Assembly: GCA_005877205.1 (NCBI GenBank) | Contig: VBPL01000036.1 | Location: 1-58,992 of the forward strand | DNA from: Nitrososphaerota archaeon | GTDB taxonomy: Archaea > Thermoproteota > Nitrososphaeria > Nitrososphaerales > Nitrosopumilaceae | Reading direction: 5' to 3' | Length of the DNA: 58,992 nucleotides | In this document: positions 1 to 58,992 of the stretch, piece after piece | How positions within the stretch are numbered: position 1 is the stretch's first letter | Layout of the letters: each line of letters begins with the position of its first letter | Notes under the pieces: model-generated | What the model was told of the DNA's origin: nothing | Database searches by the model: none | Seen by the model: the letters and a program-made list of their open reading frames with translations, nothing else | Translations under genes and position numbers: made by a program

Positions 1-167
1 AGAATATGTTAAAACTTGCCCGAATAGGAGTTGTGATTCTTCCTGCCATGCCAGGATTCTATAACAAGCCGAAAAGTGTAGACGATATGCTGGATCATGT
101 CATAGGGAAATGTCTTGACCAGTTCGGTATAGACCACGACCTATTCAAGAGATGGGAAACCACCTAG
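1..167 (+). CDS. ubiX: UbiX-family flavin prenyltransferase, C-terminal fragment
   Basis: Only the last 54 codons lie in the window, read from base 3 to the TAG at 165-167; the start is off the left edge. The peptide has the UbiX/Pad1 C-terminal pattern: a hydrophobic strand (GVVILPAMPGFYNKP), then DDMLDHVIGKCLDQFGI. UbiX enzymes attach a dimethylallyl group to FMN, making the prenyl-FMN cofactor of UbiD decarboxylases. The family call rests on these C-terminal motifs only; the FMN-binding N-terminus cannot be seen. Confidence 0.8.
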   Translation, partial: NMLKLARIGVVILPAMPGFYNKPKSVDDMLDHVIGKCLDQFGIDHDLFKRWETT

Positions 168-267
168 TTCTGTGATGTGTTAGATAAAATAAGATCTGAA
201 CTAAATTGATAGTAGCACTTGCTGAATTCTCATAAGTTACTACGAGTGTTTATATTTGGAGAAATAG

Positions 268-756
268 TTGTGTATACAGAACAGGTTGACGAGCTACAAA
301 AGTAGATACTCTAATGACAAGTCATTCGATTTCATAATACCTTTAATGGTATTGTTATTTTTGGGAGTAGTCTACATTTTGTCATTACGGTCATCACAAG
401 GATTTGTTAGTTTTATCCTCATAGGAATAACTGCCGCTATCATGATTTACTGGGTAAGTGTTATCAAGAAAATGACAAAAGAAAGCCAGCCGCAATACAC
501 AGCCAAAGAAGTCGATACAAAGAACTGGGTTTATGATCTCATAAAAGGTGATAAGGAGATAGTATTTGTAGCAGAGGTGCCAGGACCAGAGGATCAAGTC
601 ACGGTCAGATTAATAGATGGTATTCTTTACATACGAGGGTCGGGACACTTTTCAAAAGAAATTCCGATTGAGGCTACCCCCGACATGGGAATCCACGATT
701 TCAAGTACAGAAATGGGGTGTTAACCTTAAGAATAAAGAAATTAGAGACTCTTTGA
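268..756 (+). CDS. Membrane-anchored Hsp20/alpha-crystallin-like protein
   Basis: This protein of 162 residues has two hydrophobic segments (about residues 23-41 and 46-66) followed by a soluble beta-rich domain (about 85-160). The soluble part resembles the alpha-crystallin fold of small heat-shock proteins, with the strand pattern VFVAEVPG...VTVRLIDGILYIRG and a final NGVLTLRIKK, which matches the usual GVL.I..P ending. The assumed start is TTG at 268. A membrane-tethered chaperone-like or CS-type domain is inferred. It converges with topoisomerase VI subunit A and the 3' ends overlap by 15 nt. The function is unproven; the fold assignment rests on pattern only. Confidence 0.6.
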   Translation: MCIQNRLTSYKSRYSNDKSFDFIIPLMVLLFLGVVYILSLRSSQGFVSFILIGITAAIMIYWVSVIKKMTKESQPQYTAKEVDTKNWVYDLIKGDKEIVFVAEVPGPEDQVTVRLIDGILYIRGSGHFSKEIPIEATPDMGIHDFKYRNGVLTLRIKKLETL

Positions 757-1845
757 TTCCTCAAGTTTTGCAGGCAAATACTTGTCAGTAATATTTGTCA
801 GACCATACTTTGAGAATGCCTCAAGTTCTGCTTTTCTTTTGATTTTAAGGAAGACCTCTAGCTGTTTTTTCCAAATTCCTTCCTGATACCGCGGGTCTTT
901 TTGTAAATCATAAATTCTTTTAATATCAGCCTCAGTCATAGGAATGGTGGGAAGCTTATACTTTTCAATATCGGTTGCCCAAACCCCTAACCACTTTGCA
1001 TCAGGTACGGTCAGTTCTCTTAAATGTGCAGCGTTTGCTGAACCTGATTTGATAACCATAGCAATGTGTTCTCCATATACATCCCCGTCAGCCAGAATCA
1101 CTACAGGCAGACCTAGCTCAGTGTTTAGTCTTCGGAGAAGGTTTCTAGTCGAACGTGGTGCTTGACCCGCGGTGTCTACTATAATGGCTTTGAATTTTTT
1201 GTGAACGTTTTCTTCTACGAATCTAGTGAAGAGACCTCCCTTCTCAATTGCGATAACTAATTCAGCGCTTGTATCCACCAATTCTGCACTACTCAGACTT
1301 GGTCCTATCAGGTAACCATCTGGATGATCTGAGAGATTCATTCTCTTTCCTTCGTAGCCTGGTACTGTGTATTCTATTGTCAAATCTCCGAAAACGCTGC
1401 TTCTTTCCTCAGGAAAGATATGAAATTCTTCGCGTGGGCTTGAAAGAACGGCTTCTAAATCTACTATAATGTTGTCTGATTCTGGTTGATCTTCAAAATC
1501 GATGCTAAATGCTTGAGACGAATAATAGATATCTCTTAACGTAGATGACTTGCCTTCCCTTACTAATCTATTCACGAAAAAGGCAAGCCATGCCAGCTGG
1601 GTGTAAGAACGTAGCTGTGACATGTTTCTAGCACTTCTTACTGAACTTGCACTACCAAGAATATACTGTCTGAGTTTTTTGTCATAAACAATATTGTTCA
1701 CAGATCTGCTCGGTATCACAAATTGCGGAAATTTTCCCTGATCTAGATCTTCATATATTCCAAGGCCATGTTTTTGCAAGAGCGAGAGTAATCTCTGTTT
1801 CCTTGCCTCGGCTGTTTTAGTTCTAGATTTGTTCTTCAATCTCAC
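742..1845 (-). CDS. top6A: DNA topoisomerase VI subunit A
   Basis: This is the catalytic subunit of the type IIB topoisomerase that relaxes and decatenates DNA; the family is related to Spo11. The 367 residues match the usual archaeal length. The likely catalytic Tyr lies in the 5Y-CAP region (LRDIYYSSQ, about residues 103-111). The Toprim metal-binding acidic residues are in VVILADGDVYG (about 248-258). The start lies inside the end of top6B (23-nt overlap), which suggests coupled translation of the A2B2 heterotetramer. It is the last gene of an eight-gene minus-strand run shared with translation factors. Confidence 0.95.
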   Translation of the reverse strand: MRLKNKSRTKTAEARKQRLLSLLQKHGLGIYEDLDQGKFPQFVIPSRSVNNIVYDKKLRQYILGSASSVRSARNMSQLRSYTQLAWLAFFVNRLVREGKSSTLRDIYYSSQAFSIDFEDQPESDNIIVDLEAVLSSPREEFHIFPEERSSVFGDLTIEYTVPGYEGKRMNLSDHPDGYLIGPSLSSAELVDTSAELVIAIEKGGLFTRFVEENVHKKFKAIIVDTAGQAPRSTRNLLRRLNTELGLPVVILADGDVYGEHIAMVIKSGSANAAHLRELTVPDAKWLGVWATDIEKYKLPTIPMTEADIKRIYDLQKDPRYQEGIWKKQLEVFLKIKRKAELEAFSKYGLTNITDKYLPAKLEESKSL

Positions 1846-3670
1846 TTCCCATCCTTATGAGCTGCTTATAATTTGGTTCTTTTTTCTTTCCAGCTAATTC
1901 CATGGAAAACTGTGCAATCAGAGGCACATACTTGGTATAAAGATTAGATCTCTTTTTGGCCATATCAGCCATGCCCTGCCTTGACATGTGAGCAGCAAGT
2001 TTTCTTGCCAGATATTGTAATGCGTTTTTTAATTCGCGTTCAAGTTCTGGTCTGTCGGCTACATTTTCCTTTCCTACTGTTTTATACGGAACTCTGGTTG
2101 AACAAATATGGGATACAATTACTAGAGGGGGGTCACCTTTTACCTTATACCTACTCCAATCGGTTTCATTAACCACTTTTAACACCACATCACTTCCTTC
2201 GTCGTAAAGAAGTGGGATACGATTAGCAAATCGATAAACCTTGAGGCCGGATGGTGGTATGTCTCCTCCATAAGCAATTCCCATCTCAACAATGAAGGGA
2301 AATCCAGAATAGGCTGATGCACTACGTTGTATTACAGTCGCAAATTCAGGATTAAAAAATTTCATTATCCCTTTAGACAAGGGTTCTTCTCCCAAGGGTG
2401 CCAAACAGCTAGGGTCTGGTGCCAGAAATTCATCAAACTTCTGTAATGCGTCAGCTAATCTAACCAATTCCTCATTTGTCATGCTACCTATTCTCTTTTC
2501 TGGTTTGAATTTAGCGAATTCACAGAATTTTTCTGTCGTTGTAGGACCCACCCTTTGAAATCTTTTTGTTAAGAACGTAAGCAGTGTCTCTCCTTGTATT
2601 GTATTTGCAAGCTGCTTGTAGTAGGGACTTTCAGGGTTCAGTTCTATAATGTGAGACTGCGACTCGCCAAAATCCCAATAGGTGATTTTCTTGTTTGCTA
2701 CGTCTAGGTCATCAATCCTAATCTTTCTCAATCCTTCAAAATCAATATTTAGGAACGACATTACTGCTATTACTGTTCTTACTGGCCGCGATAGGTCAGA
2801 CCACCGCTTGTCTGCTCTATCAAGTATATCCTTAGGAGAAGGGTTTTTCCGTTGCATGCCTAATTCTTTTCTAACTTTCTCTATCATTTTATTGTCTATG
2901 ACAGGAATCTGATAATGAGTATCAACGATCATTCTTCTAAGTGTCTCAACATCAACGCCGTGCGGATGAGGTTTAATAACTGTGGGAGGTGGAGGCATTT
3001 CCTTTACGATTCGTGGATAATGGAATTTTTCTCCAGTAGGATCTTCAAATGTTATGGAAGCATACGGAGTAATGAGCGAAGTTTGCGACACATAATCTCG
3101 GATTTTTGTTCCGGCCTTAGAATAATCTCCCTCAAGCACTATGCTCACTGAAAGACCGGTTTTAGAGACTTCCTTTGTTGAATGTTTCGATATTACAGGT
3201 TTATTTTTCTGAATATCAAGCAACATTACAAATTCATCAAGAGTTTTTCCATCTGCAGAACTTCTTACAGTCACAGGTTTATTGGTCGTGATTTGACCAT
3301 ATAGTATAGCCATGGTTGCCCCAAGACCAAACATTCCTCTAGCTTGTTTCAAACCAAATTTAGAACCATATAGCACTGTGCCAAATGCGAGTGGGATATG
3401 CTTAGGATCGATTCCAGGACCGTTGTCTTTGACGGTTAAAATATAGTGTTTAGGATCAGGTTGTTCGAAATCTACTGCTTTTATTGAAAGATGAATATCA
3501 GGTAAGATTCTCTTCTGGTCACATGCGTCTAATGCATTTTCGACGAATTCTCTTACTGACGTATACAAGGATCTTGTTGGATTACTGAAGCCAGCTAGGT
3601 CTCGGTTTCTGTAAAAGAACTCACTTGGAGAAATTTGACTGAAGACTTCCTTACTCGAAGACATTTTCAC
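1823..3670 (-). CDS. top6B: DNA topoisomerase VI subunit B
   Basis: This is the ATPase/transducer subunit of topoisomerase VI. The GHKL ATP-binding motifs are present in order near the N-terminus: ENALDACD (about residues 43-50), DNGPGID (about 81-87) and the Gly-rich lid MFGLGATMA. A long helix-two-turn-helix and transducer region follows, giving 615 residues in total, within the archaeal range. ATP binding dimerizes B subunits and closes the DNA gate made by the A subunits. It overlaps the KH-domain gene upstream by 20 nt and top6A downstream by 23 nt, so the three are almost certainly cotranscribed. Confidence 0.95.
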   Translation of the reverse strand: MKMSSSKEVFSQISPSEFFYRNRDLAGFSNPTRSLYTSVREFVENALDACDQKRILPDIHLSIKAVDFEQPDPKHYILTVKDNGPGIDPKHIPLAFGTVLYGSKFGLKQARGMFGLGATMAILYGQITTNKPVTVRSSADGKTLDEFVMLLDIQKNKPVISKHSTKEVSKTGLSVSIVLEGDYSKAGTKIRDYVSQTSLITPYASITFEDPTGEKFHYPRIVKEMPPPPTVIKPHPHGVDVETLRRMIVDTHYQIPVIDNKMIEKVRKELGMQRKNPSPKDILDRADKRWSDLSRPVRTVIAVMSFLNIDFEGLRKIRIDDLDVANKKITYWDFGESQSHIIELNPESPYYKQLANTIQGETLLTFLTKRFQRVGPTTTEKFCEFAKFKPEKRIGSMTNEELVRLADALQKFDEFLAPDPSCLAPLGEEPLSKGIMKFFNPEFATVIQRSASAYSGFPFIVEMGIAYGGDIPPSGLKVYRFANRIPLLYDEGSDVVLKVVNETDWSRYKVKGDPPLVIVSHICSTRVPYKTVGKENVADRPELERELKNALQYLARKLAAHMSRQGMADMAKKRSNLYTKYVPLIAQFSMELAGKKKEPNYKQLIRMGSEIEEQI

Positions 3671-4223
3671 CCTCCCAAAGCTGCAACTTTTCTATTTTCT
3701 GTCTCCTTCTTGAGTCTTGAAGCTCATTGTAAACTTTACCATGGGTACTACCGTTTGAAAGCGATGTTATTGCATGGACAGCAGATCGTAATTGTCTTCC
3801 TTCTCCAATTATTGCGACTGTACGTCCGTATACAGATATACTTGCGCCACTAAGTTCTTCAACATTTTTCCGAACTCGGCCACCTTCTCCTATTATTCTA
3901 CCCCTTATTCTTTCAATTTGTGATGATGATTTGCCAGCAAATTCGCGTAAATCAATTATATGTAAAGAGTTTTCGCCTTCCAGTAGACGCATCGCTTTTT
4001 CTGCTGAAAATCCACGTCCTATAGCCATTACGATTTCTTCTGCCTTAAACGGCATCATACTTTCAACATCACTTGTACCTCTTATGATAATCTCACCTGT
4101 CTGACTATCAATCAATAAAGAGACTGAACATATTTTTCCTATTTTGATCTTGACTTTTCCCGACTTGCCTATTAAAACTCCAACCCTGTCAAGTGGGATC
4201 ATAATGGTTTTTTCAAAAATCAT
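3651..4223 (-). CDS. KH-domain RNA-binding protein (archaeal Dim2/Pno1-like)
   Basis: The 190 residues contain two KH-type modules. The first has VGVLIGKSGKVK near residue 14. The second has the GxxG-like loop GRIIGEGGRVRKN around residues 108-120, followed by SGASISVYG. This matches the archaeal relatives of eukaryotic Dim2/Pno1, which bind the 3' end of 16S rRNA during small-subunit maturation. The ATG overlaps the stop of the RIO1 kinase gene by 4 nt. The pairing fits, because RIO kinases and Dim2 act on the same pre-40S/30S intermediates in species where this is known. Confidence 0.85.
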   Translation of the reverse strand: MIFEKTIMIPLDRVGVLIGKSGKVKIKIGKICSVSLLIDSQTGEIIIRGTSDVESMMPFKAEEIVMAIGRGFSAEKAMRLLEGENSLHIIDLREFAGKSSSQIERIRGRIIGEGGRVRKNVEELSGASISVYGRTVAIIGEGRQLRSAVHAITSLSNGSTHGKVYNELQDSRRRQKIEKLQLWEGENVFE

Positions 4224-5011
4224 CCAATTACCCTCCCAAATACATCAATAGGATTTTCCACTGTAAGACCCCTCTTGACGAAGAATTTAGTTATATTCCT
4301 AATATCTCTTTCAAGAAATTCTTTTGCATTAGGATATCTTATATCTACCGCAGAACCAAAATCAAAAACTATGAGTCCTTTCTCCATTTTAAAGATATTA
4401 TACTCTGACAGGTCAGCATGAACTATTTTTGCTTTTTGATACAGATCTGAAATAATCTTTACCGTGTTTTGATAATCCATGTAATCAATTTCAGTCTCAA
4501 CCAATCTTGGTGAAGGAACACCGTCCTCCCCTGCAAACTCCATTACGAGGACATTTTTTTGAACAGTTATTGGTCTTACACAAGGAATTCCTGCTTTAAA
4601 ACACTGATTCAAGTTCTCAAACTCCCTTTGTGCCCAGAGTTCAACCATATACCTAGTACCCTTCTTCATTCGAGCAAATCTTGGGTCTCCTATCAAATAT
4701 GGCATTCTTTTTTTAAAATTCGATGTTGTAACCAGGTATATTTTTATGCCAAGGTTCTTACCTGATGGATCCACTGCCCAATATATTTTAGATTCCTTCC
4801 CAGAACCTATAGCTCCATTTACGTATGAGATGGTTCCATCACTTATCATTTTGGAAAGGGTCATGATGGTAGACTTGTCAAGGACCTCGTCCACTACCTT
4901 GTTTTTATTAAAGACATCTTTCTCAGATCTTTTTTCTCGATCTTTTTGAACAAGCCTGTCTTCAATCTTCTTTTCTAATCTTTTTTGAATGTCATCAGAC
5001 AACATTATCAA
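4220..5011 (-). CDS. rio1: RIO1-type serine/threonine protein kinase
   Basis: This is an atypical protein kinase of the RIO family, involved in ribosome small-subunit maturation. The motifs are clear: a nucleotide-binding loop GSGKESKIYWA (about residues 67-77), the catalytic loop IVHADLSEYNIF (HxDxxxxN) and the metal-binding VFDFGSAV (DFG-like). The length of 263 residues is typical of RIO1. It is followed with a 4-nt overlap by the Dim2-like KH protein and preceded by aIF1A, so it sits in a translation and ribosome-assembly operon. Confidence 0.93.
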   Translation of the reverse strand: MIMLSDDIQKRLEKKIEDRLVQKDREKRSEKDVFNKNKVVDEVLDKSTIMTLSKMISDGTISYVNGAIGSGKESKIYWAVDPSGKNLGIKIYLVTTSNFKKRMPYLIGDPRFARMKKGTRYMVELWAQREFENLNQCFKAGIPCVRPITVQKNVLVMEFAGEDGVPSPRLVETEIDYMDYQNTVKIISDLYQKAKIVHADLSEYNIFKMEKGLIVFDFGSAVDIRYPNAKEFLERDIRNITKFFVKRGLTVENPIDVFGRVIG

Positions 5012-5042
5012 TTAAACCGACTTGGTAAAATCGGTTACTACG

Positions 5043-5354
5043 TTAGAAGTCCTTTGGAAGATATCCGTTATCCTTTAGCCAGTCTACTTGGGAAAGTGTG
5101 TATCTCCACGTGATATCACCCCGGTCTTCTGTTCGAAAATCCCAGGGAGCAATGGTTACAACATCGTTGTCACGAATCCAGATTTTTCGTTTTAGTTTTC
5201 CACGGATTCGACCCATTCTTGTTTTATCATCAGTGCATTTTACCAGAACGTGATCGCTACCCAAAAGTTTGATTACTCTTCCAAGTAACTCACCTTCCTC
5301 AGGCAACTTCATTTCTTTTAATTCACTTTCACTTAGTACTTTTCGCTTGCCCAA
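5043..5354 (-). CDS. eif1A: Translation initiation factor aIF1A
   Basis: This is the archaeal homologue of eIF1A/IF1, an S1/OB-fold protein that binds the small-subunit A site. The core reads EGELLGRVIKLLGSDHVLVKC...RMGRIRGKLKRKIWIRDNDVVTIAPWD. I choose TTG at 5354, because family members normally begin with a residue directly ahead of GKRKVLSE; this gives 103 residues. An in-frame TTG at 5405 would add 17 residues and overlap the stop of the DUF424 gene as TTGA, so the longer form is possible. It lies upstream of rio1 in the same operon. Confidence 0.92.
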   Translation of the reverse strand: MGKRKVLSESELKEMKLPEEGELLGRVIKLLGSDHVLVKCTDDKTRMGRIRGKLKRKIWIRDNDVVTIAPWDFRTEDRGDITWRYTLSQVDWLKDNGYLPKDF

Positions 5355-5401
5355 AATTCTCAGTGAACCATCAGTCCAATACGTATATAACTGTTGTATT
5401 T

Positions 5402-5698
5402 TCAAAACTTGAAAACTAAAAGAAACGGAATCCCATCAATTTTTTTTACTCCTTTTGAAGATCCTATCCCAATTTTTAGCGAAAGAGCAATTGTCTCTTT
5501 CCCTACCATGTTAATTACTGAAGATTTTCGTAGTAGATCCTCTGCTTCGTTTTCTTCAACGACACGTTCGGCAAAATAACTCCTATTGATATTCAAAGTT
5601 AATTCAGATTCTTTAAGTATTTTTCCAACCAAGTTAGAGTCACATATGTTAAGCATTCTACTATGCTGATAGTTGACGATTCTTACGGCAAATGGCAT
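5402..5698 (-). CDS. DUF424 family protein
   Basis: This small archaeal protein (98 residues) matches the DUF424 pattern: a short N-terminal strand (FAVRIVNYQ), then DSNLVGKILKESELTLNINRSYF, and a central Ser/Val-rich helix with NMVGKETIALSLKIGI. The function is unknown; in archaea the family commonly lies beside aIF2-beta, and the same is true here. The start codon directly follows the aIF2-beta stop (no gap). The stop overlaps a possible TTG start of aIF1A. A role in translation or RNA metabolism is suggested only by the neighbourhood. Confidence 0.8.
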   Translation of the reverse strand: MPFAVRIVNYQHSRMLNICDSNLVGKILKESELTLNINRSYFAERVVEENEAEDLLRKSSVINMVGKETIALSLKIGIGSSKGVKKIDGIPFLLVFKF

Positions 5699-6139
5699 TT
5701 ATGCATATTGACCCTTCAGAGATGATTTGGCTCCGCATGCTTCACAGATAAGAAAAGTCACCCTGTTTAACTTCTCAATCCTTGTATCAGGGCTTTTGCA
5801 GGTTGGGCATTCCACATATTCCTTTAGATATATTGCCAATAGTGAAGTGAATTCATGTGGTTCTTTCTTACCTACAAAGACAGCCTTATCACCTGTATAT
5901 TGTGCAGGAGTAGCAAATTCTTTTGATAAGTATTGAAGAACCTTTTCAGGATCTCTTCGCAGAATCTTGGGAAACTCAGCAAAGTTTCTAAAGAATGTCC
6001 TGTTTCCCTGCCACATAATGTCCACCTTAGGAAGTTCAAACCTAGAAGTGGAGACTTTTCTTGTTTCAGATACCTTATCTTGTATTTTTTTAAGCAATTT
6101 TTCGTATTCGCTTTTTGCCAACTCAACTAGTCTGAGCAA
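5699..6139 (-). CDS. eif2b: Translation initiation factor aIF2 subunit beta
   Basis: This is the beta subunit of the aIF2 heterotrimer that delivers initiator Met-tRNA. It has 146 residues, a normal archaeal length. The central domain has the family pattern WQGNRTFFRNFAEF and LRRDPEKVLQYLSKE. The C-terminal zinc ribbon shows two CxxC pairs, CPTCKSPDTR and CEACGAKSS. The next gene (DUF424) begins at the adjacent base. A 47-residue zinc-ribbon gene lies 43 nt upstream on the same strand. Confidence 0.93.
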   Translation of the reverse strand: MLRLVELAKSEYEKLLKKIQDKVSETRKVSTSRFELPKVDIMWQGNRTFFRNFAEFPKILRRDPEKVLQYLSKEFATPAQYTGDKAVFVGKKEPHEFTSLLAIYLKEYVECPTCKSPDTRIEKLNRVTFLICEACGAKSSLKGQYA

Positions 6140-6182
6140 CGCTACCTATATTGATTTACTCCAAAAAAGGAGAAAGTGGTCC

Positions 6183-6326
6183 CTAAGACTTTCCTATTCG
6201 AAAGACGTTAGTGCCACATTTTGGGCATGTCCCCTTTACCGCAGGTCGGCCATTCTTTAGCTTAACTTCTTTTGGATTTGCGATATCGACTTTTTTCCTG
6301 CATTTTACGCAGTATGCTTGAGTCAT
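6183..6326 (-). CDS. Small zinc-ribbon protein (DUF5679-like)
   Basis: This 47-residue reading frame begins at an ATG (6324-6326) and ends at TAG (6183-6185). It encodes two CxxC knuckles: AYCVKCRKKVDI near the N-terminus and GTCPKCGTNVFRIGK at the C-terminus, separated by the basic segment VKLKNGRPAVK. The spacing fits a compact zinc ribbon of the DUF5679 type found widely in archaea. It is probably the first gene of the translation-factor operon. The biochemical role is not known. Confidence 0.75.
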   Translation of the reverse strand: MTQAYCVKCRKKVDIANPKEVKLKNGRPAVKGTCPKCGTNVFRIGKS

Positions 6327-6576
6327 TTCAACTTTTTACGAAGGAAGTTGTATTTAGCAAGGCGCTGTAAAAATTATTTCACTATACGCTAGAGGCCATT
6401 AAATTTTTACACTAACCTTTTCAGGTCTTCGATGAAGAATTTTTATAAAATTATACAATTTGTTGATATTTCTTACTTTGAAGTGATCCAACTTGGAGAA
6501 ATTAACAAATTGACCTTTTGAATCATCAAATTGTCACTGAGTTATGCTTTTAAAAGCCCTAAAATGAGTCATTTAA

Positions 6577-7074
6577 ATGGTAACTAGAAAGGGTATTCTT
6601 GTTACTGCCGTAATATTAGCTACCATAGGAGCTGCGAGTTTCGTCGTATGGGTCGTACCTCAGAACAGAGGTTCATCCTTTGTTGTTTCAGACTATAAAA
6701 GTGAACTTGAGAGCATAAAAGAACGACATGTATTAGTTGCAACAGAGATGGCATCGGACTTCAAGGAATTGCTAGATAAGACCATGTCTCCTGATGACTT
6801 TATTGGCAAGGCTCAGATCTCATCAACACAAATTACATCTCTCATAACGGAACTAATAGAAAGTAACCCACCGGTAGAATGGAGGGAGAGTTATCTCAAC
6901 TATGATGAATCTCTCGAAAAGTATAACGAATATTTAACAGAGACCATCTCATTGGCAAAAAGGATTAAAGGTGGAATGTCTCCGGCTGATTTGAACGATG
7001 AGATTTCGAAAATCGACTCTTTAAAGAAAGAGTCTGACTCGTTGGTTATAAAGTCTAATGAGACGCATCCGTGA
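6577..7074 (+). CDS. Hypothetical membrane-anchored extracytoplasmic protein
   Basis: I do not recognise this 165-residue protein. An N-terminal hydrophobic segment (about residues 6-28) looks like a signal anchor. The rest is hydrophilic and strongly helical with many Glu, Lys and Ser residues, suggesting a coiled-coil or helical bundle on the outer face of the membrane. A TATA-like TTTTAAAA at about 6547-6554 lies close to the ATG, which fits a leaderless or nearly leaderless mRNA. It stands alone between divergent and co-directional neighbours. Confidence 0.65.
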   Translation: MVTRKGILVTAVILATIGAASFVVWVVPQNRGSSFVVSDYKSELESIKERHVLVATEMASDFKELLDKTMSPDDFIGKAQISSTQITSLITELIESNPPVEWRESYLNYDESLEKYNEYLTETISLAKRIKGGMSPADLNDEISKIDSLKKESDSLVIKSNETHP

Positions 7075-7176
7075 GAGGTTTCAGTTTCCTAAGGTTCAAG
7101 TCAAAGTCTTCTTTAATTGTTGTTAGATCAGATAGAAATTACATTAATTAATAGGAAGTACGATTTTTGTATATAC

Positions 7177-8325
7177 ATGTCAACTAAGGAAGCTAATTTA
7201 CAGAAAGAATCAACTGAGGGAAAGACCAGTAGATTATTGGTGGTTTGTGTTGACAGAGATGATGATATTGGAAGCAAAGCTGGTGTTACCACACCAGTTG
7301 TGGGAAGAAATGCTTGTATCGATGCTGCTCAACGACTAGCTCTCGAAGATCCAGAAGATGCAGACTCAAATTCAATTTTTGCCGCTGTAAAGACGTTTGA
7401 GGATCTAGTGAGTAAGGGATACCAGGCAGAGGTTGCAATAATATCTGGTACAGAAAATAAAGGAGTTCAAGGCGATGAAAAAATTGTTTCCCAAGTAAAA
7501 AATATAATAGAAAAATTTTCTGCAAACGGAGCAGTTATTGTATCTGATGGGGAAGATGATGAAAGTGTAATTCCAATAATTCAGAATGTTTTGCCTGTCG
7601 TATCAGTTAAAAGAGTTGTTATGCGAGTAAGCAGGAGCGTAGAATATTCATATGCAGTATTGGGAAGATATCTGAAGGCCATTGCATTTGATTCAAAATA
7701 TTCAAAGTTCTTCCTAGGAGTTCCAGGTATTCTGTTGCTAATAGGCGGAATTGCAACTGTCATTGGTATGACCAGAGAGATTTTTGCGGTCTTGGTTAGT
7801 ATCCTTGGTGGGGCATTTCTGATAAGAGCTTTTGATGTTGATAGAGCTTGGTCTCATTGGACAAAACCTACACCTGCCGGATTCATAAGGATCTTCACTC
7901 TAGTAGCAGGAATTCTTCTGATATTGGCTTCGTTAACCGCTGGACTTGCTGCAGTGAATCCAGAAATAACTTCAGCAAAACCCGACAACATATTGAAGTT
8001 AGTTATGGATAAAAAAACGGTCGGCTTATTCGTGTCAGGAATGTTGCCATTTCTTTGGATGGGAATAGGTTGCATGTTCGGAGGATCATTGTTGAGCAGT
8101 TGGTTCAAGGGAAGTATGAGATCAATTACTGACATATTGAGAATAATAGCACTCATTACCCTTTATCCCATAGTCTCACAGTTCACTACGGTGATGACAA
8201 GGGACGAGAGTCCATTCACTCTCATCCCACCACTAATAGGCGGTCTTGCAGTAATACTGATATCAGCGTCACTACTCTTCCACAAATACAGAAGGAAGAA
8301 GGGTGGCGAGGTATTATCCGAATAA
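7177..8325 (+). CDS. DUF373 family membrane protein
   Basis: This archaeal family has a soluble N-terminal domain and a C-terminal block of membrane helices. It begins with the DUF373 signature LLVVCVDRDDDIGSKAGV, followed by PVVGRNACIDAAQRLALEDPEDADSN in two contiguous pieces. About six hydrophobic segments fill the second half. The ATG at 7177 is chosen over a further upstream TTG (7117) because an AT-rich TATA-like element (TTAATTAATA, 7144-7153) sits about 28 bp ahead, giving 382 residues. The function is unknown; the acidic first domain may bind metal or nucleotide, which is inference. Confidence 0.85.
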   Translation: MSTKEANLQKESTEGKTSRLLVVCVDRDDDIGSKAGVTTPVVGRNACIDAAQRLALEDPEDADSNSIFAAVKTFEDLVSKGYQAEVAIISGTENKGVQGDEKIVSQVKNIIEKFSANGAVIVSDGEDDESVIPIIQNVLPVVSVKRVVMRVSRSVEYSYAVLGRYLKAIAFDSKYSKFFLGVPGILLLIGGIATVIGMTREIFAVLVSILGGAFLIRAFDVDRAWSHWTKPTPAGFIRIFTLVAGILLILASLTAGLAAVNPEITSAKPDNILKLVMDKKTVGLFVSGMLPFLWMGIGCMFGGSLLSSWFKGSMRSITDILRIIALITLYPIVSQFTTVMTRDESPFTLIPPLIGGLAVILISASLLFHKYRRKKGGEVLSE

Positions 8326-8342
8326 AAGAAAAAGCTCTTCAG

Positions 8343-9104
8343 TTGGGTGGTTTTTATAGCCTTTACTCCAAAAGGCTTGAAAAGGAAATACGGGGTGGAG
8401 ACATGCCAAAACATATTGCAATAATCTTAGATGGAAACAGAAGATGGGCAAAGAGAAATTTCGTTTTAAGAGTAAACGGTCATTTTCGCGGTGCTGATGC
8501 AGTAGAAAAGCTTCTGGATTGGTGTGAAGAGCTAAATATCAAGATAATCACGCTATATGTTCTGTCTGTGGAAAACATGAATAGAAATGATGAAGAATTA
8601 GACTATCTTTATGATTTGATAAATAGTCGATTATACAAATTATACAATGATCCCAGAATACATAAAAATCGTATGAGGATAAAAGCAATCGGACGTGTTG
8701 AACTGTTGCCAGATTTTCTAAAAGAAATTTTAAACAAACTCGAAACGGTGACAAAAGATTACGACGATCATTATCTGAATATAGCAATAGCATACGGGGG
8801 TCAGAATGAGCTTGTAGACGCGGTAAAGAAAATTGCGTATAAAATCAAGGAAGGCTCACTTGATGTAAACGACATAGACAAAGAGGTAATAGAGTCGTGT
8901 CTTTATACTTCCCATCTTCCTCAATCGTCCCCGGATATGATATTAAGGACCTCTGGTGAGAAAAGGCTTAGTGGTTTTCTGATGTGGCAAAGTGCCTACA
9001 GTGAGCTTGTTTTTATGGATGTATATTGGCCTGAATTTAGAAAAATCGACCTTATGAGAGCTATTAGGACATATCAAAAAAGAGGCCGTAGGTTAGGTAA
9101 ATAG
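8343..9104 (+). CDS. uppS: cis-Prenyltransferase (polyprenyl diphosphate synthase)
   Basis: This enzyme condenses isopentenyl diphosphate units in cis to make the polyprenyl carrier lipid for glycosylation. It carries the UppS signatures: HIAIILDGNRRWAKRN with the catalytic Asp, VNGHFRGADAVEKLLDWC, and near the C-terminus ILRTSGEKRLSGFLMWQSAYSE split across conserved regions III-V. The TTG at 8343 yields 253 residues including YSLYSKRLEKEI, an N-terminal helix normal in archaeal members. An in-frame ATG at 8403, behind a GGGGTGGAG purine run, would remove it. The two cannot be told apart from sequence alone. Confidence 0.93.
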   Translation: MGGFYSLYSKRLEKEIRGGDMPKHIAIILDGNRRWAKRNFVLRVNGHFRGADAVEKLLDWCEELNIKIITLYVLSVENMNRNDEELDYLYDLINSRLYKLYNDPRIHKNRMRIKAIGRVELLPDFLKEILNKLETVTKDYDDHYLNIAIAYGGQNELVDAVKKIAYKIKEGSLDVNDIDKEVIESCLYTSHLPQSSPDMILRTSGEKRLSGFLMWQSAYSELVFMDVYWPEFRKIDLMRAIRTYQKRGRRLGK

Positions 9105-9143
9105 AAGAAAGAAATACTTGAGAAAGTAATTTCTTCTGGAAAC

Positions 9144-9560
9144 ATGTTAGAAGAAAGATCTGCTGGAGCAATTCTTTACCAGGAATCACCTTCAGGAAAT
9201 CTCTATTTACTTTTGAATTATCCTTCTGGCCATTGGGATTTTGTAAAGGGAAATATCGAGAAGGGAGAGACGCTAAAACAAACAGTTCTGCGCGAAATTA
9301 AAGAGGAGACCAGCATATCAGATGTTAGCTTTGTGGAAGGTTTTGAGAACACGGTAGAATATTATTATCAACGAGATGGTGAATTGGTTCACAAGGAAGT
9401 CGTTTTCTTCTTAGCAAGAACGACAACAAACCATGTGAAGCTTTCGCACGAACATCTCAATTTCATTTGGCTCAAATTTAATGATGCCTTGCAGAGGCTA
9501 ACTTACAAAACTGCTCAAAATTTACTGAAGAAAGTCAGAGATTTAGGATTTGAGAGTTAG
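9144..9560 (+). CDS. Nudix hydrolase, Ap4A pyrophosphohydrolase-like
   Basis: The protein has 138 residues with a complete Nudix box: GNIEKGETLKQTVLREIKEE followed by TSI (pattern GX5EX7REUXEEXGU with Thr at the last Gly position). The GHWDFVKGN segment before the box and the short length resemble archaeal diadenosine tetraphosphate hydrolases. It probably removes nucleotide stress products. It follows uppS by 39 nt and converges on pyrF with an 18-nt overlap of the 3' ends. Confidence 0.88.
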   Translation: MLEERSAGAILYQESPSGNLYLLLNYPSGHWDFVKGNIEKGETLKQTVLREIKEETSISDVSFVEGFENTVEYYYQRDGELVHKEVVFFLARTTTNHVKLSHEHLNFIWLKFNDALQRLTYKTAQNLLKKVRDLGFES

Positions 9561-10295
9561 CTTTTGGAGTTTTTTTGCTTCAGAAATGGGATCGTTTGAA
9601 TTAAGAATAGTTCTACCTATAATTAGATAATCAGCCCCCGCATCCAGCGTTTTTTTAGGATCGCCACCCTGAGTTCCGACACCTGGCGAGTAAATTTCAC
9701 AACGACTTTTTATTTTCTTGTTACATGACGTAATTAATTCCGGAACAGTTGCCCCAACTATGACCCCATCTACATGCAGTAAGTATGACCATTTCAGGAA
9801 TAGTTCATGAAGGATCAACATCTGGCTAGTGATAGGATCTCTTACTCCTAGCCCGTAACCAAGTTTTGCTCCACGATGACTCATATGAACAAGAGCGATT
9901 ACTCCGTGCTTATCCTTGTGAGAGGTTTCAACTAATTCTTTCAAGTTTTTCGGTCCCATTATAGGATTGACTATTACTGCGTCAAACCCGCATTCCCATA
10001 ATCTTTCTATAGCAACTCTGTTTGTGTTTCCAATATCATTTAGTTTTATGTCCGCTATTGTTTGTAAACCTACATCATGTGCAGCCCGATTTATTTTTGT
10101 AAGACTTGTTTTACTCAACGGTAAGATTACATGAAAATTAAGTTTTATGGCACAAAGATATTTGTTCAGTGTTTTGATGTTCGTCAACGTTCTACTTTCC
10201 AATTTATCCACTTTATTTTCGTCCAAATCGTTTGCCAGAATTATCAAGCTCTTACCTGACGAAGAAGCTCTCATCCGTTTTCTGAAATCGATCAT
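9543..10295 (-). CDS. pyrF: Orotidine 5'-phosphate decarboxylase
   Basis: This enzyme performs the last step of UMP synthesis. The 250 residues show the TIM-barrel active-site set: Lys in CAIKLNFHV, the DxKxxDI motif as IADIKLNDIGNT, VNPIMG, and the phosphate-binding C-terminal loops SPGVGTQGGDP and ADYLIIGRTIL. The reading frame starts 4 nt inside the end of the upstream unknown gene (10292-10948), so the two are cotranscribed. It converges on the Nudix gene. Confidence 0.93.
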   Translation of the reverse strand: MIDFRKRMRASSSGKSLIILANDLDENKVDKLESRTLTNIKTLNKYLCAIKLNFHVILPLSKTSLTKINRAAHDVGLQTIADIKLNDIGNTNRVAIERLWECGFDAVIVNPIMGPKNLKELVETSHKDKHGVIALVHMSHRGAKLGYGLGVRDPITSQMLILHELFLKWSYLLHVDGVIVGATVPELITSCNKKIKSRCEIYSPGVGTQGGDPKKTLDAGADYLIIGRTILNSNDPISEAKKLQKLTLKS

Positions 10296-10948
10296 AGTTT
10301 GACTAGAGGATGTTTGTCTTTTAGCTTTATTACCTTAAGATAGGAGTAACCATGATCACTTATGGAATTTACGAAAGTCGGTTCAGTTCCATCCTTACTA
10401 GAGTATTTCAGGAATGGTTTCGTCGGTTCGTAGTCAAGCTTGACGTGACAAAAGTAAGAACTATCGTCAGACTCGTTAAAGTTCATAAACAATCCTACAA
10501 ACCATTTTCCTGTATGTGAGAAAGCGAATAGTGGGAATGGTGATTCTTCAAATCCATAACTTAGCTTTATCAAACTGGTAAGATCCTCTAGTTCAAGCGG
10601 TTCATACATTATATCTTGATCCACGTTAGATTCTGGTTTGAGTGTGTTTGGTAATGATTTTACCTTTACAATTGGAGAATAAAGATATGTAGGGTTTGTT
10701 ATTGTATTTACAATATCACAATCTTCCTTGTCTGTTTTAAGTCCATATGAAAGATAGTGACCGGTTTTATTGGTTGGAACGTAATAGTTTACTGGTCGTT
10801 CCTTTAGAACATCCATCTGCACAGAAACAACATTTCGTCCATCAAGATTAAATGAGAAGGAGGTGCGTGGAATTCTTTCTAGAGCACAGACTAGTCTGGA
10901 AAACTCGGTTGTATTGTAAATTTCTATGTAGTATGGAAGCTTTATCAT
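10292..10948 (-). CDS. Hypothetical protein coupled to pyrF
   Basis: I do not recognise this 218-residue protein. It appears soluble, with alternating strands and helices, many aromatic residues and no membrane segment or obvious catalytic motif. Its stop overlaps the pyrF start by 4 nt, so translation is probably coupled. It lies 50 nt downstream of purA on the same strand, in a nucleotide-synthesis setting. A role linked to pyrimidine or purine synthesis is only a guess from position. Confidence 0.6.
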   Translation of the reverse strand: MIKLPYYIEIYNTTEFSRLVCALERIPRTSFSFNLDGRNVVSVQMDVLKERPVNYYVPTNKTGHYLSYGLKTDKEDCDIVNTITNPTYLYSPIVKVKSLPNTLKPESNVDQDIMYEPLELEDLTSLIKLSYGFEESPFPLFAFSHTGKWFVGLFMNFNESDDSSYFCHVKLDYEPTKPFLKYSSKDGTEPTFVNSISDHGYSYLKVIKLKDKHPLVKL

Positions 10949-10998
10949 AGATTTCCTCCAAGATCATCCACATTAAAAGTAGTCGTTTACTATTCTTA

Positions 10999-12000
10999 TT
11001 ACTCTCTTCTATCTATAATGTCATTTACATCGGGTCCAGTACCAATCAAAGTTACCGGTACTTTTAGCTGATCCTCAATAGTTTTTATGAAATATTTTGC
11101 AGGCGAGCTTAGATCAGAGAATGATTGCATATGTGCACATTCAGAAAATATAACATCTAGTTTGGTAAGGGCGATTTGAGTTGCACTGTTTAGCATGATT
11201 GCTCTTTTGGCCAGCTCAAAATCAAATTCCGCTGCACGTCTTTGTCTTCCTGTAACAGTACCTACTTCCTGCCACCCTTTTGCTACAGCCTGTTCCGGGC
11301 TAATCTCATCTTTCAGTGGCCCCTTCCCTACTCTGGTAACGTACGATTTGAAAACAATCACAACATCATCAACGCTCTTAGGTCCAATTCCTACATCGGC
11401 ACATATTCCTGATGCGGTAACATCTTTTGATGTCACGTAGGGGTATGTGCCATGCCAGAGTGAGAGGAAAGTCCCTTGTGTTCCCTCCACAATAACTTTT
11501 TCCTTTCTTTGTAGTGCAAAACTAATTGCGTTAGGAATATCATCAAGATACAGTGCGAGAGATTCAATGTCCTTTGCTAGCTTCAAAGTTCTCATTGCTC
11601 TATCTGCGTTGGCAGGACCTGTTCCTGTACCGGTGCTACCAATGGATTCTTTTAACCTCCTTTGTGAATCAGATGTCTTGTGAGATTCTTCAATTATACC
11701 ACATTGATAATCAACAAAAGCCCTATCTTTTACTCCGAATTCCTGTATCTCACCAAGAAGAATATCAGGACTGACTACGACGCCTGGTCCTATTAGCAAT
11801 CTTGTACTAGGATTCAGAAATGCGCTTGGCAACATTCTCACTTTGTATTTTTTGTTGTTATGTTCTATAGTATGACCCGCGTTAGGGCCTGCACCACCTC
11901 GAACCGCTATTGAAGGATTATCTTTCATTGCAAGATAGGAAACTATCTTTCCTTTACCTTCATCACCATAAAAACCACCTACAATAACTATAGAAGTCAT
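10999..12000 (-). CDS. purA: Adenylosuccinate synthetase
   Basis: This enzyme makes adenylosuccinate from IMP, aspartate and GTP. Key motifs are GGFYGDEGKGKIVSYLA at the N-terminus (GDEGKGK phosphate loop with the catalytic Asp), GAGPNAGHTI, and VEGTQGTFLS. It has 333 residues, a compact version as in many archaea; bacterial enzymes are about 430. A TATA-like CTTAAATA centred near 12028 lies 28 bp upstream of the ATG, suggesting a leaderless transcript. It pairs functionally with purB at 26652. Confidence 0.93.
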   Translation of the reverse strand: MTSIVIVGGFYGDEGKGKIVSYLAMKDNPSIAVRGGAGPNAGHTIEHNNKKYKVRMLPSAFLNPSTRLLIGPGVVVSPDILLGEIQEFGVKDRAFVDYQCGIIEESHKTSDSQRRLKESIGSTGTGTGPANADRAMRTLKLAKDIESLALYLDDIPNAISFALQRKEKVIVEGTQGTFLSLWHGTYPYVTSKDVTASGICADVGIGPKSVDDVVIVFKSYVTRVGKGPLKDEISPEQAVAKGWQEVGTVTGRQRRAAEFDFELAKRAIMLNSATQIALTKLDVIFSECAHMQSFSDLSSPAKYFIKTIEDQLKVPVTLIGTGPDVNDIIDRRE

Positions 12001-12081
12001 AGAGGGAAAGCGTAAGTGGACATATTTAAGCCAAATCTTAACAATACAATTTTAGTGTAGAGGAATTGCTCCAAGTTTTGT

Positions 12082-12543
12082 ATGTCTGAGCCAAATTACG
12101 CAGGAAATATCATAGTAAATTTAGCAGGTCTGCCCGAATTTCTAAGAAAACCGATCTTACTAAAAAGACTATCAGAATTTTTTTCAATGCCTCAGAAAGA
12201 CAGAAGAGAGATCATAAATAACGCATTACAAGCTGGACCCACAATACAGTTTGACAAGTTCTCAACGTTGTTCAAGACATGGCTTGAGATCTTATGTAAC
12301 CTGTCAGAGGAACAGCGAACAATCATGTTTTCAAACTACATAACAGAGATTGTAGATCACCCCGAAAAGATAGTGTTGTTTCATCTTGATGGGATATTCG
12401 AAATATATATGTCATTATCGAAAGAACAAAAGGCAATACTTTCAGAAAGTATTAGAAGAATAATTATGTCACTTGACGAAGATTCTAGAAAGAAAATCCG
12501 TCTAACCATTCCTGATAGGGCTAGGAAGGAATTAGGAGTCTAG
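12082..12543 (+). CDS. Hypothetical helical protein
   Basis: This 153-residue protein is not recognised. It is predicted to be almost entirely helical, with repeated helix-turn units such as LSEEQRTIMFSNYI and LSKEQKAILSESIRRII that look like two related copies. No membrane segment or catalytic motif is visible. It is divergent from purA, and its stop overlaps the stop region of the YggX-like gene by 4 nt. A protein-interaction role is conceivable but not shown. Confidence 0.6.
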   Translation: MSEPNYAGNIIVNLAGLPEFLRKPILLKRLSEFFSMPQKDRREIINNALQAGPTIQFDKFSTLFKTWLEILCNLSEEQRTIMFSNYITEIVDHPEKIVLFHLDGIFEIYMSLSKEQKAILSESIRRIIMSLDEDSRKKIRLTIPDRARKELGV

Positions 12544-12815
12544 AAAGGCTTGTCTGGTTTTCTCTGATTTTCATCTGCAAAATTTATAACGTCACCTTCG
12601 GGGGTCATGACACCTACAAAGACCTTTTCATATCTCTTGAGCACCTTTCTGTGTTCGGGCATTGACATATCAAGTTTCATTTCATTCATAACCATGATTC
12701 TGTATTGCTTCCATTCAGACCAACATTCATTACAGCAAGGATATGCGGCTGCAATAGGGTCAAGATCAATGTTATCAGGAATTTCTTTCTTGCATTTTGT
12801 GCACGCTCTTGCCAT
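12540..12815 (-). CDS. YggX-like (Fe(II)-trafficking-type) protein with N-terminal Cys cluster
   Basis: The core of this 91-residue protein has the pattern WSEWKQYRIMVMNEMKLDM followed by PEHRKVL. It lines up with the bacterial YggX signature (W..W...Q.M.INE.KL.M....HRK.L), a family linked to iron trafficking and protection of Fe-S enzymes. Unlike bacterial YggX it starts with CTKCKKE and a later CCNEC, a likely metal-binding set. ATG at 12815 is chosen over TTG 12839 because a TATA-like element (about 12843-12853) lies the right distance ahead. Functional equivalence to YggX is inferred. Confidence 0.65.
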   Translation of the reverse strand: MARACTKCKKEIPDNIDLDPIAAAYPCCNECWSEWKQYRIMVMNEMKLDMSMPEHRKVLKRYEKVFVGVMTPEGDVINFADENQRKPDKPF

Positions 12816-12887
12816 AGCAAGACAAGTAGAGCGTAGCAATTTATTCTTTTAAGAAGAGATATTAGGATTGAAGTACAAGATATACGT

Positions 12888-13094
12888 ATGAAAGTAAAAT
12901 GCCCCCGGTGCGAGGAGATAGCTGAGCTTGGGGACGATTTTTCATATGTTAAGTGTTCGCACTGTTCTCTTGACATGACATATGGAGAGTACGTGAAGTT
13001 CATAGCCTACAAAGATACCAGGTACTCCGATATTTTGGGAGATTACGCTAAAGATAATGAAGGCACTACAGCTGGAACTCTTGATGAATGGTAG
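12888..13094 (+). CDS. Small zinc-ribbon protein
   Basis: The 68-residue protein begins with a CxxC (KCPRCEE) and has a second one at KCSHCSLDM, a classic zinc-ribbon spacing of about 18 residues. The remaining half is acidic and Tyr-rich (YKDTRYSDILGDYAKDNEG). It is divergent from the YggX-like gene, with less than 75 bp between the two starts, so a shared control region is possible. No family name can be given with confidence; transcription-related ribbons look similar. Confidence 0.65.
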   Translation: MKVKCPRCEEIAELGDDFSYVKCSHCSLDMTYGEYVKFIAYKDTRYSDILGDYAKDNEGTTAGTLDEW

Positions 13095-13144
13095 AAAAAA
13101 ATCCACTGTAAGACTTAATTAATTTCAGAGGCTAGTGCGCATAG

Positions 13145-13780
13145 TTGGAATTTGCACTTGAAACGGCTCTCAACTTATTAGGTTTTGTAGTTGGACTTGT
13201 ACTAGGAATTTTTGCATATATAGGATTCAAGAACACTGGGAGTCCAACACTATTCAGACTAAATATTGCCTTTTTTTCAATCAGCATAGGATTTGGTGTT
13301 GTTGGTTTTGGTTATCTCGTAGAATCTTTTGTGCTAAATTACGTAAAGATCGATGTGTGGATTCAAACACTCGGCTTGGGAATTCAGACAGTAGGATACT
13401 TTTTCATTGCTTTTTCTCATGGTATAAAGTCCTTCTTCCCAAAATCAAGATATTTCAAATCCATAACAATGCCCCTTTTCATTATACCAGGTAATTCAAT
13501 TGAGCATATTATAAGGTCAATTTCTTTTATCCTATTGGTATATGGGACAATTGAGACTGTAATGTCATATATGGAGAACAGGAAAACTAGCACCATTTTC
13601 GTAGCAACAGGTCTAGGTTTACTTGCCCTAGGTGAATTTCTTGGATGGTATTCAGCCGTTTTCCCGAAATCAGTACTTTACTTCATTTCTATTTCCACAA
13701 AAATCGCTGGATTAGGAGCATTATTCATACCGATTTCTCAAGCCCCCCTAAGAGGTGTACGGTTTGGCAGCAACGTATAG
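13145..13780 (+). CDS. Hypothetical polytopic membrane protein
   Basis: The 211 residues contain six or seven hydrophobic segments (about 8-29, 39-66, 73-91, 104-120, 125-142, 150-168, 179-198), so this is an integral membrane protein. It starts at TTG 13145. I find no transporter or enzyme motif. Its last 17 nt overlap the start of a winged-helix regulator on the same strand, which suggests the pair works together, for example as a membrane sensor with its regulator. That link is inferred from gene order only. Confidence 0.6.
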   Translation: MEFALETALNLLGFVVGLVLGIFAYIGFKNTGSPTLFRLNIAFFSISIGFGVVGFGYLVESFVLNYVKIDVWIQTLGLGIQTVGYFFIAFSHGIKSFFPKSRYFKSITMPLFIIPGNSIEHIIRSISFILLVYGTIETVMSYMENRKTSTIFVATGLGLLALGEFLGWYSAVFPKSVLYFISISTKIAGLGALFIPISQAPLRGVRFGSNV

Positions 13781-14054
13781 AACACACATGAGTATAATAG
13801 GCGACATACTTGCTACTACTAGGGATGAAGCGCCTGACGAGTCGGGTGCTAATGTAACTTACCTGATACGAAAAGCAAATGTTTCTTACGGTAGGCTTTC
13901 AAAAATCTTGGAAATGCTTGTGCAACAAGGCCTCATAGAGCAGACAACGTCAGAAAGGGCATGCAAATATAGAATTAGCGAGAGAGGAAGAGAGTTTCTA
14001 CAGGCCTATCGTGGTTTTAGAGAGTTTGCTGAATCCTTTGGATTGAGAATTTAG
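13764..14054 (+). CDS. Winged-helix DNA-binding protein (ArnR1-like)
   Basis: This protein of about 97 residues is a single winged-helix domain: an N-terminal TYRTHMSIIGDIL helix, the turn-helix NVSYGRLSKILEMLVQQGLI with the recognition helix, a wing ending CKYRISERGREFL, and a closing helix ending SFGLRI. The fold matches the small archaeal ArnR1-like HTH family. TTG at 13764 is preferred by comparison with the paralogue at 20606, which begins VTYRTSM; GTG 13755 is an alternative. It overlaps the membrane-protein gene, and together they may form a regulatory pair. Confidence 0.75.
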   Translation: MAATYRTHMSIIGDILATTRDEAPDESGANVTYLIRKANVSYGRLSKILEMLVQQGLIEQTTSERACKYRISERGREFLQAYRGFREFAESFGLRI

Positions 14055-14143
14055 CTGTCTTCGTCATCTTCAACTTCGCCGTATTCATCCCCCACATCAT
14101 CATCAAACTCATCCTCAAAATCATTCTCAAATTCGTCAGACAT
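14051..14143 (-). CDS. Tiny acidic protein
   Basis: An ATG (14141-14143) opens a 30-codon frame ending at TAA (14051-14053). Nearly half of the residues are Asp or Glu, with Phe spaced through the first half (SDEFENDFEDEFDDD). The frame converges tail-to-tail on the winged-helix gene and overlaps its stop. A protein this acidic could be a nucleic-acid mimic or partner of a basic protein, but nothing beyond composition supports that. It may be non-coding. Confidence 0.4.
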   Translation of the reverse strand: MSDEFENDFEDEFDDDVGDEYGEVEDDEDS

Positions 14144-14205
14144 AGCACTAACAGAAAATATTTCCTATAAAGGATTTACAGTTTTCATGTTAATATTAAT
14201 CACTT

Positions 14206-14319
14206 CTACGTAGATGGTCCTATCCAACCACCGCATAAAACACAGATGCTCATACCGTCTTCATTTACATAGGTCTTTCCACCCGGTGTACATTTACATT
14301 GGGGAATTTCTTCATCCAT
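14206..14319 (-). CDS. Tiny Cys-rich protein, likely zinc-binding
   Basis: A 37-codon frame runs from ATG (14317-14319) to TAG (14206-14208). It holds four Cys as CxC near the N-terminus (PQCKCTPGG) and CxxC near the C-terminus (ICVLCGGWIG), enough for one zinc site. Small proteins like this are common in this genome (see 6183, 12888, 19770 and 39197). Function is unknown. Confidence 0.5.
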   Translation of the reverse strand: MDEEIPQCKCTPGGKTYVNEDGMSICVLCGGWIGPST

Positions 14320-14395
14320 AGTCAATAGAATGTCATCCAATCATATATCATTTTTATAACAAGAGATAATTTACTAGATTCCATCAAAGTGATCT

Positions 14396-14995
14396 GTGAT
14401 TGTGCAGTGTAATGAGGATGGGATCAAAGTGGCCTTGGCTATAATAAAGAAGGGTGGTGTTGTTGTAATACCTACTGATACTGTGTATGGTATAGGATGT
14501 GACCCTTATAATCATGAAGCGGTCAAAACGGTATACAAGATAAAAGGCAGGGAAAAAACAAAACAACTTCCAGTTCTTGGCTATTCCAAAAAAGATATCG
14601 CGAAGATTGCTTTTTTTGATAAACTATCAGAAAAAATAGCAAACGAGTTCTGGCCAGGACCCGTGACACTGATTCTACAAGTAAAAGAAGAGCAAATTAG
14701 AAATTCTTTAAATCTCGAAAGTAAAATTGCGGTACGAGTTCCCAATCATCCCTGCGCATTATCAGTTCTTAAGGAATGTAAGTTACTCGTCGGGACTAGT
14801 GCAAATCTTTCTGGTCTTCCTCCTTTCAACGATTCAAAACTAATACGTGATAAATTTTCAGGCTACGATGTGCTTCTTGACGCCGGAAAGATTTCTGATC
14901 CCGGCGAATCTACCGTTGTTGAAGTTGCTGGCAACCAATTGAAGATAATACGAGAAGGCAAAGTAAAAGAGAAGGAATTAGCGACTGTAGTTTGA
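14396..14995 (+). CDS. sua5: Threonylcarbamoyl-AMP synthase (Sua5/TsaC)
   Basis: This enzyme makes threonylcarbamoyl-AMP, the donor for t6A37 on ANN-decoding tRNAs. The YrdC fold is clear: GGVVVIPTDTVYGIGCD near the N-terminus, KIKGREKTKQLPVLG, EFWPGPVTLIL, and the SANLSG motif (GTSANLSGLPP). The 199 residues are the YrdC domain only, lacking the Sua5 C-terminal domain. Start is GTG 14396; a TATA-like TTTTTATAAC lies about 14351-14360. It is coupled to the THUMP gene by TTGA overlap and lies close to the Cgi121 fusion gene of the same pathway. Confidence 0.92.
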   Translation: MIVQCNEDGIKVALAIIKKGGVVVIPTDTVYGIGCDPYNHEAVKTVYKIKGREKTKQLPVLGYSKKDIAKIAFFDKLSEKIANEFWPGPVTLILQVKEEQIRNSLNLESKIAVRVPNHPCALSVLKECKLLVGTSANLSGLPPFNDSKLIRDKFSGYDVLLDAGKISDPGESTVVEVAGNQLKIIREGKVKEKELATVV

Positions 14996-15513
14996 ATCTA
15001 ATCATAACATGCAGCAGACACCTTGAGGAAGAGGCTTCTAATGAGATCTCGAAAATTCTAGCCGATTTTGAGGATGTTGTCCCTAGGGTGGAGATCACAC
15101 CTTTTTCTGGAATTATTACTGTGATTACCATACTAGATCCTTTTATGATCGTCAGAGAAATTAAAAAGAAAATTATTGACGAGCCTTGGAGTATTAGATA
15201 TTGTCATAGATTCATACCAATTCAAGAAACCACAGAAACCGATACAGAGAACATAGTAAGATCTGTACAAAACCATACAAAAATGATGAAACGGACAGAT
15301 ACTTATAGAATAACTATCGAGAAGAGAGGCTCAGCGTTGTCATCAAAAGAGGTAATAGATTCCATTGCCAAGAGTATTCAAAACAAGGTATCATTAGAGA
15401 AATTCGATTGGAATGTAATTGTTCAGATTCTTGGGAAAACTGCTGGCACATCTGTGCTCAGAGAGAGTGACATAGTGAGCACTCTAAAGCTGAAACGTGA
15501 TTCAATGGAGTAA
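14992..15513 (+). CDS. THUMP-domain protein (Tan1-like)
   Basis: The protein has 173 residues. The N-terminal part (LIITCSRHLEEEASNEISKIL) and the C-terminal THUMP segment (TYRITIEKRGSALSSKEVIDSI ... NVIVQILGKTAGTSVL, given here in pieces) match the Tan1/THUMPD1 group, RNA-binding partners for N4-acetylcytidine formation in tRNA. No methyltransferase or thiouridine synthase domain is attached. The TTG start overlaps the sua5 stop (TTGA), so translation is coupled. The 3' end overlaps the Cgi121 fusion gene by 12 nt. Confidence 0.82.
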   Translation: MNLIITCSRHLEEEASNEISKILADFEDVVPRVEITPFSGIITVITILDPFMIVREIKKKIIDEPWSIRYCHRFIPIQETTETDTENIVRSVQNHTKMMKRTDTYRITIEKRGSALSSKEVIDSIAKSIQNKVSLEKFDWNVIVQILGKTAGTSVLRESDIVSTLKLKRDSME

Positions 15514-16278
15514 AATAGCTGATCTTTCTGTCAGTATATCCTCAAGTGGAGTCTTTGATATTATACAACCAAGTTCCCTCCTAGTTATTGCAAATTCTTT
15601 TTGGATGAATTTTGAGTTATTCTCAAAAGTCCAATTACTTCTCAGCATGTGCTTTATTTCTCTGAAAAGTTCATCGGCAGATGATCTTTTTCCGACTACT
15701 ACAAGAATAGAATCCATGCCTTTTCGTAGGCCTCCTTTAGCAATAGCAATACTAATCTGCCTTGTACATGTGAATCTCATTAGAATATCAATTTCCATTC
15801 TATTGGAAAGTAGTAGACAGGCCCTTTGAGCAGCAAACGATACACTCAGAACCCTCTTTGCGTGTTCAAGATTAAGTACATAATCAGCCTGAATACCTTG
15901 AATTATGAGATCAGTATATTTCTCACGTAATATTTCAAGAAATCTAATTGGATCGTCTGCCATTTTTTTCAGTCGCATCAGTTCTGCGCTCATGTTAATA
16001 ATGGTGAACCGCTTTCTATTCATACTTCCTCCATGTACTAGTGGAATTATGGTTACCATATCTCCATCCTTAAGATTAGTATTCCGACCTTGCAAGGCTG
16101 AAGAATCTATACCATTTACTACAACAAGAATATTTTTTACATCAAGGGATAGCGGATTCTTAACAGTCTTCTGAAGATAATTTAGCAGGTTGGATACTGA
16201 CATGGAGTTTTCTTCCACGACCAGTTTATCACGTAAAAATAATTTTCTAGCGCCTCCAAGAAATCTGACTGTTATCAT
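15502..16278 (-). CDS. MoaD/ThiS-like domain fused to KEOPS subunit Cgi121
   Basis: This is a two-domain protein of 258 residues. Residues 1-84 form a beta-grasp ubiquitin-like domain of MoaD/ThiS type: VRFLGGARKLF, ILVVVNGIDSSAL, LKDGDMVTIIPLVHGG. Residues from about 105 onward match Cgi121, the KEOPS subunit that binds tRNA during t6A synthesis, with ADYVLNLEHAKRVLSVSF, LLLSNRMEIDILMRFTCTRQ and SIAIAKGGL. The Gly-Gly at residues 83-84 is where a free MoaD or SAMP would end, but here the chain continues. It converges on sua5 and the THUMP gene, so t6A factors cluster here. Confidence 0.82.
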   Translation of the reverse strand: MITVRFLGGARKLFLRDKLVVEENSMSVSNLLNYLQKTVKNPLSLDVKNILVVVNGIDSSALQGRNTNLKDGDMVTIIPLVHGGSMNRKRFTIINMSAELMRLKKMADDPIRFLEILREKYTDLIIQGIQADYVLNLEHAKRVLSVSFAAQRACLLLSNRMEIDILMRFTCTRQISIAIAKGGLRKGMDSILVVVGKRSSADELFREIKHMLRSNWTFENNSKFIQKEFAITRRELGCIISKTPLEDILTERSAILLH

Positions 16279-16331
16279 ATCTTAAGACAGTAAACCCCTT
16301 TTATATTGAATTTTTGACAAGTCGTTTCTGG

Positions 16332-16592
16332 TTAGTTTAGTATCTGTTCTTCTATTTCTTCGGCTTCACGAATAGATTCTGTGTGAGCTGCAGATTCTGA
16401 TTCCTTTTCTTTCTGTTCCTCAAGCTCTCTTCGCAGGTAAGAAGTTATGAAGCCTGCTATTTCGTTTTTGAGCCCTTTGGACCTGATTATTGCTATTTCG
16501 TCTAGTGCTTTCTTGTTTTCTTGAAAATCAGTGCCAAATTTTACTCTATAAGAAGATAATAGCTCTGTGGAAATTCGCCTGATTCTATTCAC
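16332..16592 (-). CDS. rps17e: Ribosomal protein S17e
   Basis: This small-subunit protein is specific to archaea and eukaryotes. The first 60 residues show the family pattern IRRISTELLSSYRVKFGTDF, then NKKALDEIAIIRSKGLKNEIAGFITSYLRR. The 86-residue chain carries an acidic Glu-rich tail (about residues 60-86) that is longer than the minimal archaeal version. It lies 53 nt upstream of the Cgi121 fusion gene and 30 nt downstream of tatD, all on the minus strand. Confidence 0.9.
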   Translation of the reverse strand: MNRIRRISTELLSSYRVKFGTDFQENKKALDEIAIIRSKGLKNEIAGFITSYLRRELEEQKEKESESAAHTESIREAEEIEEQILN

Positions 16593-16622
16593 ATTTTCGA
16601 ATGGTAAGGGGGTTTTTTATAC

Positions 16623-17378
16623 CTATACTCCCAGATACGAATTTGAGTTGTTTTCCAAAATACCTAGCATTTCATCATAGGATCTATGGAGTACGTGAGA
16701 TACACAAAAGAGAACGCTAGGAAGAAAAGTTATCTGTGTTGTTTTGGATCCAAAACATTTCGAAAATCTCACTGGTCCGTCAGTTTCAAGCAAGATTTTG
16801 TTAAGATCTGTCTGAGTTAGAAGAATCTGCTTATCATGAGAATAAATCATTGCGGGTCCATAAGAAACAAAGCATTCCAAGTCCATGGCTTTATCTAGTT
16901 GCTTTTTGCTACCTGCGAACCAATGCAGTAGAATTCCTTTCAGAGAATACGATGAAAGGGTAGAAAATATTTCATCAAGCGTTTTCCTAGAGTGTATGGA
17001 CACAGGTTTACCTAATTTCTCAGCTAGCGAAAGCATTTTATGGAAAACAAAAAGTTGTCTATGGAAACCAGCATCATCCAAGGCATATATCTTATCAAGT
17101 CCGATTTCACCTAATCCAGAGATTCGTTTCGAGTTGTTTTCTATTAATTCTGTCATTGATTCTAAATCTTCATTAGCCTTCTCGGGATGAAGACCGACGA
17201 AAGATTGAACCAAACGACTTCTTTTGCTTAATTCAAGTGTTAACAATGAACTTGCATAGTCTACTGAGACACAGCATGCTCTTATTTTCATCTTGTCCAT
17301 ACCTGTCAGTATATACTGCATATCTGATTCGAATTCAGGATCAGTCAAATGAATGTGGGCATCAGTAAGCCAATTCAT
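16623..17378 (-). CDS. tatD: TatD-family metal-dependent hydrolase
   Basis: This TIM-barrel metallohydrolase has 251 residues. The metal ligands are visible as TDAHIHL (HxH) at the N-terminus, GEIGLD for the Glu, SIHSRKT, ILLHWFAGS, and the terminal LLETDGPVRF for the Asp. Family members act as 3'-5' exonucleases or DNases in vitro. The gene is upstream of rps17e on the same strand. The physiological substrate is unknown. Confidence 0.87.
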   Translation of the reverse strand: MNWLTDAHIHLTDPEFESDMQYILTGMDKMKIRACCVSVDYASSLLTLELSKRSRLVQSFVGLHPEKANEDLESMTELIENNSKRISGLGEIGLDKIYALDDAGFHRQLFVFHKMLSLAEKLGKPVSIHSRKTLDEIFSTLSSYSLKGILLHWFAGSKKQLDKAMDLECFVSYGPAMIYSHDKQILLTQTDLNKILLETDGPVRFSKCFGSKTTQITFLPSVLFCVSHVLHRSYDEMLGILENNSNSYLGV

Positions 17379-17475
17379 AACTAATACTTTAGCAAGAAAA
17401 TAGTGTGTATAAATCGATCCTTGATTAGTTTTTTTCTACTCAAAGTCTTTTATCATGGGTCCTTAAAATTAGAAT

Positions 17476-17697
17476 ATGACAGCGTCCGAATTTGGCCTCT
17501 CCGTGATGTATAGAATTTTGAAAAAGGCAGGAGCCGAACGAGTTAGCGATGAATCTGCTATCGAGTTGAGAAGGATATTGGAAGAAATTGGCGGTTCAAT
17601 TGCAAAAAGCGCCGTGGAAATGTCTGTGCATGCAGGAAGGAAAACGATCAGGGAGGAAGATGTCAGACTGGCTTCAAAGCAGTTTGCAAAGTTCTGA
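17476..17697 (+). CDS. Archaeal histone
   Basis: This 73-residue protein is a single histone fold: helix 1 VMYRILKKAGAERVS, the long helix 2 ESAIELRRILEEIGGSIAKS, and helix 3 TIREEDVRLASKQF. It is expected to form dimers and larger assemblies that wrap DNA. A TATA-like CCTTAAAATTA immediately precedes the ATG. The gene stands alone, followed 41 nt later by tRNA-Cys. Confidence 0.93.
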   Translation: MTASEFGLSVMYRILKKAGAERVSDESAIELRRILEEIGGSIAKSAVEMSVHAGRKTIREEDVRLASKQFAKF

Positions 17698-17738
17698 TCT
17701 AAAACATTTAATTGCTCATTGAAAACTTTTTTGATCGC

Positions 17739-17810
17739 GGTGAGGTGGCAGAGTGGTTATGCGTTCGCCTGCAGAGCGAATTTATAGGGGTTCGAATCCC
17801 TTCCTCACCT
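17739..17810 (+). tRNA. tRNA-Cys (GCA)
   Basis: A cloverleaf can be drawn by eye: acceptor GGTGAGG with CCTCACC (17803-17809), anticodon stem TTCGC/GCGAA, loop CTGCAGA with anticodon GCA at 17771-17773, and T-loop TTCGAAT. The discriminator is T, CCA is not encoded, and no intron is needed. It immediately precedes the AIPR-type gene. Confidence 0.93.
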
Positions 17811-17866
17811 TGATTATATCATAATAACCAACTTTTCTAAATAGACCACCTTGTACTCAAATCAAT

Positions 17867-19621
17867 TTGGTTGAAAGAAGTAATGGATTGTTAGAATACA
17901 TACCAGGCGCTCGATCTCTTTCTCTACAAAATACTAATGGACAACCCCTTGAAGGATTTGCCCAAAATATCAGAGATAGTATTAAAGAATATGCAGAGAG
18001 TAGTCAGAATGAAATCGAGAAAGGTCATAACTTTTTGCAATGGGTGTTGACACGAGTGTTTGAGGCAACTGAAGATGATGCTACTGATGCAATAATTGAT
18101 GGACCTAATGATCTTGGAATTGATGCTTATCTACCAGTAGACTTTTCCGAGGATAAAATCTATCTTTTTCAATCAAAGTATGGTAGTTCTCATTCTATTG
18201 AAGCAATAACAAAATTCAAAGAAGATGTCAAGAGGCTTCAAAATAAAGATATTTCGAAAATGCGTCCAGAACTTGCTCATTTGGTCACTCAAATTCGGGA
18301 GAAGAATCTGAAAATCGAGTGTGTATATGTGACCGACCAGAAAGTGGACAACGATAACTATGATTCTATTGAAATCTATGATATAGGAATAATCATACAA
18401 AAACTCTGGGATCGAATCAAGAAACCAGCTGCTGGCAAGAAGGCATCGATTAGGCTTGAATGTAAACTTAGATACCAGAATACTTTACTGGGTATTTTAA
18501 AGCTGAGAGAACTGACCAATTTCGTTACCAAGAATAGAGACTATGTTTTTGAATCCAACATCAGACAATGGATGCAATTCAAAACAACGGTAAACAAAGG
18601 TCTACGAGAAACTTTGCAAGAGTTGCCGCACAAGTTCTTCTATTACAATAACGGAATAACAATAGTAGTAAATGATTTTGAGGAATTAGAGGACAATTCC
18701 ATAGCGTTGCATTCACCTCAGATAGTAAATGGCGCTCAGACATCAAACTCAGTATTGGATCATGCGAGGCGTACGCATAATCTAGAAGGCAGTATAACGG
18801 TAACAATCATCAAAGCTGCAGATGAGCTTGACCAAAACAACATAACAAAATACAGAAATTCACAGAATGCAGTAAGAGGAAAAGATCTAGTATCTTTGAT
18901 GGATTTTCACAAATCCATCAAATCTCAGATGGAGAACCTTCGTTATTTTTACGAAATACAGGCAGGTTCATTCGATAGTAAAACAAAATCCCAGCAAAGC
19001 GAGTTTGTGGGAGACCATCTATACAACAAGTATCTACCAGATAATCACAAGAAAGTAATAGTAGCAAAAGACGCAATTCAGGCATTTGTAGCAGGAATAG
19101 AGCAACGTCCTACTGAAGCATATAGTTCACCCGCTCAATTTTTACCGAGGGGAAGTAAGTATGATGAAGTGTTCAATGAGAAGTTGAAAGATGACTATCG
19201 ACTTCTATTATTCCCGTATCTTGTAAAAGAGTATGCAAAGAAGGTATTGAACTATGGTAAGAAAGGCGGTCACAAGACTAAGAGATATGCTACTCTGTTT
19301 TTTGTTGCTGTTTATTTCAAGATCCTTCATGAGAAGATTTTACTTACTAAAGGTGATTTCAAGGAGGATGTCTCAAAATTAGAACCTATATTCAAGAGTA
19401 TTAAATTAAATCAAAGAATCCTAAAGCTCACAGATACAGTAGTGACTAAGTTTCTAGAGGATACGGTAGTAGACGATGAGATGATTGCTGCAAATACTTA
19501 CCATAATTTCTTCTCACATCACGTGTGGCAAGATTCAATGGTCCGGGTTATTGAGAAGAAGATGAAACAAGAAGAAGAAGAGATCAGCGTTATCCAAAGG
19601 GTAGTCCAAGATCTTTTTTAG
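17867..19621 (+). CDS. AIPR-family (abortive infection phage resistance) protein
   Basis: The 584-residue protein has the AIPR domain in its middle: HKFFYYNNGITIVVNDF (about residue 255) and SPQIVNGAQTSNSV (about 283). The N-terminal part shows a nuclease-like pattern, NDLGIDAY (D86) and LFQSKYG (Q102-x-K104), resembling the D...(E/Q)xK motif of PD-(D/E)XK enzymes. Some AIPR relatives are reported in abortive infection against phage; activity here is inferred. The start is TTG 17867, only 56 nt after tRNA-Cys. No methylase or partner gene is adjacent, so it may act alone. Confidence 0.78.
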   Translation: MVERSNGLLEYIPGARSLSLQNTNGQPLEGFAQNIRDSIKEYAESSQNEIEKGHNFLQWVLTRVFEATEDDATDAIIDGPNDLGIDAYLPVDFSEDKIYLFQSKYGSSHSIEAITKFKEDVKRLQNKDISKMRPELAHLVTQIREKNLKIECVYVTDQKVDNDNYDSIEIYDIGIIIQKLWDRIKKPAAGKKASIRLECKLRYQNTLLGILKLRELTNFVTKNRDYVFESNIRQWMQFKTTVNKGLRETLQELPHKFFYYNNGITIVVNDFEELEDNSIALHSPQIVNGAQTSNSVLDHARRTHNLEGSITVTIIKAADELDQNNITKYRNSQNAVRGKDLVSLMDFHKSIKSQMENLRYFYEIQAGSFDSKTKSQQSEFVGDHLYNKYLPDNHKKVIVAKDAIQAFVAGIEQRPTEAYSSPAQFLPRGSKYDEVFNEKLKDDYRLLLFPYLVKEYAKKVLNYGKKGGHKTKRYATLFFVAVYFKILHEKILLTKGDFKEDVSKLEPIFKSIKLNQRILKLTDTVVTKFLEDTVVDDEMIAANTYHNFFSHHVWQDSMVRVIEKKMKQEEEEISVIQRVVQDLF

Positions 19622-19630
19622 GATTTTGGT

Positions 19631-19768
19631 TTAGATTTGCGGCAGAAGGGTGACCGATAGGTCTCTTGCAGGAGGTCCACATCTAGCCATCCATTCTACC
19701 GCGGTCTTATTGTACTTGCGGTAGTATTTAACATGATTTTTATAACGAAAAACGACGAACTTTATCAA
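19631..19768 (-). CDS. Possible small ORF or gene remnant
   Basis: A 45-codon open frame runs from TTG (19766-19768) to TAA (19631-19633). Its translation looks protein-like (KYYRKYNKTAVEWMARCGPP, then ARDLSVTLLPQI), with no obvious low-complexity bias. There is no ATG and no clear promoter on this strand; the TATA-like element in the frame faces the plus-strand gene at 19770. It could be a remnant or a chance frame. Confidence 0.22.
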   Translation of the reverse strand: MIKFVVFRYKNHVKYYRKYNKTAVEWMARCGPPARDLSVTLLPQI

Positions 19769-19769
19769 T

Positions 19770-19934
19770 TTGGGAGAAACACAAAGATGCTCGCTATGTA
19801 ATGGTCCTTTAGATCATGTATACCGTCCGATGGAAACTTGGAACATAAAAGGTCCTTTATGTAGCAAGTGCTACTCCAAAAAAATTTCTGAGTATTATCC
19901 TGGTAGTCATGAAAGAGTCAATAGATCAAACTAA
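19770..19934 (+). CDS. Small Cys-rich (zinc-ribbon) protein
   Basis: A 54-codon frame starts at TTG 19770 and ends at TAA 19932-19934. It carries two CxxC pairs, QRCSLCNGPLDH and PLCSKCYSKK, spaced 24 residues apart, as in small treble-clef or ribbon proteins. A TATA-like ATTTTTATAAC (about 19735-19745) lies about 30 bp upstream, supporting a leaderless TTG start. The 3' end overlaps the convergent YkgJ-like gene by 9 nt. Function is unknown. Confidence 0.55.
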   Translation: MGETQRCSLCNGPLDHVYRPMETWNIKGPLCSKCYSKKISEYYPGSHERVNRSN

Positions 19935-20486
19935 GAACCAACCAGTTTTTACTAGATTTTTATTTTCTGTGTCACCAATACCTGTAGCATATCTTAACAC
20001 GTAGGGGGCGTTCGTTTTTATCTTTCCTTTAATTTCGATTAAAGATTCCAGCTCAGAGTTTATGTTTCCAGAAGGAACATTGCAAGTTTCACAAAATTTG
20101 CATTTTGGGTCCAAGATGATTGGAGAACTTTCTATTATAGGATATGCACGGCAAGCAATGGGTCTATTTTCATATATTCTGCATTTGTATCCTCCATGAG
20201 GAGACCTTTCATTACTTTCTGTGTCAAGAAATGGGCATGTGTTACCATTCTTTTCGCTTCCCATTAGCTGATAAGCAAGGATCTGGTCAGGCTTATTGGA
20301 TTCCTTGTATGATATTCCTATCCTAGGAAGAACGTTGATTTTGATATCATGTTTTTTTGCTAGAAGTTCGATTCCATTCTTTTCCTCTGGCAATACTAAC
20401 ACCCCCACTTTTCCAAATTCTACCGTTGGATAATACTCTCTCTCAATACAACAATTGGAACATCCCTCAACACAAGAAAAATCCAA
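19926..20486 (-). CDS. YkgJ-type Cys-cluster (zinc/iron-chelating) protein
   Basis: The 186 residues contain the signature of the YkgJ family: CVEGCSNCC at the N-terminus, CPFLD, YKCRIYENRPIACRAYP in the middle, and a second Cys group CKFCETC. The family is thought to coordinate zinc or an Fe-S cluster; no enzyme activity is firmly assigned. It sits alone on the minus strand, convergent with the 54-residue Cys-rich protein. Confidence 0.78.
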   Translation of the reverse strand: MDFSCVEGCSNCCIEREYYPTVEFGKVGVLVLPEEKNGIELLAKKHDIKINVLPRIGISYKESNKPDQILAYQLMGSEKNGNTCPFLDTESNERSPHGGYKCRIYENRPIACRAYPIIESSPIILDPKCKFCETCNVPSGNINSELESLIEIKGKIKTNAPYVLRYATGIGDTENKNLVKTGWFLV

Positions 20487-20605
20487 CGTTATTCAAATAG
20501 TAAAAAGCCATAAAATCCCTTCTAATATGATCCCTCGAATATCTGCATGTCTGAAAACAATAATGAGTAATACCCTTATATCACCACCCAATATATTCAC
20601 TGAGC

Positions 20606-20887
20606 ATGGTTACGTATAGAACTAGCATGCAAATAGTGAGAGATTTGCTTACTGTCACTGAGGAAAGTGGTGTAAATGGAATTAACATAACAGCACTTTT
20701 AACAAAGGCTAATTTATCACATTCAAGACTTTCAAAATTTATAGAAAATCTTACTGGCGCTGGCCTATTAAACAAGATTGAATACGACGGCAAGAATACC
20801 TTTGTTATCACTCCAAAAGGTAAGCAATACTTGGAGTCGTACGAGAAATTCCAGAGTCTTGCAGATTCTTTTGGACTCGAACTATAA
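20606..20887 (+). CDS. Winged-helix DNA-binding protein (ArnR1-like paralogue)
   Basis: The 93-residue protein is a single winged-helix domain, clearly a paralogue of the one at 13764. Shared elements are TYRT at the N-terminus, the recognition region KANLSHSRLSKFIENLTGAGL, the wing ending in a GKQYLESYEKFQ helix, and the C-terminal DSFGLEL. The ATG is followed directly by VTYRT. Unlike the first copy it has no membrane-protein partner. Targets are unknown. Confidence 0.78.
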   Translation: MVTYRTSMQIVRDLLTVTEESGVNGINITALLTKANLSHSRLSKFIENLTGAGLLNKIEYDGKNTFVITPKGKQYLESYEKFQSLADSFGLEL

Positions 20888-21090
20888 GCAGCTGTTGTTC
20901 TTTTCCTCTATTTTAGAACAATTTTTCAAAACGTAAGACTTGAAATGTCTCAGATTAGAAATTTAATGGATTGTACATTTTTGGTTGACTGTTATTCCTC
21001 AAAATCTAATTTCATAATATTTTATAATAAAACTACGATGAAACAACCGACAGATCTATAAAGGTGTAAATTGGTTTATGTCAGAGGGGA

Positions 21091-21195
21091 GTGGACGTGA
21101 CAGAAATCTTGGCATGGTGGAAGGGATTGGCAAAAGAACTTGAACTTGATATAGAAACTCTTGATGAACAAAATGATGACAGTAAAAGATTTTGA
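21091..21195 (+). CDS. Possible 34-residue protein
   Basis: A GTG at 21091 opens a 34-codon frame ending at TGA (21193-21195). The peptide is helical and amphipathic (TEILAWWKGLAKELELDIET, then LDEQNDD). A TATA-like CTATAAAGG at 21057-21065 lies about 30 bp upstream, which would make the GTG the leaderless start. Size and lack of homologues known to me keep confidence low. Confidence 0.35.
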   Translation: MDVTEILAWWKGLAKELELDIETLDEQNDDSKRF

Positions 21196-21267
21196 ATCAT
21201 TGCAAATTTTGTCGTAACGTAACTCTGTTCAACTACAAACTATTTTGTGATTATGTAACTTGATATA

Positions 21268-21341
21268 AGCCTCGAGCGGGATTCGATCCCGCGGCCTAAC
21301 GCTTACGAGGCGTTCGCTCTACCAGGCTGAGCTATCGAGGC
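21268..21341 (-). tRNA. tRNA-Thr (CGT)
   Basis: On the minus strand the acceptor GCCTCGA (5' end at 21341) pairs with TCGAGGC. The anticodon stem AACGC/GCGTT encloses the loop CTCGTAA with anticodon CGT. The T-loop is GATTCGATCCC-like with stem CGGGA/TCCCG. The discriminator is T and no intron is present. It is a near relative of the tRNA-Thr(GGT) at 51502. Confidence 0.92.
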
Positions 21342-21352
21342 ATTGGTTCGCA

Positions 21353-22708
21353 ATGTCATCAGAGTTTATAAAAAGCCTTTGTGCTTTGGACTCGTTGAAG
21401 GTATCAATTTCTGGAGTTCGTGGAATTTTTGGAAATGATCTTAATCTTAATGACGTCATTTACTACTGTAGAAATTTTTCACGTCTCATTAAATCAAAAA
21501 AATGTGTTGTGGCTTCAGATACTAGACCATCAAGTAATATGCTATCCAATATAGCAGTAGCTTCTTTGATGGAGAGAGGTATTGAAGTTTACAATTTGGG
21601 TGTTGCTCCAACACCAGTAGTATTCAGGGAATCAAGAAAATACGGAGCTGGACTAATCATAACATCATCTCACAATCCTATGGAATGGAATGGACTGAAG
21701 TTCATAGTAGAAGGAAGAGGGGTTAACGAGTCAGAACTACGATACATGATCAAAGAAAGGCTTTTTTCTAAAGAGAAAATTGGTACTGAATTAGAAACTA
21801 ACTCAGACTATTTAGACGAGGCGGTAGATTTAATCGGAAATCTGAGGGCAGCCCCAAGAATTGCTCTTGATGTAGGAGGAGGTGCTGCTTTCAAAGTAGC
21901 GCCACAGCTGTTCAAAAGGTTAGGATGTAAGGTTAAAACAATAAATGAAAAGCCCGGAGAAGCCTCTCGTGGACCTGATCCCACCTACGACAGACTGCAA
22001 GATCTGGTACGGGCCTCAAAAAAATCCGACATAGGATTCGCTTTTGATCTAGATGGAGATAGACTTGTAGTAGTAAAAGATGGTAGAAAACAAGCACCTG
22101 ATGTAACTTTAGGTTTAGGAATTGCAAAAGTTCTTGAAATGAGATACAAAAAAATCGTTCTCAGCATAGATACCAGTGTTGCAATTGAGAAATTTATCAG
22201 AGAAGAAGGAGGACGTGTCAAGAGATCAAAAGTTGGAGAAGCTAACGTTGTAGATTTAATGATAAAGACAAATTCTCAAGCAGGAGGAGAAGGAAGCAGT
22301 GCTGGATTCATTTTACCTAAGTTCAACATGTGCAGAGATGGATTGCTCACAAGTGGTCTTATAGCTTCTATGGTAGGAACTAGGCAATTCAATGAGATAG
22401 TAAGATTCATGGAAGGGTATTTTCAGCTTCGATCCAAAGTGAATGTCGACTCTCGTTTCCATAAAAAAACAATGAAGATTTTATTAAAGAAAATGGAAAG
22501 GCAATTTAGCGAGATAATAACAACAGATGGTGTCAAGTCTATAATAGACGAAGATAGTTGGGCACTTGTTAGACAATCAAATACGGAGCACGTCATAAGA
22601 ATATCAGTAGAGTCTAACAATTTGAATAAGGTAAAGTCTATCAAAAAACAAGTTTCTAAATTGGTCAAGAAAAGCTATGAAGAAGCCAGACGAAGCAGAA
22701 ATTATTAA
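21353..22708 (+). CDS. glmM: Phosphoglucosamine/phosphohexose mutase (GlmM-like)
   Basis: This alpha-D-phosphohexomutase has 451 residues. Active-site elements are ISGVRGIFG near the N-terminus, the phosphoserine loop IITSSHNPMEWNG (Ser of SSHNP), the metal loop AFDLDGDRLVVV, and a C-terminal phosphate-binding segment SNTEHVIRISVES. It supplies sugar phosphates for glycans or UDP-sugars. The chosen ATG (21353) lies only 12 nt past the 5' end of the divergent tRNA-Thr; TTG 21395 (LKVSISGVRG) is an alternative. The 3' end overlaps thiL by 32 nt. Confidence 0.88.
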   Translation: MSSEFIKSLCALDSLKVSISGVRGIFGNDLNLNDVIYYCRNFSRLIKSKKCVVASDTRPSSNMLSNIAVASLMERGIEVYNLGVAPTPVVFRESRKYGAGLIITSSHNPMEWNGLKFIVEGRGVNESELRYMIKERLFSKEKIGTELETNSDYLDEAVDLIGNLRAAPRIALDVGGGAAFKVAPQLFKRLGCKVKTINEKPGEASRGPDPTYDRLQDLVRASKKSDIGFAFDLDGDRLVVVKDGRKQAPDVTLGLGIAKVLEMRYKKIVLSIDTSVAIEKFIREEGGRVKRSKVGEANVVDLMIKTNSQAGGEGSSAGFILPKFNMCRDGLLTSGLIASMVGTRQFNEIVRFMEGYFQLRSKVNVDSRFHKKTMKILLKKMERQFSEIITTDGVKSIIDEDSWALVRQSNTEHVIRISVESNNLNKVKSIKKQVSKLVKKSYEEARRSRNY

Positions 22709-23633
22709 GCTATTTCAACAACGTTTTGGAAAGAAATCAAGCTTTGTACCCGAAGATTTAGAGATACTTAGAATAGCTACTACTAACTTTGCTATGAAGT
22801 CTGACATGCTAGTTCAAAGTACTGATGTTCCTCGTGGCATGAGATTACAAGAAATAGCAAGAAAAAGCCTCGCTGCATGCGTAAGCGACTTTTCCTGTAA
22901 AGGAATCAAGCCTCAGTATGCTACGATTTCATTAGCAATACCTAGAGGATTTAGCGTAGGTAAAGTAAACGAATTAGCAGACGGTTTCGCAAGATCATCC
23001 AGAGAATTTGGCATACGAATAGTAGGAGGAGATGTAAATGAAGGAAAAGAAATCATTATTGAGGTTTCTATGTTAGGCGCAGGGAGAAAGATGCCAATGA
23101 GGAGAGGTGCAAAGACAGGCGACATCATTGTAACATCCGGTCCTTTTGGCTACTGTTCATCGGGGCTAAAAATTATCTTAGATAGGGTATCTGCCAATGC
23201 CCCGTTCATAAAGAAATGTAAAGAGAGAGTTTTCATGCCAACTCCTAGGCTTGAATTTGGCTTAAAAGCTGCAAAATATTTTTCTTCCTCTATGGATTCA
23301 AGTGATGGACTTTCCATTACACTAAATGACATGAGTAAACAAAGCCAGAAACGATTTGTGATAATTAATCTTCCTACGGAACGTGATGTGGTTGATTTTG
23401 CAAGGCAAAATAAAATGAATTTAGCTGACCTTGTCCTTTGCGGTGGGGAAGAATATGAAATAGTTGCTACGGTACCTCCAAGAAACCTGCATAGGGTCAG
23501 GAATATTGCGCAAAGATCCAAGACACCACTATATGAGATAGGTTACGTTACAAGTGGCAAAAGAGTTGTCTACATAGAGAGAAACAGAAGTAAAATTGTA
23601 GGCAGATGTGGTTGGGTTCATCTTAGATCCTAA
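22677..23633 (+). CDS. thiL: Thiamine-monophosphate kinase
   Basis: This kinase phosphorylates thiamine monophosphate to the active diphosphate cofactor. The 318 residues belong to the PurM/AIR-synthase-like ATP-binding fold: MKSDMLVQSTDVP with metal-binding Asp, RKSLAACVSDFSCKGIKP, IVGGDVNEGKEIII, DSSDGLSITL, and CGGEEYEIVATVP. The ATG lies inside the end of glmM, in another frame, so translation is probably coupled. The gene is followed 30 nt later by ribosomal protein S11. Confidence 0.9.
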   Translation: MKKPDEAEIIKLFQQRFGKKSSFVPEDLEILRIATTNFAMKSDMLVQSTDVPRGMRLQEIARKSLAACVSDFSCKGIKPQYATISLAIPRGFSVGKVNELADGFARSSREFGIRIVGGDVNEGKEIIIEVSMLGAGRKMPMRRGAKTGDIIVTSGPFGYCSSGLKIILDRVSANAPFIKKCKERVFMPTPRLEFGLKAAKYFSSSMDSSDGLSITLNDMSKQSQKRFVIINLPTERDVVDFARQNKMNLADLVLCGGEEYEIVATVPPRNLHRVRNIAQRSKTPLYEIGYVTSGKRVVYIERNRSKIVGRCGWVHLRS

Positions 23634-23663
23634 TGTTTTTTAAACCCGTCAAAGAGTTTTGAA

Positions 23664-24068
23664 ATGTTGTCTGAACAAGAAACGAAAGATAAATGGGGCG
23701 TAGCGCACATTTACAGTAGTTATAACAATACCATTGTTCATATAACTGACTTGTCCGGAGCCGAAACTGTTGCAATCAGTTCCGGTGGAAGACATGTTAA
23801 TGCTGACAGATACGAGTCGTCACCCTACGCAGCTATGAAATCAACAGCTGCGGTGGTTGAAGCTGCTCATGACAAAGGCTTCACTGGGCTTCACATAAGA
23901 GTAAGAGCTGTCGGAGGAGTTGGTTCAAGAGTTCCAGGACCTGGCGCACAAGCTGCAATTAGAGCATTGGCAAGAGGGGGCTTCAAGATAGGAAGAATTG
24001 ATGACGTAACTCCCATCCCCCATGATACAACTCGAAAGAAAGGCGGCAAAAGAGGAAGAAGGGTTTAG
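23664..24068 (+). CDS. rps11: Ribosomal protein S11
   Basis: This small-subunit platform protein has 134 residues. Conserved stretches include [58 protein letters not shown] and the basic C-terminus with [23 protein letters not shown]-like GTTTTTTAAACC near 23635-23646 precedes the ATG. It is convergent with the unknown gene at 24065 (4-nt overlap), away from the other ribosomal-protein genes of this window. Confidence 0.96.
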
Positions 24069-24388
24069 TCTTCTAAAAGCTTTACTTTTACTTTTGCGTT
24101 TTTGTATTCAAAGAAATTCGTCATGAAATTTACAAATTTTTCTTCTAGCTTTTTTCCTTTAGATCGTGCTATCTGATCTCCAAGTTTTAGTTGAATCGCA
24201 GATAGCAACTCGGCTTTAACTAGTACCTTAAAAAATGCCCAACCAAATCTTTCCATTGGGTTACTTATTAAAAAGCCATCTTTCGCACCGCAAAGGGTTT
24301 GCAGACTATCCATTGCTATTGAGACAAGTTCTCTATCAGTTTCGTATTTGGTTGTTGCAATTTCAAGAATGGTTGGTTTACCATTCAT
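24065..24388 (-). CDS. Hypothetical protein
   Basis: The 107-residue soluble protein is not recognised. It looks helical, with a basic C-terminal half ([20 protein letters not shown]) and two Cys-poor segments; no membrane segment or motif is seen. It converges on S11 with overlapping stops. The upstream 99 bp to the PDCD5-like gene contain only AT-rich sequence, including an A9 run. Confidence 0.5.
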
Positions 24389-24487
24389 AAAAAAAGACCT
24401 CTGTCACAAATTGCAATCAAAAGTGATTCAATTTTACTATTGACTGAACGCATCAAAAAAAAATCGTTTGCCTACTTAATATACTTG

Positions 24488-24916
24488 CTAGGGATTTTCA
24501 TCGATGGAGGTTTCTCTGGGTTCTGTCTTACTAGTTGCCTTTAATTTATCAGACCAAGATACTAACTTTCCGTCTTGTTCAATATTTATGGTGGTTTGTA
24601 GACGTACTCTAATTTCTAAAGATCGAAAAAGTGTTAGTAATTTACCACCGTCGATTATTTCAGTAATCTCTCCTGTCTGAATAAGCTCTGCAAGCTTCGC
24701 TATTACAATTCCAGTCTCTTCAGGAAATTGTACCTCCGCATTTTCGAGCACTTCAAGGCCCCTATGCCCAAGTTGTTTAACGACTATTTCACGAGGGGTT
24801 AACGTTATTACCGGTGTTTCCTTTGATCCAGACTTTTGTCTTTGAGAGATGTTTTTTTGCATTTCAAGTAACCTTTTTGCTTTCAAAAGTTCTAGCTCTT
24901 TGTCTTCTTCGGTCAT
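24488..24916 (-). CDS. PDCD5-like DNA-binding protein
   Basis: The 142-residue protein resembles the archaeal PDCD5/TFAR19 family: a charged N-terminal helix (ELELLKAKRLLEMQKNIS), a central LTPREIVVKQLGHRGLEVL, and PEETGIVIAKLAELIQTGEI followed by GGKLLTLFRSLEIR. The C-terminal extension after residue 120 is polar and probably disordered. The gene overlaps the rtcB stop by 4 nt and follows it. The family is associated with nucleic-acid binding; its function in archaea is not settled. Confidence 0.65.
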   Translation of the reverse strand: MTEEDKELELLKAKRLLEMQKNISQRQKSGSKETPVITLTPREIVVKQLGHRGLEVLENAEVQFPEETGIVIAKLAELIQTGEITEIIDGGKLLTLFRSLEIRVRLQTTINIEQDGKLVSWSDKLKATSKTEPRETSIDENP

Positions 24917-26364
24917 CCCTTGATCACTCCAATAGGAACAAGCTTGGCCACCTTGGTTGCTATCCCAAGCTCATGTGAAACATTTGCCACAGCATCCACG
25001 TCCTTATATGCCTCCGGTGTCTCTTCTACTACCCCTTCCCTTGTAAGAGCTTTGATGAAAATTCCTTTATCACCTAATGATTTTTGAACTTGGTTTTCAG
25101 TGAAGTTACGTCTTGCTGCAGATCTGGACATCATTCTTCCAGCACCATGAGCTGTGGAACCGAAGCTTAGATCCATTGAATGTGGCTTTCCTAAGAGAAT
25201 CCAGCTTCCAGTACCCATTGAACCAGGTATGAAAACAGGTTGCCCCAGATCTCGATACTTTTGTGGTATTTCTTCCCTATCCTTAGGAAAGGCCCTTGTT
25301 GCTCCTTTTCTGTGAACAACTACAGATTTCAGCTGACCATCTATCTTGTGGTTTTCTACCTTTGCTATATTATGAGCTACATCATAAATCAGTTTCATAT
25401 CAAGATCGGATTCAGTTTGCTTGAAAACTCTTTCAAAGGCCTTTCTTGTCCAGTGAGTAATCATCTGTCGGTTACTCCATGCAAAATTCAATGCAGCAAA
25501 CATTGCCTTTCTATATGATTCTCCCTCCTCTGATGAATTTGGCACACATGCAAGTTCTCTGTCCACTAGTCTAATCTTGTATTTTTGAAATGCATGTTCA
25601 GAGACTCTAAGATAGTCACTGCAGACTTGATGCCCAAAGCCTCTTGAACCACAGTGGATTAACACTGTGATTTGGCCCTCATTATAAATGCCCATTCTCG
25701 CAGATGCCTCTTTATCATGAATTTGTTCTACCCGTTGAACCTCAAGAAAGTGATTACCAGAACCTAGGCTGCCCAGTTGAGGGGAACCACGCTTACGTGC
25801 AGTTGGCGACACTTTGCTTGGATCCGCATTTTTTATCTGTCCATTTTCTTCACATACGTCAGCATCATCTTTGGATCCATAACCGTGGTCTACTGCCCAT
25901 TGTACCCCCTTTACGAGTACTTCGTCCAGATCTGACGAGCTTAACTTTACTGCACCTTTTGATCCAACACCAGATGGAATTGATTTGAATAACTCTGTCA
26001 CCAAATCCCTAAGTCTAGGCCTAACATCTTTCTCGTCAAGATTTGTTTTGATAAGTCTAACACCGCAGTTAATATCATAACCCACTCCACCAGGACTTAT
26101 CATTCCTTCCTCAGCATCCATGGCAGCTACACCTCCAACAGGAAAGCCGTATCCTTCATGACCGTCTGGTAAAACTACTACATGCTTTTGGACTCCAGGT
26201 AAGGTTGAAACATTTACAGCTTGTGTAATTGTTCTATCTGTTAGCATCTTTTGTAACAATCCTTCATCTGCGTATATCGTAACTGGAACATTCATACCTC
26301 GAGATGAATCCACATCTATTCGATATTCCATATTCCCTACTTTCTTTGGAATCAGTGAACCCAT
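24913..26364 (-). CDS. rtcB: RNA-splicing ligase RtcB
   Basis: RtcB joins tRNA halves after intron removal, using 3'-phosphate or 2',3'-cyclic phosphate and 5'-OH ends. The 483 residues contain the Mn-binding and guanylylation motifs: LPDGHEGYGFPVGGVAAMD, GGVGYDINCGVRLI (Cys metal ligand), GSLGSGNHFLEVQ, IHCGSRGFGHQV, YDVAHNIAKVE and HGAGRMMSRSAA (His for GMP attachment). The need is plain here: three of the seven tRNA genes in the window have introns. A TATA-like GATTTAAATT centred about 37 bp ahead supports the ATG at 26364. Confidence 0.96.
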   Translation of the reverse strand: MGSLIPKKVGNMEYRIDVDSSRGMNVPVTIYADEGLLQKMLTDRTITQAVNVSTLPGVQKHVVVLPDGHEGYGFPVGGVAAMDAEEGMISPGGVGYDINCGVRLIKTNLDEKDVRPRLRDLVTELFKSIPSGVGSKGAVKLSSSDLDEVLVKGVQWAVDHGYGSKDDADVCEENGQIKNADPSKVSPTARKRGSPQLGSLGSGNHFLEVQRVEQIHDKEASARMGIYNEGQITVLIHCGSRGFGHQVCSDYLRVSEHAFQKYKIRLVDRELACVPNSSEEGESYRKAMFAALNFAWSNRQMITHWTRKAFERVFKQTESDLDMKLIYDVAHNIAKVENHKIDGQLKSVVVHRKGATRAFPKDREEIPQKYRDLGQPVFIPGSMGTGSWILLGKPHSMDLSFGSTAHGAGRMMSRSAARRNFTENQVQKSLGDKGIFIKALTREGVVEETPEAYKDVDAVANVSHELGIATKVAKLVPIGVIKG

Positions 26365-26651
26365 TTCTTTCTGCGAGAAAAGGAATCTCTACACAATTTA
26401 AATCATGGGTAAGACAAGTGTTTTTAGATTACTATTTTATCAGTTTTGTAGTATGTCTATACAAATCGTGTAACTTCGTACATCTAGAGTTAACGTTTCA
26501 TATTTTGAGTTATTGTCACTCAAATTTTTCCTTTCTTTCTTCGTGTCTACCATATCTCTGCGTTGAGTATCAGTATAAAAGACTAGTGCTATGTTATAGC
26601 CTACAATCTACATCAAGTAGATTTATTTTCCCAGAACAATCCATCTCAGTT

Positions 26652-28013
26652 ATGCCAATCTCACCTATTGATGCTGGACGATATGGAACTAAGCAGATGA
26701 AGGAAATCTTTGATGAACAGAGGAAAATTACATATCAGCTAGAGATAGAAGCAGCCGTAGCCAAATCGCAGTCAGAAGTTGGAATGATACCAAAGAACGC
26801 CGCCCAAAACATTTCGTCGATGGCAAGATCTGGAAAAATTACTGTGAGTAGAATCAAACAGTTAGAGGCAAAAAGTGATCATGACACGGCCGCGTTAGTA
26901 GAAGCATTAAGTGAAATATGCAAGTCTTCGGCAAAGCCATGGATACATTATGGTTTAACAAGCAATGATTTAGTTGATACCAGTAATTCTTTACAAATTC
27001 GTGATGCTATCCGCATCATAGAGCCCAAAGTTGCGAAATTAGGTTTGATTTTATCTAAGATAGCTATCAAATACAATAATGTTCCTGCTGTGGGAAGAAC
27101 CCATGGTCAGCATGCAAGTGTTATATCGTTTGGTTTAAAATTTGCAAATTGGGCACTTGAGATGTCAAAGCATGTTGAAAGAATTGAGGAATTTAAGAAA
27201 CGAGTCATGATGTGTAAAACACTAGGTGTAGTTGGAACCGGTTCTTTGATGGGTTCAAAAGCCTTGGAGATCCAAAGAAGTGTAGCAAAGAAGCTTTCTC
27301 TCTTTCCAGCGGATGTAGCAACTCAGATAGTTCCTCGCGAGAGATACGCTGAATACGTTTTTTCCATGGCTTTGATAGGCGCTACACTTGAGAAGATAGC
27401 CATAGAAATACGTAATCTACAGAGGACTGAGATAGATGAAGTCTCAGAACCTTTTCGAAGGGGTCAGATAGGAAGTAGTGCAGTTCCCGTCAAGAGAAAT
27501 CCAGTGAAGAGTGAACGAGTTACATCACTTTCAAAGTTGTTGCGTAGTCAAATTTCTGTAGCATTCGAGAACATTCCACTTTGGCATGAACGAGATCTTT
27601 CCAATTCTGCTAATGAGAGGTTCATACTTCCGACAAGTTCAATACTAATAGACGAAATGTTGGAGACGATGATAAGAATTCTAAGTGAGTTGCATATTAA
27701 TGAAGACAGAATACGACAGAATCTAGAGTTCACTAGGGGCCAAATTTTTGCAGAGTTTGTGCTTGATGAACTCATAAAGAAGGGAGTACCACGATTTGAA
27801 GCGTATAGAGATATTCAACGAGTAGCATTTACTTGTTCAGAAGAGGGTACGGATTTCAGGGATGCCGTAAATAACGACTCAGCTATTTCGTCTCATCTTA
27901 CTGAAGAAGAGATAGAGAATATCTTCTCTCCCGAAAATCATCTTGGTGCATCAAGCCAAATAATAAAAAATGTCGACAACATAGTTAGGAGATCTTGTTC
28001 CAAGTTTTCCTGA
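26652..28013 (+). CDS. purB: Adenylosuccinate lyase
   Basis: This fumarase-superfamily enzyme acts twice in purine synthesis, releasing fumarate from SAICAR and from adenylosuccinate. The signatures are RTHGQHASVISFGLKFANW, the mobile catalytic loop GQIGSSAVPVKRNPVKSE (SSxMPxKxNP pattern with Val at Met), and WHERDLSNSANERFILP. ATG 26652 gives 453 residues, the standard length. The frame is open further upstream, but that extension is not family-like, and a TATA-like AGATTTATTTT lies 28 bp before 26652. The 3' end overlaps the convergent ATPase gene by 29 nt. Confidence 0.94.
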   Translation: MPISPIDAGRYGTKQMKEIFDEQRKITYQLEIEAAVAKSQSEVGMIPKNAAQNISSMARSGKITVSRIKQLEAKSDHDTAALVEALSEICKSSAKPWIHYGLTSNDLVDTSNSLQIRDAIRIIEPKVAKLGLILSKIAIKYNNVPAVGRTHGQHASVISFGLKFANWALEMSKHVERIEEFKKRVMMCKTLGVVGTGSLMGSKALEIQRSVAKKLSLFPADVATQIVPRERYAEYVFSMALIGATLEKIAIEIRNLQRTEIDEVSEPFRRGQIGSSAVPVKRNPVKSERVTSLSKLLRSQISVAFENIPLWHERDLSNSANERFILPTSSILIDEMLETMIRILSELHINEDRIRQNLEFTRGQIFAEFVLDELIKKGVPRFEAYRDIQRVAFTCSEEGTDFRDAVNNDSAISSHLTEEEIENIFSPENHLGASSQIIKNVDNIVRRSCSKFS

Positions 28014-28788
28014 CCTTCATAAGATTCTTGTGAATGAGAGATCCATATTGTAATGCCTTTTTCCTTTTGAATGCAGAATACGTTGGTATACCAGTCGATA
28101 ATGCCAGTTTACGAATTATGTGCTTTCTTATTAAATCGTCTGGACCGTGTATTTTTTCATCAAGTGGCATTTTCTTTGCAAATTCGATGAACTTCGTTGA
28201 GAGAAATGGTTGAATAACATGAATTCCAAACTCTGAGGTAATGGAATTAACAGCATTCATCATTTCGATTTCATTATCTAGTTTCTTTTCCATCATTGTT
28301 ATCACCGCATTCTCACCTTGACCAATTGCTTCCCTGTATGAATTGTAACCGCAAAAAAGTTCATCTATTCCGTTTGCAGTGAGTACTTTTTTGATATCAT
28401 GCTTTTTTGCAAGCTCTGATACATAATAAAAGGCGATACAGTTTTCGTTCCAAGAGAGGTTATCAGTCTGAATTATCTGCCTAATTCTTTTTGCTACTTC
28501 GGAAAATGTTTTTTCAGATATGGTTTCTATAACGTGCTTGTAGCCTAACATAGTTGCTATATCCTGTGAGAATTTAATATCATGCGAATCATCAAATCCA
28601 ATTGTTAGTAGTAACACATCATAACCTAGGTCGGTCGTAATCTTTGCAAGAAGAGAGCTATCAACTCCTCCAGAAAAAGCTATTCCAATCTTTTTTGAAT
28701 CCATCACATTCTGTATCGACCTAATGATTTGTTTTTCTAATTTTTTTTCTAAATTTGTCATCATATCTGTAATTCTATGGCTTTTCAA
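27985..28788 (-). CDS. Asparagine-synthase-like PP-loop ATPase without glutaminase domain
   Basis: The 267 residues hold only the ATP-pyrophosphatase half of asparagine synthetase B. The PP-loop is IGIAFSGGVDSSLLAKI (about residues 33-49); VLTANGIDELFCGYNSY is the second nucleotide and substrate site; RKHIIRKLALSTGIP resembles the C-terminal helix. The N-terminal Ntn glutaminase (Cys2) domain is absent. Similar stand-alone ATPases occur in archaea, with unclear substrate. It may use ammonia directly, which would suit an ammonia oxidizer, but it could equally adenylate another compound. Confidence 0.78.
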   Translation of the reverse strand: MKSHRITDMMTNLEKKLEKQIIRSIQNVMDSKKIGIAFSGGVDSSLLAKITTDLGYDVLLLTIGFDDSHDIKFSQDIATMLGYKHVIETISEKTFSEVAKRIRQIIQTDNLSWNENCIAFYYVSELAKKHDIKKVLTANGIDELFCGYNSYREAIGQGENAVITMMEKKLDNEIEMMNAVNSITSEFGIHVIQPFLSTKFIEFAKKMPLDEKIHGPDDLIRKHIIRKLALSTGIPTYSAFKRKKALQYGSLIHKNLMKVRKTWNKIS

Positions 28789-28834
28789 AGCTTTTGTCCT
28801 TGAGAGTTAAATATAAGGTTCGTTGAAAAAAATT

Positions 28835-29122
28835 ATGACACTCGAGAAACTCTCGGAGGAACAAATTAAAAAGGCGTTGTCTAATCTTCCTGGATGGAAT
28901 GTAACAAATGGTAAACTCCACAAAGATTTCATCTTCAAGGACTTTATCGAAGCGTTTGGATTCATGAGCAGAGCTGCAATTCATATAGAGAAAATGAATC
29001 ACCATCCAGAATGGTTCAATGTTTACAATAAGATAAGGGTAGACCTTGTCACTCATGATGCAGGAGGAATAACACAAAACGACATCAACCTAGCGGAGAT
29101 CCTAAATTCATTAGTGAAATAA
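28835..29122 (+). CDS. Pterin-4a-carbinolamine dehydratase (DCoH/PCD)
   Basis: The 95-residue protein shows the PCD signature: a helix-strand start ending [36 protein letters not shown] in parts, with the catalytic motif (E/K)xxHHPxW visible as MNHHPEW. The ATG at 28835 is chosen over TTG 28823 because an AT-rich TATA-like AAATATAAGG (28809-28818) lies about 20-25 bp upstream. It recycles 4a-hydroxytetrahydrobiopterin in animals; in archaea the role is open. The next gene is a pterin-synthase-fold protein, so a pterin link is plausible. Confidence 0.9.
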
Positions 29123-29181
29123 AAGATGAATTCAAATCTACGTGTACAGAATTTATATACCGATAGTCCAAACTTTTTCAA

Positions 29182-30003
29182 ATGCCTAGTGGTTCTGCTG
29201 TTTTAGATTCAGATTTTCGATACATAGACAGAAAAGGAAATCTTCTCAGAAGCAGGACAGAGCTTTCAATAGCTGAGATACTAACATTCTTGGAAGTTCA
29301 ATATCAATACGGTTATGATATTACACTAAAAAACGGAAAGAGAATCAACGTTGACTTCAAGACAGAGAAGGGATTCATTGAGGTCATAGATGACGAAAAA
29401 GACATTGCAAAATATAAAGAACTCAAAAATGAATTGGTAGATACCAAGATAATCGCAATAGGCCATCCAAAATACGCTGCTCAACTTAGAGAACTTGAGG
29501 ATATTGTCCTCCACAAGACAAAAGAAGTTCAAACAGGATCAATATTCATAGAAGATCCTTCTTTTGCATTCGATTACGCTCACATTTTGCCGTTAGTTGA
29601 AAAATGCTCAATCCTTCATGGACATACATCATCTGTGATGGTTGAACTCGTAGGAGAGATGAAGAATAATTTACTTATCGATTTCGGTGATGCAAAAAAG
29701 ATCATAAAGGAAGTTATTTCAGTTCTAGATCACAAGTTCTTCATAAACAGAAAATATCTTGTAAAAGAAGATGAGCTACATTACAAAGTTGCATTTGACG
29801 GCCCAAAGGGCAGATTTGATCTTCAAGTTCCAAAAGATACAACATACATGTTGGAAGGAGAAGCAACGGTAGAAAATCTATCTACTGAAATAATAAAACT
29901 TCTAGCTCCTAAGATGCCAAAGAACATAGAAGCTGTAGGCGTATATATCTACGAGGGCTATAACAAAGGGGCTCACATACTATCTCAAATTTCAAAGCCA
30001 TAG
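29182..30003 (+). CDS. QueD/PTPS-fold enzyme with N-terminal nuclease-like domain
   Basis: This protein has 273 residues. The C-terminal part (about 128-273) is a 6-pyruvoyltetrahydropterin synthase/QueD domain: zinc ligands H134, H146 and H148 with active-site Cys142 (CSILHGH), LLIDFGDAKKI, VLDHKFFI, ATVENLSTEI and a final Glu in VYIYEG. QueD makes carboxytetrahydropterin for preQ0/archaeosine. The N-terminal 120 residues (RTELSIAEILTFLEV, INVDFK, GFIEVID) resemble a PD-(D/E)XK fold with the catalytic Lys replaced. Only 5 nt separate it from valS. Confidence 0.75.
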   Translation: MPSGSAVLDSDFRYIDRKGNLLRSRTELSIAEILTFLEVQYQYGYDITLKNGKRINVDFKTEKGFIEVIDDEKDIAKYKELKNELVDTKIIAIGHPKYAAQLRELEDIVLHKTKEVQTGSIFIEDPSFAFDYAHILPLVEKCSILHGHTSSVMVELVGEMKNNLLIDFGDAKKIIKEVISVLDHKFFINRKYLVKEDELHYKVAFDGPKGRFDLQVPKDTTYMLEGEATVENLSTEIIKLLAPKMPKNIEAVGVYIYEGYNKGAHILSQISKP

Positions 30004-30007
30004 TGAT

Positions 30008-32326
30008 ATGGAACCAACGATAAAGGAAACTGCTTGGAATCCAGAGATTGAAAAACAGATTCTAAAGCAATGGGAAGAATCACGAATTTACGATTTTTAC
30101 GCAGAAGGAGATATCTTTGTAATTGATACTCCTCCACCCTATCCATCCGGAAGACCGTGGCATATTGGAGCAGCAGCTCACTATACTCAGATAGACATGA
30201 TTGCTAGAACAGCAAGGATGTTAAGCAAAAACGTGCTGTTTCCAATAGGCATAGACAGGAATGGGCTTCCAGTTGAGATGTACACAGAGAAAAAGTACAA
30301 CATAAGGATGCATGAAACAGATCGTGGCGAATTCCTAAAACTATGTGCAACCGCTCTTGATGATCTTGAGGCCGAAATGATACAGATAATGAAAAGTTTA
30401 GGTCTTAGCGGTAATTTCTCAGATTATTACAGAACAGATTCAGAACAATACCGTACTCTAACACAGTCCACTTTTATCGAGCTGTGGAAAAAGGGATTAG
30501 TATATATCGCAAACAGACCCAACAACTACGATTGGGTAACTGGTACAACCATTGCTGATGCTGAGATTACCTATGAAGAAATTCCAACAAAACTAGTCTA
30601 CATGAAATTTAAGATAAAAGGACGTGATCAAATACTCACGATTGCAAGTACAAGGCCTGAACTTCTTTGCGCTTGTCAAGCAATAGTTGTCAATCCTGAG
30701 GATGAAAGATACATGGACCTTTTGGGCACGAAAGTGGCGATTCCTCTGATAAATAGAGATGTTGAGATTAAGACTCATCCTTCAGCTGAAAAAGAATTTG
30801 GTTCAGGTGCAGTGATGGTTTGCAGTTACGGAGATCAAAATGATGTTGCGTTATTTAGAGAACTCAAATTACAAGAGATAGTGGCAATTGATACAAATGG
30901 TCGGCTAACTGAGGTCGCAGGGCCATATGCGGGATTGAAGGTAAAACAAGCAAGGGAGAAAATAATAGTGGACCTACAAAATCATGGGTTTGTAGAGAAG
31001 ATCGAAAGCATCAATCATAGAACTCCAATTTCAGAACGCAGCAAAATCCCCATTGAAATAATACCAATGGAAGAATATTACCTCAAACAAAAAGATTCTG
31101 TAGAAAGAATAAGGGATTTAAGCTCAAAGATCGTCTTTCACCCTGCAATGCATAAGCAAATCCTGATGAATTGGCTAGAATCCATATCAATCGATTGGCC
31201 AATCTCAAGAAGAAGGTATTATGGAACAGAGATACCGATTTGGTATTGTAAGAGCTGTAAAGAACCTCACGTACCTGAACCGGGAAAGTATTACAAGCCT
31301 TGGAAGGACAAGAGCCCCATCAGAAAATGTATCAAATGTGGCGCAGCTGAATTTATGGGCGAGGAAAGGACCTTTGATACCTGGATGGATTCTAGCATCT
31401 CTCCTCTTTACATTTCCAAGTACAAGCAGGATGAGGAATTCTTCAGAAAGACATATCCAGCAACAATAAGACCACAATCAAAAGATATTGTACGCACCTG
31501 GCTTTACTATACCATTTTGAGATGCGAACAGCTTACCAGCAAATCGCCATGGCATGAGGCGTGGATAATGGGATATGGTGTAGACGAACATGGTTCCAAA
31601 ATGAGTAAAAGTAAAGGAAACGTAATAGATCCTCTACCAATAATTCAAAAATTTGGCGCTGACACTTTCCGTTTTTGGAGTGCAAGTGAAATTAACCTTG
31701 GTTATGATTTCAGATGTTCAGAACAAAAAATAGAAACAACGAAAAAGTTTCTTAGCAAGCTCTGGAACGTTTCGAGGTTTCTATCTTCCTTTGCAGTCAT
31801 AAAATCTGGAAAAACAAGTCCCTCTGACAAATGGATACTTTCCGAGCTTGATAGACTTGTTTTAGAATGCAAAAAAGGATATAGTGAATACAATTTCTTT
31901 ATTCCGGCAACCGCGATTAGAGAATTTACATGGAATCTCTTTGCTGCCCACTACATAGAAATGGCTAAGGGTAGAGCTTATGGCGCTGGTTTTGCAGAAG
32001 ACGAACGCGACGGTGCCATATTTACACTTCACAAAGTACTTTCTACACTACTAATCCTACTTGCTCCAATAACACCATTCATTACGGATTATTTGTGGCA
32101 GAATCTTTACGCTGAAAAGACTATTCATAATGAAAGATTTGTTGAGACAGAGAATCATGAGGATTGGACCAAGTTCACAAAAGAAATAACAGAATTCAAT
32201 TCTGATGTTTGGAACAAAAAGAAAGGCTCTGGTCTTTCACTGAAAGATCCTATTGAGATTCCGGTGCCCTCAAGTCTTGAACCTTTTGCAAAGGATCTGA
32301 GGACAATGCACAACCTAAAATACTAA
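30008..32326 (+). CDS. valS: Valyl-tRNA synthetase
   Basis: This class I synthetase has 772 residues, shorter than the roughly 900 of most ValRS, as is typical of compact archaeal forms. Markers are PPYPSGRPWHIGAAAHYTQ (HIGH-type motif as HIGA), the editing domain with ASTRPELLCACQAIVVNP, a zinc-binding CKSC...CIKCGA, and KMSKSKGN for KMSKS. A zinc finger lies between the catalytic halves. IleRS would be much longer, so Val is the better call. It is probably cotranscribed with the QueD-type gene. Confidence 0.88.
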   Translation: MEPTIKETAWNPEIEKQILKQWEESRIYDFYAEGDIFVIDTPPPYPSGRPWHIGAAAHYTQIDMIARTARMLSKNVLFPIGIDRNGLPVEMYTEKKYNIRMHETDRGEFLKLCATALDDLEAEMIQIMKSLGLSGNFSDYYRTDSEQYRTLTQSTFIELWKKGLVYIANRPNNYDWVTGTTIADAEITYEEIPTKLVYMKFKIKGRDQILTIASTRPELLCACQAIVVNPEDERYMDLLGTKVAIPLINRDVEIKTHPSAEKEFGSGAVMVCSYGDQNDVALFRELKLQEIVAIDTNGRLTEVAGPYAGLKVKQAREKIIVDLQNHGFVEKIESINHRTPISERSKIPIEIIPMEEYYLKQKDSVERIRDLSSKIVFHPAMHKQILMNWLESISIDWPISRRRYYGTEIPIWYCKSCKEPHVPEPGKYYKPWKDKSPIRKCIKCGAAEFMGEERTFDTWMDSSISPLYISKYKQDEEFFRKTYPATIRPQSKDIVRTWLYYTILRCEQLTSKSPWHEAWIMGYGVDEHGSKMSKSKGNVIDPLPIIQKFGADTFRFWSASEINLGYDFRCSEQKIETTKKFLSKLWNVSRFLSSFAVIKSGKTSPSDKWILSELDRLVLECKKGYSEYNFFIPATAIREFTWNLFAAHYIEMAKGRAYGAGFAEDERDGAIFTLHKVLSTLLILLAPITPFITDYLWQNLYAEKTIHNERFVETENHEDWTKFTKEITEFNSDVWNKKKGSGLSLKDPIEIPVPSSLEPFAKDLRTMHNLKY

Positions 32327-32345
32327 TTTTGCAATCAACTAACAG

Positions 32346-33344
32346 TTGAAGGCTACTGTAATTTGGAAGCATGGAGGACCGGATGTTTTATCTTATCAAG
32401 AAATCAAAGATCCTGAGCCTGAAAAAGATCATGTAATAATTAGAGTGAATTATTGTGCAGTAAACCATCTAGATATTTGGGTCAGAACTGGCTTACCAGA
32501 CAAAACTATTTCGTTTCCGCATGTATTAGGCGGCGACATCTGCGGCACACTCGTAGATGGATTTGGAAATTTTAGAAAGGGCGAAAAGGTAGTTGTCTAT
32601 CCAGCGGTAGAAAGCGATGCCCCTAGAGTTTCATTTTCTATCATAGGCGGATTCAACAAGTACCAAGGCGGATATGCAGAACTGATACAGGTTCCTAAGA
32701 GAAATATTGTAAAAAAACCTAGCTGGTTAACAGATGTCGAGGCGTCTTCTCTTAACATATCATACCTTACCGCTTGGAATATGTTAGAACGATCAAGATG
32801 TAAGAAAGATGATACTATTCTTATCTGGGGTGCAAACAGTGGTGTCGGTTCTGCCGCGATTTTACTTGCTAAAGCAAAAGGACTCAAAATCATTACAGTT
32901 ACTTCAGATAAAAACAAGTTTGATCTTGCAAAGAAATTAGGGGCAGATTTTGTAATAGATAGAACTAAATCAGAAGTTTCTACTGAAGTCTTAAAACACA
33001 CCAATGGCGAAGGAGTAAATGCAGTAATAGATCATGTAGGCTCTAAAACATGGCCTGTAAGTATTGACGTCTTGAAAATAGGTGGAAGAGTGATTGCGTG
33101 TGGAACAACAACAGGGGCAGAAGCCACAGTAAACATTCGATCGTTTTATAGCAAAGAAGGTCAAATCATAGGCGCATATTTAGGTTCAAAATCACAACTT
33201 ATCTCATTGCATAGATTCATGAAATTAAAAAGGATACGGCCCATAGTTGACAGCGTATTTGAATTAAAGGACACTTCACTTGCTCATCAGAAGATGGAAC
33301 AAAGTAGTCAATTTGGTAAAATAGTTCTAAAGACTTCTAGTTGA
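32346..33344 (+). CDS. MDR-superfamily oxidoreductase (quinone reductase-like)
   Basis: The 332 residues form a medium-chain dehydrogenase/reductase. It has an N-terminal GroES-like domain (NYCAVNHLDIWVRTG, PHVLGGDICG) and a Rossmann domain with the NAD(P) motif WGANSGVGSAAILLAKAKG. The Cys of the catalytic zinc site is replaced (CAVNHLD) and the four-Cys structural zinc loop is missing, so it is closer to quinone oxidoreductases than alcohol dehydrogenases. The start is TTG 32346, 20 nt past valS. Substrate unknown. Confidence 0.82.
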   Translation: MKATVIWKHGGPDVLSYQEIKDPEPEKDHVIIRVNYCAVNHLDIWVRTGLPDKTISFPHVLGGDICGTLVDGFGNFRKGEKVVVYPAVESDAPRVSFSIIGGFNKYQGGYAELIQVPKRNIVKKPSWLTDVEASSLNISYLTAWNMLERSRCKKDDTILIWGANSGVGSAAILLAKAKGLKIITVTSDKNKFDLAKKLGADFVIDRTKSEVSTEVLKHTNGEGVNAVIDHVGSKTWPVSIDVLKIGGRVIACGTTTGAEATVNIRSFYSKEGQIIGAYLGSKSQLISLHRFMKLKRIRPIVDSVFELKDTSLAHQKMEQSSQFGKIVLKTSS

Positions 33345-33570
33345 CAAATCTCCTACAATCACAATCAAGAACCAGACATGTCTCTTTGCTTCTTATATGA
33401 TCATCCATTGAATGGCCACAATTGATGTTCTTACAGATGCGTCTTGATTTTTCTCTTTCCACCACTTTTTGAGCAATCTCATTTGCCTTTTCTTTTGTGT
33501 ATCCTTTCTTGTCTATGTAATAGTGAACTACTCTATTGTAAAGCTCATTTGGATCAAACTTTTGGTTCAT
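33337..33570 (-). CDS. Small Cys-rich protein
   Basis: This 77-residue protein (ATG 33570; a GTG at 33582 is possible) has a helical N-terminal half (YNRVVHYYIDKKGYTKEKAN) and a C-terminal metal-binding-like half with five Cys: RRICKNINCGHSMDDH and TCLVLDCDCRR. The Cys/His arrangement suggests one zinc site. It converges on the oxidoreductase gene (8-nt overlap of ends). No known family can be named. Confidence 0.6.
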   Translation of the reverse strand: MNQKFDPNELYNRVVHYYIDKKGYTKEKANEIAQKVVEREKSRRICKNINCGHSMDDHIRSKETCLVLDCDCRRFVN

Positions 33571-33614
33571 CACAGTTATCACAAAAATAAAGGGGAGTTT
33601 TCCTGACCATATTT

Positions 33615-35894
33615 TTAATGCGTTAATTTTTCGCTTTCACGTAAGATGTTAAGGGCTGAACCAGCCTGAAACCATTTTATTTGAAAGTCGTTATACGAAT
33701 GCTTTAGCGAGATCTCTTCTTTATATCCATCTTCATGATAAATAATGCAATTCACAGGTTTTTCAGGTTTGAGGTCTTTTAGTCCAATGAGACTTATCCT
33801 ATCTGTTTCCCTAATCTTGTCATAGTCTGAGGAATTAGCAAAAGTGAGAGCAAGCACTCCTTGTTTTTTCAGGTTAGTTTCGTGAATTCGCGCAAAACTT
33901 CTTGCAATCACTGCAGTGCAGGCCAAATATCTTGGAGACATTGCTGCATGTTCCCTGCTACTCCCTTCTCCATAATTGCTGTCCCCAATAACTACCCACT
34001 TTAATCCCCTTTCTTTATACTGTCTTGCTATAACAGGAAATGATTCTGTCTTTCCGGTTAGCTGATTTTTTCCTTTTCCGACTTCGTTCGTGAATGCGTT
34101 GACAGCTCCAAGAAATATGTTATCACTTATCTTATCGAGATGTCCTCTATACATCAGCCACGCACCTGCCGGAGAAATATGATCAGTAGTACATTTTCCC
34201 TTGGCCTTTAACAGGATTGACAATTCAAGAAAATCTTGTCCGTCCCATTTTGGAAATGGTTCTAGCTTTTGCAATCTACTACTGTTTGGATTTATTATCA
34301 CTTCTAGCTCTTCCGGGTTTTCCGATGGAGGAACATAGACATCTATGATACTCTTGAATCCCTTTGATGGTACTTCTGGTGCCTTGTTTGGAGGATCTAG
34401 TTTGAATTCTTTTCCTTCAGGCGTTTTCAAGGTGTCTTTGAGAGGATTAAATGAGAGATTGCCTCCAAGTGCTATAGCAACGACAAGTTCAGGGCTGCCC
34501 ATGAAACTCATTGTCTCTCTCCTCCCATCGTTTCGTCCAGGGAAATTTCGATTAAACGATGTTAGAATAGTGTTTGACTCTCCTGGCTTTAGCTCAGGTC
34601 TCTTCCATTGTCCTATACAGGGACCACAAGCATTTGCTAACACGGTGGCACCTATATTGGTCAGAATTTCCATCTGACCGTCGCGTTCTATTGTAGCTCT
34701 TATCTGTTCTGAACCAGGGGTAACAAGAAGTGGAATCTTTACCTTTATTCCCTTAGACTTGGCTTGTTCTGCAACATTTGCTGCTCGTGTCATGTCTTCA
34801 TAAGAAGAATTGGTGCAGCTTCCAATGAGAGCCACAGAGATACTATCCAGATAATTATTCTTTTTAACGTCTTCTGCAAGTTGCGATATAGGTCTTGCAA
34901 GGTCTGGAGTATGTGGCCCTACTATGTAAGGTTCAAGTGTAGATAGATCTATCTCGATTATTTTATCAAAATATTTTTCTGGATTTTGTTCAACCGCAGC
35001 ATCAGCAGTAAGTAGTCCTTTGTGCTTGTTAGCAAGATCAGCTATCTCTCCTCTACCAGTAGTTCTGAGGTAAGCTTCCATTTTTTCATCGTATGGAAAA
35101 ACAGAACACGTGGCTCCAACTTCAGCTCCCATGTTTGTTATTGTAGCTTTACCAGTACAACTAATTGATCTTGCACCAGGTCCAAAATACTCTATAATTG
35201 CATTTGTTCCGCCTGAAACTGTCAACTTCCACGCTACATATAGTATAACATCTTTTGGAGCTGTCCACCCATTTAGTTCCCCCTTGAGGTAAACTCCAAT
35301 TTTCTTGGGATACAAAAGTTCCCACGGAAATCCTGCCATAACTTCAGCCGCATCTAGCCCTCCCACTCCAATTGCTAACATCCCCAAACCACCTGCATTA
35401 GGTGTGTGAGAGTCAGTTCCTATCATTAACCCACCAGGAAAGGCATAATTCTCAAGCACCACCTGATGAATTATTCCTGCGCCTGGTTTCCAGAAACCAA
35501 TCCCATATTTTCTTGAAGCTGATTCAAGAAATTTGTATACCTCACTATTTTCGTCAAGAGCAACCTTTGTATCCACATCTCCTCTAACCCTTGCTTGAAT
35601 CAGATGATCACAGTGCACTGTGGTAGGAAGTTTTGTTCTTTTAAGACCAGACTGCATAAACTGAAGGATCACCATCTGTCCTGTTACATCTTGTAGTGCT
35701 GCTCGATCAGGGCGCAAAAAGACGTAGCTTTTACCTAGTTCTGGCTTCGCAGTTTCAATGTTATCCAGATGACCTACCAAAATTTTTTCTGCTAGTGTAA
35801 GCGGGCTATTGACCATCTTTCTGTATTTTGAAATATTTTCTTCTAGTTTTTTATAAACTTGTGATACAAGTTCTGGAGTAGTTTCTATGTCCAT
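33615..35894 (-). CDS. acnA: Aconitate hydratase
   Basis: This 4Fe-4S hydratase interconverts citrate and isocitrate. The 759 residues fit the mitochondrial-type length. The cluster Cys are seen as IGSCTNSSYEDM and ANACGPCIGQWKR. Other signatures are IGTDSHTPNAGGLG, GRNDGRRETMSFMGSPELV and GSSREHAAMSPRYL (swivel domain active-site Ser/Arg). It stands alone on the minus strand, upstream of pdxT by order but with separate transcription likely. Aconitase serves the partial TCA cycle alongside the 3-HP/4-HB carbon fixation known in these archaea. Confidence 0.95.
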   Translation of the reverse strand: MDIETTPELVSQVYKKLEENISKYRKMVNSPLTLAEKILVGHLDNIETAKPELGKSYVFLRPDRAALQDVTGQMVILQFMQSGLKRTKLPTTVHCDHLIQARVRGDVDTKVALDENSEVYKFLESASRKYGIGFWKPGAGIIHQVVLENYAFPGGLMIGTDSHTPNAGGLGMLAIGVGGLDAAEVMAGFPWELLYPKKIGVYLKGELNGWTAPKDVILYVAWKLTVSGGTNAIIEYFGPGARSISCTGKATITNMGAEVGATCSVFPYDEKMEAYLRTTGRGEIADLANKHKGLLTADAAVEQNPEKYFDKIIEIDLSTLEPYIVGPHTPDLARPISQLAEDVKKNNYLDSISVALIGSCTNSSYEDMTRAANVAEQAKSKGIKVKIPLLVTPGSEQIRATIERDGQMEILTNIGATVLANACGPCIGQWKRPELKPGESNTILTSFNRNFPGRNDGRRETMSFMGSPELVVAIALGGNLSFNPLKDTLKTPEGKEFKLDPPNKAPEVPSKGFKSIIDVYVPPSENPEELEVIINPNSSRLQKLEPFPKWDGQDFLELSILLKAKGKCTTDHISPAGAWLMYRGHLDKISDNIFLGAVNAFTNEVGKGKNQLTGKTESFPVIARQYKERGLKWVVIGDSNYGEGSSREHAAMSPRYLACTAVIARSFARIHETNLKKQGVLALTFANSSDYDKIRETDRISLIGLKDLKPEKPVNCIIYHEDGYKEEISLKHSYNDFQIKWFQAGSALNILRESEKLTH

Positions 35895-35972
35895 TAGTAC
35901 AATGCAAAGATAATCCGAATTTAATATAAACGGTGTTCCGACGTGACGATATTTTATAATTGAACTCTGGAA

Positions 35973-36590
35973 TCAGTTTTTCTTTTGTACTAGGTTTACA
36001 AAATATTTGTGGAGAGAAAGATCTCCAGTAAGCTCCGGATGGAATGAAGTGCCTATAATATTACCTTGTTTTACAGCTATTATTTTTTCGTTAAATTTTG
36101 AAAGAATTTCCACATCCTTTCCTGCTTCTATTATAGAAGGGGCCCGAATGAACACACCATGAAACTTTGGTATTCCTATCTTTTCCATAGGAATTTCTGA
36201 TTCAAAGGAATCCCGTTGCCTTCCAAAGGCATTTCTCTCTATTTTTATATCAAGGAAATCAAGCAAAGGTTGGTCCATTTCACCAATTACCCTGTCTTTT
36301 GCCTTTTTTGAAAGGAGGATCAGGCCAGCACATATGCCAAAAACAGGCATTCCATTAGCAATCCTTTCCTTAATTTTCTTGAGTGAACCATTAACCAAGG
36401 AAAGTGTACCAATAACAGTACTCTCTCCCCCAGGAATTATCAAACCATCAAGGTCAGCAATCTGTTCTGGTGTCTTTATTTCATTTACTGTACCATTTAT
36501 ACCAAGTTCTTCTAGAGACATCTTTGTAGCCATAATATTTTCTGCAACATCTCCTTGAACTGCCAAAATCCCTATGTTAAGACCAGTCAT
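35973..36590 (-). CDS. pdxT: Pyridoxal 5'-phosphate synthase glutaminase subunit
   Basis: PdxT releases ammonia from glutamine and channels it to PdxS. The 205 residues have the class I amidotransferase triad: oxyanion [13 protein letters not shown], nucleophile [11 protein letters not shown] (Cys), and FHPELTGD near the C-terminus (His and Glu). The N-terminus [14 protein letters not shown] is typical of the family. The start overlaps the pdxS stop by 4 nt, so the two subunits are translated together. Confidence 0.95.
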
Positions 36591-37555
36591 GCGGTACTTC
36601 CACGCTCTTGCATTCTAAGTTCAAGATCTTTGGTATCCAGTCCCAGCATTGACTGCCTTTCGTCAATCATCTTCTGTGCTTCTTTTACCTTATCGGGATC
36701 TTCCCAGAAGGTTGTAGCCAAGACTATGGCTTGTGCTCTTTCTTTTGCATCTTCCGATTTGAATACACCAGAACCTACAAAAATTCCATCACAACCTAAA
36801 GTCATAAGGTAGGCTGCATCTACTGGTGTAGAAATTCCTCCGGCAGCAAAGTTAACTACCGGCAATCTGCCCAGACTTGCGGTTTCTTCCACAACGGAAT
36901 AAGAAACTTTTAGTTCTCTTGCAACACTAATGAGGTCTTGTTCGTCACCAGCCTCATAGATAGATTTTATTCGTCTTAATTCATTGTTTACATTTTTAAT
37001 GTGAATCACAGCTTCTGCGACATTACCTGTTCCCGGTTCTCCTTTTGTTCGTATCATTGCTGCGCCTTCTTCAATTCTTCTAAGAGCTTCACCTAGATTT
37101 CTGGCACCATTTACAAATGGAGTTGTAAAATCCCACTTCCATATGTGGTGCGTCTCATCCGCAGGGGTAAGGACTTCCGATTCGTCTATCATATCCACGT
37201 TTGCTTCCTGCAAAACCATTGCTTCGTAGACATGCCCTATTCTACATTTTGCCATGACCGGAATTGTAACAGAATCCATAATTTCTTGAATAATTCTAAT
37301 ACTTGCTGTTCGCGCAACTCCACCAGCTTTTCTCACATCTGCTGGCAGTTTATCTAATACCATTACAGCCACTGCACCAGCATCTTCTGCTATCTGAGCT
37401 TGCTCAACTGTTGTGACGTCCATTACTACTCCGTTTTTGAGCATGTGCGCAAAACCACGTTTCAGAGTAGAAGTTCCACGTTGAGTATTGAATGAACCTA
37501 TCTTCTCCTTTACTATTCCTTTGGTATCGCCTAAATCGCCGGAAAGAGGAATCAT
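36587..37555 (-). CDS. pdxS: Pyridoxal 5'-phosphate synthase lyase subunit
   Basis: PdxS builds PLP from ribose 5-phosphate, glyceraldehyde 3-phosphate and ammonia. The 322 residues show the conserved TIM barrel: [19 protein letters not shown] (Lys for the Schiff base), [66 protein letters not shown] and [12 protein letters not shown]. It is about 25 residues longer than bacterial PdxS at the N-terminus. Start ATG 37555 follows an AT-poor stretch; pdxT is directly downstream. Confidence 0.96.
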
Positions 37556-37580
37556 GAATTCTGATTGTTCCCTTGGCTAT

Positions 37581-38114
37581 TTATTTTATTATTTTTGTGA
37601 TTATTGTATCTAAGCTACTTTGTACCTGATTTATTATAGGAGGAATAAATTGGTCTGTAGCATTCTGTTCTGGCCATTCCAGGCTTATTGATTTGCCATT
37701 GAGTGTAATCTGTAATCTAAATTTATCATACTCATTTAGATCGCTTTTGACTTGATAAGACGTTTGAGGAATTTCTACAAAACCGGTCTCTTTTATTAGT
37801 GCAATCAGTTTAGTTAGTTCATCTTTTGAAAGTTGGTATTTTCGGTCTGGTTCTGTATATCCGTTTTTGGTCAGACTGTATGTAGCCTGTCCGTTGTTGT
37901 CAATTGTTAATACCTCAGCCATTTCCGCACCAGTACTCTGTGTGAGACCAAACGATATTTTCTTGAGATGCAATTTGTCATATTCTATTGAAATAACATC
38001 GTCTGCATTAACAGCAACGCTCGGAATTTCTGGTCTTACAAGCTGTGGAACAACGACAAACATTGCTGCCAAAACAGGAATTGCTCCCAAAATTAGAACT
38101 ATAGGACGAACCAA
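37581..38114 (-). CDS. Hypothetical exported protein
   Basis: The 177-residue protein begins with a signal-anchor-like hydrophobic segment (VLILGAIPVLAAMFVVVPQL) and then a beta-rich extracytoplasmic domain. The pattern SIEYDKLHLKKISFGL, TIDNNGQATYSLTKNGY and LSKDELTKLIALIKETGF is repeated in many small secreted proteins of these archaea, but I cannot name the family. It ends 25 nt before the pdxS start on the same strand, and might be first in the pdx transcript. Confidence 0.6.
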   Translation of the reverse strand: MVRPIVLILGAIPVLAAMFVVVPQLVRPEIPSVAVNADDVISIEYDKLHLKKISFGLTQSTGAEMAEVLTIDNNGQATYSLTKNGYTEPDRKYQLSKDELTKLIALIKETGFVEIPQTSYQVKSDLNEYDKFRLQITLNGKSISLEWPEQNATDQFIPPIINQVQSSLDTIITKIIK

Positions 38115-38300
38115 ACAACTTACTACCTACAATCACATGATTTTTTAAAGATAAATATGGAATTGAGTTTGACGTGTTTGAAATCACTGATTATACCATC
38201 ATGGTGAAGAACTAACAATAACTGATAGAATCAGAATGGTATCAATAAATCTTCAGAAACCAAGTAAATTAAAATTCAAGTGTATTCATGTCCATTACGT

Positions 38301-38454
38301 GGGGTCGTAGCCTAGCCAGGTATGGCGACAGGATAGATCACATGATCACCGCTAAGGGCTCCAGTGGTTCAACAAGCTTCACTGACGTAAGGATGATGTA
38401 CAGTTTGGAGCTGTAGTGACCCGTGTGTCGCCGGTTCAACTCCGGTCGGCCCCA
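38301..38454 (+). tRNA. tRNA-Trp (CCA) with two introns
   Basis: The acceptor GGGGTCG (38301-38307) pairs with CGGCCCC (38447-38453); discriminator A 38454, followed by an encoded CCA (38455-38457). The D-stem is GCC/GGC and the T-loop TTCAACT. A normal anticodon arm ACGGG-CTCCAGA-CCCGT appears only if two segments are removed: 38330-38355 (26 nt, in the 5' anticodon stem) and 38365-38418 (54 nt, the canonical 37/38 site). The anticodon CCA is at 38361-38363. The mature length is then 74 nt. Exact splice borders are inferred from the cloverleaf. Confidence 0.88.
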
Positions 38455-38567
38455 CCATCATTTTAGATCGATACTTTAGCGAACAGTTATAAGGAAAAAG
38501 TGACAAAGTAAGAATCGAGTAAGATGGGGACTAATTATGATCATGTCTTATACGGAGGATGCTCAAA

Positions 38568-39200
38568 TTGAGCAGAGGTAACTTTCCCACTTTTGGAGCT
38601 TCCAAAACTGGAACATACGTGTCAACATTGAAAAACTATAACCTGCCTCCCTTTATCTTGGAAAAGATAGCTCTGGATTGTAAATCCGACCTGATTAAAA
38701 AGGGCAGAATAGAAGAACGGTTGCAAAGCATGAATGATGCTGCCCTAGAACTTCTTCACAAGGTTTTTGTTGATTGCGCTGAAGATTCTGATGGTGTTTT
38801 TGCTAATTATCGCTTTTTTGCTTATATTTCAAGCATGTTCCACAAATGCGAAATTTTACTAAACGAGAAGATTCCCGGGTCGTCTGGCAAAGCACACAAG
38901 GTTCCCATTGCTGTAAAGAACAATGGCATGTACGTTGCTGTTGGATATAACAAATCAAGCGGCGGTCCAATATCAAAGAGAGAAGCTATAAAGTTCTATG
39001 AAATGGTTGATGATATTAAGAAGGGTGATCATGGAAACCAGCTTTCTGAGGGAATTTTCGGTTCTTCCGTTGGATTTGATGGAGAGGCCCTTGTTACTTT
39101 AGAGAAACTAAGCAAATCTCGCAAGAAAGATCCTCAAAATAAAATAGATTTCAAGACTGCAAGTTTTGAAAATAGGATATATTCTGTCACAAAGTGCTAA
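38568..39200 (+). CDS. Hypothetical protein
   Basis: The protein of about 210 residues is not recognised. It appears soluble, with a helical first half and a more beta-like second half (VPIAVKNNGMYVAVGYNKSSG). I chose TTG 38568, because a strong GGAGG at 38553-38557 sits about 10 nt ahead, whereas the in-frame ATG 38559 abuts the GGAGG. A Shine-Dalgarno of this strength is unusual in this window. No partner gene is evident; the 3' end overlaps the small Cys protein by 4 nt. Confidence 0.5.
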   Translation: MSRGNFPTFGASKTGTYVSTLKNYNLPPFILEKIALDCKSDLIKKGRIEERLQSMNDAALELLHKVFVDCAEDSDGVFANYRFFAYISSMFHKCEILLNEKIPGSSGKAHKVPIAVKNNGMYVAVGYNKSSGGPISKREAIKFYEMVDDIKKGDHGNQLSEGIFGSSVGFDGEALVTLEKLSKSRKKDPQNKIDFKTASFENRIYSVTKC

Positions 39201-39313
39201 TGCTTCTTTTTAGCCGGACAGAATTTTGTGTGTACTTGCTTTTCTGCACTTAATGTGGTCTCATTTTCATGAAATAATTTTTTTCCACAATCTGGGCAAA
39301 TGAATTCTGGCAT
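39197..39313 (-). CDS. Tiny zinc-finger-like protein
   Basis: A 38-codon frame starts at ATG (39311-39313) and ends at TAG (39197-39199). It encodes FICPDCGKKLFHENE, then a spacer, then HTKFCPAKKKH, giving Cys/Cys plus His/Cys ligands for a single zinc site resembling a short C2H2 or C2HC finger. It overlaps the 3' end of the convergent plus-strand gene by 4 nt. Confidence 0.5.
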   Translation of the reverse strand: MPEFICPDCGKKLFHENETTLSAEKQVHTKFCPAKKKH

Positions 39314-39455
39314 GAAAAAAAATCTGAAACGCTCACTTATAGTCTTTTAGAGTCATTTTATACCTCTTTTTGGTGATACTTTACAATAGAATGTTCTGGA
39401 CTTGCATGTAGTATAACATTACAACTGGTACTTTGATTCATTCTAGATGAATCTA

Positions 39456-40061
39456 CTATAACCGTAGGCTAGAAGTGTCAATGGTTGCAAAGTGAGGATC
39501 TTTTTCTGACTTTCTGTGGTTGAGGTCATAGTGTTCAAAAGATAAAGATGCAAAAAGATGCCTATCCCAGATCTCATGAACAAGCTCTTTGTAGTTCTTG
39601 TATCCAGACTGCCTCAAAAATTCGTGCGCAAGTTCATGAGAAACCTTTGGGCAGTTTCTTTCCATGAGGAAGTTGGTGTCATCTTTCTGTTTACTTTTCT
39701 CCCACCAAACCATACCAAAGTTTTCAGCGAAATATCCTTCACATGTACAGTCCGTCCAAAGAGGTCTAAAGTAGGTGAGATAAAAATGAAAGGTATCTTC
39801 ACCTCTACTCTTGTGATCTTGAAGTATTGTGGGAACATCGATTAAACTAAATCTTCGCCCAGATCTTGCTATCATTTCATCGGCCTGGACATCAATCTTC
39901 CGTGAAAAAGTCTTTTCGATCCACGTCTTATAGAATTGTGCCATCTTTGTCACGTAATCAAATTCCCACTTTCTTTGTTCTAATTCTTCTTCCTTTACGA
40001 GAAATATGAAGTGAAGAAGCACATTTGCAAAAATTGTAAGACAATTAAAAGGTCTTTGCAT
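39456..40061 (-). CDS. Putative zinc metallopeptidase (HExxH)
   Basis: The protein carries HELAHEF, a HExxH zinc-peptidase motif, followed 15-16 residues after the second His by a HEIWDRH segment whose His or Glu could be the third ligand. The start is uncertain: the frame stays open to 40205, but that would overlap the RAM-domain gene by 70 nt, so ATG 40061 (201 residues) is used. A central aromatic, Cys-containing segment (YFRPLWTDCTCEGYF) precedes the motif. No signal peptide is clear. Family not identified. Confidence 0.5.
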   Translation of the reverse strand: MQRPFNCLTIFANVLLHFIFLVKEEELEQRKWEFDYVTKMAQFYKTWIEKTFSRKIDVQADEMIARSGRRFSLIDVPTILQDHKSRGEDTFHFYLTYFRPLWTDCTCEGYFAENFGMVWWEKSKQKDDTNFLMERNCPKVSHELAHEFLRQSGYKNYKELVHEIWDRHLFASLSFEHYDLNHRKSEKDPHFATIDTSSLRL

Positions 40062-40135
40062 TAGAACTAAGAATAAAGTATAGTTTACTCTAATTCCTAT
40101 TTTGAAAATATAGGTGAATGTTTTATCCAGAGGAA

Positions 40136-40375
40136 CTAGCTCTGGCCTTCTATACCCATTAAGGTTAGAGTGGAACGAATCTTTTCTATCTTTCGAATCT
40201 TCCAAGTAATTATCTCCCGTAGGGCTTCTACTGTTGGAGATTCAATTTTTGCTAGGATATCGTAGGCTCCGAAGGTTCCATGAACTTCTTTGACTCCGTT
40301 GATTGCTTTGAGTTGTGATATTATTGCTTCTTCTGAGCCAAGCTCGCAATTTATTAGCACATATGCGGTTGCCAT
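40136..40375 (-). CDS. Lrp/AsnC ligand-binding (RAM) domain protein
   Basis: The 79-residue protein is a stand-alone RAM domain, the effector-binding half of Lrp/AsnC regulators without a DNA-binding part: TAYVLINCELGSEEAIISQL, GVKEVHGTFGAYDILAKIES, and LREIITWKIRKIEKIRSTLT. Such small proteins form oligomers and bind amino acids or modulate full-length Lrp proteins. It stands alone between the putative metallopeptidase and the candidate RNA. Confidence 0.85.
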   Translation of the reverse strand: MATAYVLINCELGSEEAIISQLKAINGVKEVHGTFGAYDILAKIESPTVEALREIITWKIRKIEKIRSTLTLMGIEGQS

Positions 40376-40530
40376 GTTATACGTATACAGTGCAAATATA
40401 TCAATAGATCTGTCACTTCCTAGTTAATTCTAGGATAATATCAATAATTGAAAATGATTGGTTTTTTGCACAAAATAACAAAAATTCTTGTGGTTATAGA
40501 TATTTTTCAAAAAATTAAATGAAATAATGT

Positions 40531-40640
40531 TCCCCGGTTCTGACCCACAGAGAATCATTGGTTGCATTAGCCTAATCCTCATCTTGTTCTTTTACCGGGG
40601 TGCCCATGTCGCACGGCTGGGTGGACCAAAAATCATTTTT
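40531..40640 (+). ncRNA. Candidate structured non-coding RNA
   Basis: In a 317-bp gene-free stretch, about 40531-40628 is markedly GC-rich in AT-rich surroundings. A 7-bp perfect inverted repeat (CCCCGGT 40532-40538, ACCGGGG 40594-40600), a GTGC/GCAC hairpin, and a long-range pairing of GGTTC/ACCC (536-540, 543-546) with GGGT/GGACC (619-627) can be drawn. One pair is G-T only on the plus strand, which favours this orientation. ATTTTTT follows at 40635-40640. It matches no RNA family I can name; strand and ends are tentative. Confidence 0.35.
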
Positions 40641-40692
40641 TATCATCCCAGTCCGTCTGCGTGCATTTGGGGCATAAAGAAGTAATTCCTAG

Positions 40693-42351
40693 TCAAATAT
40701 TAACAGTGAGTTTTATTTCAAAACCCGCAATAGGAACCCGCAACTTGAAATTATCTCTTACCTCAGGGGAAATCAACCCTATTTCACCGATTTTATCGTT
40801 GAAGACAAACACGTCGGCAGTGCTACCAACTAGAAACATAGGATTAGTAGAAGTAGGAGTTCTACAGCCAAAATTGGATATTGATTTAAGAAAAGACTGT
40901 AAAACTGATTTTATTTCTGTAAAGGTGATATCATTATGAGCACTAACGCATGCAAGGTGTATTTCTTCGCTAATATCGCCGTTTCTTTGTAAAAATACTA
41001 CACCAGTCTCAAAGAGCTTTTGTGGATACGATTCATGAATATTTTTTGACAGTGTGTCAATAAGACCTGGTAATATGGCATTACGTAGAATAGTATGTTC
41101 CTGACTTTTAGAATCAGAAACTGAAACAATCTTTGACGAGTCCCTTTTTGTATAATCGCATAAAACTCGTTGACTCATAAGACCGAAGTTCATCACTTCG
41201 GAAAATCCGAGACCGATCATTACAGAATTTATTGCGTCCAGTGTTGTTGTTATCTTAGCTTTTTGACCAACCGAGATAGACCTGGGAATTGTTGGTTCTA
41301 GGTTCTCTATACCATATCCAAGGGCTACTTCTTCAACTAGATCCATTGGACCAAAAATATCTGTCCTATATCTAGGAATAGTACAGATAATTTTCTGCCC
41401 TTTGCTTTGTGCGTCTAATCTGCTTTTTCTAAGTGCCGATACCATTGTAGATATCGAAATTTTTATGCCAAGTATTTTGTTCACTAGATCAGAATCAAGG
41501 ATCAAATTTCTTGGTTTCAGTAATGGAGTAGAATTGTTTGCACCACTAATTTTGATAGAAAAGAGTTCAAAACCAGCATCTTGAAGTACGTTTGTTATTA
41601 CTGCAAGAGTATCCTCAGCAGCATTTTTTTCCATTGCCGTAACTTCGACTAATAGATTTCTAGTGTTATTTGAAATCTTAGTTCGTTCCGAATTTATTAT
41701 TGGTGGCAAGGATATCTTATGTCCATGTGAGTCCAAAATAATCGGTACTTTTTTAAAATTTGCTAATAGGTATCCATACTTTATACCAGCTTCAGTTGTT
41801 CTCTCAAGGATGTCGCGTATTGACATCTCTTTAGATGAATCAAGAGGAATGAATTTGTCATCTTTACCAGTTGTTGTATATCTCAACGGAAATGAAATCT
41901 TATCAAGGTCGTGTATACCGATAGATGATTTTTTTCTCCTTCTCCCTATTCCGTTATGAAGATCCTCTTGCATCACAATTAGCTGCCGTATTGTTTCATC
42001 GTTAAGCTTCCCATTTCTTGCCTCAATTGCTGTTACAAAAGGTCTTATCTTTCTCACAGATGGATTTACTGTTATAGAATTTTTTCCTTTTTTGATTTTT
42101 AGTTTTGGTATTCCGGTTTTTATCCCGAGAAGGCCTTGTAAACTAGACACTATTCCATAATCTGTAGCATAATCTGGTCTATTAGGACTGTATTCTACAT
42201 TAACATGATCTTTTGTTTCCTCTTCAATATCCAATCCGATGAAAGGTAGTGTTGAAATAATTTTCTCTTTCGATATTTTTTTACCAAGTATGCCTTCAAT
42301 TCTATCAAAATACAAAGCGACTACTGGCATTTTGGCACATTCCTCAACCAA
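40693..42351 (-). CDS. pheT: Phenylalanyl-tRNA synthetase subunit beta
   Basis: The 552-residue beta subunit of the heterotetrameric synthetase has B3/B4 editing and B5 domains. Recognizable parts are NRPDYATDYGIVSSLQGLLG, RRRKKSSIGIHDLDKISFPL, CTIPRYRTDIFGPMDLVEEVALGYG in pieces, and GFSEVMNFGLMSQR. It is the archaeal/eukaryotic length, shorter than bacterial PheT of about 800. The start lies 31 nt inside the end of pheS, indicating translational coupling. Confidence 0.93.
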   Translation of the reverse strand: MVEECAKMPVVALYFDRIEGILGKKISKEKIISTLPFIGLDIEEETKDHVNVEYSPNRPDYATDYGIVSSLQGLLGIKTGIPKLKIKKGKNSITVNPSVRKIRPFVTAIEARNGKLNDETIRQLIVMQEDLHNGIGRRRKKSSIGIHDLDKISFPLRYTTTGKDDKFIPLDSSKEMSIRDILERTTEAGIKYGYLLANFKKVPIILDSHGHKISLPPIINSERTKISNNTRNLLVEVTAMEKNAAEDTLAVITNVLQDAGFELFSIKISGANNSTPLLKPRNLILDSDLVNKILGIKISISTMVSALRKSRLDAQSKGQKIICTIPRYRTDIFGPMDLVEEVALGYGIENLEPTIPRSISVGQKAKITTTLDAINSVMIGLGFSEVMNFGLMSQRVLCDYTKRDSSKIVSVSDSKSQEHTILRNAILPGLIDTLSKNIHESYPQKLFETGVVFLQRNGDISEEIHLACVSAHNDITFTEIKSVLQSFLKSISNFGCRTPTSTNPMFLVGSTADVFVFNDKIGEIGLISPEVRDNFKLRVPIAGFEIKLTVNI

Positions 42352-43835
42352 CCAAGGCTGTTGTTATAAAGTTCACGTACATCATCAAGGCCATATTTGA
42401 GCATGGCAATTCTTTCAATTCCACCACCCCAAGCAAGCACTGGATTTTTTATTCCAAGTGGGTTTGTTACTTCAGGTCTAAAAATACCCATCCCAAAAAG
42501 CTCTACCCATTTCTCAAGCTTTTCATTATATACCATTGATTGTAAAGATGGTTCAGTATAAGGAAAGAAAGTAGGCCAAAATTTTATTTTTTTCATGCCC
42601 ATTTTCAAATAAAATTCTCTTTGTAATCCCATTAAATCTCTTAATGTAACATTTTTACCAACCACTACTCCTTCTACTTGATTAAATTCCACAAGATGTT
42701 TGTAACTGACTTTCTCATTTCTAAATACTCTGCCGATAGAAAATATTCTTGCTTCATCAGGTTTTCTATCTGCCAATTCTTTTATTGTTACACAGGTAGT
42801 GTGTGTACGTAACACTAATCTTTTTGTTTCATCTAATTTCCAATCATATTTCCATCCTTTTTTATGGATTTGTGAAACATTGGAAATTTGATTTTTAGTG
42901 GCAATGGTTTTTGCATGTAAATTTCTGATATAAAATGTGTCTTGCATTTCTCTTGCAGGATGATCTTGAGGAGTAAAAAGCGCATCAAAATTCCAAAAGC
43001 TTGATTGAACTAGATTACCGACAACTTCAGTAAACCCAAGACCAATAAAAATTTCTCTTACTTCATTAATTACATCTTGAAGCGGATGAGATCTTGCGAC
43101 GAAAACTATAGGTGCAGGAGCTTCTACGTCAATTGCTCTTGCAACCTTTACGGTAATCGAATCTGTTACTGGCGTTGTATCGGAAAGAGATGCACCATCT
43201 CTTGCAAGTGTCGTGGCAATAGAATCAGATATCGATATTGAGTTACTCGATACGTTCTTGGCGGTTTCTATTCCTTTTTCAGAAAGATTTACTGTTACAT
43301 ATTTTGTAGAATTAATGGTGAGAAACTCAGGCCTTTTTTTCAGCGAATCAAGTGCATTCTTATCTTCTATTTCGTCGACTGATACTACCTCTGGGCTTCT
43401 CGATACAATTGTCTTGATTAGTCTTTCTTCTGGAGTAAGATCATGATAACCCTTAAGCAAAATTCTATTTTCATGGATTTCTATCCAGCCATTTTTCTTC
43501 GCATTTGCAATAGCTGCACTAAATTCGGTTTTTAGCTGATTCTTGGCTTCGTTCATTTCGCAGCTAGACCCAAACGAAGATTTAAGGTAATTAACAAGTT
43601 GTCGTTCTGGCAGTCCATTATCAGACGCTTCAAGCCCTCTCTTTCCTAGAGAGACAAAATGTTTTTCTGATTCATTTACTTGGACCAGATCCTTGAATCT
43701 TAGCCATTCGATACCACGTCGCACTTGGTCTATCGATAACTCCGTTTTCTCAGAAAGTTCTTCCGGTGTTAAATTCTGTTTTTCAAGTAATAACTTGAGA
43801 ATCTTCTGCTCTATTGGATGAAGAACTTGCGACAT
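42321..43835 (-). CDS. pheS: Phenylalanyl-tRNA synthetase subunit alpha
   Basis: This is the catalytic class II subunit, with 504 residues from ATG 43835. It has an N-terminal winged-helix RNA-binding part (HPIEQKILKLLLEKQNLTPEELSEKT in pieces), motif 2 (EARIFSIGRVFRNEKVSYKH in parts, FNQVEGVVVG), and motif 3 (AWGGGIERIAMLKYGLDDVR). An in-frame ATG further upstream (43907) would run into trpS; ATG 43835 instead sits 26 bp from the shared TATA-like element. It is coupled to pheT. Confidence 0.94.
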   Translation of the reverse strand: MSQVLHPIEQKILKLLLEKQNLTPEELSEKTELSIDQVRRGIEWLRFKDLVQVNESEKHFVSLGKRGLEASDNGLPERQLVNYLKSSFGSSCEMNEAKNQLKTEFSAAIANAKKNGWIEIHENRILLKGYHDLTPEERLIKTIVSRSPEVVSVDEIEDKNALDSLKKRPEFLTINSTKYVTVNLSEKGIETAKNVSSNSISISDSIATTLARDGASLSDTTPVTDSITVKVARAIDVEAPAPIVFVARSHPLQDVINEVREIFIGLGFTEVVGNLVQSSFWNFDALFTPQDHPAREMQDTFYIRNLHAKTIATKNQISNVSQIHKKGWKYDWKLDETKRLVLRTHTTCVTIKELADRKPDEARIFSIGRVFRNEKVSYKHLVEFNQVEGVVVGKNVTLRDLMGLQREFYLKMGMKKIKFWPTFFPYTEPSLQSMVYNEKLEKWVELFGMGIFRPEVTNPLGIKNPVLAWGGGIERIAMLKYGLDDVRELYNNSLGWLRNVPKCQ

Positions 43836-43855
43836 TATCACAAACAACCAAAAAG

Positions 43856-43866
43856 ACTTTTTAAAC
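43856..43866. promoter_or_regulatory. Shared palindromic TATA element between pheS and trpS
   Basis: The sequence CTTTTTAAACC has its TTTAAA core at 43860-43865. The core is a palindrome, so it reads as a TATA box on both strands. Its centre is about 26 bp from the pheS ATG (minus strand) and about 26 bp from the trpS ATG (plus strand). Both distances are those expected for leaderless archaeal transcripts, and no second AT-rich box fits either gene. Confidence 0.6.
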
Positions 43867-43887
43867 CTTAACCTGACTGAAACATGA

Positions 43888-45003
43888 ATGTCATCTGAGG
43901 AATTCACTGTAACTCCTTGGAATGTAGAGGGAGCTGTTGATTATGACGAGCTTGTACAGAAATTTGGAACTGAGAAAATTTCTCCGGAATTGCAGACACG
44001 CATAGAAAAGATTACTGGAGAAGTTCATCCTATGTTAAAGTTAGGATATTTTTTCAGTCATAGGGATTTGGATAAAATTTTGTCAGAATACGAAAAAGGG
44101 AACAAGTTCTATCTCTATACAGGGAGAGGACCCTCCGGACAAATTCACATGGGCCATCTTCTTCCATGGATTTTTACAAAGTACTTACAGGAGAAATTTA
44201 ATGTAAATTTGATTTTCCAGATTACTGATGATGAGAAGTTTCTATACAGTGATGAAAAATCATTCGGAGAAGTATCAAAATATACTACTGAAAATATTTT
44301 AGATATCATCGCAATAGGCTTTGATCCTAAGAAAACAAAGATTTTGATAGATACAAAAGACATCAAACGAATTTATCCGATATCACTTGAGATAGCCAAA
44401 CGAATTACTTTCTCCACTGTCAAGGCTGTTTTTGGATTTCAAAATTCTACAAATATAGGTATGATTGGATTCCCCCCCATACAAGCTGCACCATGTTTTC
44501 TTCCATCGGTGATTGAAGGCAAACCTACTCCCGTTCTCATACCAGCTGCAATTGACCAAGACCCCTACTGGCGTGTAACGAGAGACATAGCAGAAAAGAT
44601 AGGATACCCCAAGCCTGCGCAGATCCATTCTAAATTTTTACCTGGTCTTGGAATGCAGGGAAAGATGTCTTCGTCAATTCCTGAAACAGCTATTTTTACA
44701 ACTGATGGTGAAGAAGCAATAGACAAGAAGATCTCAAATACGTTTACTGGGGGTCAACCCACTGTTGACCTTCAGCGAAAATTAGGAGCTAATTTTAACA
44801 TATGTCCGGTATTTTGGTATCTACGATACTTTTTTGATACAGAGAAAGAATCAGACGAGCGGGCAATAAAATGTAAGAGCGGAGAATTGCTTTGCGGAGA
44901 ATGCAAGTGCAATTTAAAAGATGCAACTAAACCCTTTATTTCTGAGTTCAAAAAAAGGAGAGAAAAGGCAAAAAACCAGACGGATAAATTCCTATTTGAT
45001 TAA
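43888..45003 (+). CDS. trpS: Tryptophanyl-tRNA synthetase
   Basis: This class Ic synthetase has 371 residues. The HIGH region is YTGRGPSGQIHMGHLLPW and the KMSKS region is GKMSSSIPETAIF. The FQITDDEKF and DQDPYWRVTRDIA segments help bind Trp and ATP; a Cys cluster (LLCGECKCN) sits near the C-terminus. It is of the archaeal/eukaryotic type. It is divergent from pheST through a single TATA-like element, so the two aromatic synthetases may be balanced together. Confidence 0.94.
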   Translation: MSSEEFTVTPWNVEGAVDYDELVQKFGTEKISPELQTRIEKITGEVHPMLKLGYFFSHRDLDKILSEYEKGNKFYLYTGRGPSGQIHMGHLLPWIFTKYLQEKFNVNLIFQITDDEKFLYSDEKSFGEVSKYTTENILDIIAIGFDPKKTKILIDTKDIKRIYPISLEIAKRITFSTVKAVFGFQNSTNIGMIGFPPIQAAPCFLPSVIEGKPTPVLIPAAIDQDPYWRVTRDIAEKIGYPKPAQIHSKFLPGLGMQGKMSSSIPETAIFTTDGEEAIDKKISNTFTGGQPTVDLQRKLGANFNICPVFWYLRYFFDTEKESDERAIKCKSGELLCGECKCNLKDATKPFISEFKKRREKAKNQTDKFLFD

Positions 45004-45009
45004 AGGTAG

Positions 45010-45291
45010 ATGAAAAAAAGAATAATCTGTGAAGATAACTATGAAGCACAAAAACTTGCCAGTCTAATCTATGCCAAGGACAATAATGAGACTTTCATTA
45101 CAGGAATTTTGGAGATAATTGAAAATGAGCTAATAATATCTTTAAAGGACAAGTCTGCACATAGCATTCTGCTAAAGGACAAATCAGAAACAGAATCTTT
45201 TGCAGATTTTATTCAATCTGTGTTAGAAAAAGTTAATAAAATCATAAAGACCGAAGTTCTCGAAAATATTGTAGAAATAACAAAGGAGTAA
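45010..45291 (+). CDS. Hypothetical protein downstream of trpS
   Basis: The 93-residue protein begins 6 nt after trpS and is surely cotranscribed. It has an alpha/beta pattern (EAQKLASLIYAKDNNE, ILEIIENELIISLKD, ADFIQSVLEKVNKII). The layout, helix then two strands then helix, is vaguely like KEOPS subunit Pcc1, but conserved Pcc1 residues are not evident, so I do not assign it. No membrane segment or Cys is seen except Cys7. Confidence 0.55.
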   Translation: MKKRIICEDNYEAQKLASLIYAKDNNETFITGILEIIENELIISLKDKSAHSILLKDKSETESFADFIQSVLEKVNKIIKTEVLENIVEITKE

Positions 45292-45293
45292 GA

Positions 45294-45638
45294 TTACACT
45301 AGCGACTTGTCCATTTCGTGACTCACTATTTCCTGTACCTTCAAGAAATACAACCTGGTTGTGTATGGCATATCATCTAGATTATTTTCAATTGCAACCA
45401 TCAGATATCTAACAGCTCGTTTTGAGATATCTAGATTGAATTTGAGATAGAGAATAGGATCTTGTTTTACGCTGATTTTATCCACGAGCCATGGAGGCGC
45501 CATTTCTTTTGTCTCTTGAATTACCTTCTTGTACCAAAATGCAATGTTCTCTGGATCTAGTCCTTCCTTAAGGTTATTGATATCTGCAGACATTTTATGC
45601 AGCATTTTATCTGTGACTTCTTTCAATGCTTTTACCAC
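45294..45638 (-). CDS. Hypothetical protein
   Basis: The 114-residue soluble helical protein is not recognised. Its stop lies 2 nt past the convergent gene at 45010. A Pro-Trp turn (KEMAPPWLVDKISVKQDPI) joins two helical halves. It lies 53 nt downstream of coaD on the same strand and may share its transcript. No catalytic motif is visible. Confidence 0.55.
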   Translation of the reverse strand: MVKALKEVTDKMLHKMSADINNLKEGLDPENIAFWYKKVIQETKEMAPPWLVDKISVKQDPILYLKFNLDISKRAVRYLMVAIENNLDDMPYTTRLYFLKVQEIVSHEMDKSLV

Positions 45639-45691
45639 TTATTCTAGAGTTTTAGGTAAATTACTCAAAGATAGAGAAGCTATTTGTCAAC

Positions 45692-46156
45692 TCAAAGGAT
45701 ATTTCCGGCTATGTCTATTTCAGAATTTTTAATTCGAGTTGTAGATATTCGTTTTCCATCTTTTGCAAGAACCATTGGAACCACTACTATCTGAACTGGG
45801 GAAGCATTTTTTTGTTTTCTGAGTCTGTTTAACTCTTCACCTTGGAAGGCAGTCTCTTCACTTACAATCAATGCTTCTACTTCCTTTTCCAAGACTGCAG
45901 GTCCAAAGTCGTTGTCGAGTTTACTTATCTCGTAATCTACATTAGGGAAATTCTTTCTTATGATTTCCTCGAGAACTTTGTGTCTCCGAGAATAGTCATT
46001 CAAGAGTTCTTTTCCTTTCTTTTTAGCTAATTCATCACTAGTTAGACCTATTACGACTTTTGATGAGATCGAAAATCCTTGTCTTAGTAGCTCTATATGT
46101 CCCTGATGAACAAGATCAAATGTTCCTCCGAGAGCAACTAGTTTGAATTTTGACAT
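45692..46156 (-). CDS. coaD: Phosphopantetheine adenylyltransferase (archaeal type)
   Basis: This nucleotidyltransferase makes dephospho-CoA from 4'-phosphopantetheine. It has 154 residues from ATG 46156. The HIGH-type motif is GGTFDLVHQGHIELLRQ, and the C-terminal ISTTRIKNSEID matches the ISSTxIR motif. The DNDFGPAVLEKEVEALIVSEE stretch (given in parts elsewhere as the central region) is typical of the archaeal PPAT family. It follows the exported protein gene by about 30 nt. Confidence 0.93.
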   Translation of the reverse strand: MSKFKLVALGGTFDLVHQGHIELLRQGFSISSKVVIGLTSDELAKKKGKELLNDYSRRHKVLEEIIRKNFPNVDYEISKLDNDFGPAVLEKEVEALIVSEETAFQGEELNRLRKQKNASPVQIVVVPMVLAKDGKRISTTRIKNSEIDIAGNIL

Positions 46157-46185
46157 GAGCATATAACATTAATCATTGAATGATA

Positions 46186-47214
46186 TTATGATTTTACTAG
46201 TACAACATTGATTCTTGTACCGGCAGATGATAAAGGAACTGTATCCGAATTCCATACATATGTTTCTATGTAGTATGAACCGGTTCTATCAGGAGTCCAC
46301 GCTACAGAGACACTTTGGTCACCAGCTCCAATGAATATTCCTTCATACTTTCCTATAAATGCAACCTGACCATCAAACTGTTTTACTTGCGCATAATAAA
46401 CAAATGGTTGCTGGGGCTTGCTAACAATGTACTTCAAGTCACTCGAAATTTTTATTGAAGTGCCAACCGGAATGCTGGAATACTTGTTTCCTTGAGGATC
46501 CGTTACCAATATGTTGCTTATAACTATCGGTAAGGTTACTTGTACGTTAAGGACACTCATGAGTTTTGATTGATAGGTGTCAGACTCTGCAATGACCATG
46601 TATGATTCTGCTCTAGAATTTGGCGTAGCGGTTATGCTGAATTTTACATCTTGTTCGGAATCAACGTCTAATAAATCAGAAGTACCAACTCCTACGACTC
46701 TTTGAAAAGCATCGTATGATACGAGATAAATCTTGGTATTTGTAGACTTGATGACTCCAGTATTTTTGATTGTACCTGAGAAGATCAGTTTGTCAGAAAC
46801 TTGCAACAAACCCGGTGAGATATCTAGCGCTTGCTCTCTTGTTGATGATGAAATAAAGCCCGCCATTTTAACTGAGACTTGGGTTATGGATGAATCAGCT
46901 TTTGAAGAAGATATTGAAAATGGCGCTTTACCACCGGCTGGAACTACATGAAGAAGTGTGGTTCCTGTTTTGTATTCTAATGTATTGTCATTATCATCCA
47001 AAAATGAGACTCCCACCTTAACATCCGTGATTGGAAAGTTGTTGTTATTCTGAACTTCCCCTAACACTACAGTTGTACCGTCATCAGCCTTGTAGCTATA
47101 TGAAGGAAGTACCTCCACCGTCAGACTTGTGTTAGATGGAAGATTTTGACCCCAAGCCAGGTTCGTTGTAAATAATATGATAATCAATAGACTTGAAAGG
47201 AATAGGGATCTCAT
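46186..47214 (-). CDS. Secreted beta-sandwich protein (FxLYD/CARDB-like repeats)
   Basis: A clear signal peptide (LFLSSLLIIILFTTNLAWG, cleavage likely after AWG) is followed by about 320 residues of repeated Ig-like beta-sandwich modules. Typical phrases are VLGEVQNNNNFPITDVKVGV (FxLYD-like) and FSGTIKNTGVIKSTNTKIYL (CARDB-like); the last module begins near VTLPIVISNILVTDP. Proteins like this are common on the surface of ammonia-oxidizing archaea and may serve in adhesion or cell-envelope structure. Substrate binding is not known. Confidence 0.75.
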   Translation of the reverse strand: MRSLFLSSLLIIILFTTNLAWGQNLPSNTSLTVEVLPSYSYKADDGTTVVLGEVQNNNNFPITDVKVGVSFLDDNDNTLEYKTGTTLLHVVPAGGKAPFSISSSKADSSITQVSVKMAGFISSSTREQALDISPGLLQVSDKLIFSGTIKNTGVIKSTNTKIYLVSYDAFQRVVGVGTSDLLDVDSEQDVKFSITATPNSRAESYMVIAESDTYQSKLMSVLNVQVTLPIVISNILVTDPQGNKYSSIPVGTSIKISSDLKYIVSKPQQPFVYYAQVKQFDGQVAFIGKYEGIFIGAGDQSVSVAWTPDRTGSYYIETYVWNSDTVPLSSAGTRINVVLVKS

Positions 47215-47342
47215 ATGTAATAAGTTCGTACATGGTAATTAATCATATACTGCATATCATAATCTATACAACATAGTTTAGAAGCTTCTACAAACTTTCA
47301 AGATGAATCATTGTAAAAAGAAGATAAAAGATTGTGTGGTAA

Positions 47343-47447
47343 TTACCTGTGTTTTCTCATTGCGGTGATTATGCACCAGTATACAAATCCTGGGATTAAC
47401 CCAACCATCAATGGGATATAGACGCCTGCTTGACTCCAATCTTGCAT
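47343..47447 (-). CDS. Tiny single-span membrane protein
   Basis: A 34-codon frame runs from ATG (47445-47447) to TAA (47343-47345). Residues about 8-29 (VYIPLMVGLIPGFVYWCIIT) form one membrane helix with a short polar N-terminus and a basic tail (MRKHR). Such small proteins are often accessory subunits of respiratory complexes; no complex genes are nearby, so the role is open. The length and composition look real rather than chance. Confidence 0.5.
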   Translation of the reverse strand: MQDWSQAGVYIPLMVGLIPGFVYWCIITAMRKHR

Positions 47448-47585
47448 ATTTTATCTACCTAGCTATTTCAAAAACAGACATAGTATTTAAATCCATCTTT
47501 GAGAAAGTGCTTCTCATAAAATAGATAACGATACAAAATTGGCCTCCGCTCTTTATATAAAACTAAATTCCGCTTTTTGATAGGT

Positions 47586-47945
47586 TTGGAAATAACAATT
47601 GAGCCATGGAAGGAACTTGTCATACATGAAGTACTAGAGTTAAAGTTTGATGATTGGATTACACAAATAATCGCAAGCGCTCGATCGGCTGGAGGTGGCA
47701 TACCGACAATTTTTTGGGCAGGAGGATTAGCATTTCATTTTGCTACATTCCCAGATACAGAGACGATAGTTCAGGAGAAACTCAAAGGACGAATACATTA
47801 TTCTTCAGTTACGTTTGCGATCAAGGAAAAATTTGAGAAACAGGTTAATAGAGAAGGAGGCGCTGTTAATTTTACAGATGTGACTCACAATGAAATATTT
47901 AGTAAATTAGCAGAGAAGCTCAGATCGCAATCAAAATTCAAATAA
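47586..47945 (+). CDS. Hypothetical protein
   Basis: This protein of about 119 residues is not recognised. It has a helical start (PWKELVIHEVLELKFDDW), a Gly-rich turn (SARSAGGGIPTIFWAGGLAF) and a charged C-terminal half. A TATA-like CTTTATATAA at 47551-47560 puts the transcription start near 47583, so TTG 47586 (or TTG 47577) is the likely start. It may be soluble despite one mildly hydrophobic stretch. Confidence 0.5.
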   Translation: MEITIEPWKELVIHEVLELKFDDWITQIIASARSAGGGIPTIFWAGGLAFHFATFPDTETIVQEKLKGRIHYSSVTFAIKEKFEKQVNREGGAVNFTDVTHNEIFSKLAEKLRSQSKFK

Positions 47946-47952
47946 TTAATTT

Positions 47953-48114
47953 TTACTTTTTTACCTTACGATAAACTAGAACGCATCCTATTGCTATAAG
48001 AGCAACCCCAGCTATAAGATAGAATGGCGGGTCAGACTGGAACGGAATAATGAATATCCCCACGGTTATGATAGCCAAATAAAAGAGCATTTTCATGTCA
48101 AAATCTAGCGCCAT
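47953..48114 (-). CDS. Small two-span membrane protein
   Basis: From ATG 48114 the frame encodes 53 residues with two hydrophobic segments (MLFYLAIITVGIFIIPF and YLIAGVALIAIGCVLVY) and a basic tail (RKVKK). A longer form from 48168 is open but adds a non-hydrophobic leader. A TATA-like CTTTATAGT lies about 33 bp upstream of 48114. Unknown function; it sits between a hypothetical gene and tRNA-Ala. Confidence 0.5.
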   Translation of the reverse strand: MALDFDMKMLFYLAIITVGIFIIPFQSDPPFYLIAGVALIAIGCVLVYRKVKK

Positions 48115-48179
48115 CAACAGTTGCAACCTTTTTTCCACACTATAAAGAATACCATGGTTTTCAAGCAAAAATCAGGAAG

Positions 48180-48251
48180 TGGACTGGTGGGGATTTGAAC
48201 CCCAGACCCCCCGCGTGCAAGGCGGGTATTCTACCGCTGAACTACCAGCCC
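48180..48251 (-). tRNA. tRNA-Ala (TGC)
   Basis: On the minus strand the acceptor GGGCTGG (5' end at 48251) pairs with CCAGTCC, with G-T at position 3, as in many tRNA-Ala. The anticodon arm is CCCGC-CTTGCAC-GCGGG with anticodon TGC. The T-arm is GGGGTTCAAATCCCC. The discriminator is A; no intron, no encoded CCA. Confidence 0.92.
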
Positions 48252-48335
48252 ATTGTATGGAGTGGAAAGCGTGTAGATTTTAATTGTTGTCTTTAGGTGG
48301 GAAAGATTTTATTGATATTGTTATTCAAAATCTTC

Positions 48336-48896
48336 ATGGTACTACTAAAATCAGAAGTTGTACTGAAAGCAGGCGACAAGGCTCCAGATTTTAACCTGTT
48401 GGGAATAGACGATAGGAAACACTCGTTGTCAGAGTTCAAAGATTATTCAGTATTATTGGTCGTCTTCATGTGCAATCACTGTCCGTATGTACAGGCCAAG
48501 GTTACAGCTATGAATGAAATTTATGAGAGATTCAAGGACAGGATAGCCATGATAGGGATAAACAGTAATGATCCCACAAACTATCCAGACGACAGCTTTG
48601 GAAATATGAAAAAGTTTGCTAAGGAGAAAGGCATCAAGTTTACCTATCTTGTAGACGAGACACAAGACGTTGCAAAGAAGTATGGTGCTGTTTGCACTCC
48701 TGACCCATTTCTATTCAACAAAGACCAAGTGTTGGTTTTCCATGGCCGAATAGATAATGGTATGAAACCAGAAGACAAAGCTACCGAAAAGACCATGATT
48801 CTTAATGTAGAAAGACTTCTAGCGGGAAAGAAGATAGAAAAAGACTTTGATCCTTCGATGGGTTGTTCTATCAAGTGGAAAAGCCAGCAGACTTAA
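48336..48896 (+). CDS. Thioredoxin-fold (AhpC/TSA-type) redox protein
   Basis: The 186-residue protein is a peroxiredoxin/thioredoxin-like protein: KAGDKAPDFNLLGIDDRKHS, LLVVFMCNHCPYVQA with a CxxC pair (CNHC) at the redox site, and TYLVDETQDVAKKYGAVCTPDP. ATG 48336 is favoured over TTG/GTG codons upstream (48297) by a TATA-like element near 48304-48314. It resembles the redoxin family that sits in many bacterial genomes as a small CxxC redoxin; the reductant and target are unknown. Confidence 0.85.
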   Translation: MVLLKSEVVLKAGDKAPDFNLLGIDDRKHSLSEFKDYSVLLVVFMCNHCPYVQAKVTAMNEIYERFKDRIAMIGINSNDPTNYPDDSFGNMKKFAKEKGIKFTYLVDETQDVAKKYGAVCTPDPFLFNKDQVLVFHGRIDNGMKPEDKATEKTMILNVERLLAGKKIEKDFDPSMGCSIKWKSQQT

Positions 48897-48921
48897 ATGA
48901 CAGTTGGATAGGAAAATTTTT

Positions 48922-49009
48922 GGGCCGATAGCTCAGCTTGGCTGGAGCGTTCGACTGATAATATTATTCAGATATCGAAAGGTCGTGGGTTCGAATCCCA
49001 TTCGGCCCA
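48922..49009 (+). tRNA. tRNA-Ile (GAT) with a 13-nt intron
   Basis: The acceptor GGGCCGA (48922-48928) pairs with TCGGCCC (49002-49008), discriminator A. Between the anticodon stem halves TTCGA and TCGAA lie 20 nt instead of 7. Removing ATATTATTCAGAT (48961-48973) leaves the loop CTGATAA with anticodon GAT at 48957-48959. The insertion is at the canonical 37/38 site, and the mature tRNA is 75 nt. Confidence 0.88.
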
Positions 49010-49134
49010 TTTTTGTTTTTGACTATGTTCGGCAAAAAGTACAATGGATCTCAATAAATAGATGATAATGTTACCATCTGTGTTGTCAGGATTTAGTCTG
49101 ATAATGTGCTACACAGTCAACGGGATAAAACGTC

Positions 49135-49485
49135 ATGGATTTTGACAAGGTCTGCAAGAAAGTTATGGATTTGGATCCTAAGATAAGATTTGCTGGAGTA
49201 GTAAATGAAAAGGGAAGATTATTCGCTGGCGGGATGAAAGAAGGTCTGAAATCATTAGAAGATACGCGAGACGACGAAATGTTGTATATGCAGTTAGTTC
49301 TAAGAGCAAAGATGAGGCGCGAATTTGACAGAGTCTTAGGGACCGTTGAATTTGCCTTGTCATACAGAGAAAAGGTGATCATCATGAGTTTTCCAATGAG
49401 CGATTCCGTGCTTTTATTATCAGCCGAAAAGGGAATTGATATTTCAGATATTCCCCGCAAAGTACTAAAGATTCTACGTCATTGA
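49135..49485 (+). CDS. DUF6659-like protein (Roadblock/profilin-like fold)
   Basis: The 116-residue protein has an alpha/beta layout reminiscent of Roadblock/LC7 proteins: KIRFAGVVNEKGRLFAGGMKEG, YMQLVLRAKMRREFD, VEFALSYREKVIIMSFPM and VLLLSAEKGIDI. It resembles the archaeal family DUF6659, common in ammonia oxidizers, often in many copies. Such domains may act as sensors or regulators of small GTPases; this is an inference. It converges on the B12-fold regulator with 7-nt overlap. Confidence 0.6.
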   Translation: MDFDKVCKKVMDLDPKIRFAGVVNEKGRLFAGGMKEGLKSLEDTRDDEMLYMQLVLRAKMRREFDRVLGTVEFALSYREKVIIMSFPMSDSVLLLSAEKGIDISDIPRKVLKILRH

Positions 49486-50378
49486 TTTCCGGAACTTTCA
49501 AAAATGGTCTGGCACCACTGCAACAAAGTTTCTACGTTATCAGAAACGAAGTCTGCAGTCGGCTTTGTCTTTTTTGTAATTCTGGTGCATAACGCAAGAT
49601 GAAGATTCTTTCCGGATTTTGTCTTACTTGCGTCAACAGCTTGGGAAAAGAATTTGATCGCGCCTTCTGTAGATGAAAATATTACTATAATCATTATTCC
49701 ATCGCGTTTAGGCCAAACTCTATTCAGAAATCTTTGTAGATCTATATCAAACAAGACATCTATGGCGGAGGACATATCTCCCAGAAGGGATACCTTCCAT
49801 TTCTCTGCATGAAAAGCCGCAGAAGCCGCTCTGCCTAGAAGAGAATTTTGATAATCAGTGGCAAGAATTACAATGTTCTTTTTGTGATTAATCTCTTCTG
49901 AAGAGAAGGTAATCAAGGAAACCGACGTTGAAATTATCCCGTCAAGAAAATTTTTCTCAGATTTTCCTATTTTCCCGTTGTTGTAAGCGCTCTCAATTGC
50001 ATCAATAGCTGGAATGATTACTTCATTCACCAATTTTGCAGGATTTGCTCCTGAATGTAATGAAGTTCTAATGAGATTGTTAGCTTCATGATTTGAGGCT
50101 GACAGAACATATTCCGTATACTTATTTTTCACTTTGAAAAAATCTGCAGGAAAATTGAGCTGGGCAACTCCTTCCTCAATAAACCAAAGGTTTACACTAC
50201 CTATGTTTTTCTGTTTAATTAGTCCCTCTAACGAAAAAATTTTCAAGTATTTGGACATTGTTACCCGATTCACCTGAAGTTTTTCTGCAATCTCCATGCC
50301 TGTTAGGCCAGTTTTTGATTCACTTAAAACATCAATGAGTTTTTCTCTTATTTCCTCTGTGTTATAGCCACGTGTCAC
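49479..50378 (-). CDS. Winged-helix regulator with degenerate B12-binding-like domain
   Basis: The 299-residue protein has an N-terminal HTH (ESKTGLTGMEIAEKLQVNRV) and a C-terminal part that looks like the helical cap plus Rossmann domain of cobalamin-binding proteins (MtaC/CarH-like): KLVNEVIIPAIDAIESAYNN, then NIVILATDYQNSLLGRAASAAF. The cobalt-ligating DxHxxG motif is not conserved (DYQNSLLG), so B12 binding is doubtful. GTG start at 50378 with a TATA-like CTATATACTA 26 bp upstream. Targets unknown. Confidence 0.6.
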   Translation of the reverse strand: MTRGYNTEEIREKLIDVLSESKTGLTGMEIAEKLQVNRVTMSKYLKIFSLEGLIKQKNIGSVNLWFIEEGVAQLNFPADFFKVKNKYTEYVLSASNHEANNLIRTSLHSGANPAKLVNEVIIPAIDAIESAYNNGKIGKSEKNFLDGIISTSVSLITFSSEEINHKKNIVILATDYQNSLLGRAASAAFHAEKWKVSLLGDMSSAIDVLFDIDLQRFLNRVWPKRDGIMIIVIFSSTEGAIKFFSQAVDASKTKSGKNLHLALCTRITKKTKPTADFVSDNVETLLQWCQTIFESSGNQ

Positions 50379-50420
50379 TAAATCTTAGATTAGTTTTCTA
50401 GTATATAGCATTACTAAAAA

Positions 50421-50524
50421 TCAGCAAGGACCTGAATTGGCAGGCCCTTGCCGAACGGTACTTTGGTATGGTCTGGTGGTTCCAGTACGTTTGGTGTGGT
50501 ATGCAGTAATTACGAGCGCACTAT
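50421..50524 (-). ncRNA. Candidate small RNA with terminator-like hairpin
   Basis: On the minus strand a TATA-like TTTTTATTTAC (50545-50555) lies about 26 bp before a possible start near 50524. The transcript would contain CTGG/CCAG and GTAC/GTAC pairings and end with an 11-bp hairpin with one A-C mismatch and 6-nt loop (50424-50451), followed by TGATTTTTAG. No coding frame with a start codon spans the region. It lies upstream of the TATA box of the B12-fold regulator, so it is a separate unit, not its leader. Confidence 0.35.
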
Positions 50525-50571
50525 CTAGTCAGAGTGTGAAAAAAGTAAATAAAAACCGCGCATAATTGATA

Positions 50572-50712
50572 CTAAATACTTAAAAGTTTGATCGAATTTT
50601 CTGTGTCTTTTTCTTTTTCCAAATTACAGTCTAAATCATAAAATCCTTTGCTTTTTGTCAGCTCAGATTCATGAGCTTTGAAACTGGAATTTCCTTCTAT
50701 TGTTAATCTCAC
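50572..50712 (-). CDS. Possible 46-residue protein
   Basis: A GTG at 50710-50712 opens a 46-codon frame ending at TAG (50572-50574). The peptide is charged (EGNSSFKAHESELTKSKGFY, then EKEKDTENS) and looks soluble. No clear TATA or SD sequence precedes the GTG. It fills part of a 513-bp stretch that otherwise holds only the candidate small RNA. Low confidence. Confidence 0.28.
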   Translation of the reverse strand: MRLTIEGNSSFKAHESELTKSKGFYDLDCNLEKEKDTENSIKLLSI

Positions 50713-50891
50713 TGCATTTCACAGCAGCAACTAATTCAAAATCTATCTTAGTTCTGAAACAATTAGTTGAAATTTCGTCGGTATAGTTGATCTTTATGGA
50801 AAGGCTTTATCCTGTGCTCACCTCGGATGTCAATATTTGTAGCCATAAACGTTAAATATGTGTACTTTAAAGTACGGTATAGGTAGGTAAA

Positions 50892-51278
50892 TTGCCAAAA
50901 GATGGTTTCAAATCAATAACAGTCTCCGAGGAAGTCTACAATAGATTCCACGATATCTACAAGAAAAACAGGCATGATCTTGCAATGAAGGGCATCAATA
51001 GTTTTGCAGGCTACATAACCTTCATGATGGAAGATCTGATGCAAAAGGACGAAACTTTTGCAAGATTTGCTCCCAAACTGGAGAAAGTTTCTGCTGATGA
51101 TAACCGAGTTGTTATCAAAGACAACATCAAGAACAGAATAGCTGAAGTAGCTGTACAAAATGGGGAACTTTATTGCTTGCTTTGCGAAGAAAAGGACTGT
51201 GTTCACATAGGATTTGTGTTTTCGCTTCCTGAGATTTACGAAGTTTTAAATGCTAGAGGAATAAAGCATCAAAAATAA
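50892..51278 (+). CDS. Small protein with RHH-like N-terminus and Cys/His motif
   Basis: The 128-residue protein starts at TTG 50892. The first half (FKSITVSEEVYNRFHDIYKK) resembles ribbon-helix-helix DNA-binding proteins (a strand ITVSEEV then helices). The C-terminal half has LYCLLCEEKDCVHIGFVFS, a CxxC..CxH arrangement similar to SWIM-type zinc motifs. I cannot name the family. It precedes tRNA-Leu, which is on the opposite strand, by only 4 nt. Confidence 0.5.
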   Translation: MPKDGFKSITVSEEVYNRFHDIYKKNRHDLAMKGINSFAGYITFMMEDLMQKDETFARFAPKLEKVSADDNRVVIKDNIKNRIAEVAVQNGELYCLLCEEKDCVHIGFVFSLPEIYEVLNARGIKHQK

Positions 51279-51281
51279 AAG

Positions 51282-51403
51282 TGCAGGAGGTGGGATTCGA
51301 ACCCACGAACCCCTAAGAGACGGGATCACCTATGTTTATGATCTTAAGTCCCGCGCATCCAAAGGCCATTAAACCTTCTTTGGCCAGGCTCGGCGACTCC
51401 TGC
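51282..51403 (-). tRNA. tRNA-Leu (TAA) with two introns
   Basis: The acceptor GCAGGAG (5' end 51403) pairs with CTCCTGC, discriminator A at 51282. The 122-nt gene folds as a class II tRNA only when two segments are removed. One is 51357-51377 (21 nt, in the D-arm), which restores D-stem GCC/GGC. The other is 51327-51342 (16 nt, canonical 37/38 site), which restores CGGGA-CTTAAGA-TCCCG with anticodon TAA (51344-51346). The variable arm and T-loop TTCGAAT are normal; the mature length is 85 nt. Splice borders are inferred from pairing. Confidence 0.87.
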
Positions 51404-51501
51404 GTTTTATTAGCATAAGGTCCGAGAAATTAAACGTTTTATGGAAAAATTTTCCAAAACCAAGTAAGATTAATAAGGATTCACAAGAGCGAGCTTGTCA
51501 T

Positions 51502-51575
51502 GCTTCGATAGCTCAGCCTGGTAGAGCGTTACCTTGGTAAGGTAAAGGTCGCGGGATCGAATCCCGCTCGGAGCT
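51502..51575 (+). tRNA. tRNA-Thr (GGT)
   Basis: The acceptor GCTTCGA (51502-51508) pairs with TCGGAGC with one G-T pair. The anticodon arm is TTACC-TTGGTAA-GGTAA with anticodon GGT; the T-arm is CGGGATCGAATCCCG. Discriminator T. No intron. It is closely similar to the tRNA-Thr(CGT) at 21268. Confidence 0.92.
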
Positions 51576-51600
51576 TACAGTGTCTTATGAGAAATTCAAA

Positions 51601-52929
51601 TCATTTTGGGATTGTAAAGTAAAATGTAGTGCCTTCTCCTTCCTTACTTTCAAACCAAATTTTTCCCCCTAAGTTCTCCACAATTCCTTTGCAAATAACT
51701 AATCCAAATCCAGTTCCACCATATTTTCTCTTGAAAGAAAGCTCAACCTGATAAAATTTCTTAAAAATGGATTCTTTTCTCTTTTCAGAGATCCCTATTC
51801 CATTATCTTTGACATAAAATAGAATAGAATCTCCTTTTGTGCTTGCTCCTATCTCAATTTTGCCGTTCTGTTGGGGCACAAAGTCAACTGCGTTTTGTAC
51901 GAGATTGTAGAAAACTTGCTTTAATCTTGCTTTATCAGTTGTGATGTTTGATTTGTACGAAGTCATATTGACAAATTCAATTTTCTTCTCTGTCATCATG
52001 GGAGAGCAAGTGTCTACCATGCTGTTCATGAACTCGTCTAGATTGAATTCCTCTTTCTTGAATTCCATCCTGTTGCTATTGAGCTTTTGCACGTCAACTA
52101 TATCGTGTATTAGCTGTTCTAATCTAGCAGCATTATAGTGAATCTCATCAATTGCTTCCTGTTGTTTGGCATTTAATTTCCCGGAAGAATCCTTGAGTAT
52201 TTCACAGTATCTTTTTATCGGCTCTATTGGGATTTGGCATTCTTTTGCAACCATCATGTAAAACTCCTCTTTTACGGCGTCCATTTTCTTGAGTTCTTCC
52301 AGCTGAATCTTTTGCCTTTCATGAAGATCCAGCACTTTACGTGCCTGATATACTTCAGAAACATCCCTTATTACGGTATTACTTCCAATCAAGCGACCTT
52401 TGTCATCGTATATGTTGTTAGCACTAATCAAACCAGGAAAGGTGCTGTCATCCTTTCTTTTAAACCAAACCTCTACATTACTGACTTTACCAGTTTGCTT
52501 CCAAGTTTCAAACGTCTTGCGCATATCTTCCATACTCTGATCAGCAGTATGTTCAAAGAGTGACTTTCCAATAATTTCCTCTTTTGTATGACCAAAAGTT
52601 TTGACATAAGCTTGGTTACATTCTATTATGAGCCCGTCAGTATTGACGGTCCTTTGCAGAACAGGAGAGCCTTCGTAAAGATTCTTGTATTTTACCGCTT
52701 CGTGAACAGAATCACTTTTTGCAGATTTAGTTTCATATTGCTGTGTTAGAATAGTCTTGGCAGGTTTCCTACTGCCTAGCCAAACTAATAGTCCACCAGC
52801 CACAATTCCTGCAACACCTAGCGAAAATATTTGACTTGCGTAATGATTAGTAGGATCTAGTCCAATGGCTGCAACTGCCAATCCAAGTACTCCGATCAAC
52901 AACCCACCAACACTGCCAAAGCTATCCAT
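51601..52929 (-). CDS. PAS-domain sensor histidine kinase, phospho-acceptor His replaced
   Basis: The 442 residues consist of two N-terminal membrane helices (about 8-28 and 34-52), a PAS domain (about 84-190, NTDGLIIECNQAYVKTFGHT), a HisKA-like helical pair (about 220-280) and a HATPase domain with N-box NLVQNAVDF, G1 DNGIGISEK and G2 GGTGFGLVI. In the H-box the pattern F...SHELRTP reads FYMMVAKECQIP, so Lys229 sits where the phosphorylated His should be. ATP binding looks intact. It may signal without autophosphorylation or work with a partner kinase. No response regulator is adjacent. Confidence 0.82.
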   Translation of the reverse strand: MDSFGSVGGLLIGVLGLAVAAIGLDPTNHYASQIFSLGVAGIVAGGLLVWLGSRKPAKTILTQQYETKSAKSDSVHEAVKYKNLYEGSPVLQRTVNTDGLIIECNQAYVKTFGHTKEEIIGKSLFEHTADQSMEDMRKTFETWKQTGKVSNVEVWFKRKDDSTFPGLISANNIYDDKGRLIGSNTVIRDVSEVYQARKVLDLHERQKIQLEELKKMDAVKEEFYMMVAKECQIPIEPIKRYCEILKDSSGKLNAKQQEAIDEIHYNAARLEQLIHDIVDVQKLNSNRMEFKKEEFNLDEFMNSMVDTCSPMMTEKKIEFVNMTSYKSNITTDKARLKQVFYNLVQNAVDFVPQQNGKIEIGASTKGDSILFYVKDNGIGISEKRKESIFKKFYQVELSFKRKYGGTGFGLVICKGIVENLGGKIWFESKEGEGTTFYFTIPK

Positions 52930-53126
52930 TTTTTGCTCTATCTCCCTCCAAATCTGTTTAGTTCCACATTAAAGTATTTTGTATCAAGAAGAATAGCATG
53001 ATTTAGTAAGAACCAATAGAATGTTGGTGACTCCTTACCAACAGCTGTCATAATGACATAAGGAAAACGTAGAAGATTAACTTTTCACCGTAATTTTGGT
53101 TTCAATCTCTGGGTCCTATATTTTTG

Positions 53127-53678
53127 TCAATCAGATTCTAGTAAAGAGATCATAGTATCGAGAAATTCTTGAGTTTTGTTCTTTAGTCCCTCTAGAACCT
53201 GAGTTATTTCTTCTTTTGAGATTCGTGCTTCCTGAATTCGTACACTTTTAGAAGCATAGTCCATGCCATGTTCTGAGATGAATTTGTTAAATTTCTCCAA
53301 GAATTGATTTCCTATTGTGAGCTGGTCCTTGCTCTCCAATTCATGGATGGGGTGATAAATAATTGATTTGCCAAAGAGATCCATTATATCCGGAGCCAAA
53401 GTTATCACGTTACCATAAAGATCATAAAACTTCCAACTGGTCTTTCTATAGTAAGGAAGGTTCTCGTAAAGCTCATCTCTTGTCTTGTATTTGACAAGGT
53501 ATCCATTCAACTCTAGATCTATCCATGGATTCTTATCTGATATCTGAAGCAGCTTACAGATATTCTTGCATATTATCAGTATATCATGTAATGATTTTGT
53601 TTCTTCCAAAAGTTCAATACTGGTAGTCTTTGCTAACTGCAAAACTGTTTCTTTGCTCTCATTATTCAAGGTCAACAA
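53127..53678 (-). CDS. AbiTii-domain protein
   Basis: The 183-residue protein resembles the AbiTii domain (abortive infection type ii): a helical N-terminus, then DKNPWIDLELNGYLVKYKT with the characteristic W..ELNGY pattern, and YYRKTSWKFYDLYGNVITL. The C-terminal part is a coiled coil (EARISKEEITQVLEGLKNK). AbiTii domains occur in predicted phage-defence genes; a toxin or sensor role here is inferred. The next gene, divergent, is a DNA adenine methylase. Confidence 0.6.
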   Translation of the reverse strand: MLTLNNESKETVLQLAKTTSIELLEETKSLHDILIICKNICKLLQISDKNPWIDLELNGYLVKYKTRDELYENLPYYRKTSWKFYDLYGNVITLAPDIMDLFGKSIIYHPIHELESKDQLTIGNQFLEKFNKFISEHGMDYASKSVRIQEARISKEEITQVLEGLKNKTQEFLDTMISLLESD

Positions 53679-53839
53679 GGTTGAAGTTACCTTTGATTTT
53701 ACTTTATCTCATATCTGAAATGCAATACCCTTGTGTACTAGACAAAAGATATCTGTAGGATTTAGATTAAAAAAAGCTACACAACGTGTGATCTTTTGTT
53801 GCCTTATTGAGCAAAATAAGAATTGGAAATTAGTACGTA

Positions 53840-54700
53840 TTGAAACAAGAATACCAAGTTATCGCCGTTGCTCCAAAACCATTTGTCAAGTGGGCTGGAG
53901 GGAAAAGACAACTTTTACCAGTTATTACTCGTCATATTCCTGACAGGTTTGAACGATACTATGAACCATTTCTAGGTGGAGGCGCAGTTTTTTTTAATCT
54001 GGTTTCTCAAGACAGGAAAGCGAAATGGTTTATATCAGACGTAAATTATGATCTGATTTTATCGTATACTACTATAAGAGATAGGGTAAAAGAACTCATT
54101 TCAACATTGGAAGCGCATGCTGCAAATTATTTCAAGAGTCCAAACACTTACTATTACAAGATGCGCAAAAACAATCCAAAAGACCAGATTGACAAAGCTT
54201 CACGGCTAGTCTTTCTTAACAAAACATGTTTCAATGGCCTATACAGAGTAAATAGTAAAGGAAAGTTCAACGTACCGCTTGGAAGATATGTTCATCCTAA
54301 CATTGTTAATAAAGAAAACCTTCTTGCCATAAGTAGAGTCTTACAACCAAAAAATATTTCAATTAAGTGCCAAGATTTCGAAGATGCACTAAAAAATGTA
54401 GGCGTGGGTGATTTTGTTTACTTGGATCCACCCTACCAACCAGTAAGCGCAACGGCCAACTTTACAAGCTATACAGGCAGAAATTTCGACTATCAAGACC
54501 AAAAAAGATTATTTGCAAAATTCAAGTCTCTTGATAGGAAGGGTGCAAAGGTCTTGCTATCAAACTCAAAATCCAAAGAGATTCTTGACCTCTTCAAAGA
54601 ATTTGCTAAAGGCATAATAGAGATAAACGCAAACAGATTCATTAATTCTGTATCACAGAAGAGAATTGGGCACACTGAGCTTTTGATTAAGAATTTTTGA
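53840..54700 (+). CDS. dam: DNA adenine methyltransferase (D12 class, Dam-like)
   Basis: The 286-residue protein methylates adenine N6 in DNA. Motif X/I is PFVKWAGGKRQLLPVI and YYEPFLGGGAVFF (FxGxG), and the catalytic motif IV is YLDPPYQPV (DPPY). Also seen is RLVFLNKTCFNGLYRVN, typical of Dam-type enzymes. The start is TTG 53840. No restriction endonuclease lies beside it, but a divergent AbiTii-like gene is 161 bp away, so the pair may be a defence unit, or the methylase may be solitary. Confidence 0.9.
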   Translation: MKQEYQVIAVAPKPFVKWAGGKRQLLPVITRHIPDRFERYYEPFLGGGAVFFNLVSQDRKAKWFISDVNYDLILSYTTIRDRVKELISTLEAHAANYFKSPNTYYYKMRKNNPKDQIDKASRLVFLNKTCFNGLYRVNSKGKFNVPLGRYVHPNIVNKENLLAISRVLQPKNISIKCQDFEDALKNVGVGDFVYLDPPYQPVSATANFTSYTGRNFDYQDQKRLFAKFKSLDRKGAKVLLSNSKSKEILDLFKEFAKGIIEINANRFINSVSQKRIGHTELLIKNF

Positions 54701-54744
54701 TACTGTGTATAACTGATTAAAATAAAGTAAAAGGAAAAGGGGGT

Positions 54745-55395
54745 TTAGTCCCACTTACTCCAAGCTGCCATCCATCTGTATGTCCAGGTAGTGAGTTTGC
54801 ATCCCAATGCAGTCATTGTAACTGTTAGAACTGCACCGGCACCCGCACCTAGTGCTACTGGACTATCATAGAACTTTCCTACTTGAGGTTCTATAGGAGT
54901 CATGTATGGAGGCAATGTAGTTCTTGGGTATTTGAAAGCAGTCTCAAGAGGATCATCTATTGTCAATAGATTGATCATGTTGAACATCGACATTGACATG
55001 CCACACAGCACACCACCCATTAGGATCAAAGAGTGTTTGTTTTTCTTTGTTGCCCAATATACCAAGTCCATCAATATTGCAGATGGAATCCACACTGGTA
55101 CAACAATGAAGCTATATGGATATCCTAAGGAGAACCACGCACCTTTTGCAATCCACGTATACACTGTCATTATCAGTGCATAGTAAGTTGCTGTTCCTGG
55201 AACACCAGTGAACGTTAGGTAATACGCTGCACCAACTGCGAGCATCAGTGATTGTGATAACGTGAATATCACATATGATGTCCACATCCAGTCAGTGTAG
55301 AATATGTAGTCTCCTGCGTTGATTGTCAACAAGGTCGAGTTGACTGCCACCACTACTATGAATAAGTAGTGAGTACATCGTCTTAGCCAGACCAT
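54745..55395 (-). CDS. amoA: Ammonia monooxygenase subunit A
   Basis: This is a membrane subunit of the copper monooxygenase that oxidizes ammonia to hydroxylamine. The 216 residues carry the archaeal AmoA pattern: VWLRRCTHYLFIVVVAVNST, NAGDYIFYTDW, FTGVPGTATYYALIMTVYTW, KGAWFSLGYPYSFIVVPVW, and TLPPYMTPIEPQVGKFY. The form is that of group I.1b soil archaea, which is a judgement from memory. A TATA-like element (TTTATATA, about 55420-55428) is about 28-30 bp upstream. The next genes upstream are amoX and amoC. Confidence 0.97.
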   Translation of the reverse strand: MVWLRRCTHYLFIVVVAVNSTLLTINAGDYIFYTDWMWTSYVIFTLSQSLMLAVGAAYYLTFTGVPGTATYYALIMTVYTWIAKGAWFSLGYPYSFIVVPVWIPSAILMDLVYWATKKNKHSLILMGGVLCGMSMSMFNMINLLTIDDPLETAFKYPRTTLPPYMTPIEPQVGKFYDSPVALGAGAGAVLTVTMTALGCKLTTWTYRWMAAWSKWD

Positions 55396-55417
55396 TAGCT
55401 ACTAATGGTAGTAGCCA

Positions 55418-55428
55418 TGTATATAAAA
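55418..55428 (-). promoter_or_regulatory. Putative amoA TATA box
   Basis: On the minus strand the stretch reads TTTTATATACA-like, centred 28-30 bp upstream of the amoA ATG (55395). That spacing is that of a leaderless archaeal promoter. No Shine-Dalgarno is seen before the ATG. It lies in the 114-bp gap after amoX, so amoA can be transcribed on its own. Confidence 0.5.
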
Positions 55429-55509
55429 TTTTATGAGGGATAAGATCAGGCAAGAGCTATCTATCCTACCAGAGATAATAAAAGAAAAGATGAAAGTGGA
55501 TATTTCTCT

Positions 55510-55872
55510 CTATCCGAAGAAGGCTGAATCTGTCACAATTGTTGCTACAGCAATAGCAGCTATCACGCCAGCTACAAGGCCATTATATGTCCTTGCCTTG
55601 TTTGTGCCCTCCGTTGATACCTTGATACACAGTAGGTATCCAATAGACTCTATGATTGTAAGCACAGTCAATGCATAGTGTGCGCTTGGCGGTGGATATG
55701 CCCAAGGATAGTAGACTGTTGCAACGGCAACTCCGGCCCACGTCGCTAGCCAGCATCCGATGAAGACGCCGGTGATAATTCCGGCATAGTTTTCTATACG
55801 TCTACCAATCATTTTGCTGACGTCTGACCCAGAAGTTCCGCCACCTGAACCGAATCCTTTTGGTAAGGTCAT
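55510..55872 (-). CDS. amoX: AmoX, small membrane protein of the archaeal amo cluster
   Basis: The 120-residue protein is the conserved hypothetical found only beside archaeal amo genes. After a Gly/Ser-rich N-terminus it has three hydrophobic segments (IITGVFIGCWLATWAGVAVA, LTVLTIIESIGYLLCI, LVAGVIAAIAVATIVT). A role as an extra subunit of the monooxygenase is widely proposed. It is located between amoA and amoC, each gap being about 110 bp with its own TATA-like box. Confidence 0.9.
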   Translation of the reverse strand: MTLPKGFGSGGGTSGSDVSKMIGRRIENYAGIITGVFIGCWLATWAGVAVATVYYPWAYPPPSAHYALTVLTIIESIGYLLCIKVSTEGTNKARTYNGLVAGVIAAIAVATIVTDSAFFG

Positions 55873-55896
55873 TTGGTGTTATAACACAGATGTATG

Positions 55897-55906
55897 CTTT
55901 TAAATC
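55897..55906 (-). promoter_or_regulatory. Putative amoX TATA box
   Basis: The minus-strand sequence GATTTAAAAG (centre near 55901) is about 29 bp before the amoX ATG at 55872, the distance of a leaderless promoter. It lies in the 106-bp gap between amoX and amoC. Confidence 0.5.
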
Positions 55907-55978
55907 TTTCTTGAGAGTAAGTACTAATTTCGCTAATTTGATCTGAAAAATAAAAAAATGCGCTTTTTGTGCGCTTTT

Positions 55979-56542
55979 CTATGGGATGGATCTGCTGTAC
56001 AGCTTGCCCTCTAGGGCCATCTTGTACATTTCTGCAACATATGGATTCTCACCTGGTGTTTCTGCGCCAAGTTCGACTAGTCTAGCGTAGACTCGAACTA
56101 CATAGGCTAAAGCGCCCATGAATGCTACGACAACACCCATGTTGAACATCCAGTGGTTTGGAACTGCGAAGATCTCCTCTACATACCAGAAGTGCCACAT
56201 CTCGTTGACACCGATTGTAAACATTGTAGCAAGATAACCTAGGATGGTCATCTTCAATCCAGTGTTCATCGAGTTGTTAGGACCTCTCAGAATCGGTACC
56301 TTTCTGTCATAGACAGCTACCATTCCCCAACCTAATGGAAGAGCAATGAAGTGGCTGTATAACCACCAGTGCGCTGGTGTGAAGGCGCTATCTCTGATTG
56401 ATGTCTGGTGTAGAGAACCATCGACGAAGTTGTCGACCTCTACTGATGCAGCTATCGATCCCAGTGCTATGACGATCATCCAGATCTTTTTCAATCTGTG
56501 AATCTCGACTTCTTTTGGAATCAGTGCCGGCATTTGTGCCAT
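55979..56542 (-). CDS. amoC: Ammonia monooxygenase subunit C
   Basis: This 187-residue membrane subunit is thought to hold the CuC site. The ligand set D41, H45 and H58 is seen in DNFVDGSLHQTSIRDSAFTP followed by AHWWLYSH, with the same spacing as PmoC Asp156-His160-His173. Hydrophobic helices follow through residue 160. The TATA-like TTTAAA (56567-56572) lies 27 bp upstream of the ATG. It is divergent from amoB across a 266-bp gap. Confidence 0.97.
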   Translation of the reverse strand: MAQMPALIPKEVEIHRLKKIWMIVIALGSIAASVEVDNFVDGSLHQTSIRDSAFTPAHWWLYSHFIALPLGWGMVAVYDRKVPILRGPNNSMNTGLKMTILGYLATMFTIGVNEMWHFWYVEEIFAVPNHWMFNMGVVVAFMGALAYVVRVYARLVELGAETPGENPYVAEMYKMALEGKLYSRSIP

Positions 56543-56563
56543 GTCTCTGTGGATGTTGCATGC

Positions 56564-56574
56564 ACATTTAAAGT
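56564..56574 (-). promoter_or_regulatory. Putative amoC TATA box
   Basis: On the minus strand TACTTTAAATG contains TTTAAA centred near 56569, 27 bp before the amoC ATG (56542). The transcript would be leaderless. It is the amoC side of the divergent amoC/amoB control region. Confidence 0.5.
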
Positions 56575-56766
56575 ATCAGTTATGGAAATTATATAGTCTG
56601 TTATAGTTTTCACATTTTCTATCTGGTAAAATTAGAGGAAACACGCCATAAAGGGCATAAATCTTTTATAAATCACGAATCGGAAAGCCTTTCAACGATG
56701 TTTAGCATCCATGTTAAACGTCACTTTACTCTCATGATGATTTTGATCGCATACAGATAGGGCAAA

Positions 56767-56777
56767 ACATATATCGT
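56767..56777 (+). promoter_or_regulatory. Putative amoB TATA box
   Basis: ACATATATCGT is centred about 37 bp before the amoB ATG (56809), predicting a short leader of about 10 nt. The remainder of the 266-bp amoC-amoB gap is AT-rich and holds no other gene I can support. A regulator site could sit in the middle but I see no clear operator. Confidence 0.45.
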
Positions 56778-56808
56778 TGTACTTTGTCAGTTGGATTAGT
56801 TAAGCGAT

Positions 56809-57375
56809 ATGGTCGATAAGAAGTTTATTGTAGCTGCAATAGGTGTGATAGTAGCGCTTGGAGCAGTTGGACCATCACTGGCACAAATGTTCCAACAGGC
56901 AGAAGCTCACGGTGTACAGGCACAGCTGCAGAGCCGTTTTGTTAGGATAGATGATGAAACTTGGTCTAAGCAATCTGTCCACACAGGCGAGACTTTGTCA
57001 GTATCTGGCAAATTCGTCAGTCTTGTCAACAGAGACTTGAGAGGCTGGTACACTGTTTACGGTGATTCTTCAAACGCTGGTAACAGATGGGAGATAATGG
57101 CAAGAGATCCACCTGGAAACGTCATTGACATTCCAGCAAATGCAGTGATTCCATACAAGCTGACCATCAAAGCACTAGAACCAGCAGTATATCACATGCA
57201 CACGCAGCTTAACGTAGCAAGCATCGGTCCAGGTCTTGGTCCAGGACAAACAATAGTGGTAACGGGCGACCCAATTGTAAAGCCAATTCCATATGCAAAT
57301 GTGGCTTACCAATCAGTGATAATTGCAGTTGGTTACGCGATTACATTTGTGACAAGACCTTGGCAAGTGATTTAA
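56809..57375 (+). CDS. amoB: Ammonia monooxygenase subunit B
   Basis: This 188-residue copper-binding subunit has a signal-type N-terminal helix (FIVAAIGVIVALGAVGPSLA). The cleaved product would start at His34 (AEA|HGVQAQ), matching the N-terminal copper ligand His33 of PmoB; the HxH pair H129/H131 (VYHMHTQLN) matches PmoB His137/His139. A single C-terminal membrane helix (SVIIAVGYAITFV) follows. It is the short archaeal form with one cupredoxin domain and is transcribed away from amoC. Confidence 0.97.
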   Translation: MVDKKFIVAAIGVIVALGAVGPSLAQMFQQAEAHGVQAQLQSRFVRIDDETWSKQSVHTGETLSVSGKFVSLVNRDLRGWYTVYGDSSNAGNRWEIMARDPPGNVIDIPANAVIPYKLTIKALEPAVYHMHTQLNVASIGPGLGPGQTIVVTGDPIVKPIPYANVAYQSVIIAVGYAITFVTRPWQVI

Positions 57376-57442
57376 AAAATCACCCCCTCTCTTTTCATTT
57401 TCTAAGTCTTCAAATCAGGTAACTGAATGTTATTCATTAATT

Positions 57443-57724
57443 TCAGAATATGCCTTTCTGCATTTGATTAAATTCTAATGTCCATTTTCTGACATAATAC
57501 ACTGGAATACCGATTGTAATTGGCAACGCAAAGAACATTCCAAATGGCCAGGAAATACTCATTTGTATTGCAAGGTCGACACCAAAGATAATTAGTTCCA
57601 AAATGATTCCGTATGTTAGTTTTCTTATTCGATAGAATGCAATTATCTGAGTAACGAAAGTTGGAATAATAGCAAGTATAAGCTGAGTTCTTAGAAATGT
57701 TTGCTTACTATCTTTTGGTTTCAT
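57443..57724 (-). CDS. Small membrane protein
   Basis: The 93-residue protein has two or three hydrophobic segments (TQLILAIIPTFVTQIIAFY, LTYGIILELIIFGVDLAI, FGMFFALPITIGIPVYYV) with a Lys-rich N-terminus. No known family is seen. It converges on amoB, with 67 bp between the 3' ends. It may be unrelated to ammonia oxidation. Confidence 0.6.
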   Translation of the reverse strand: MKPKDSKQTFLRTQLILAIIPTFVTQIIAFYRIRKLTYGIILELIIFGVDLAIQMSISWPFGMFFALPITIGIPVYYVRKWTLEFNQMQKGIF

Positions 57725-57914
57725 GATATTTCATCCTAAATTGGTCCTCTTGGAATTTTACGATTCAAGTAAAAAGTATTTCTATTTTTGGTTCTGTCAA
57801 TTTTTATTTGAAGCAAGTTTTATCAAATTTTCTATCTTGTTTTGTCCTAATGGAGTTTGACAGCTTATTCTGTTAGTGTCTACCTACCGAACCATGATTT
57901 CTTATGGAATTGCG

Positions 57915-58223
57915 TTATTTTGTAGATGTCAATCTCTTTACTGCCACTTTGAAATCATTCATCGGTACGATTTTCACGGTACTTATTGCCGATATTCCAA
58001 CAGCAATACAAAGTTGCTCTATATCATGGGCACTTTTGGCATCCAAGATTATGATCCACTCATGTTCTAGCACAGACATGTAAAAGCCAATTACTTTAGT
58101 TATGTTTAATTTCCTCACATGTGCTTTCATTTTATTTTGAATGTCTAGAAAAATCGTCCTACTTTTTTTATTGTTCAGAGGACATGATTCTGGGCTGTGT
58201 ACTGCAAAAACGCCAAATAGCAT
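57915..58223 (-). CDS. Hypothetical ferredoxin-fold-like protein
   Basis: The 102-residue protein shows a strand-helix-strand layout (MLFGVFAVHSPESCPLNN, VIGFYMSVLEHEWIIILDAK, SAHDIEQLCIAVGISAIS) reminiscent of small dimeric alpha+beta-barrel proteins such as DUF3303. A TATA-like GTTTAAGTAAAC (about 58245-58256) is 27 bp ahead of the ATG. The function is unknown; the family match is tentative. Confidence 0.5.
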   Translation of the reverse strand: MLFGVFAVHSPESCPLNNKKSRTIFLDIQNKMKAHVRKLNITKVIGFYMSVLEHEWIIILDAKSAHDIEQLCIAVGISAISTVKIVPMNDFKVAVKRLTSTK

Positions 58224-58310
58224 TAGTTTCGTACCGAATCAAGTTTACTTAAACCTTAAGCGGATTGGGAGAAAAAATTTCCTAATATGATATTAGCATC
58301 TTGATGAATA

Positions 58311-58992
58311 TCAGTAACTGATCTTAAAGTCGTCAAAATACGCTTGGGTGTCTTTCTTTGTCCAAAGGCCTACTTGGCCAGTCTGGTAATGCTGATTGTT
58401 TGCTTTAATTAGCATCTGGTCATCTAGGTATCCACCTATTCCCTCTCCTGAAACATTTGCCTTTATGGTATGCCATTGCCCGACGCTAATTTGTGCTGGT
58501 CTTTCATAATTGCATACCACAAAATCCGGATCTACTTTACACAAGGAGAATCTGCTGTTTTTTGCGTCTGCCATCAAAACAAAGTAGTGCGTTTTGTCTA
58601 TGAATCTTAGTACAATACCTGCAGCCTGTGCTTTTTCTCCTGAGATTATTTTAAACTTTACATTTATTTCGGCGCTAGTAACTATAGGTGAGTCAGGCAT
58701 AAGCTGGATATGATAATCCAGACTATCATTACCTGGCAATTTTGCAAGTACGTTTGGCCTAGATGGTGCAGACTCTTCAGACTTTGCTATCCACAAACCT
58801 GGCTGAGTATCAGTCTGTGAATCTGAGAAATATTGTGGAACCGTATTATTCTGATAAGCATCAAAGTCCCAGTCTTTTGAGTTCTTATAGTTGAAGCCCT
58901 GTATCGAATTATAAAATGCGATTGCTACGCCTATTGATGCAACAATTGCAGCTATTGCATATCTTCGCTTTTTGCTCCAACGTACCGAAGTT
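58311..58992 (-). CDS. Membrane-anchored lectin/glucanase-fold protein, 5'-partial
   Basis: The frame is open to the right edge, so the start is outside the window; 227 codons are seen. Near the edge is a membrane anchor (YAIAAIVASIGVAIAFY) after a basic cluster (WSKKRR). The rest is a beta-sandwich like concanavalin A/LamG or DUF1080 domains: AEINVKFKIISGEKAQAAGI, QISVGQWHTIKANVSGEGIG and the ending AYFDDFKISY. It probably displays a sugar-binding domain on the cell surface; enzyme activity is not evident. Confidence 0.65.
   Translation of the reverse strand, partial: TSVRWSKKRRYAIAAIVASIGVAIAFYNSIQGFNYKNSKDWDFDAYQNNTVPQYFSDSQTDTQPGLWIAKSEESAPSRPNVLAKLPGNDSLDYHIQLMPDSPIVTSAEINVKFKIISGEKAQAAGIVLRFIDKTHYFVLMADAKNSRFSLCKVDPDFVVCNYERPAQISVGQWHTIKANVSGEGIGGYLDDQMLIKANNQHYQTGQVGLWTKKDTQAYFDDFKISY

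Follow-up and report, generated by a model that had tools for sequence, protein, structure and literature searches.

A Urm1-like domain fused to the KEOPS subunit Cgi121 in Nitrosopumilaceae, a candidate cleavable precursor

Background

An open reading frame in a contig of a Nitrososphaerota archaeon joins a ubiquitin-like (Ubl) domain to the KEOPS subunit Cgi121. It raises the question of whether the product is cut between the two domains or whether KEOPS carries the Ubl domain as a permanent arm. The window, i.e., the whole stretch of DNA that was analysed, is 58,992 nt in length (positions 1–58,992 of contig VBPL01000036.1, assembly GCA_005877205.1, Nitrosopumilaceae).

The fusion itself has been known since 2010. 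In the part of their paper that treats it, Makarova and Koonin (PMC2948915) report that every thaumarchaeal genome sequenced by that time encodes Cgi121 with a fused Ubl, describe the gene as apparently cotranscribed with S17 in N. maritimus, and suggest SAMPylation or coordinated control of KEOPS. The gene in the window has the same domain order, with an N-terminal Ubl and Cgi121 in one frame, belongs to the same lineage, the Thaumarchaea, and adjoins the gene for S17e; it is a member of the published fusion family. The 2010 paper predates most genomes compared here, and its treatment of the fusion does not discuss the conservation of the His-Gly-Gly (HGG) motif, split neighbours that end in HGG, or cutting of a precursor. 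Later open-access literature on the Ubl-Cgi121 fusion was searched for and none was found, which is not proof of absence. The main text of a study of Urm1 substrates in Saccharolobus (PMC12625751) does not contain KEOPS, Kae1 or S17. What appears to be new here is the comparative support for a cleavable precursor.

The cut-or-uncut question has stood since the fusion was noted, and either outcome decides it. Components for two widespread tRNA modifications, 2-thiouridine and t6A, are combined in a single gene of an archaeal lineage that is very abundant, and its product offers a native substrate with which archaeal JAMM proteases can be tested. If the protein is cut, it parallels the production of eukaryotic ubiquitin from ribosomal protein fusions; if it is not, the permanent Ubl arm would make this KEOPS a new form of the complex.

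Results

Domain architecture

The fusion gene is at positions 15502–16278 (minus strand). It has 258 codons, starts with ATG, has no internal stop and encodes 258 aa. The first domain, residues 1–84 (positions 16027–16278, minus strand), matches Pfam ThiS at residues 4–84 (35.8 bits, cut-off 22.5) and Pfam Urm1 at residues 2–84 (28.1 bits, cut-off 21.8). The Cgi121 domain comprises residues 98–258 and the stop codon (positions 15502–15987, minus strand). It matches NCBIfam NF011465, KEOPS subunit Cgi121, at residues 108–257 (98 bits, cut-off 40); the Pfam CGI-121 match is under its cut-off (15.7 vs 25). A profile built from 15 relatives finds Urm1 structures of Trypanosoma, Sulfolobus and yeast (including 2k9x and 4wwm) among the best matches of the first half, and the Cgi121 structures PF0523, TPRKB and MJ0187 with the second.

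An AlphaFold model of the fusion, made with 31 sequences in the alignment, has a mean pLDDT of 90 and a pTM of 0.68, a value that leaves the mutual placement of the two domains unsure. In Foldseek searches with this model the best matches are solved KEOPS Cgi121 chains (E about 5e-7), and MoaD, Urm1 and SAMP1 are weaker (E 0.003 and above). The second half has both the sequence family and the fold of Cgi121, and the first half has the beta-grasp fold of Urm1/ThiS-type carriers. A preliminary description had proposed a complete MoaD-type beta-grasp domain ending in Gly-Gly and joined in frame to Cgi121. Domain searches on both halves uphold the fusion and the complete beta-grasp domain with its terminal HGG. 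The term MoaD-type fits less well; the HGG terminus, the Urm1 profile matches and the result for MoaE suggest that the domain is better named Urm1-like. MoaE was searched for in the same genome and not found, so a molybdopterin role of the Ubl is unlikely.

Gene neighbourhood and distribution

The genes for ribosomal protein S17e (positions 16332–16592, minus strand) and a TatD-type nuclease (16623–17378, minus strand), both identified by Pfam, are upstream of the fusion gene and co-directional with it. S17e is a probable operon partner, 53 bp upstream. On the opposite strand, convergent with the fusion gene, are a THUMP-domain protein (14992–15513, plus strand; Pfam), whose gene overlaps the 3' end of the fusion gene by 12 bp, and Sua5/YrdC (14396–14995, plus strand; TIGR00057 over cut-off), which makes threonylcarbamoyl-AMP for t6A. 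S17e is on the same strand and no more than 300 bp upstream in 76 of 77 fused loci. In the 48 fused loci that are flanked by 4 kb in both directions, the relative strands of S17e, TatD and THUMP are always the same, and so is that of Sua5 in all 45 where it was found. The tRNA-modification neighbourhood that had been pointed out from sua5 and THUMP, TatD - S17e - fusion with convergent THUMP - Sua5, is real and conserved.

Uninterrupted full-length homologues of the fusion are present across the genus (45–66% identity; the nearest, at 66%, is on a MAG contig) and almost throughout Nitrosopumilaceae. Fusions also occur in a Nitrososphaeraceae-like group.

Elsewhere in the window, an AIPR-domain protein of 584 aa (17867–19621, plus strand; Pfam E 6.7e-56) adjoins an archaeal histone gene (17476–17697). 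The AIPR family is named for abortive infection phage resistance.

The Gly-Gly junction

The junction motif, His82-Gly83-Gly84 (positions 16027–16035, minus strand), is kept in 83 of 84 distinct fused proteins in the alignment. Site rates were computed over the 83 proteins that keep HGG (mean pairwise identity 51%), with the exception, L024, left out. The mean rate of HGG is 0.054, the third slowest of 256 residue triplets, versus 1.46 for residues 85–97 (positions 15988–16026, minus strand), which comprise the junction and the first strand of the Cgi121 half; residues right after HGG evolve faster than average. Residues 82–85 are the only segment with a pLDDT under 50 and are predicted to be disordered, so packing does not explain the conservation of HGG. 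In the present reading frame the motif is internal, and it would be terminal only if the chain were cut.

In other families of the order, Ubl and Cgi121 are usually neighbouring genes on the same strand and are not fused. The separate Ubls of these families end in HGG-stop or in HGG plus one to five residues (S, ML, CL, GTAF, MVGV, NNNEL, SPKPA).

The Nitrosopumilaceae fusions form one clade (support 100/99). A single fusion event shared with the Nitrososphaeraceae-like fusions, i.e., one clade for both, was rejected by the AU test (p 0.0019), for a grouping picked with the junctions already in view. The fusion thus appears to have arisen at least twice independently, with HGG kept in both cases.

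A further Gly-Gly junction fusion comes from the same Ubl family. In genome G034 (L029:1504–1830, plus strand) an HGG-type Ubl is in frame with a different domain of ~190 residues, and cgi121 follows as a separate gene. By eye, the partner domain looks like a phosphoribosyltransferase.

The exceptional protein is from a small genome of family f15 (G038; loci L024/L200). It retains both domains but has HCS in place of HGG, which is a counterpoint to cleavage, and its Ubl may be a genuine permanent arm. A search for E1 in this genome, which is 82% complete, found none; a search of a second genome, G040, also found no E1, yet HGG is kept there.

Other Ubl genes and processing enzymes

In the genome that contains the window (99.5% complete) the ThiS model has two matches over cut-off, both in fusions, one to Cgi121 and one to an E1. 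A free ThiS-type Ubl was not found in this genome with the ThiS model, which would miss one that is too diverged. The second match is the N-terminus of a 438-aa E1 (L130:1192–2508, minus strand, contig C65), where the Ubl ends in Ala-Gly-Gly followed by Ser. The arrangement and its AGG are kept in eight E1 loci among those examined, with variable linkers after AGG. If the E1-linked Ubl works in place, the conservation of an internal Gly-Gly may have another cause than cleavage.

Across 110 near-complete genomes of the order, almost every listed ThiS match from Nitrosopumilaceae is a frame of fusion size (about 258–320 or 438–498 aa), and the matches listed include free ThiS frames of 83–143 aa in several other families. 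Among the short Nitrosopumilaceae frames listed, two are fusions that a stop or frameshift interrupts, and one further frame has 92 aa.

Enzymes that could process and use a released Ubl are encoded in the same genome. Prok-JAB (JAMM) proteins are present in 110/110 of the near-complete genomes surveyed. Two are encoded in the genome of the window, both with the HSHP...S..D motif, and one resembles desampylase. The conserved Gly-Gly at a flexible junction coincides with a protease of the right class for a MoaX-like precursor. A UbaA/ThiF-like E1 is present together with a NcsA/TtuA-like thiolase, which scores over TIGR00269 and Pfam ATP_bind_3 and below the NCBIfam equivalog cut-offs. The KEOPS partner Bud32 is also encoded (TIGR03724, 216.8 bits).

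Discussion

The proposed model is that the gene product is a two-part precursor, which a JAMM/desampylase-type metalloprotease would cut behind His82-Gly83-Gly84. We place the probability of this reading at about 0.68. The cut would free an 84-residue Urm1/SAMP-like carrier, whose C-terminal glycine would be adenylated by the UbaA/ThiF-type E1 of the genome and then thiocarboxylated. The thiocarboxylated carrier would be the sulfur donor for the NcsA/TtuA-type tRNA 2-thiolase, and perhaps would also be conjugated to proteins. The same cut would free an ordinary Cgi121, which would join Bud32, Kae1 and Pcc1 and, within KEOPS, would hold the tRNA CCA end for t6A synthesis.

Cleavage after HGG is favoured because the motif is invariant yet disordered, because split Ubls end at or near HGG, and because at least two fusions both keep it. 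It is also favoured because no free ThiS-type Ubl was found while two JAMM proteins, E1, NcsA/TtuA and Bud32 are present. The preliminary description had left cleavage and a permanent arm side by side, and the comparative evidence points to cleavage. It had also hinted at a link between sulfur-carrier or SAMP chemistry and t6A synthesis. That link holds only as genetic linkage. The chemistry of t6A uses no sulfur, and for this reason no direct transfer of sulfur to t6A is proposed; the natural acceptor would be the NcsA/TtuA-type 2-thiolase, whose gene lies in another part of the genome.

A broader and more tentative proposal is that every Ubl of the ThiS/Urm1 kind in Nitrosopumilaceae is first made as part of a larger protein, either Cgi121 or E1. 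Supply of both the carrier and KEOPS would then depend on one proteolytic step, and a JAMM protease would control s2U and t6A in tRNA together. If true, this would be an archaeal counterpart of the ubiquitin-ribosomal-protein precursors.

The strongest alternative, though an unlikely one, is that the fusion is never cut and that the Ubl stays attached to Cgi121, where it would serve KEOPS in interactions or regulation. Cgi121 binds tRNA by its CCA end (PMC7718258), so a fixed arm could reach the tRNA, and the fused relative L024 keeps both domains without a Gly-Gly. However, a permanent arm would leave unexplained why HGG is invariant at a junction that is predicted to be disordered. Adenylation of Gly84 is also impossible in the uncut chain, and the search of the genome found no free ThiS-type Ubl that could feed the E1 and NcsA/TtuA instead.

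It is less probable still that the Ubl serves as a built-in, removable inhibitor, such that the fusion does not support t6A synthesis until the JAMM cut switches KEOPS on. SAMP1 joined to MoaE does inhibit MoaE (PMC4443979), the treatment of the fusion by Makarova and Koonin (PMC2948915) suggests regulation of KEOPS by SAMPylation, and synteny with Sua5 is conserved. However, inhibition would not call for a domain of the Urm1 kind whose tail is suited to an E1, and most families of the order produce the two proteins from separate genes. Such regulation would be compatible with the cleavable precursor.

Free Cgi121 could also be made besides the fusion if translation started internally at Met86 and the two glycine codons, GGAGGA, acted as a Shine-Dalgarno sequence. 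These codons and the next two read GGAGGAAGTATG (positions 16021–16032, minus strand), i.e., a good Shine-Dalgarno and an ATG exactly at the domain junction. An in-frame start with a Shine-Dalgarno-like motif near the junction is found in only 6 of 84 fused genes, however; codon choice for the two glycines is unconstrained, and relatives lack Met86. The arrangement is specific to this genome, and as a general mechanism the internal start is very improbable, since it is not conserved.

A few relatives do have frame breaks in the Ubl (L020/L074, Candidatus Nitrosotalea sp. TS) or just after HGG (L022, genome G020), which may be sequencing errors or real splits, but a frameshift or assembly artefact joining two genes, the possibility raised against the fusion at the outset, is refuted by 84 distinct uninterrupted homologues in many assemblies, including single-contig genomes.

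Comparison with known systems

In eukaryotes, ubiquitin is made as a fusion to ribosomal proteins, housekeeping partners from which the modifier is released after Gly-Gly. The present fusion has a different partner and a different Ubl family, and the resemblance is one of analogy only. The Ubl half also resembles Urm1, SAMP2 and TtuB, with which it shares the beta-grasp fold, an HGG that is terminal in those proteins, and E1 and NcsA/TtuA partners in its own genome. Those proteins are made free, as carriers for tRNA 2-thiolation, whereas the present carrier is joined to Cgi121.

MoaX of M. tuberculosis, a fused MoaD-MoaE, must be cut between Gly82 and Ser83 for activity (PMC4326299). There, too, a Ubl of the sulfur-carrier kind is joined at its Gly-Gly to a partner enzyme, but MoaE is the sulfur acceptor for molybdopterin, whereas the partner here belongs to KEOPS and makes no use of sulfur. 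In archaea, HvJAMM1 cuts a linear SAMP1-MoaE fusion in a Gly-Gly-dependent manner (PMC4443979), and CsJAMM of Caldiarchaeum cuts its own SAMP precursors (PMC6043591). The Haloferax fusion was engineered, and the Caldiarchaeum substrates are SAMP precursors and not Cgi121 fusions. In both systems an archaeal Ubl is freed after Gly-Gly by a JAMM protease, as would be the case here, where the genome encodes two JAMM proteins.
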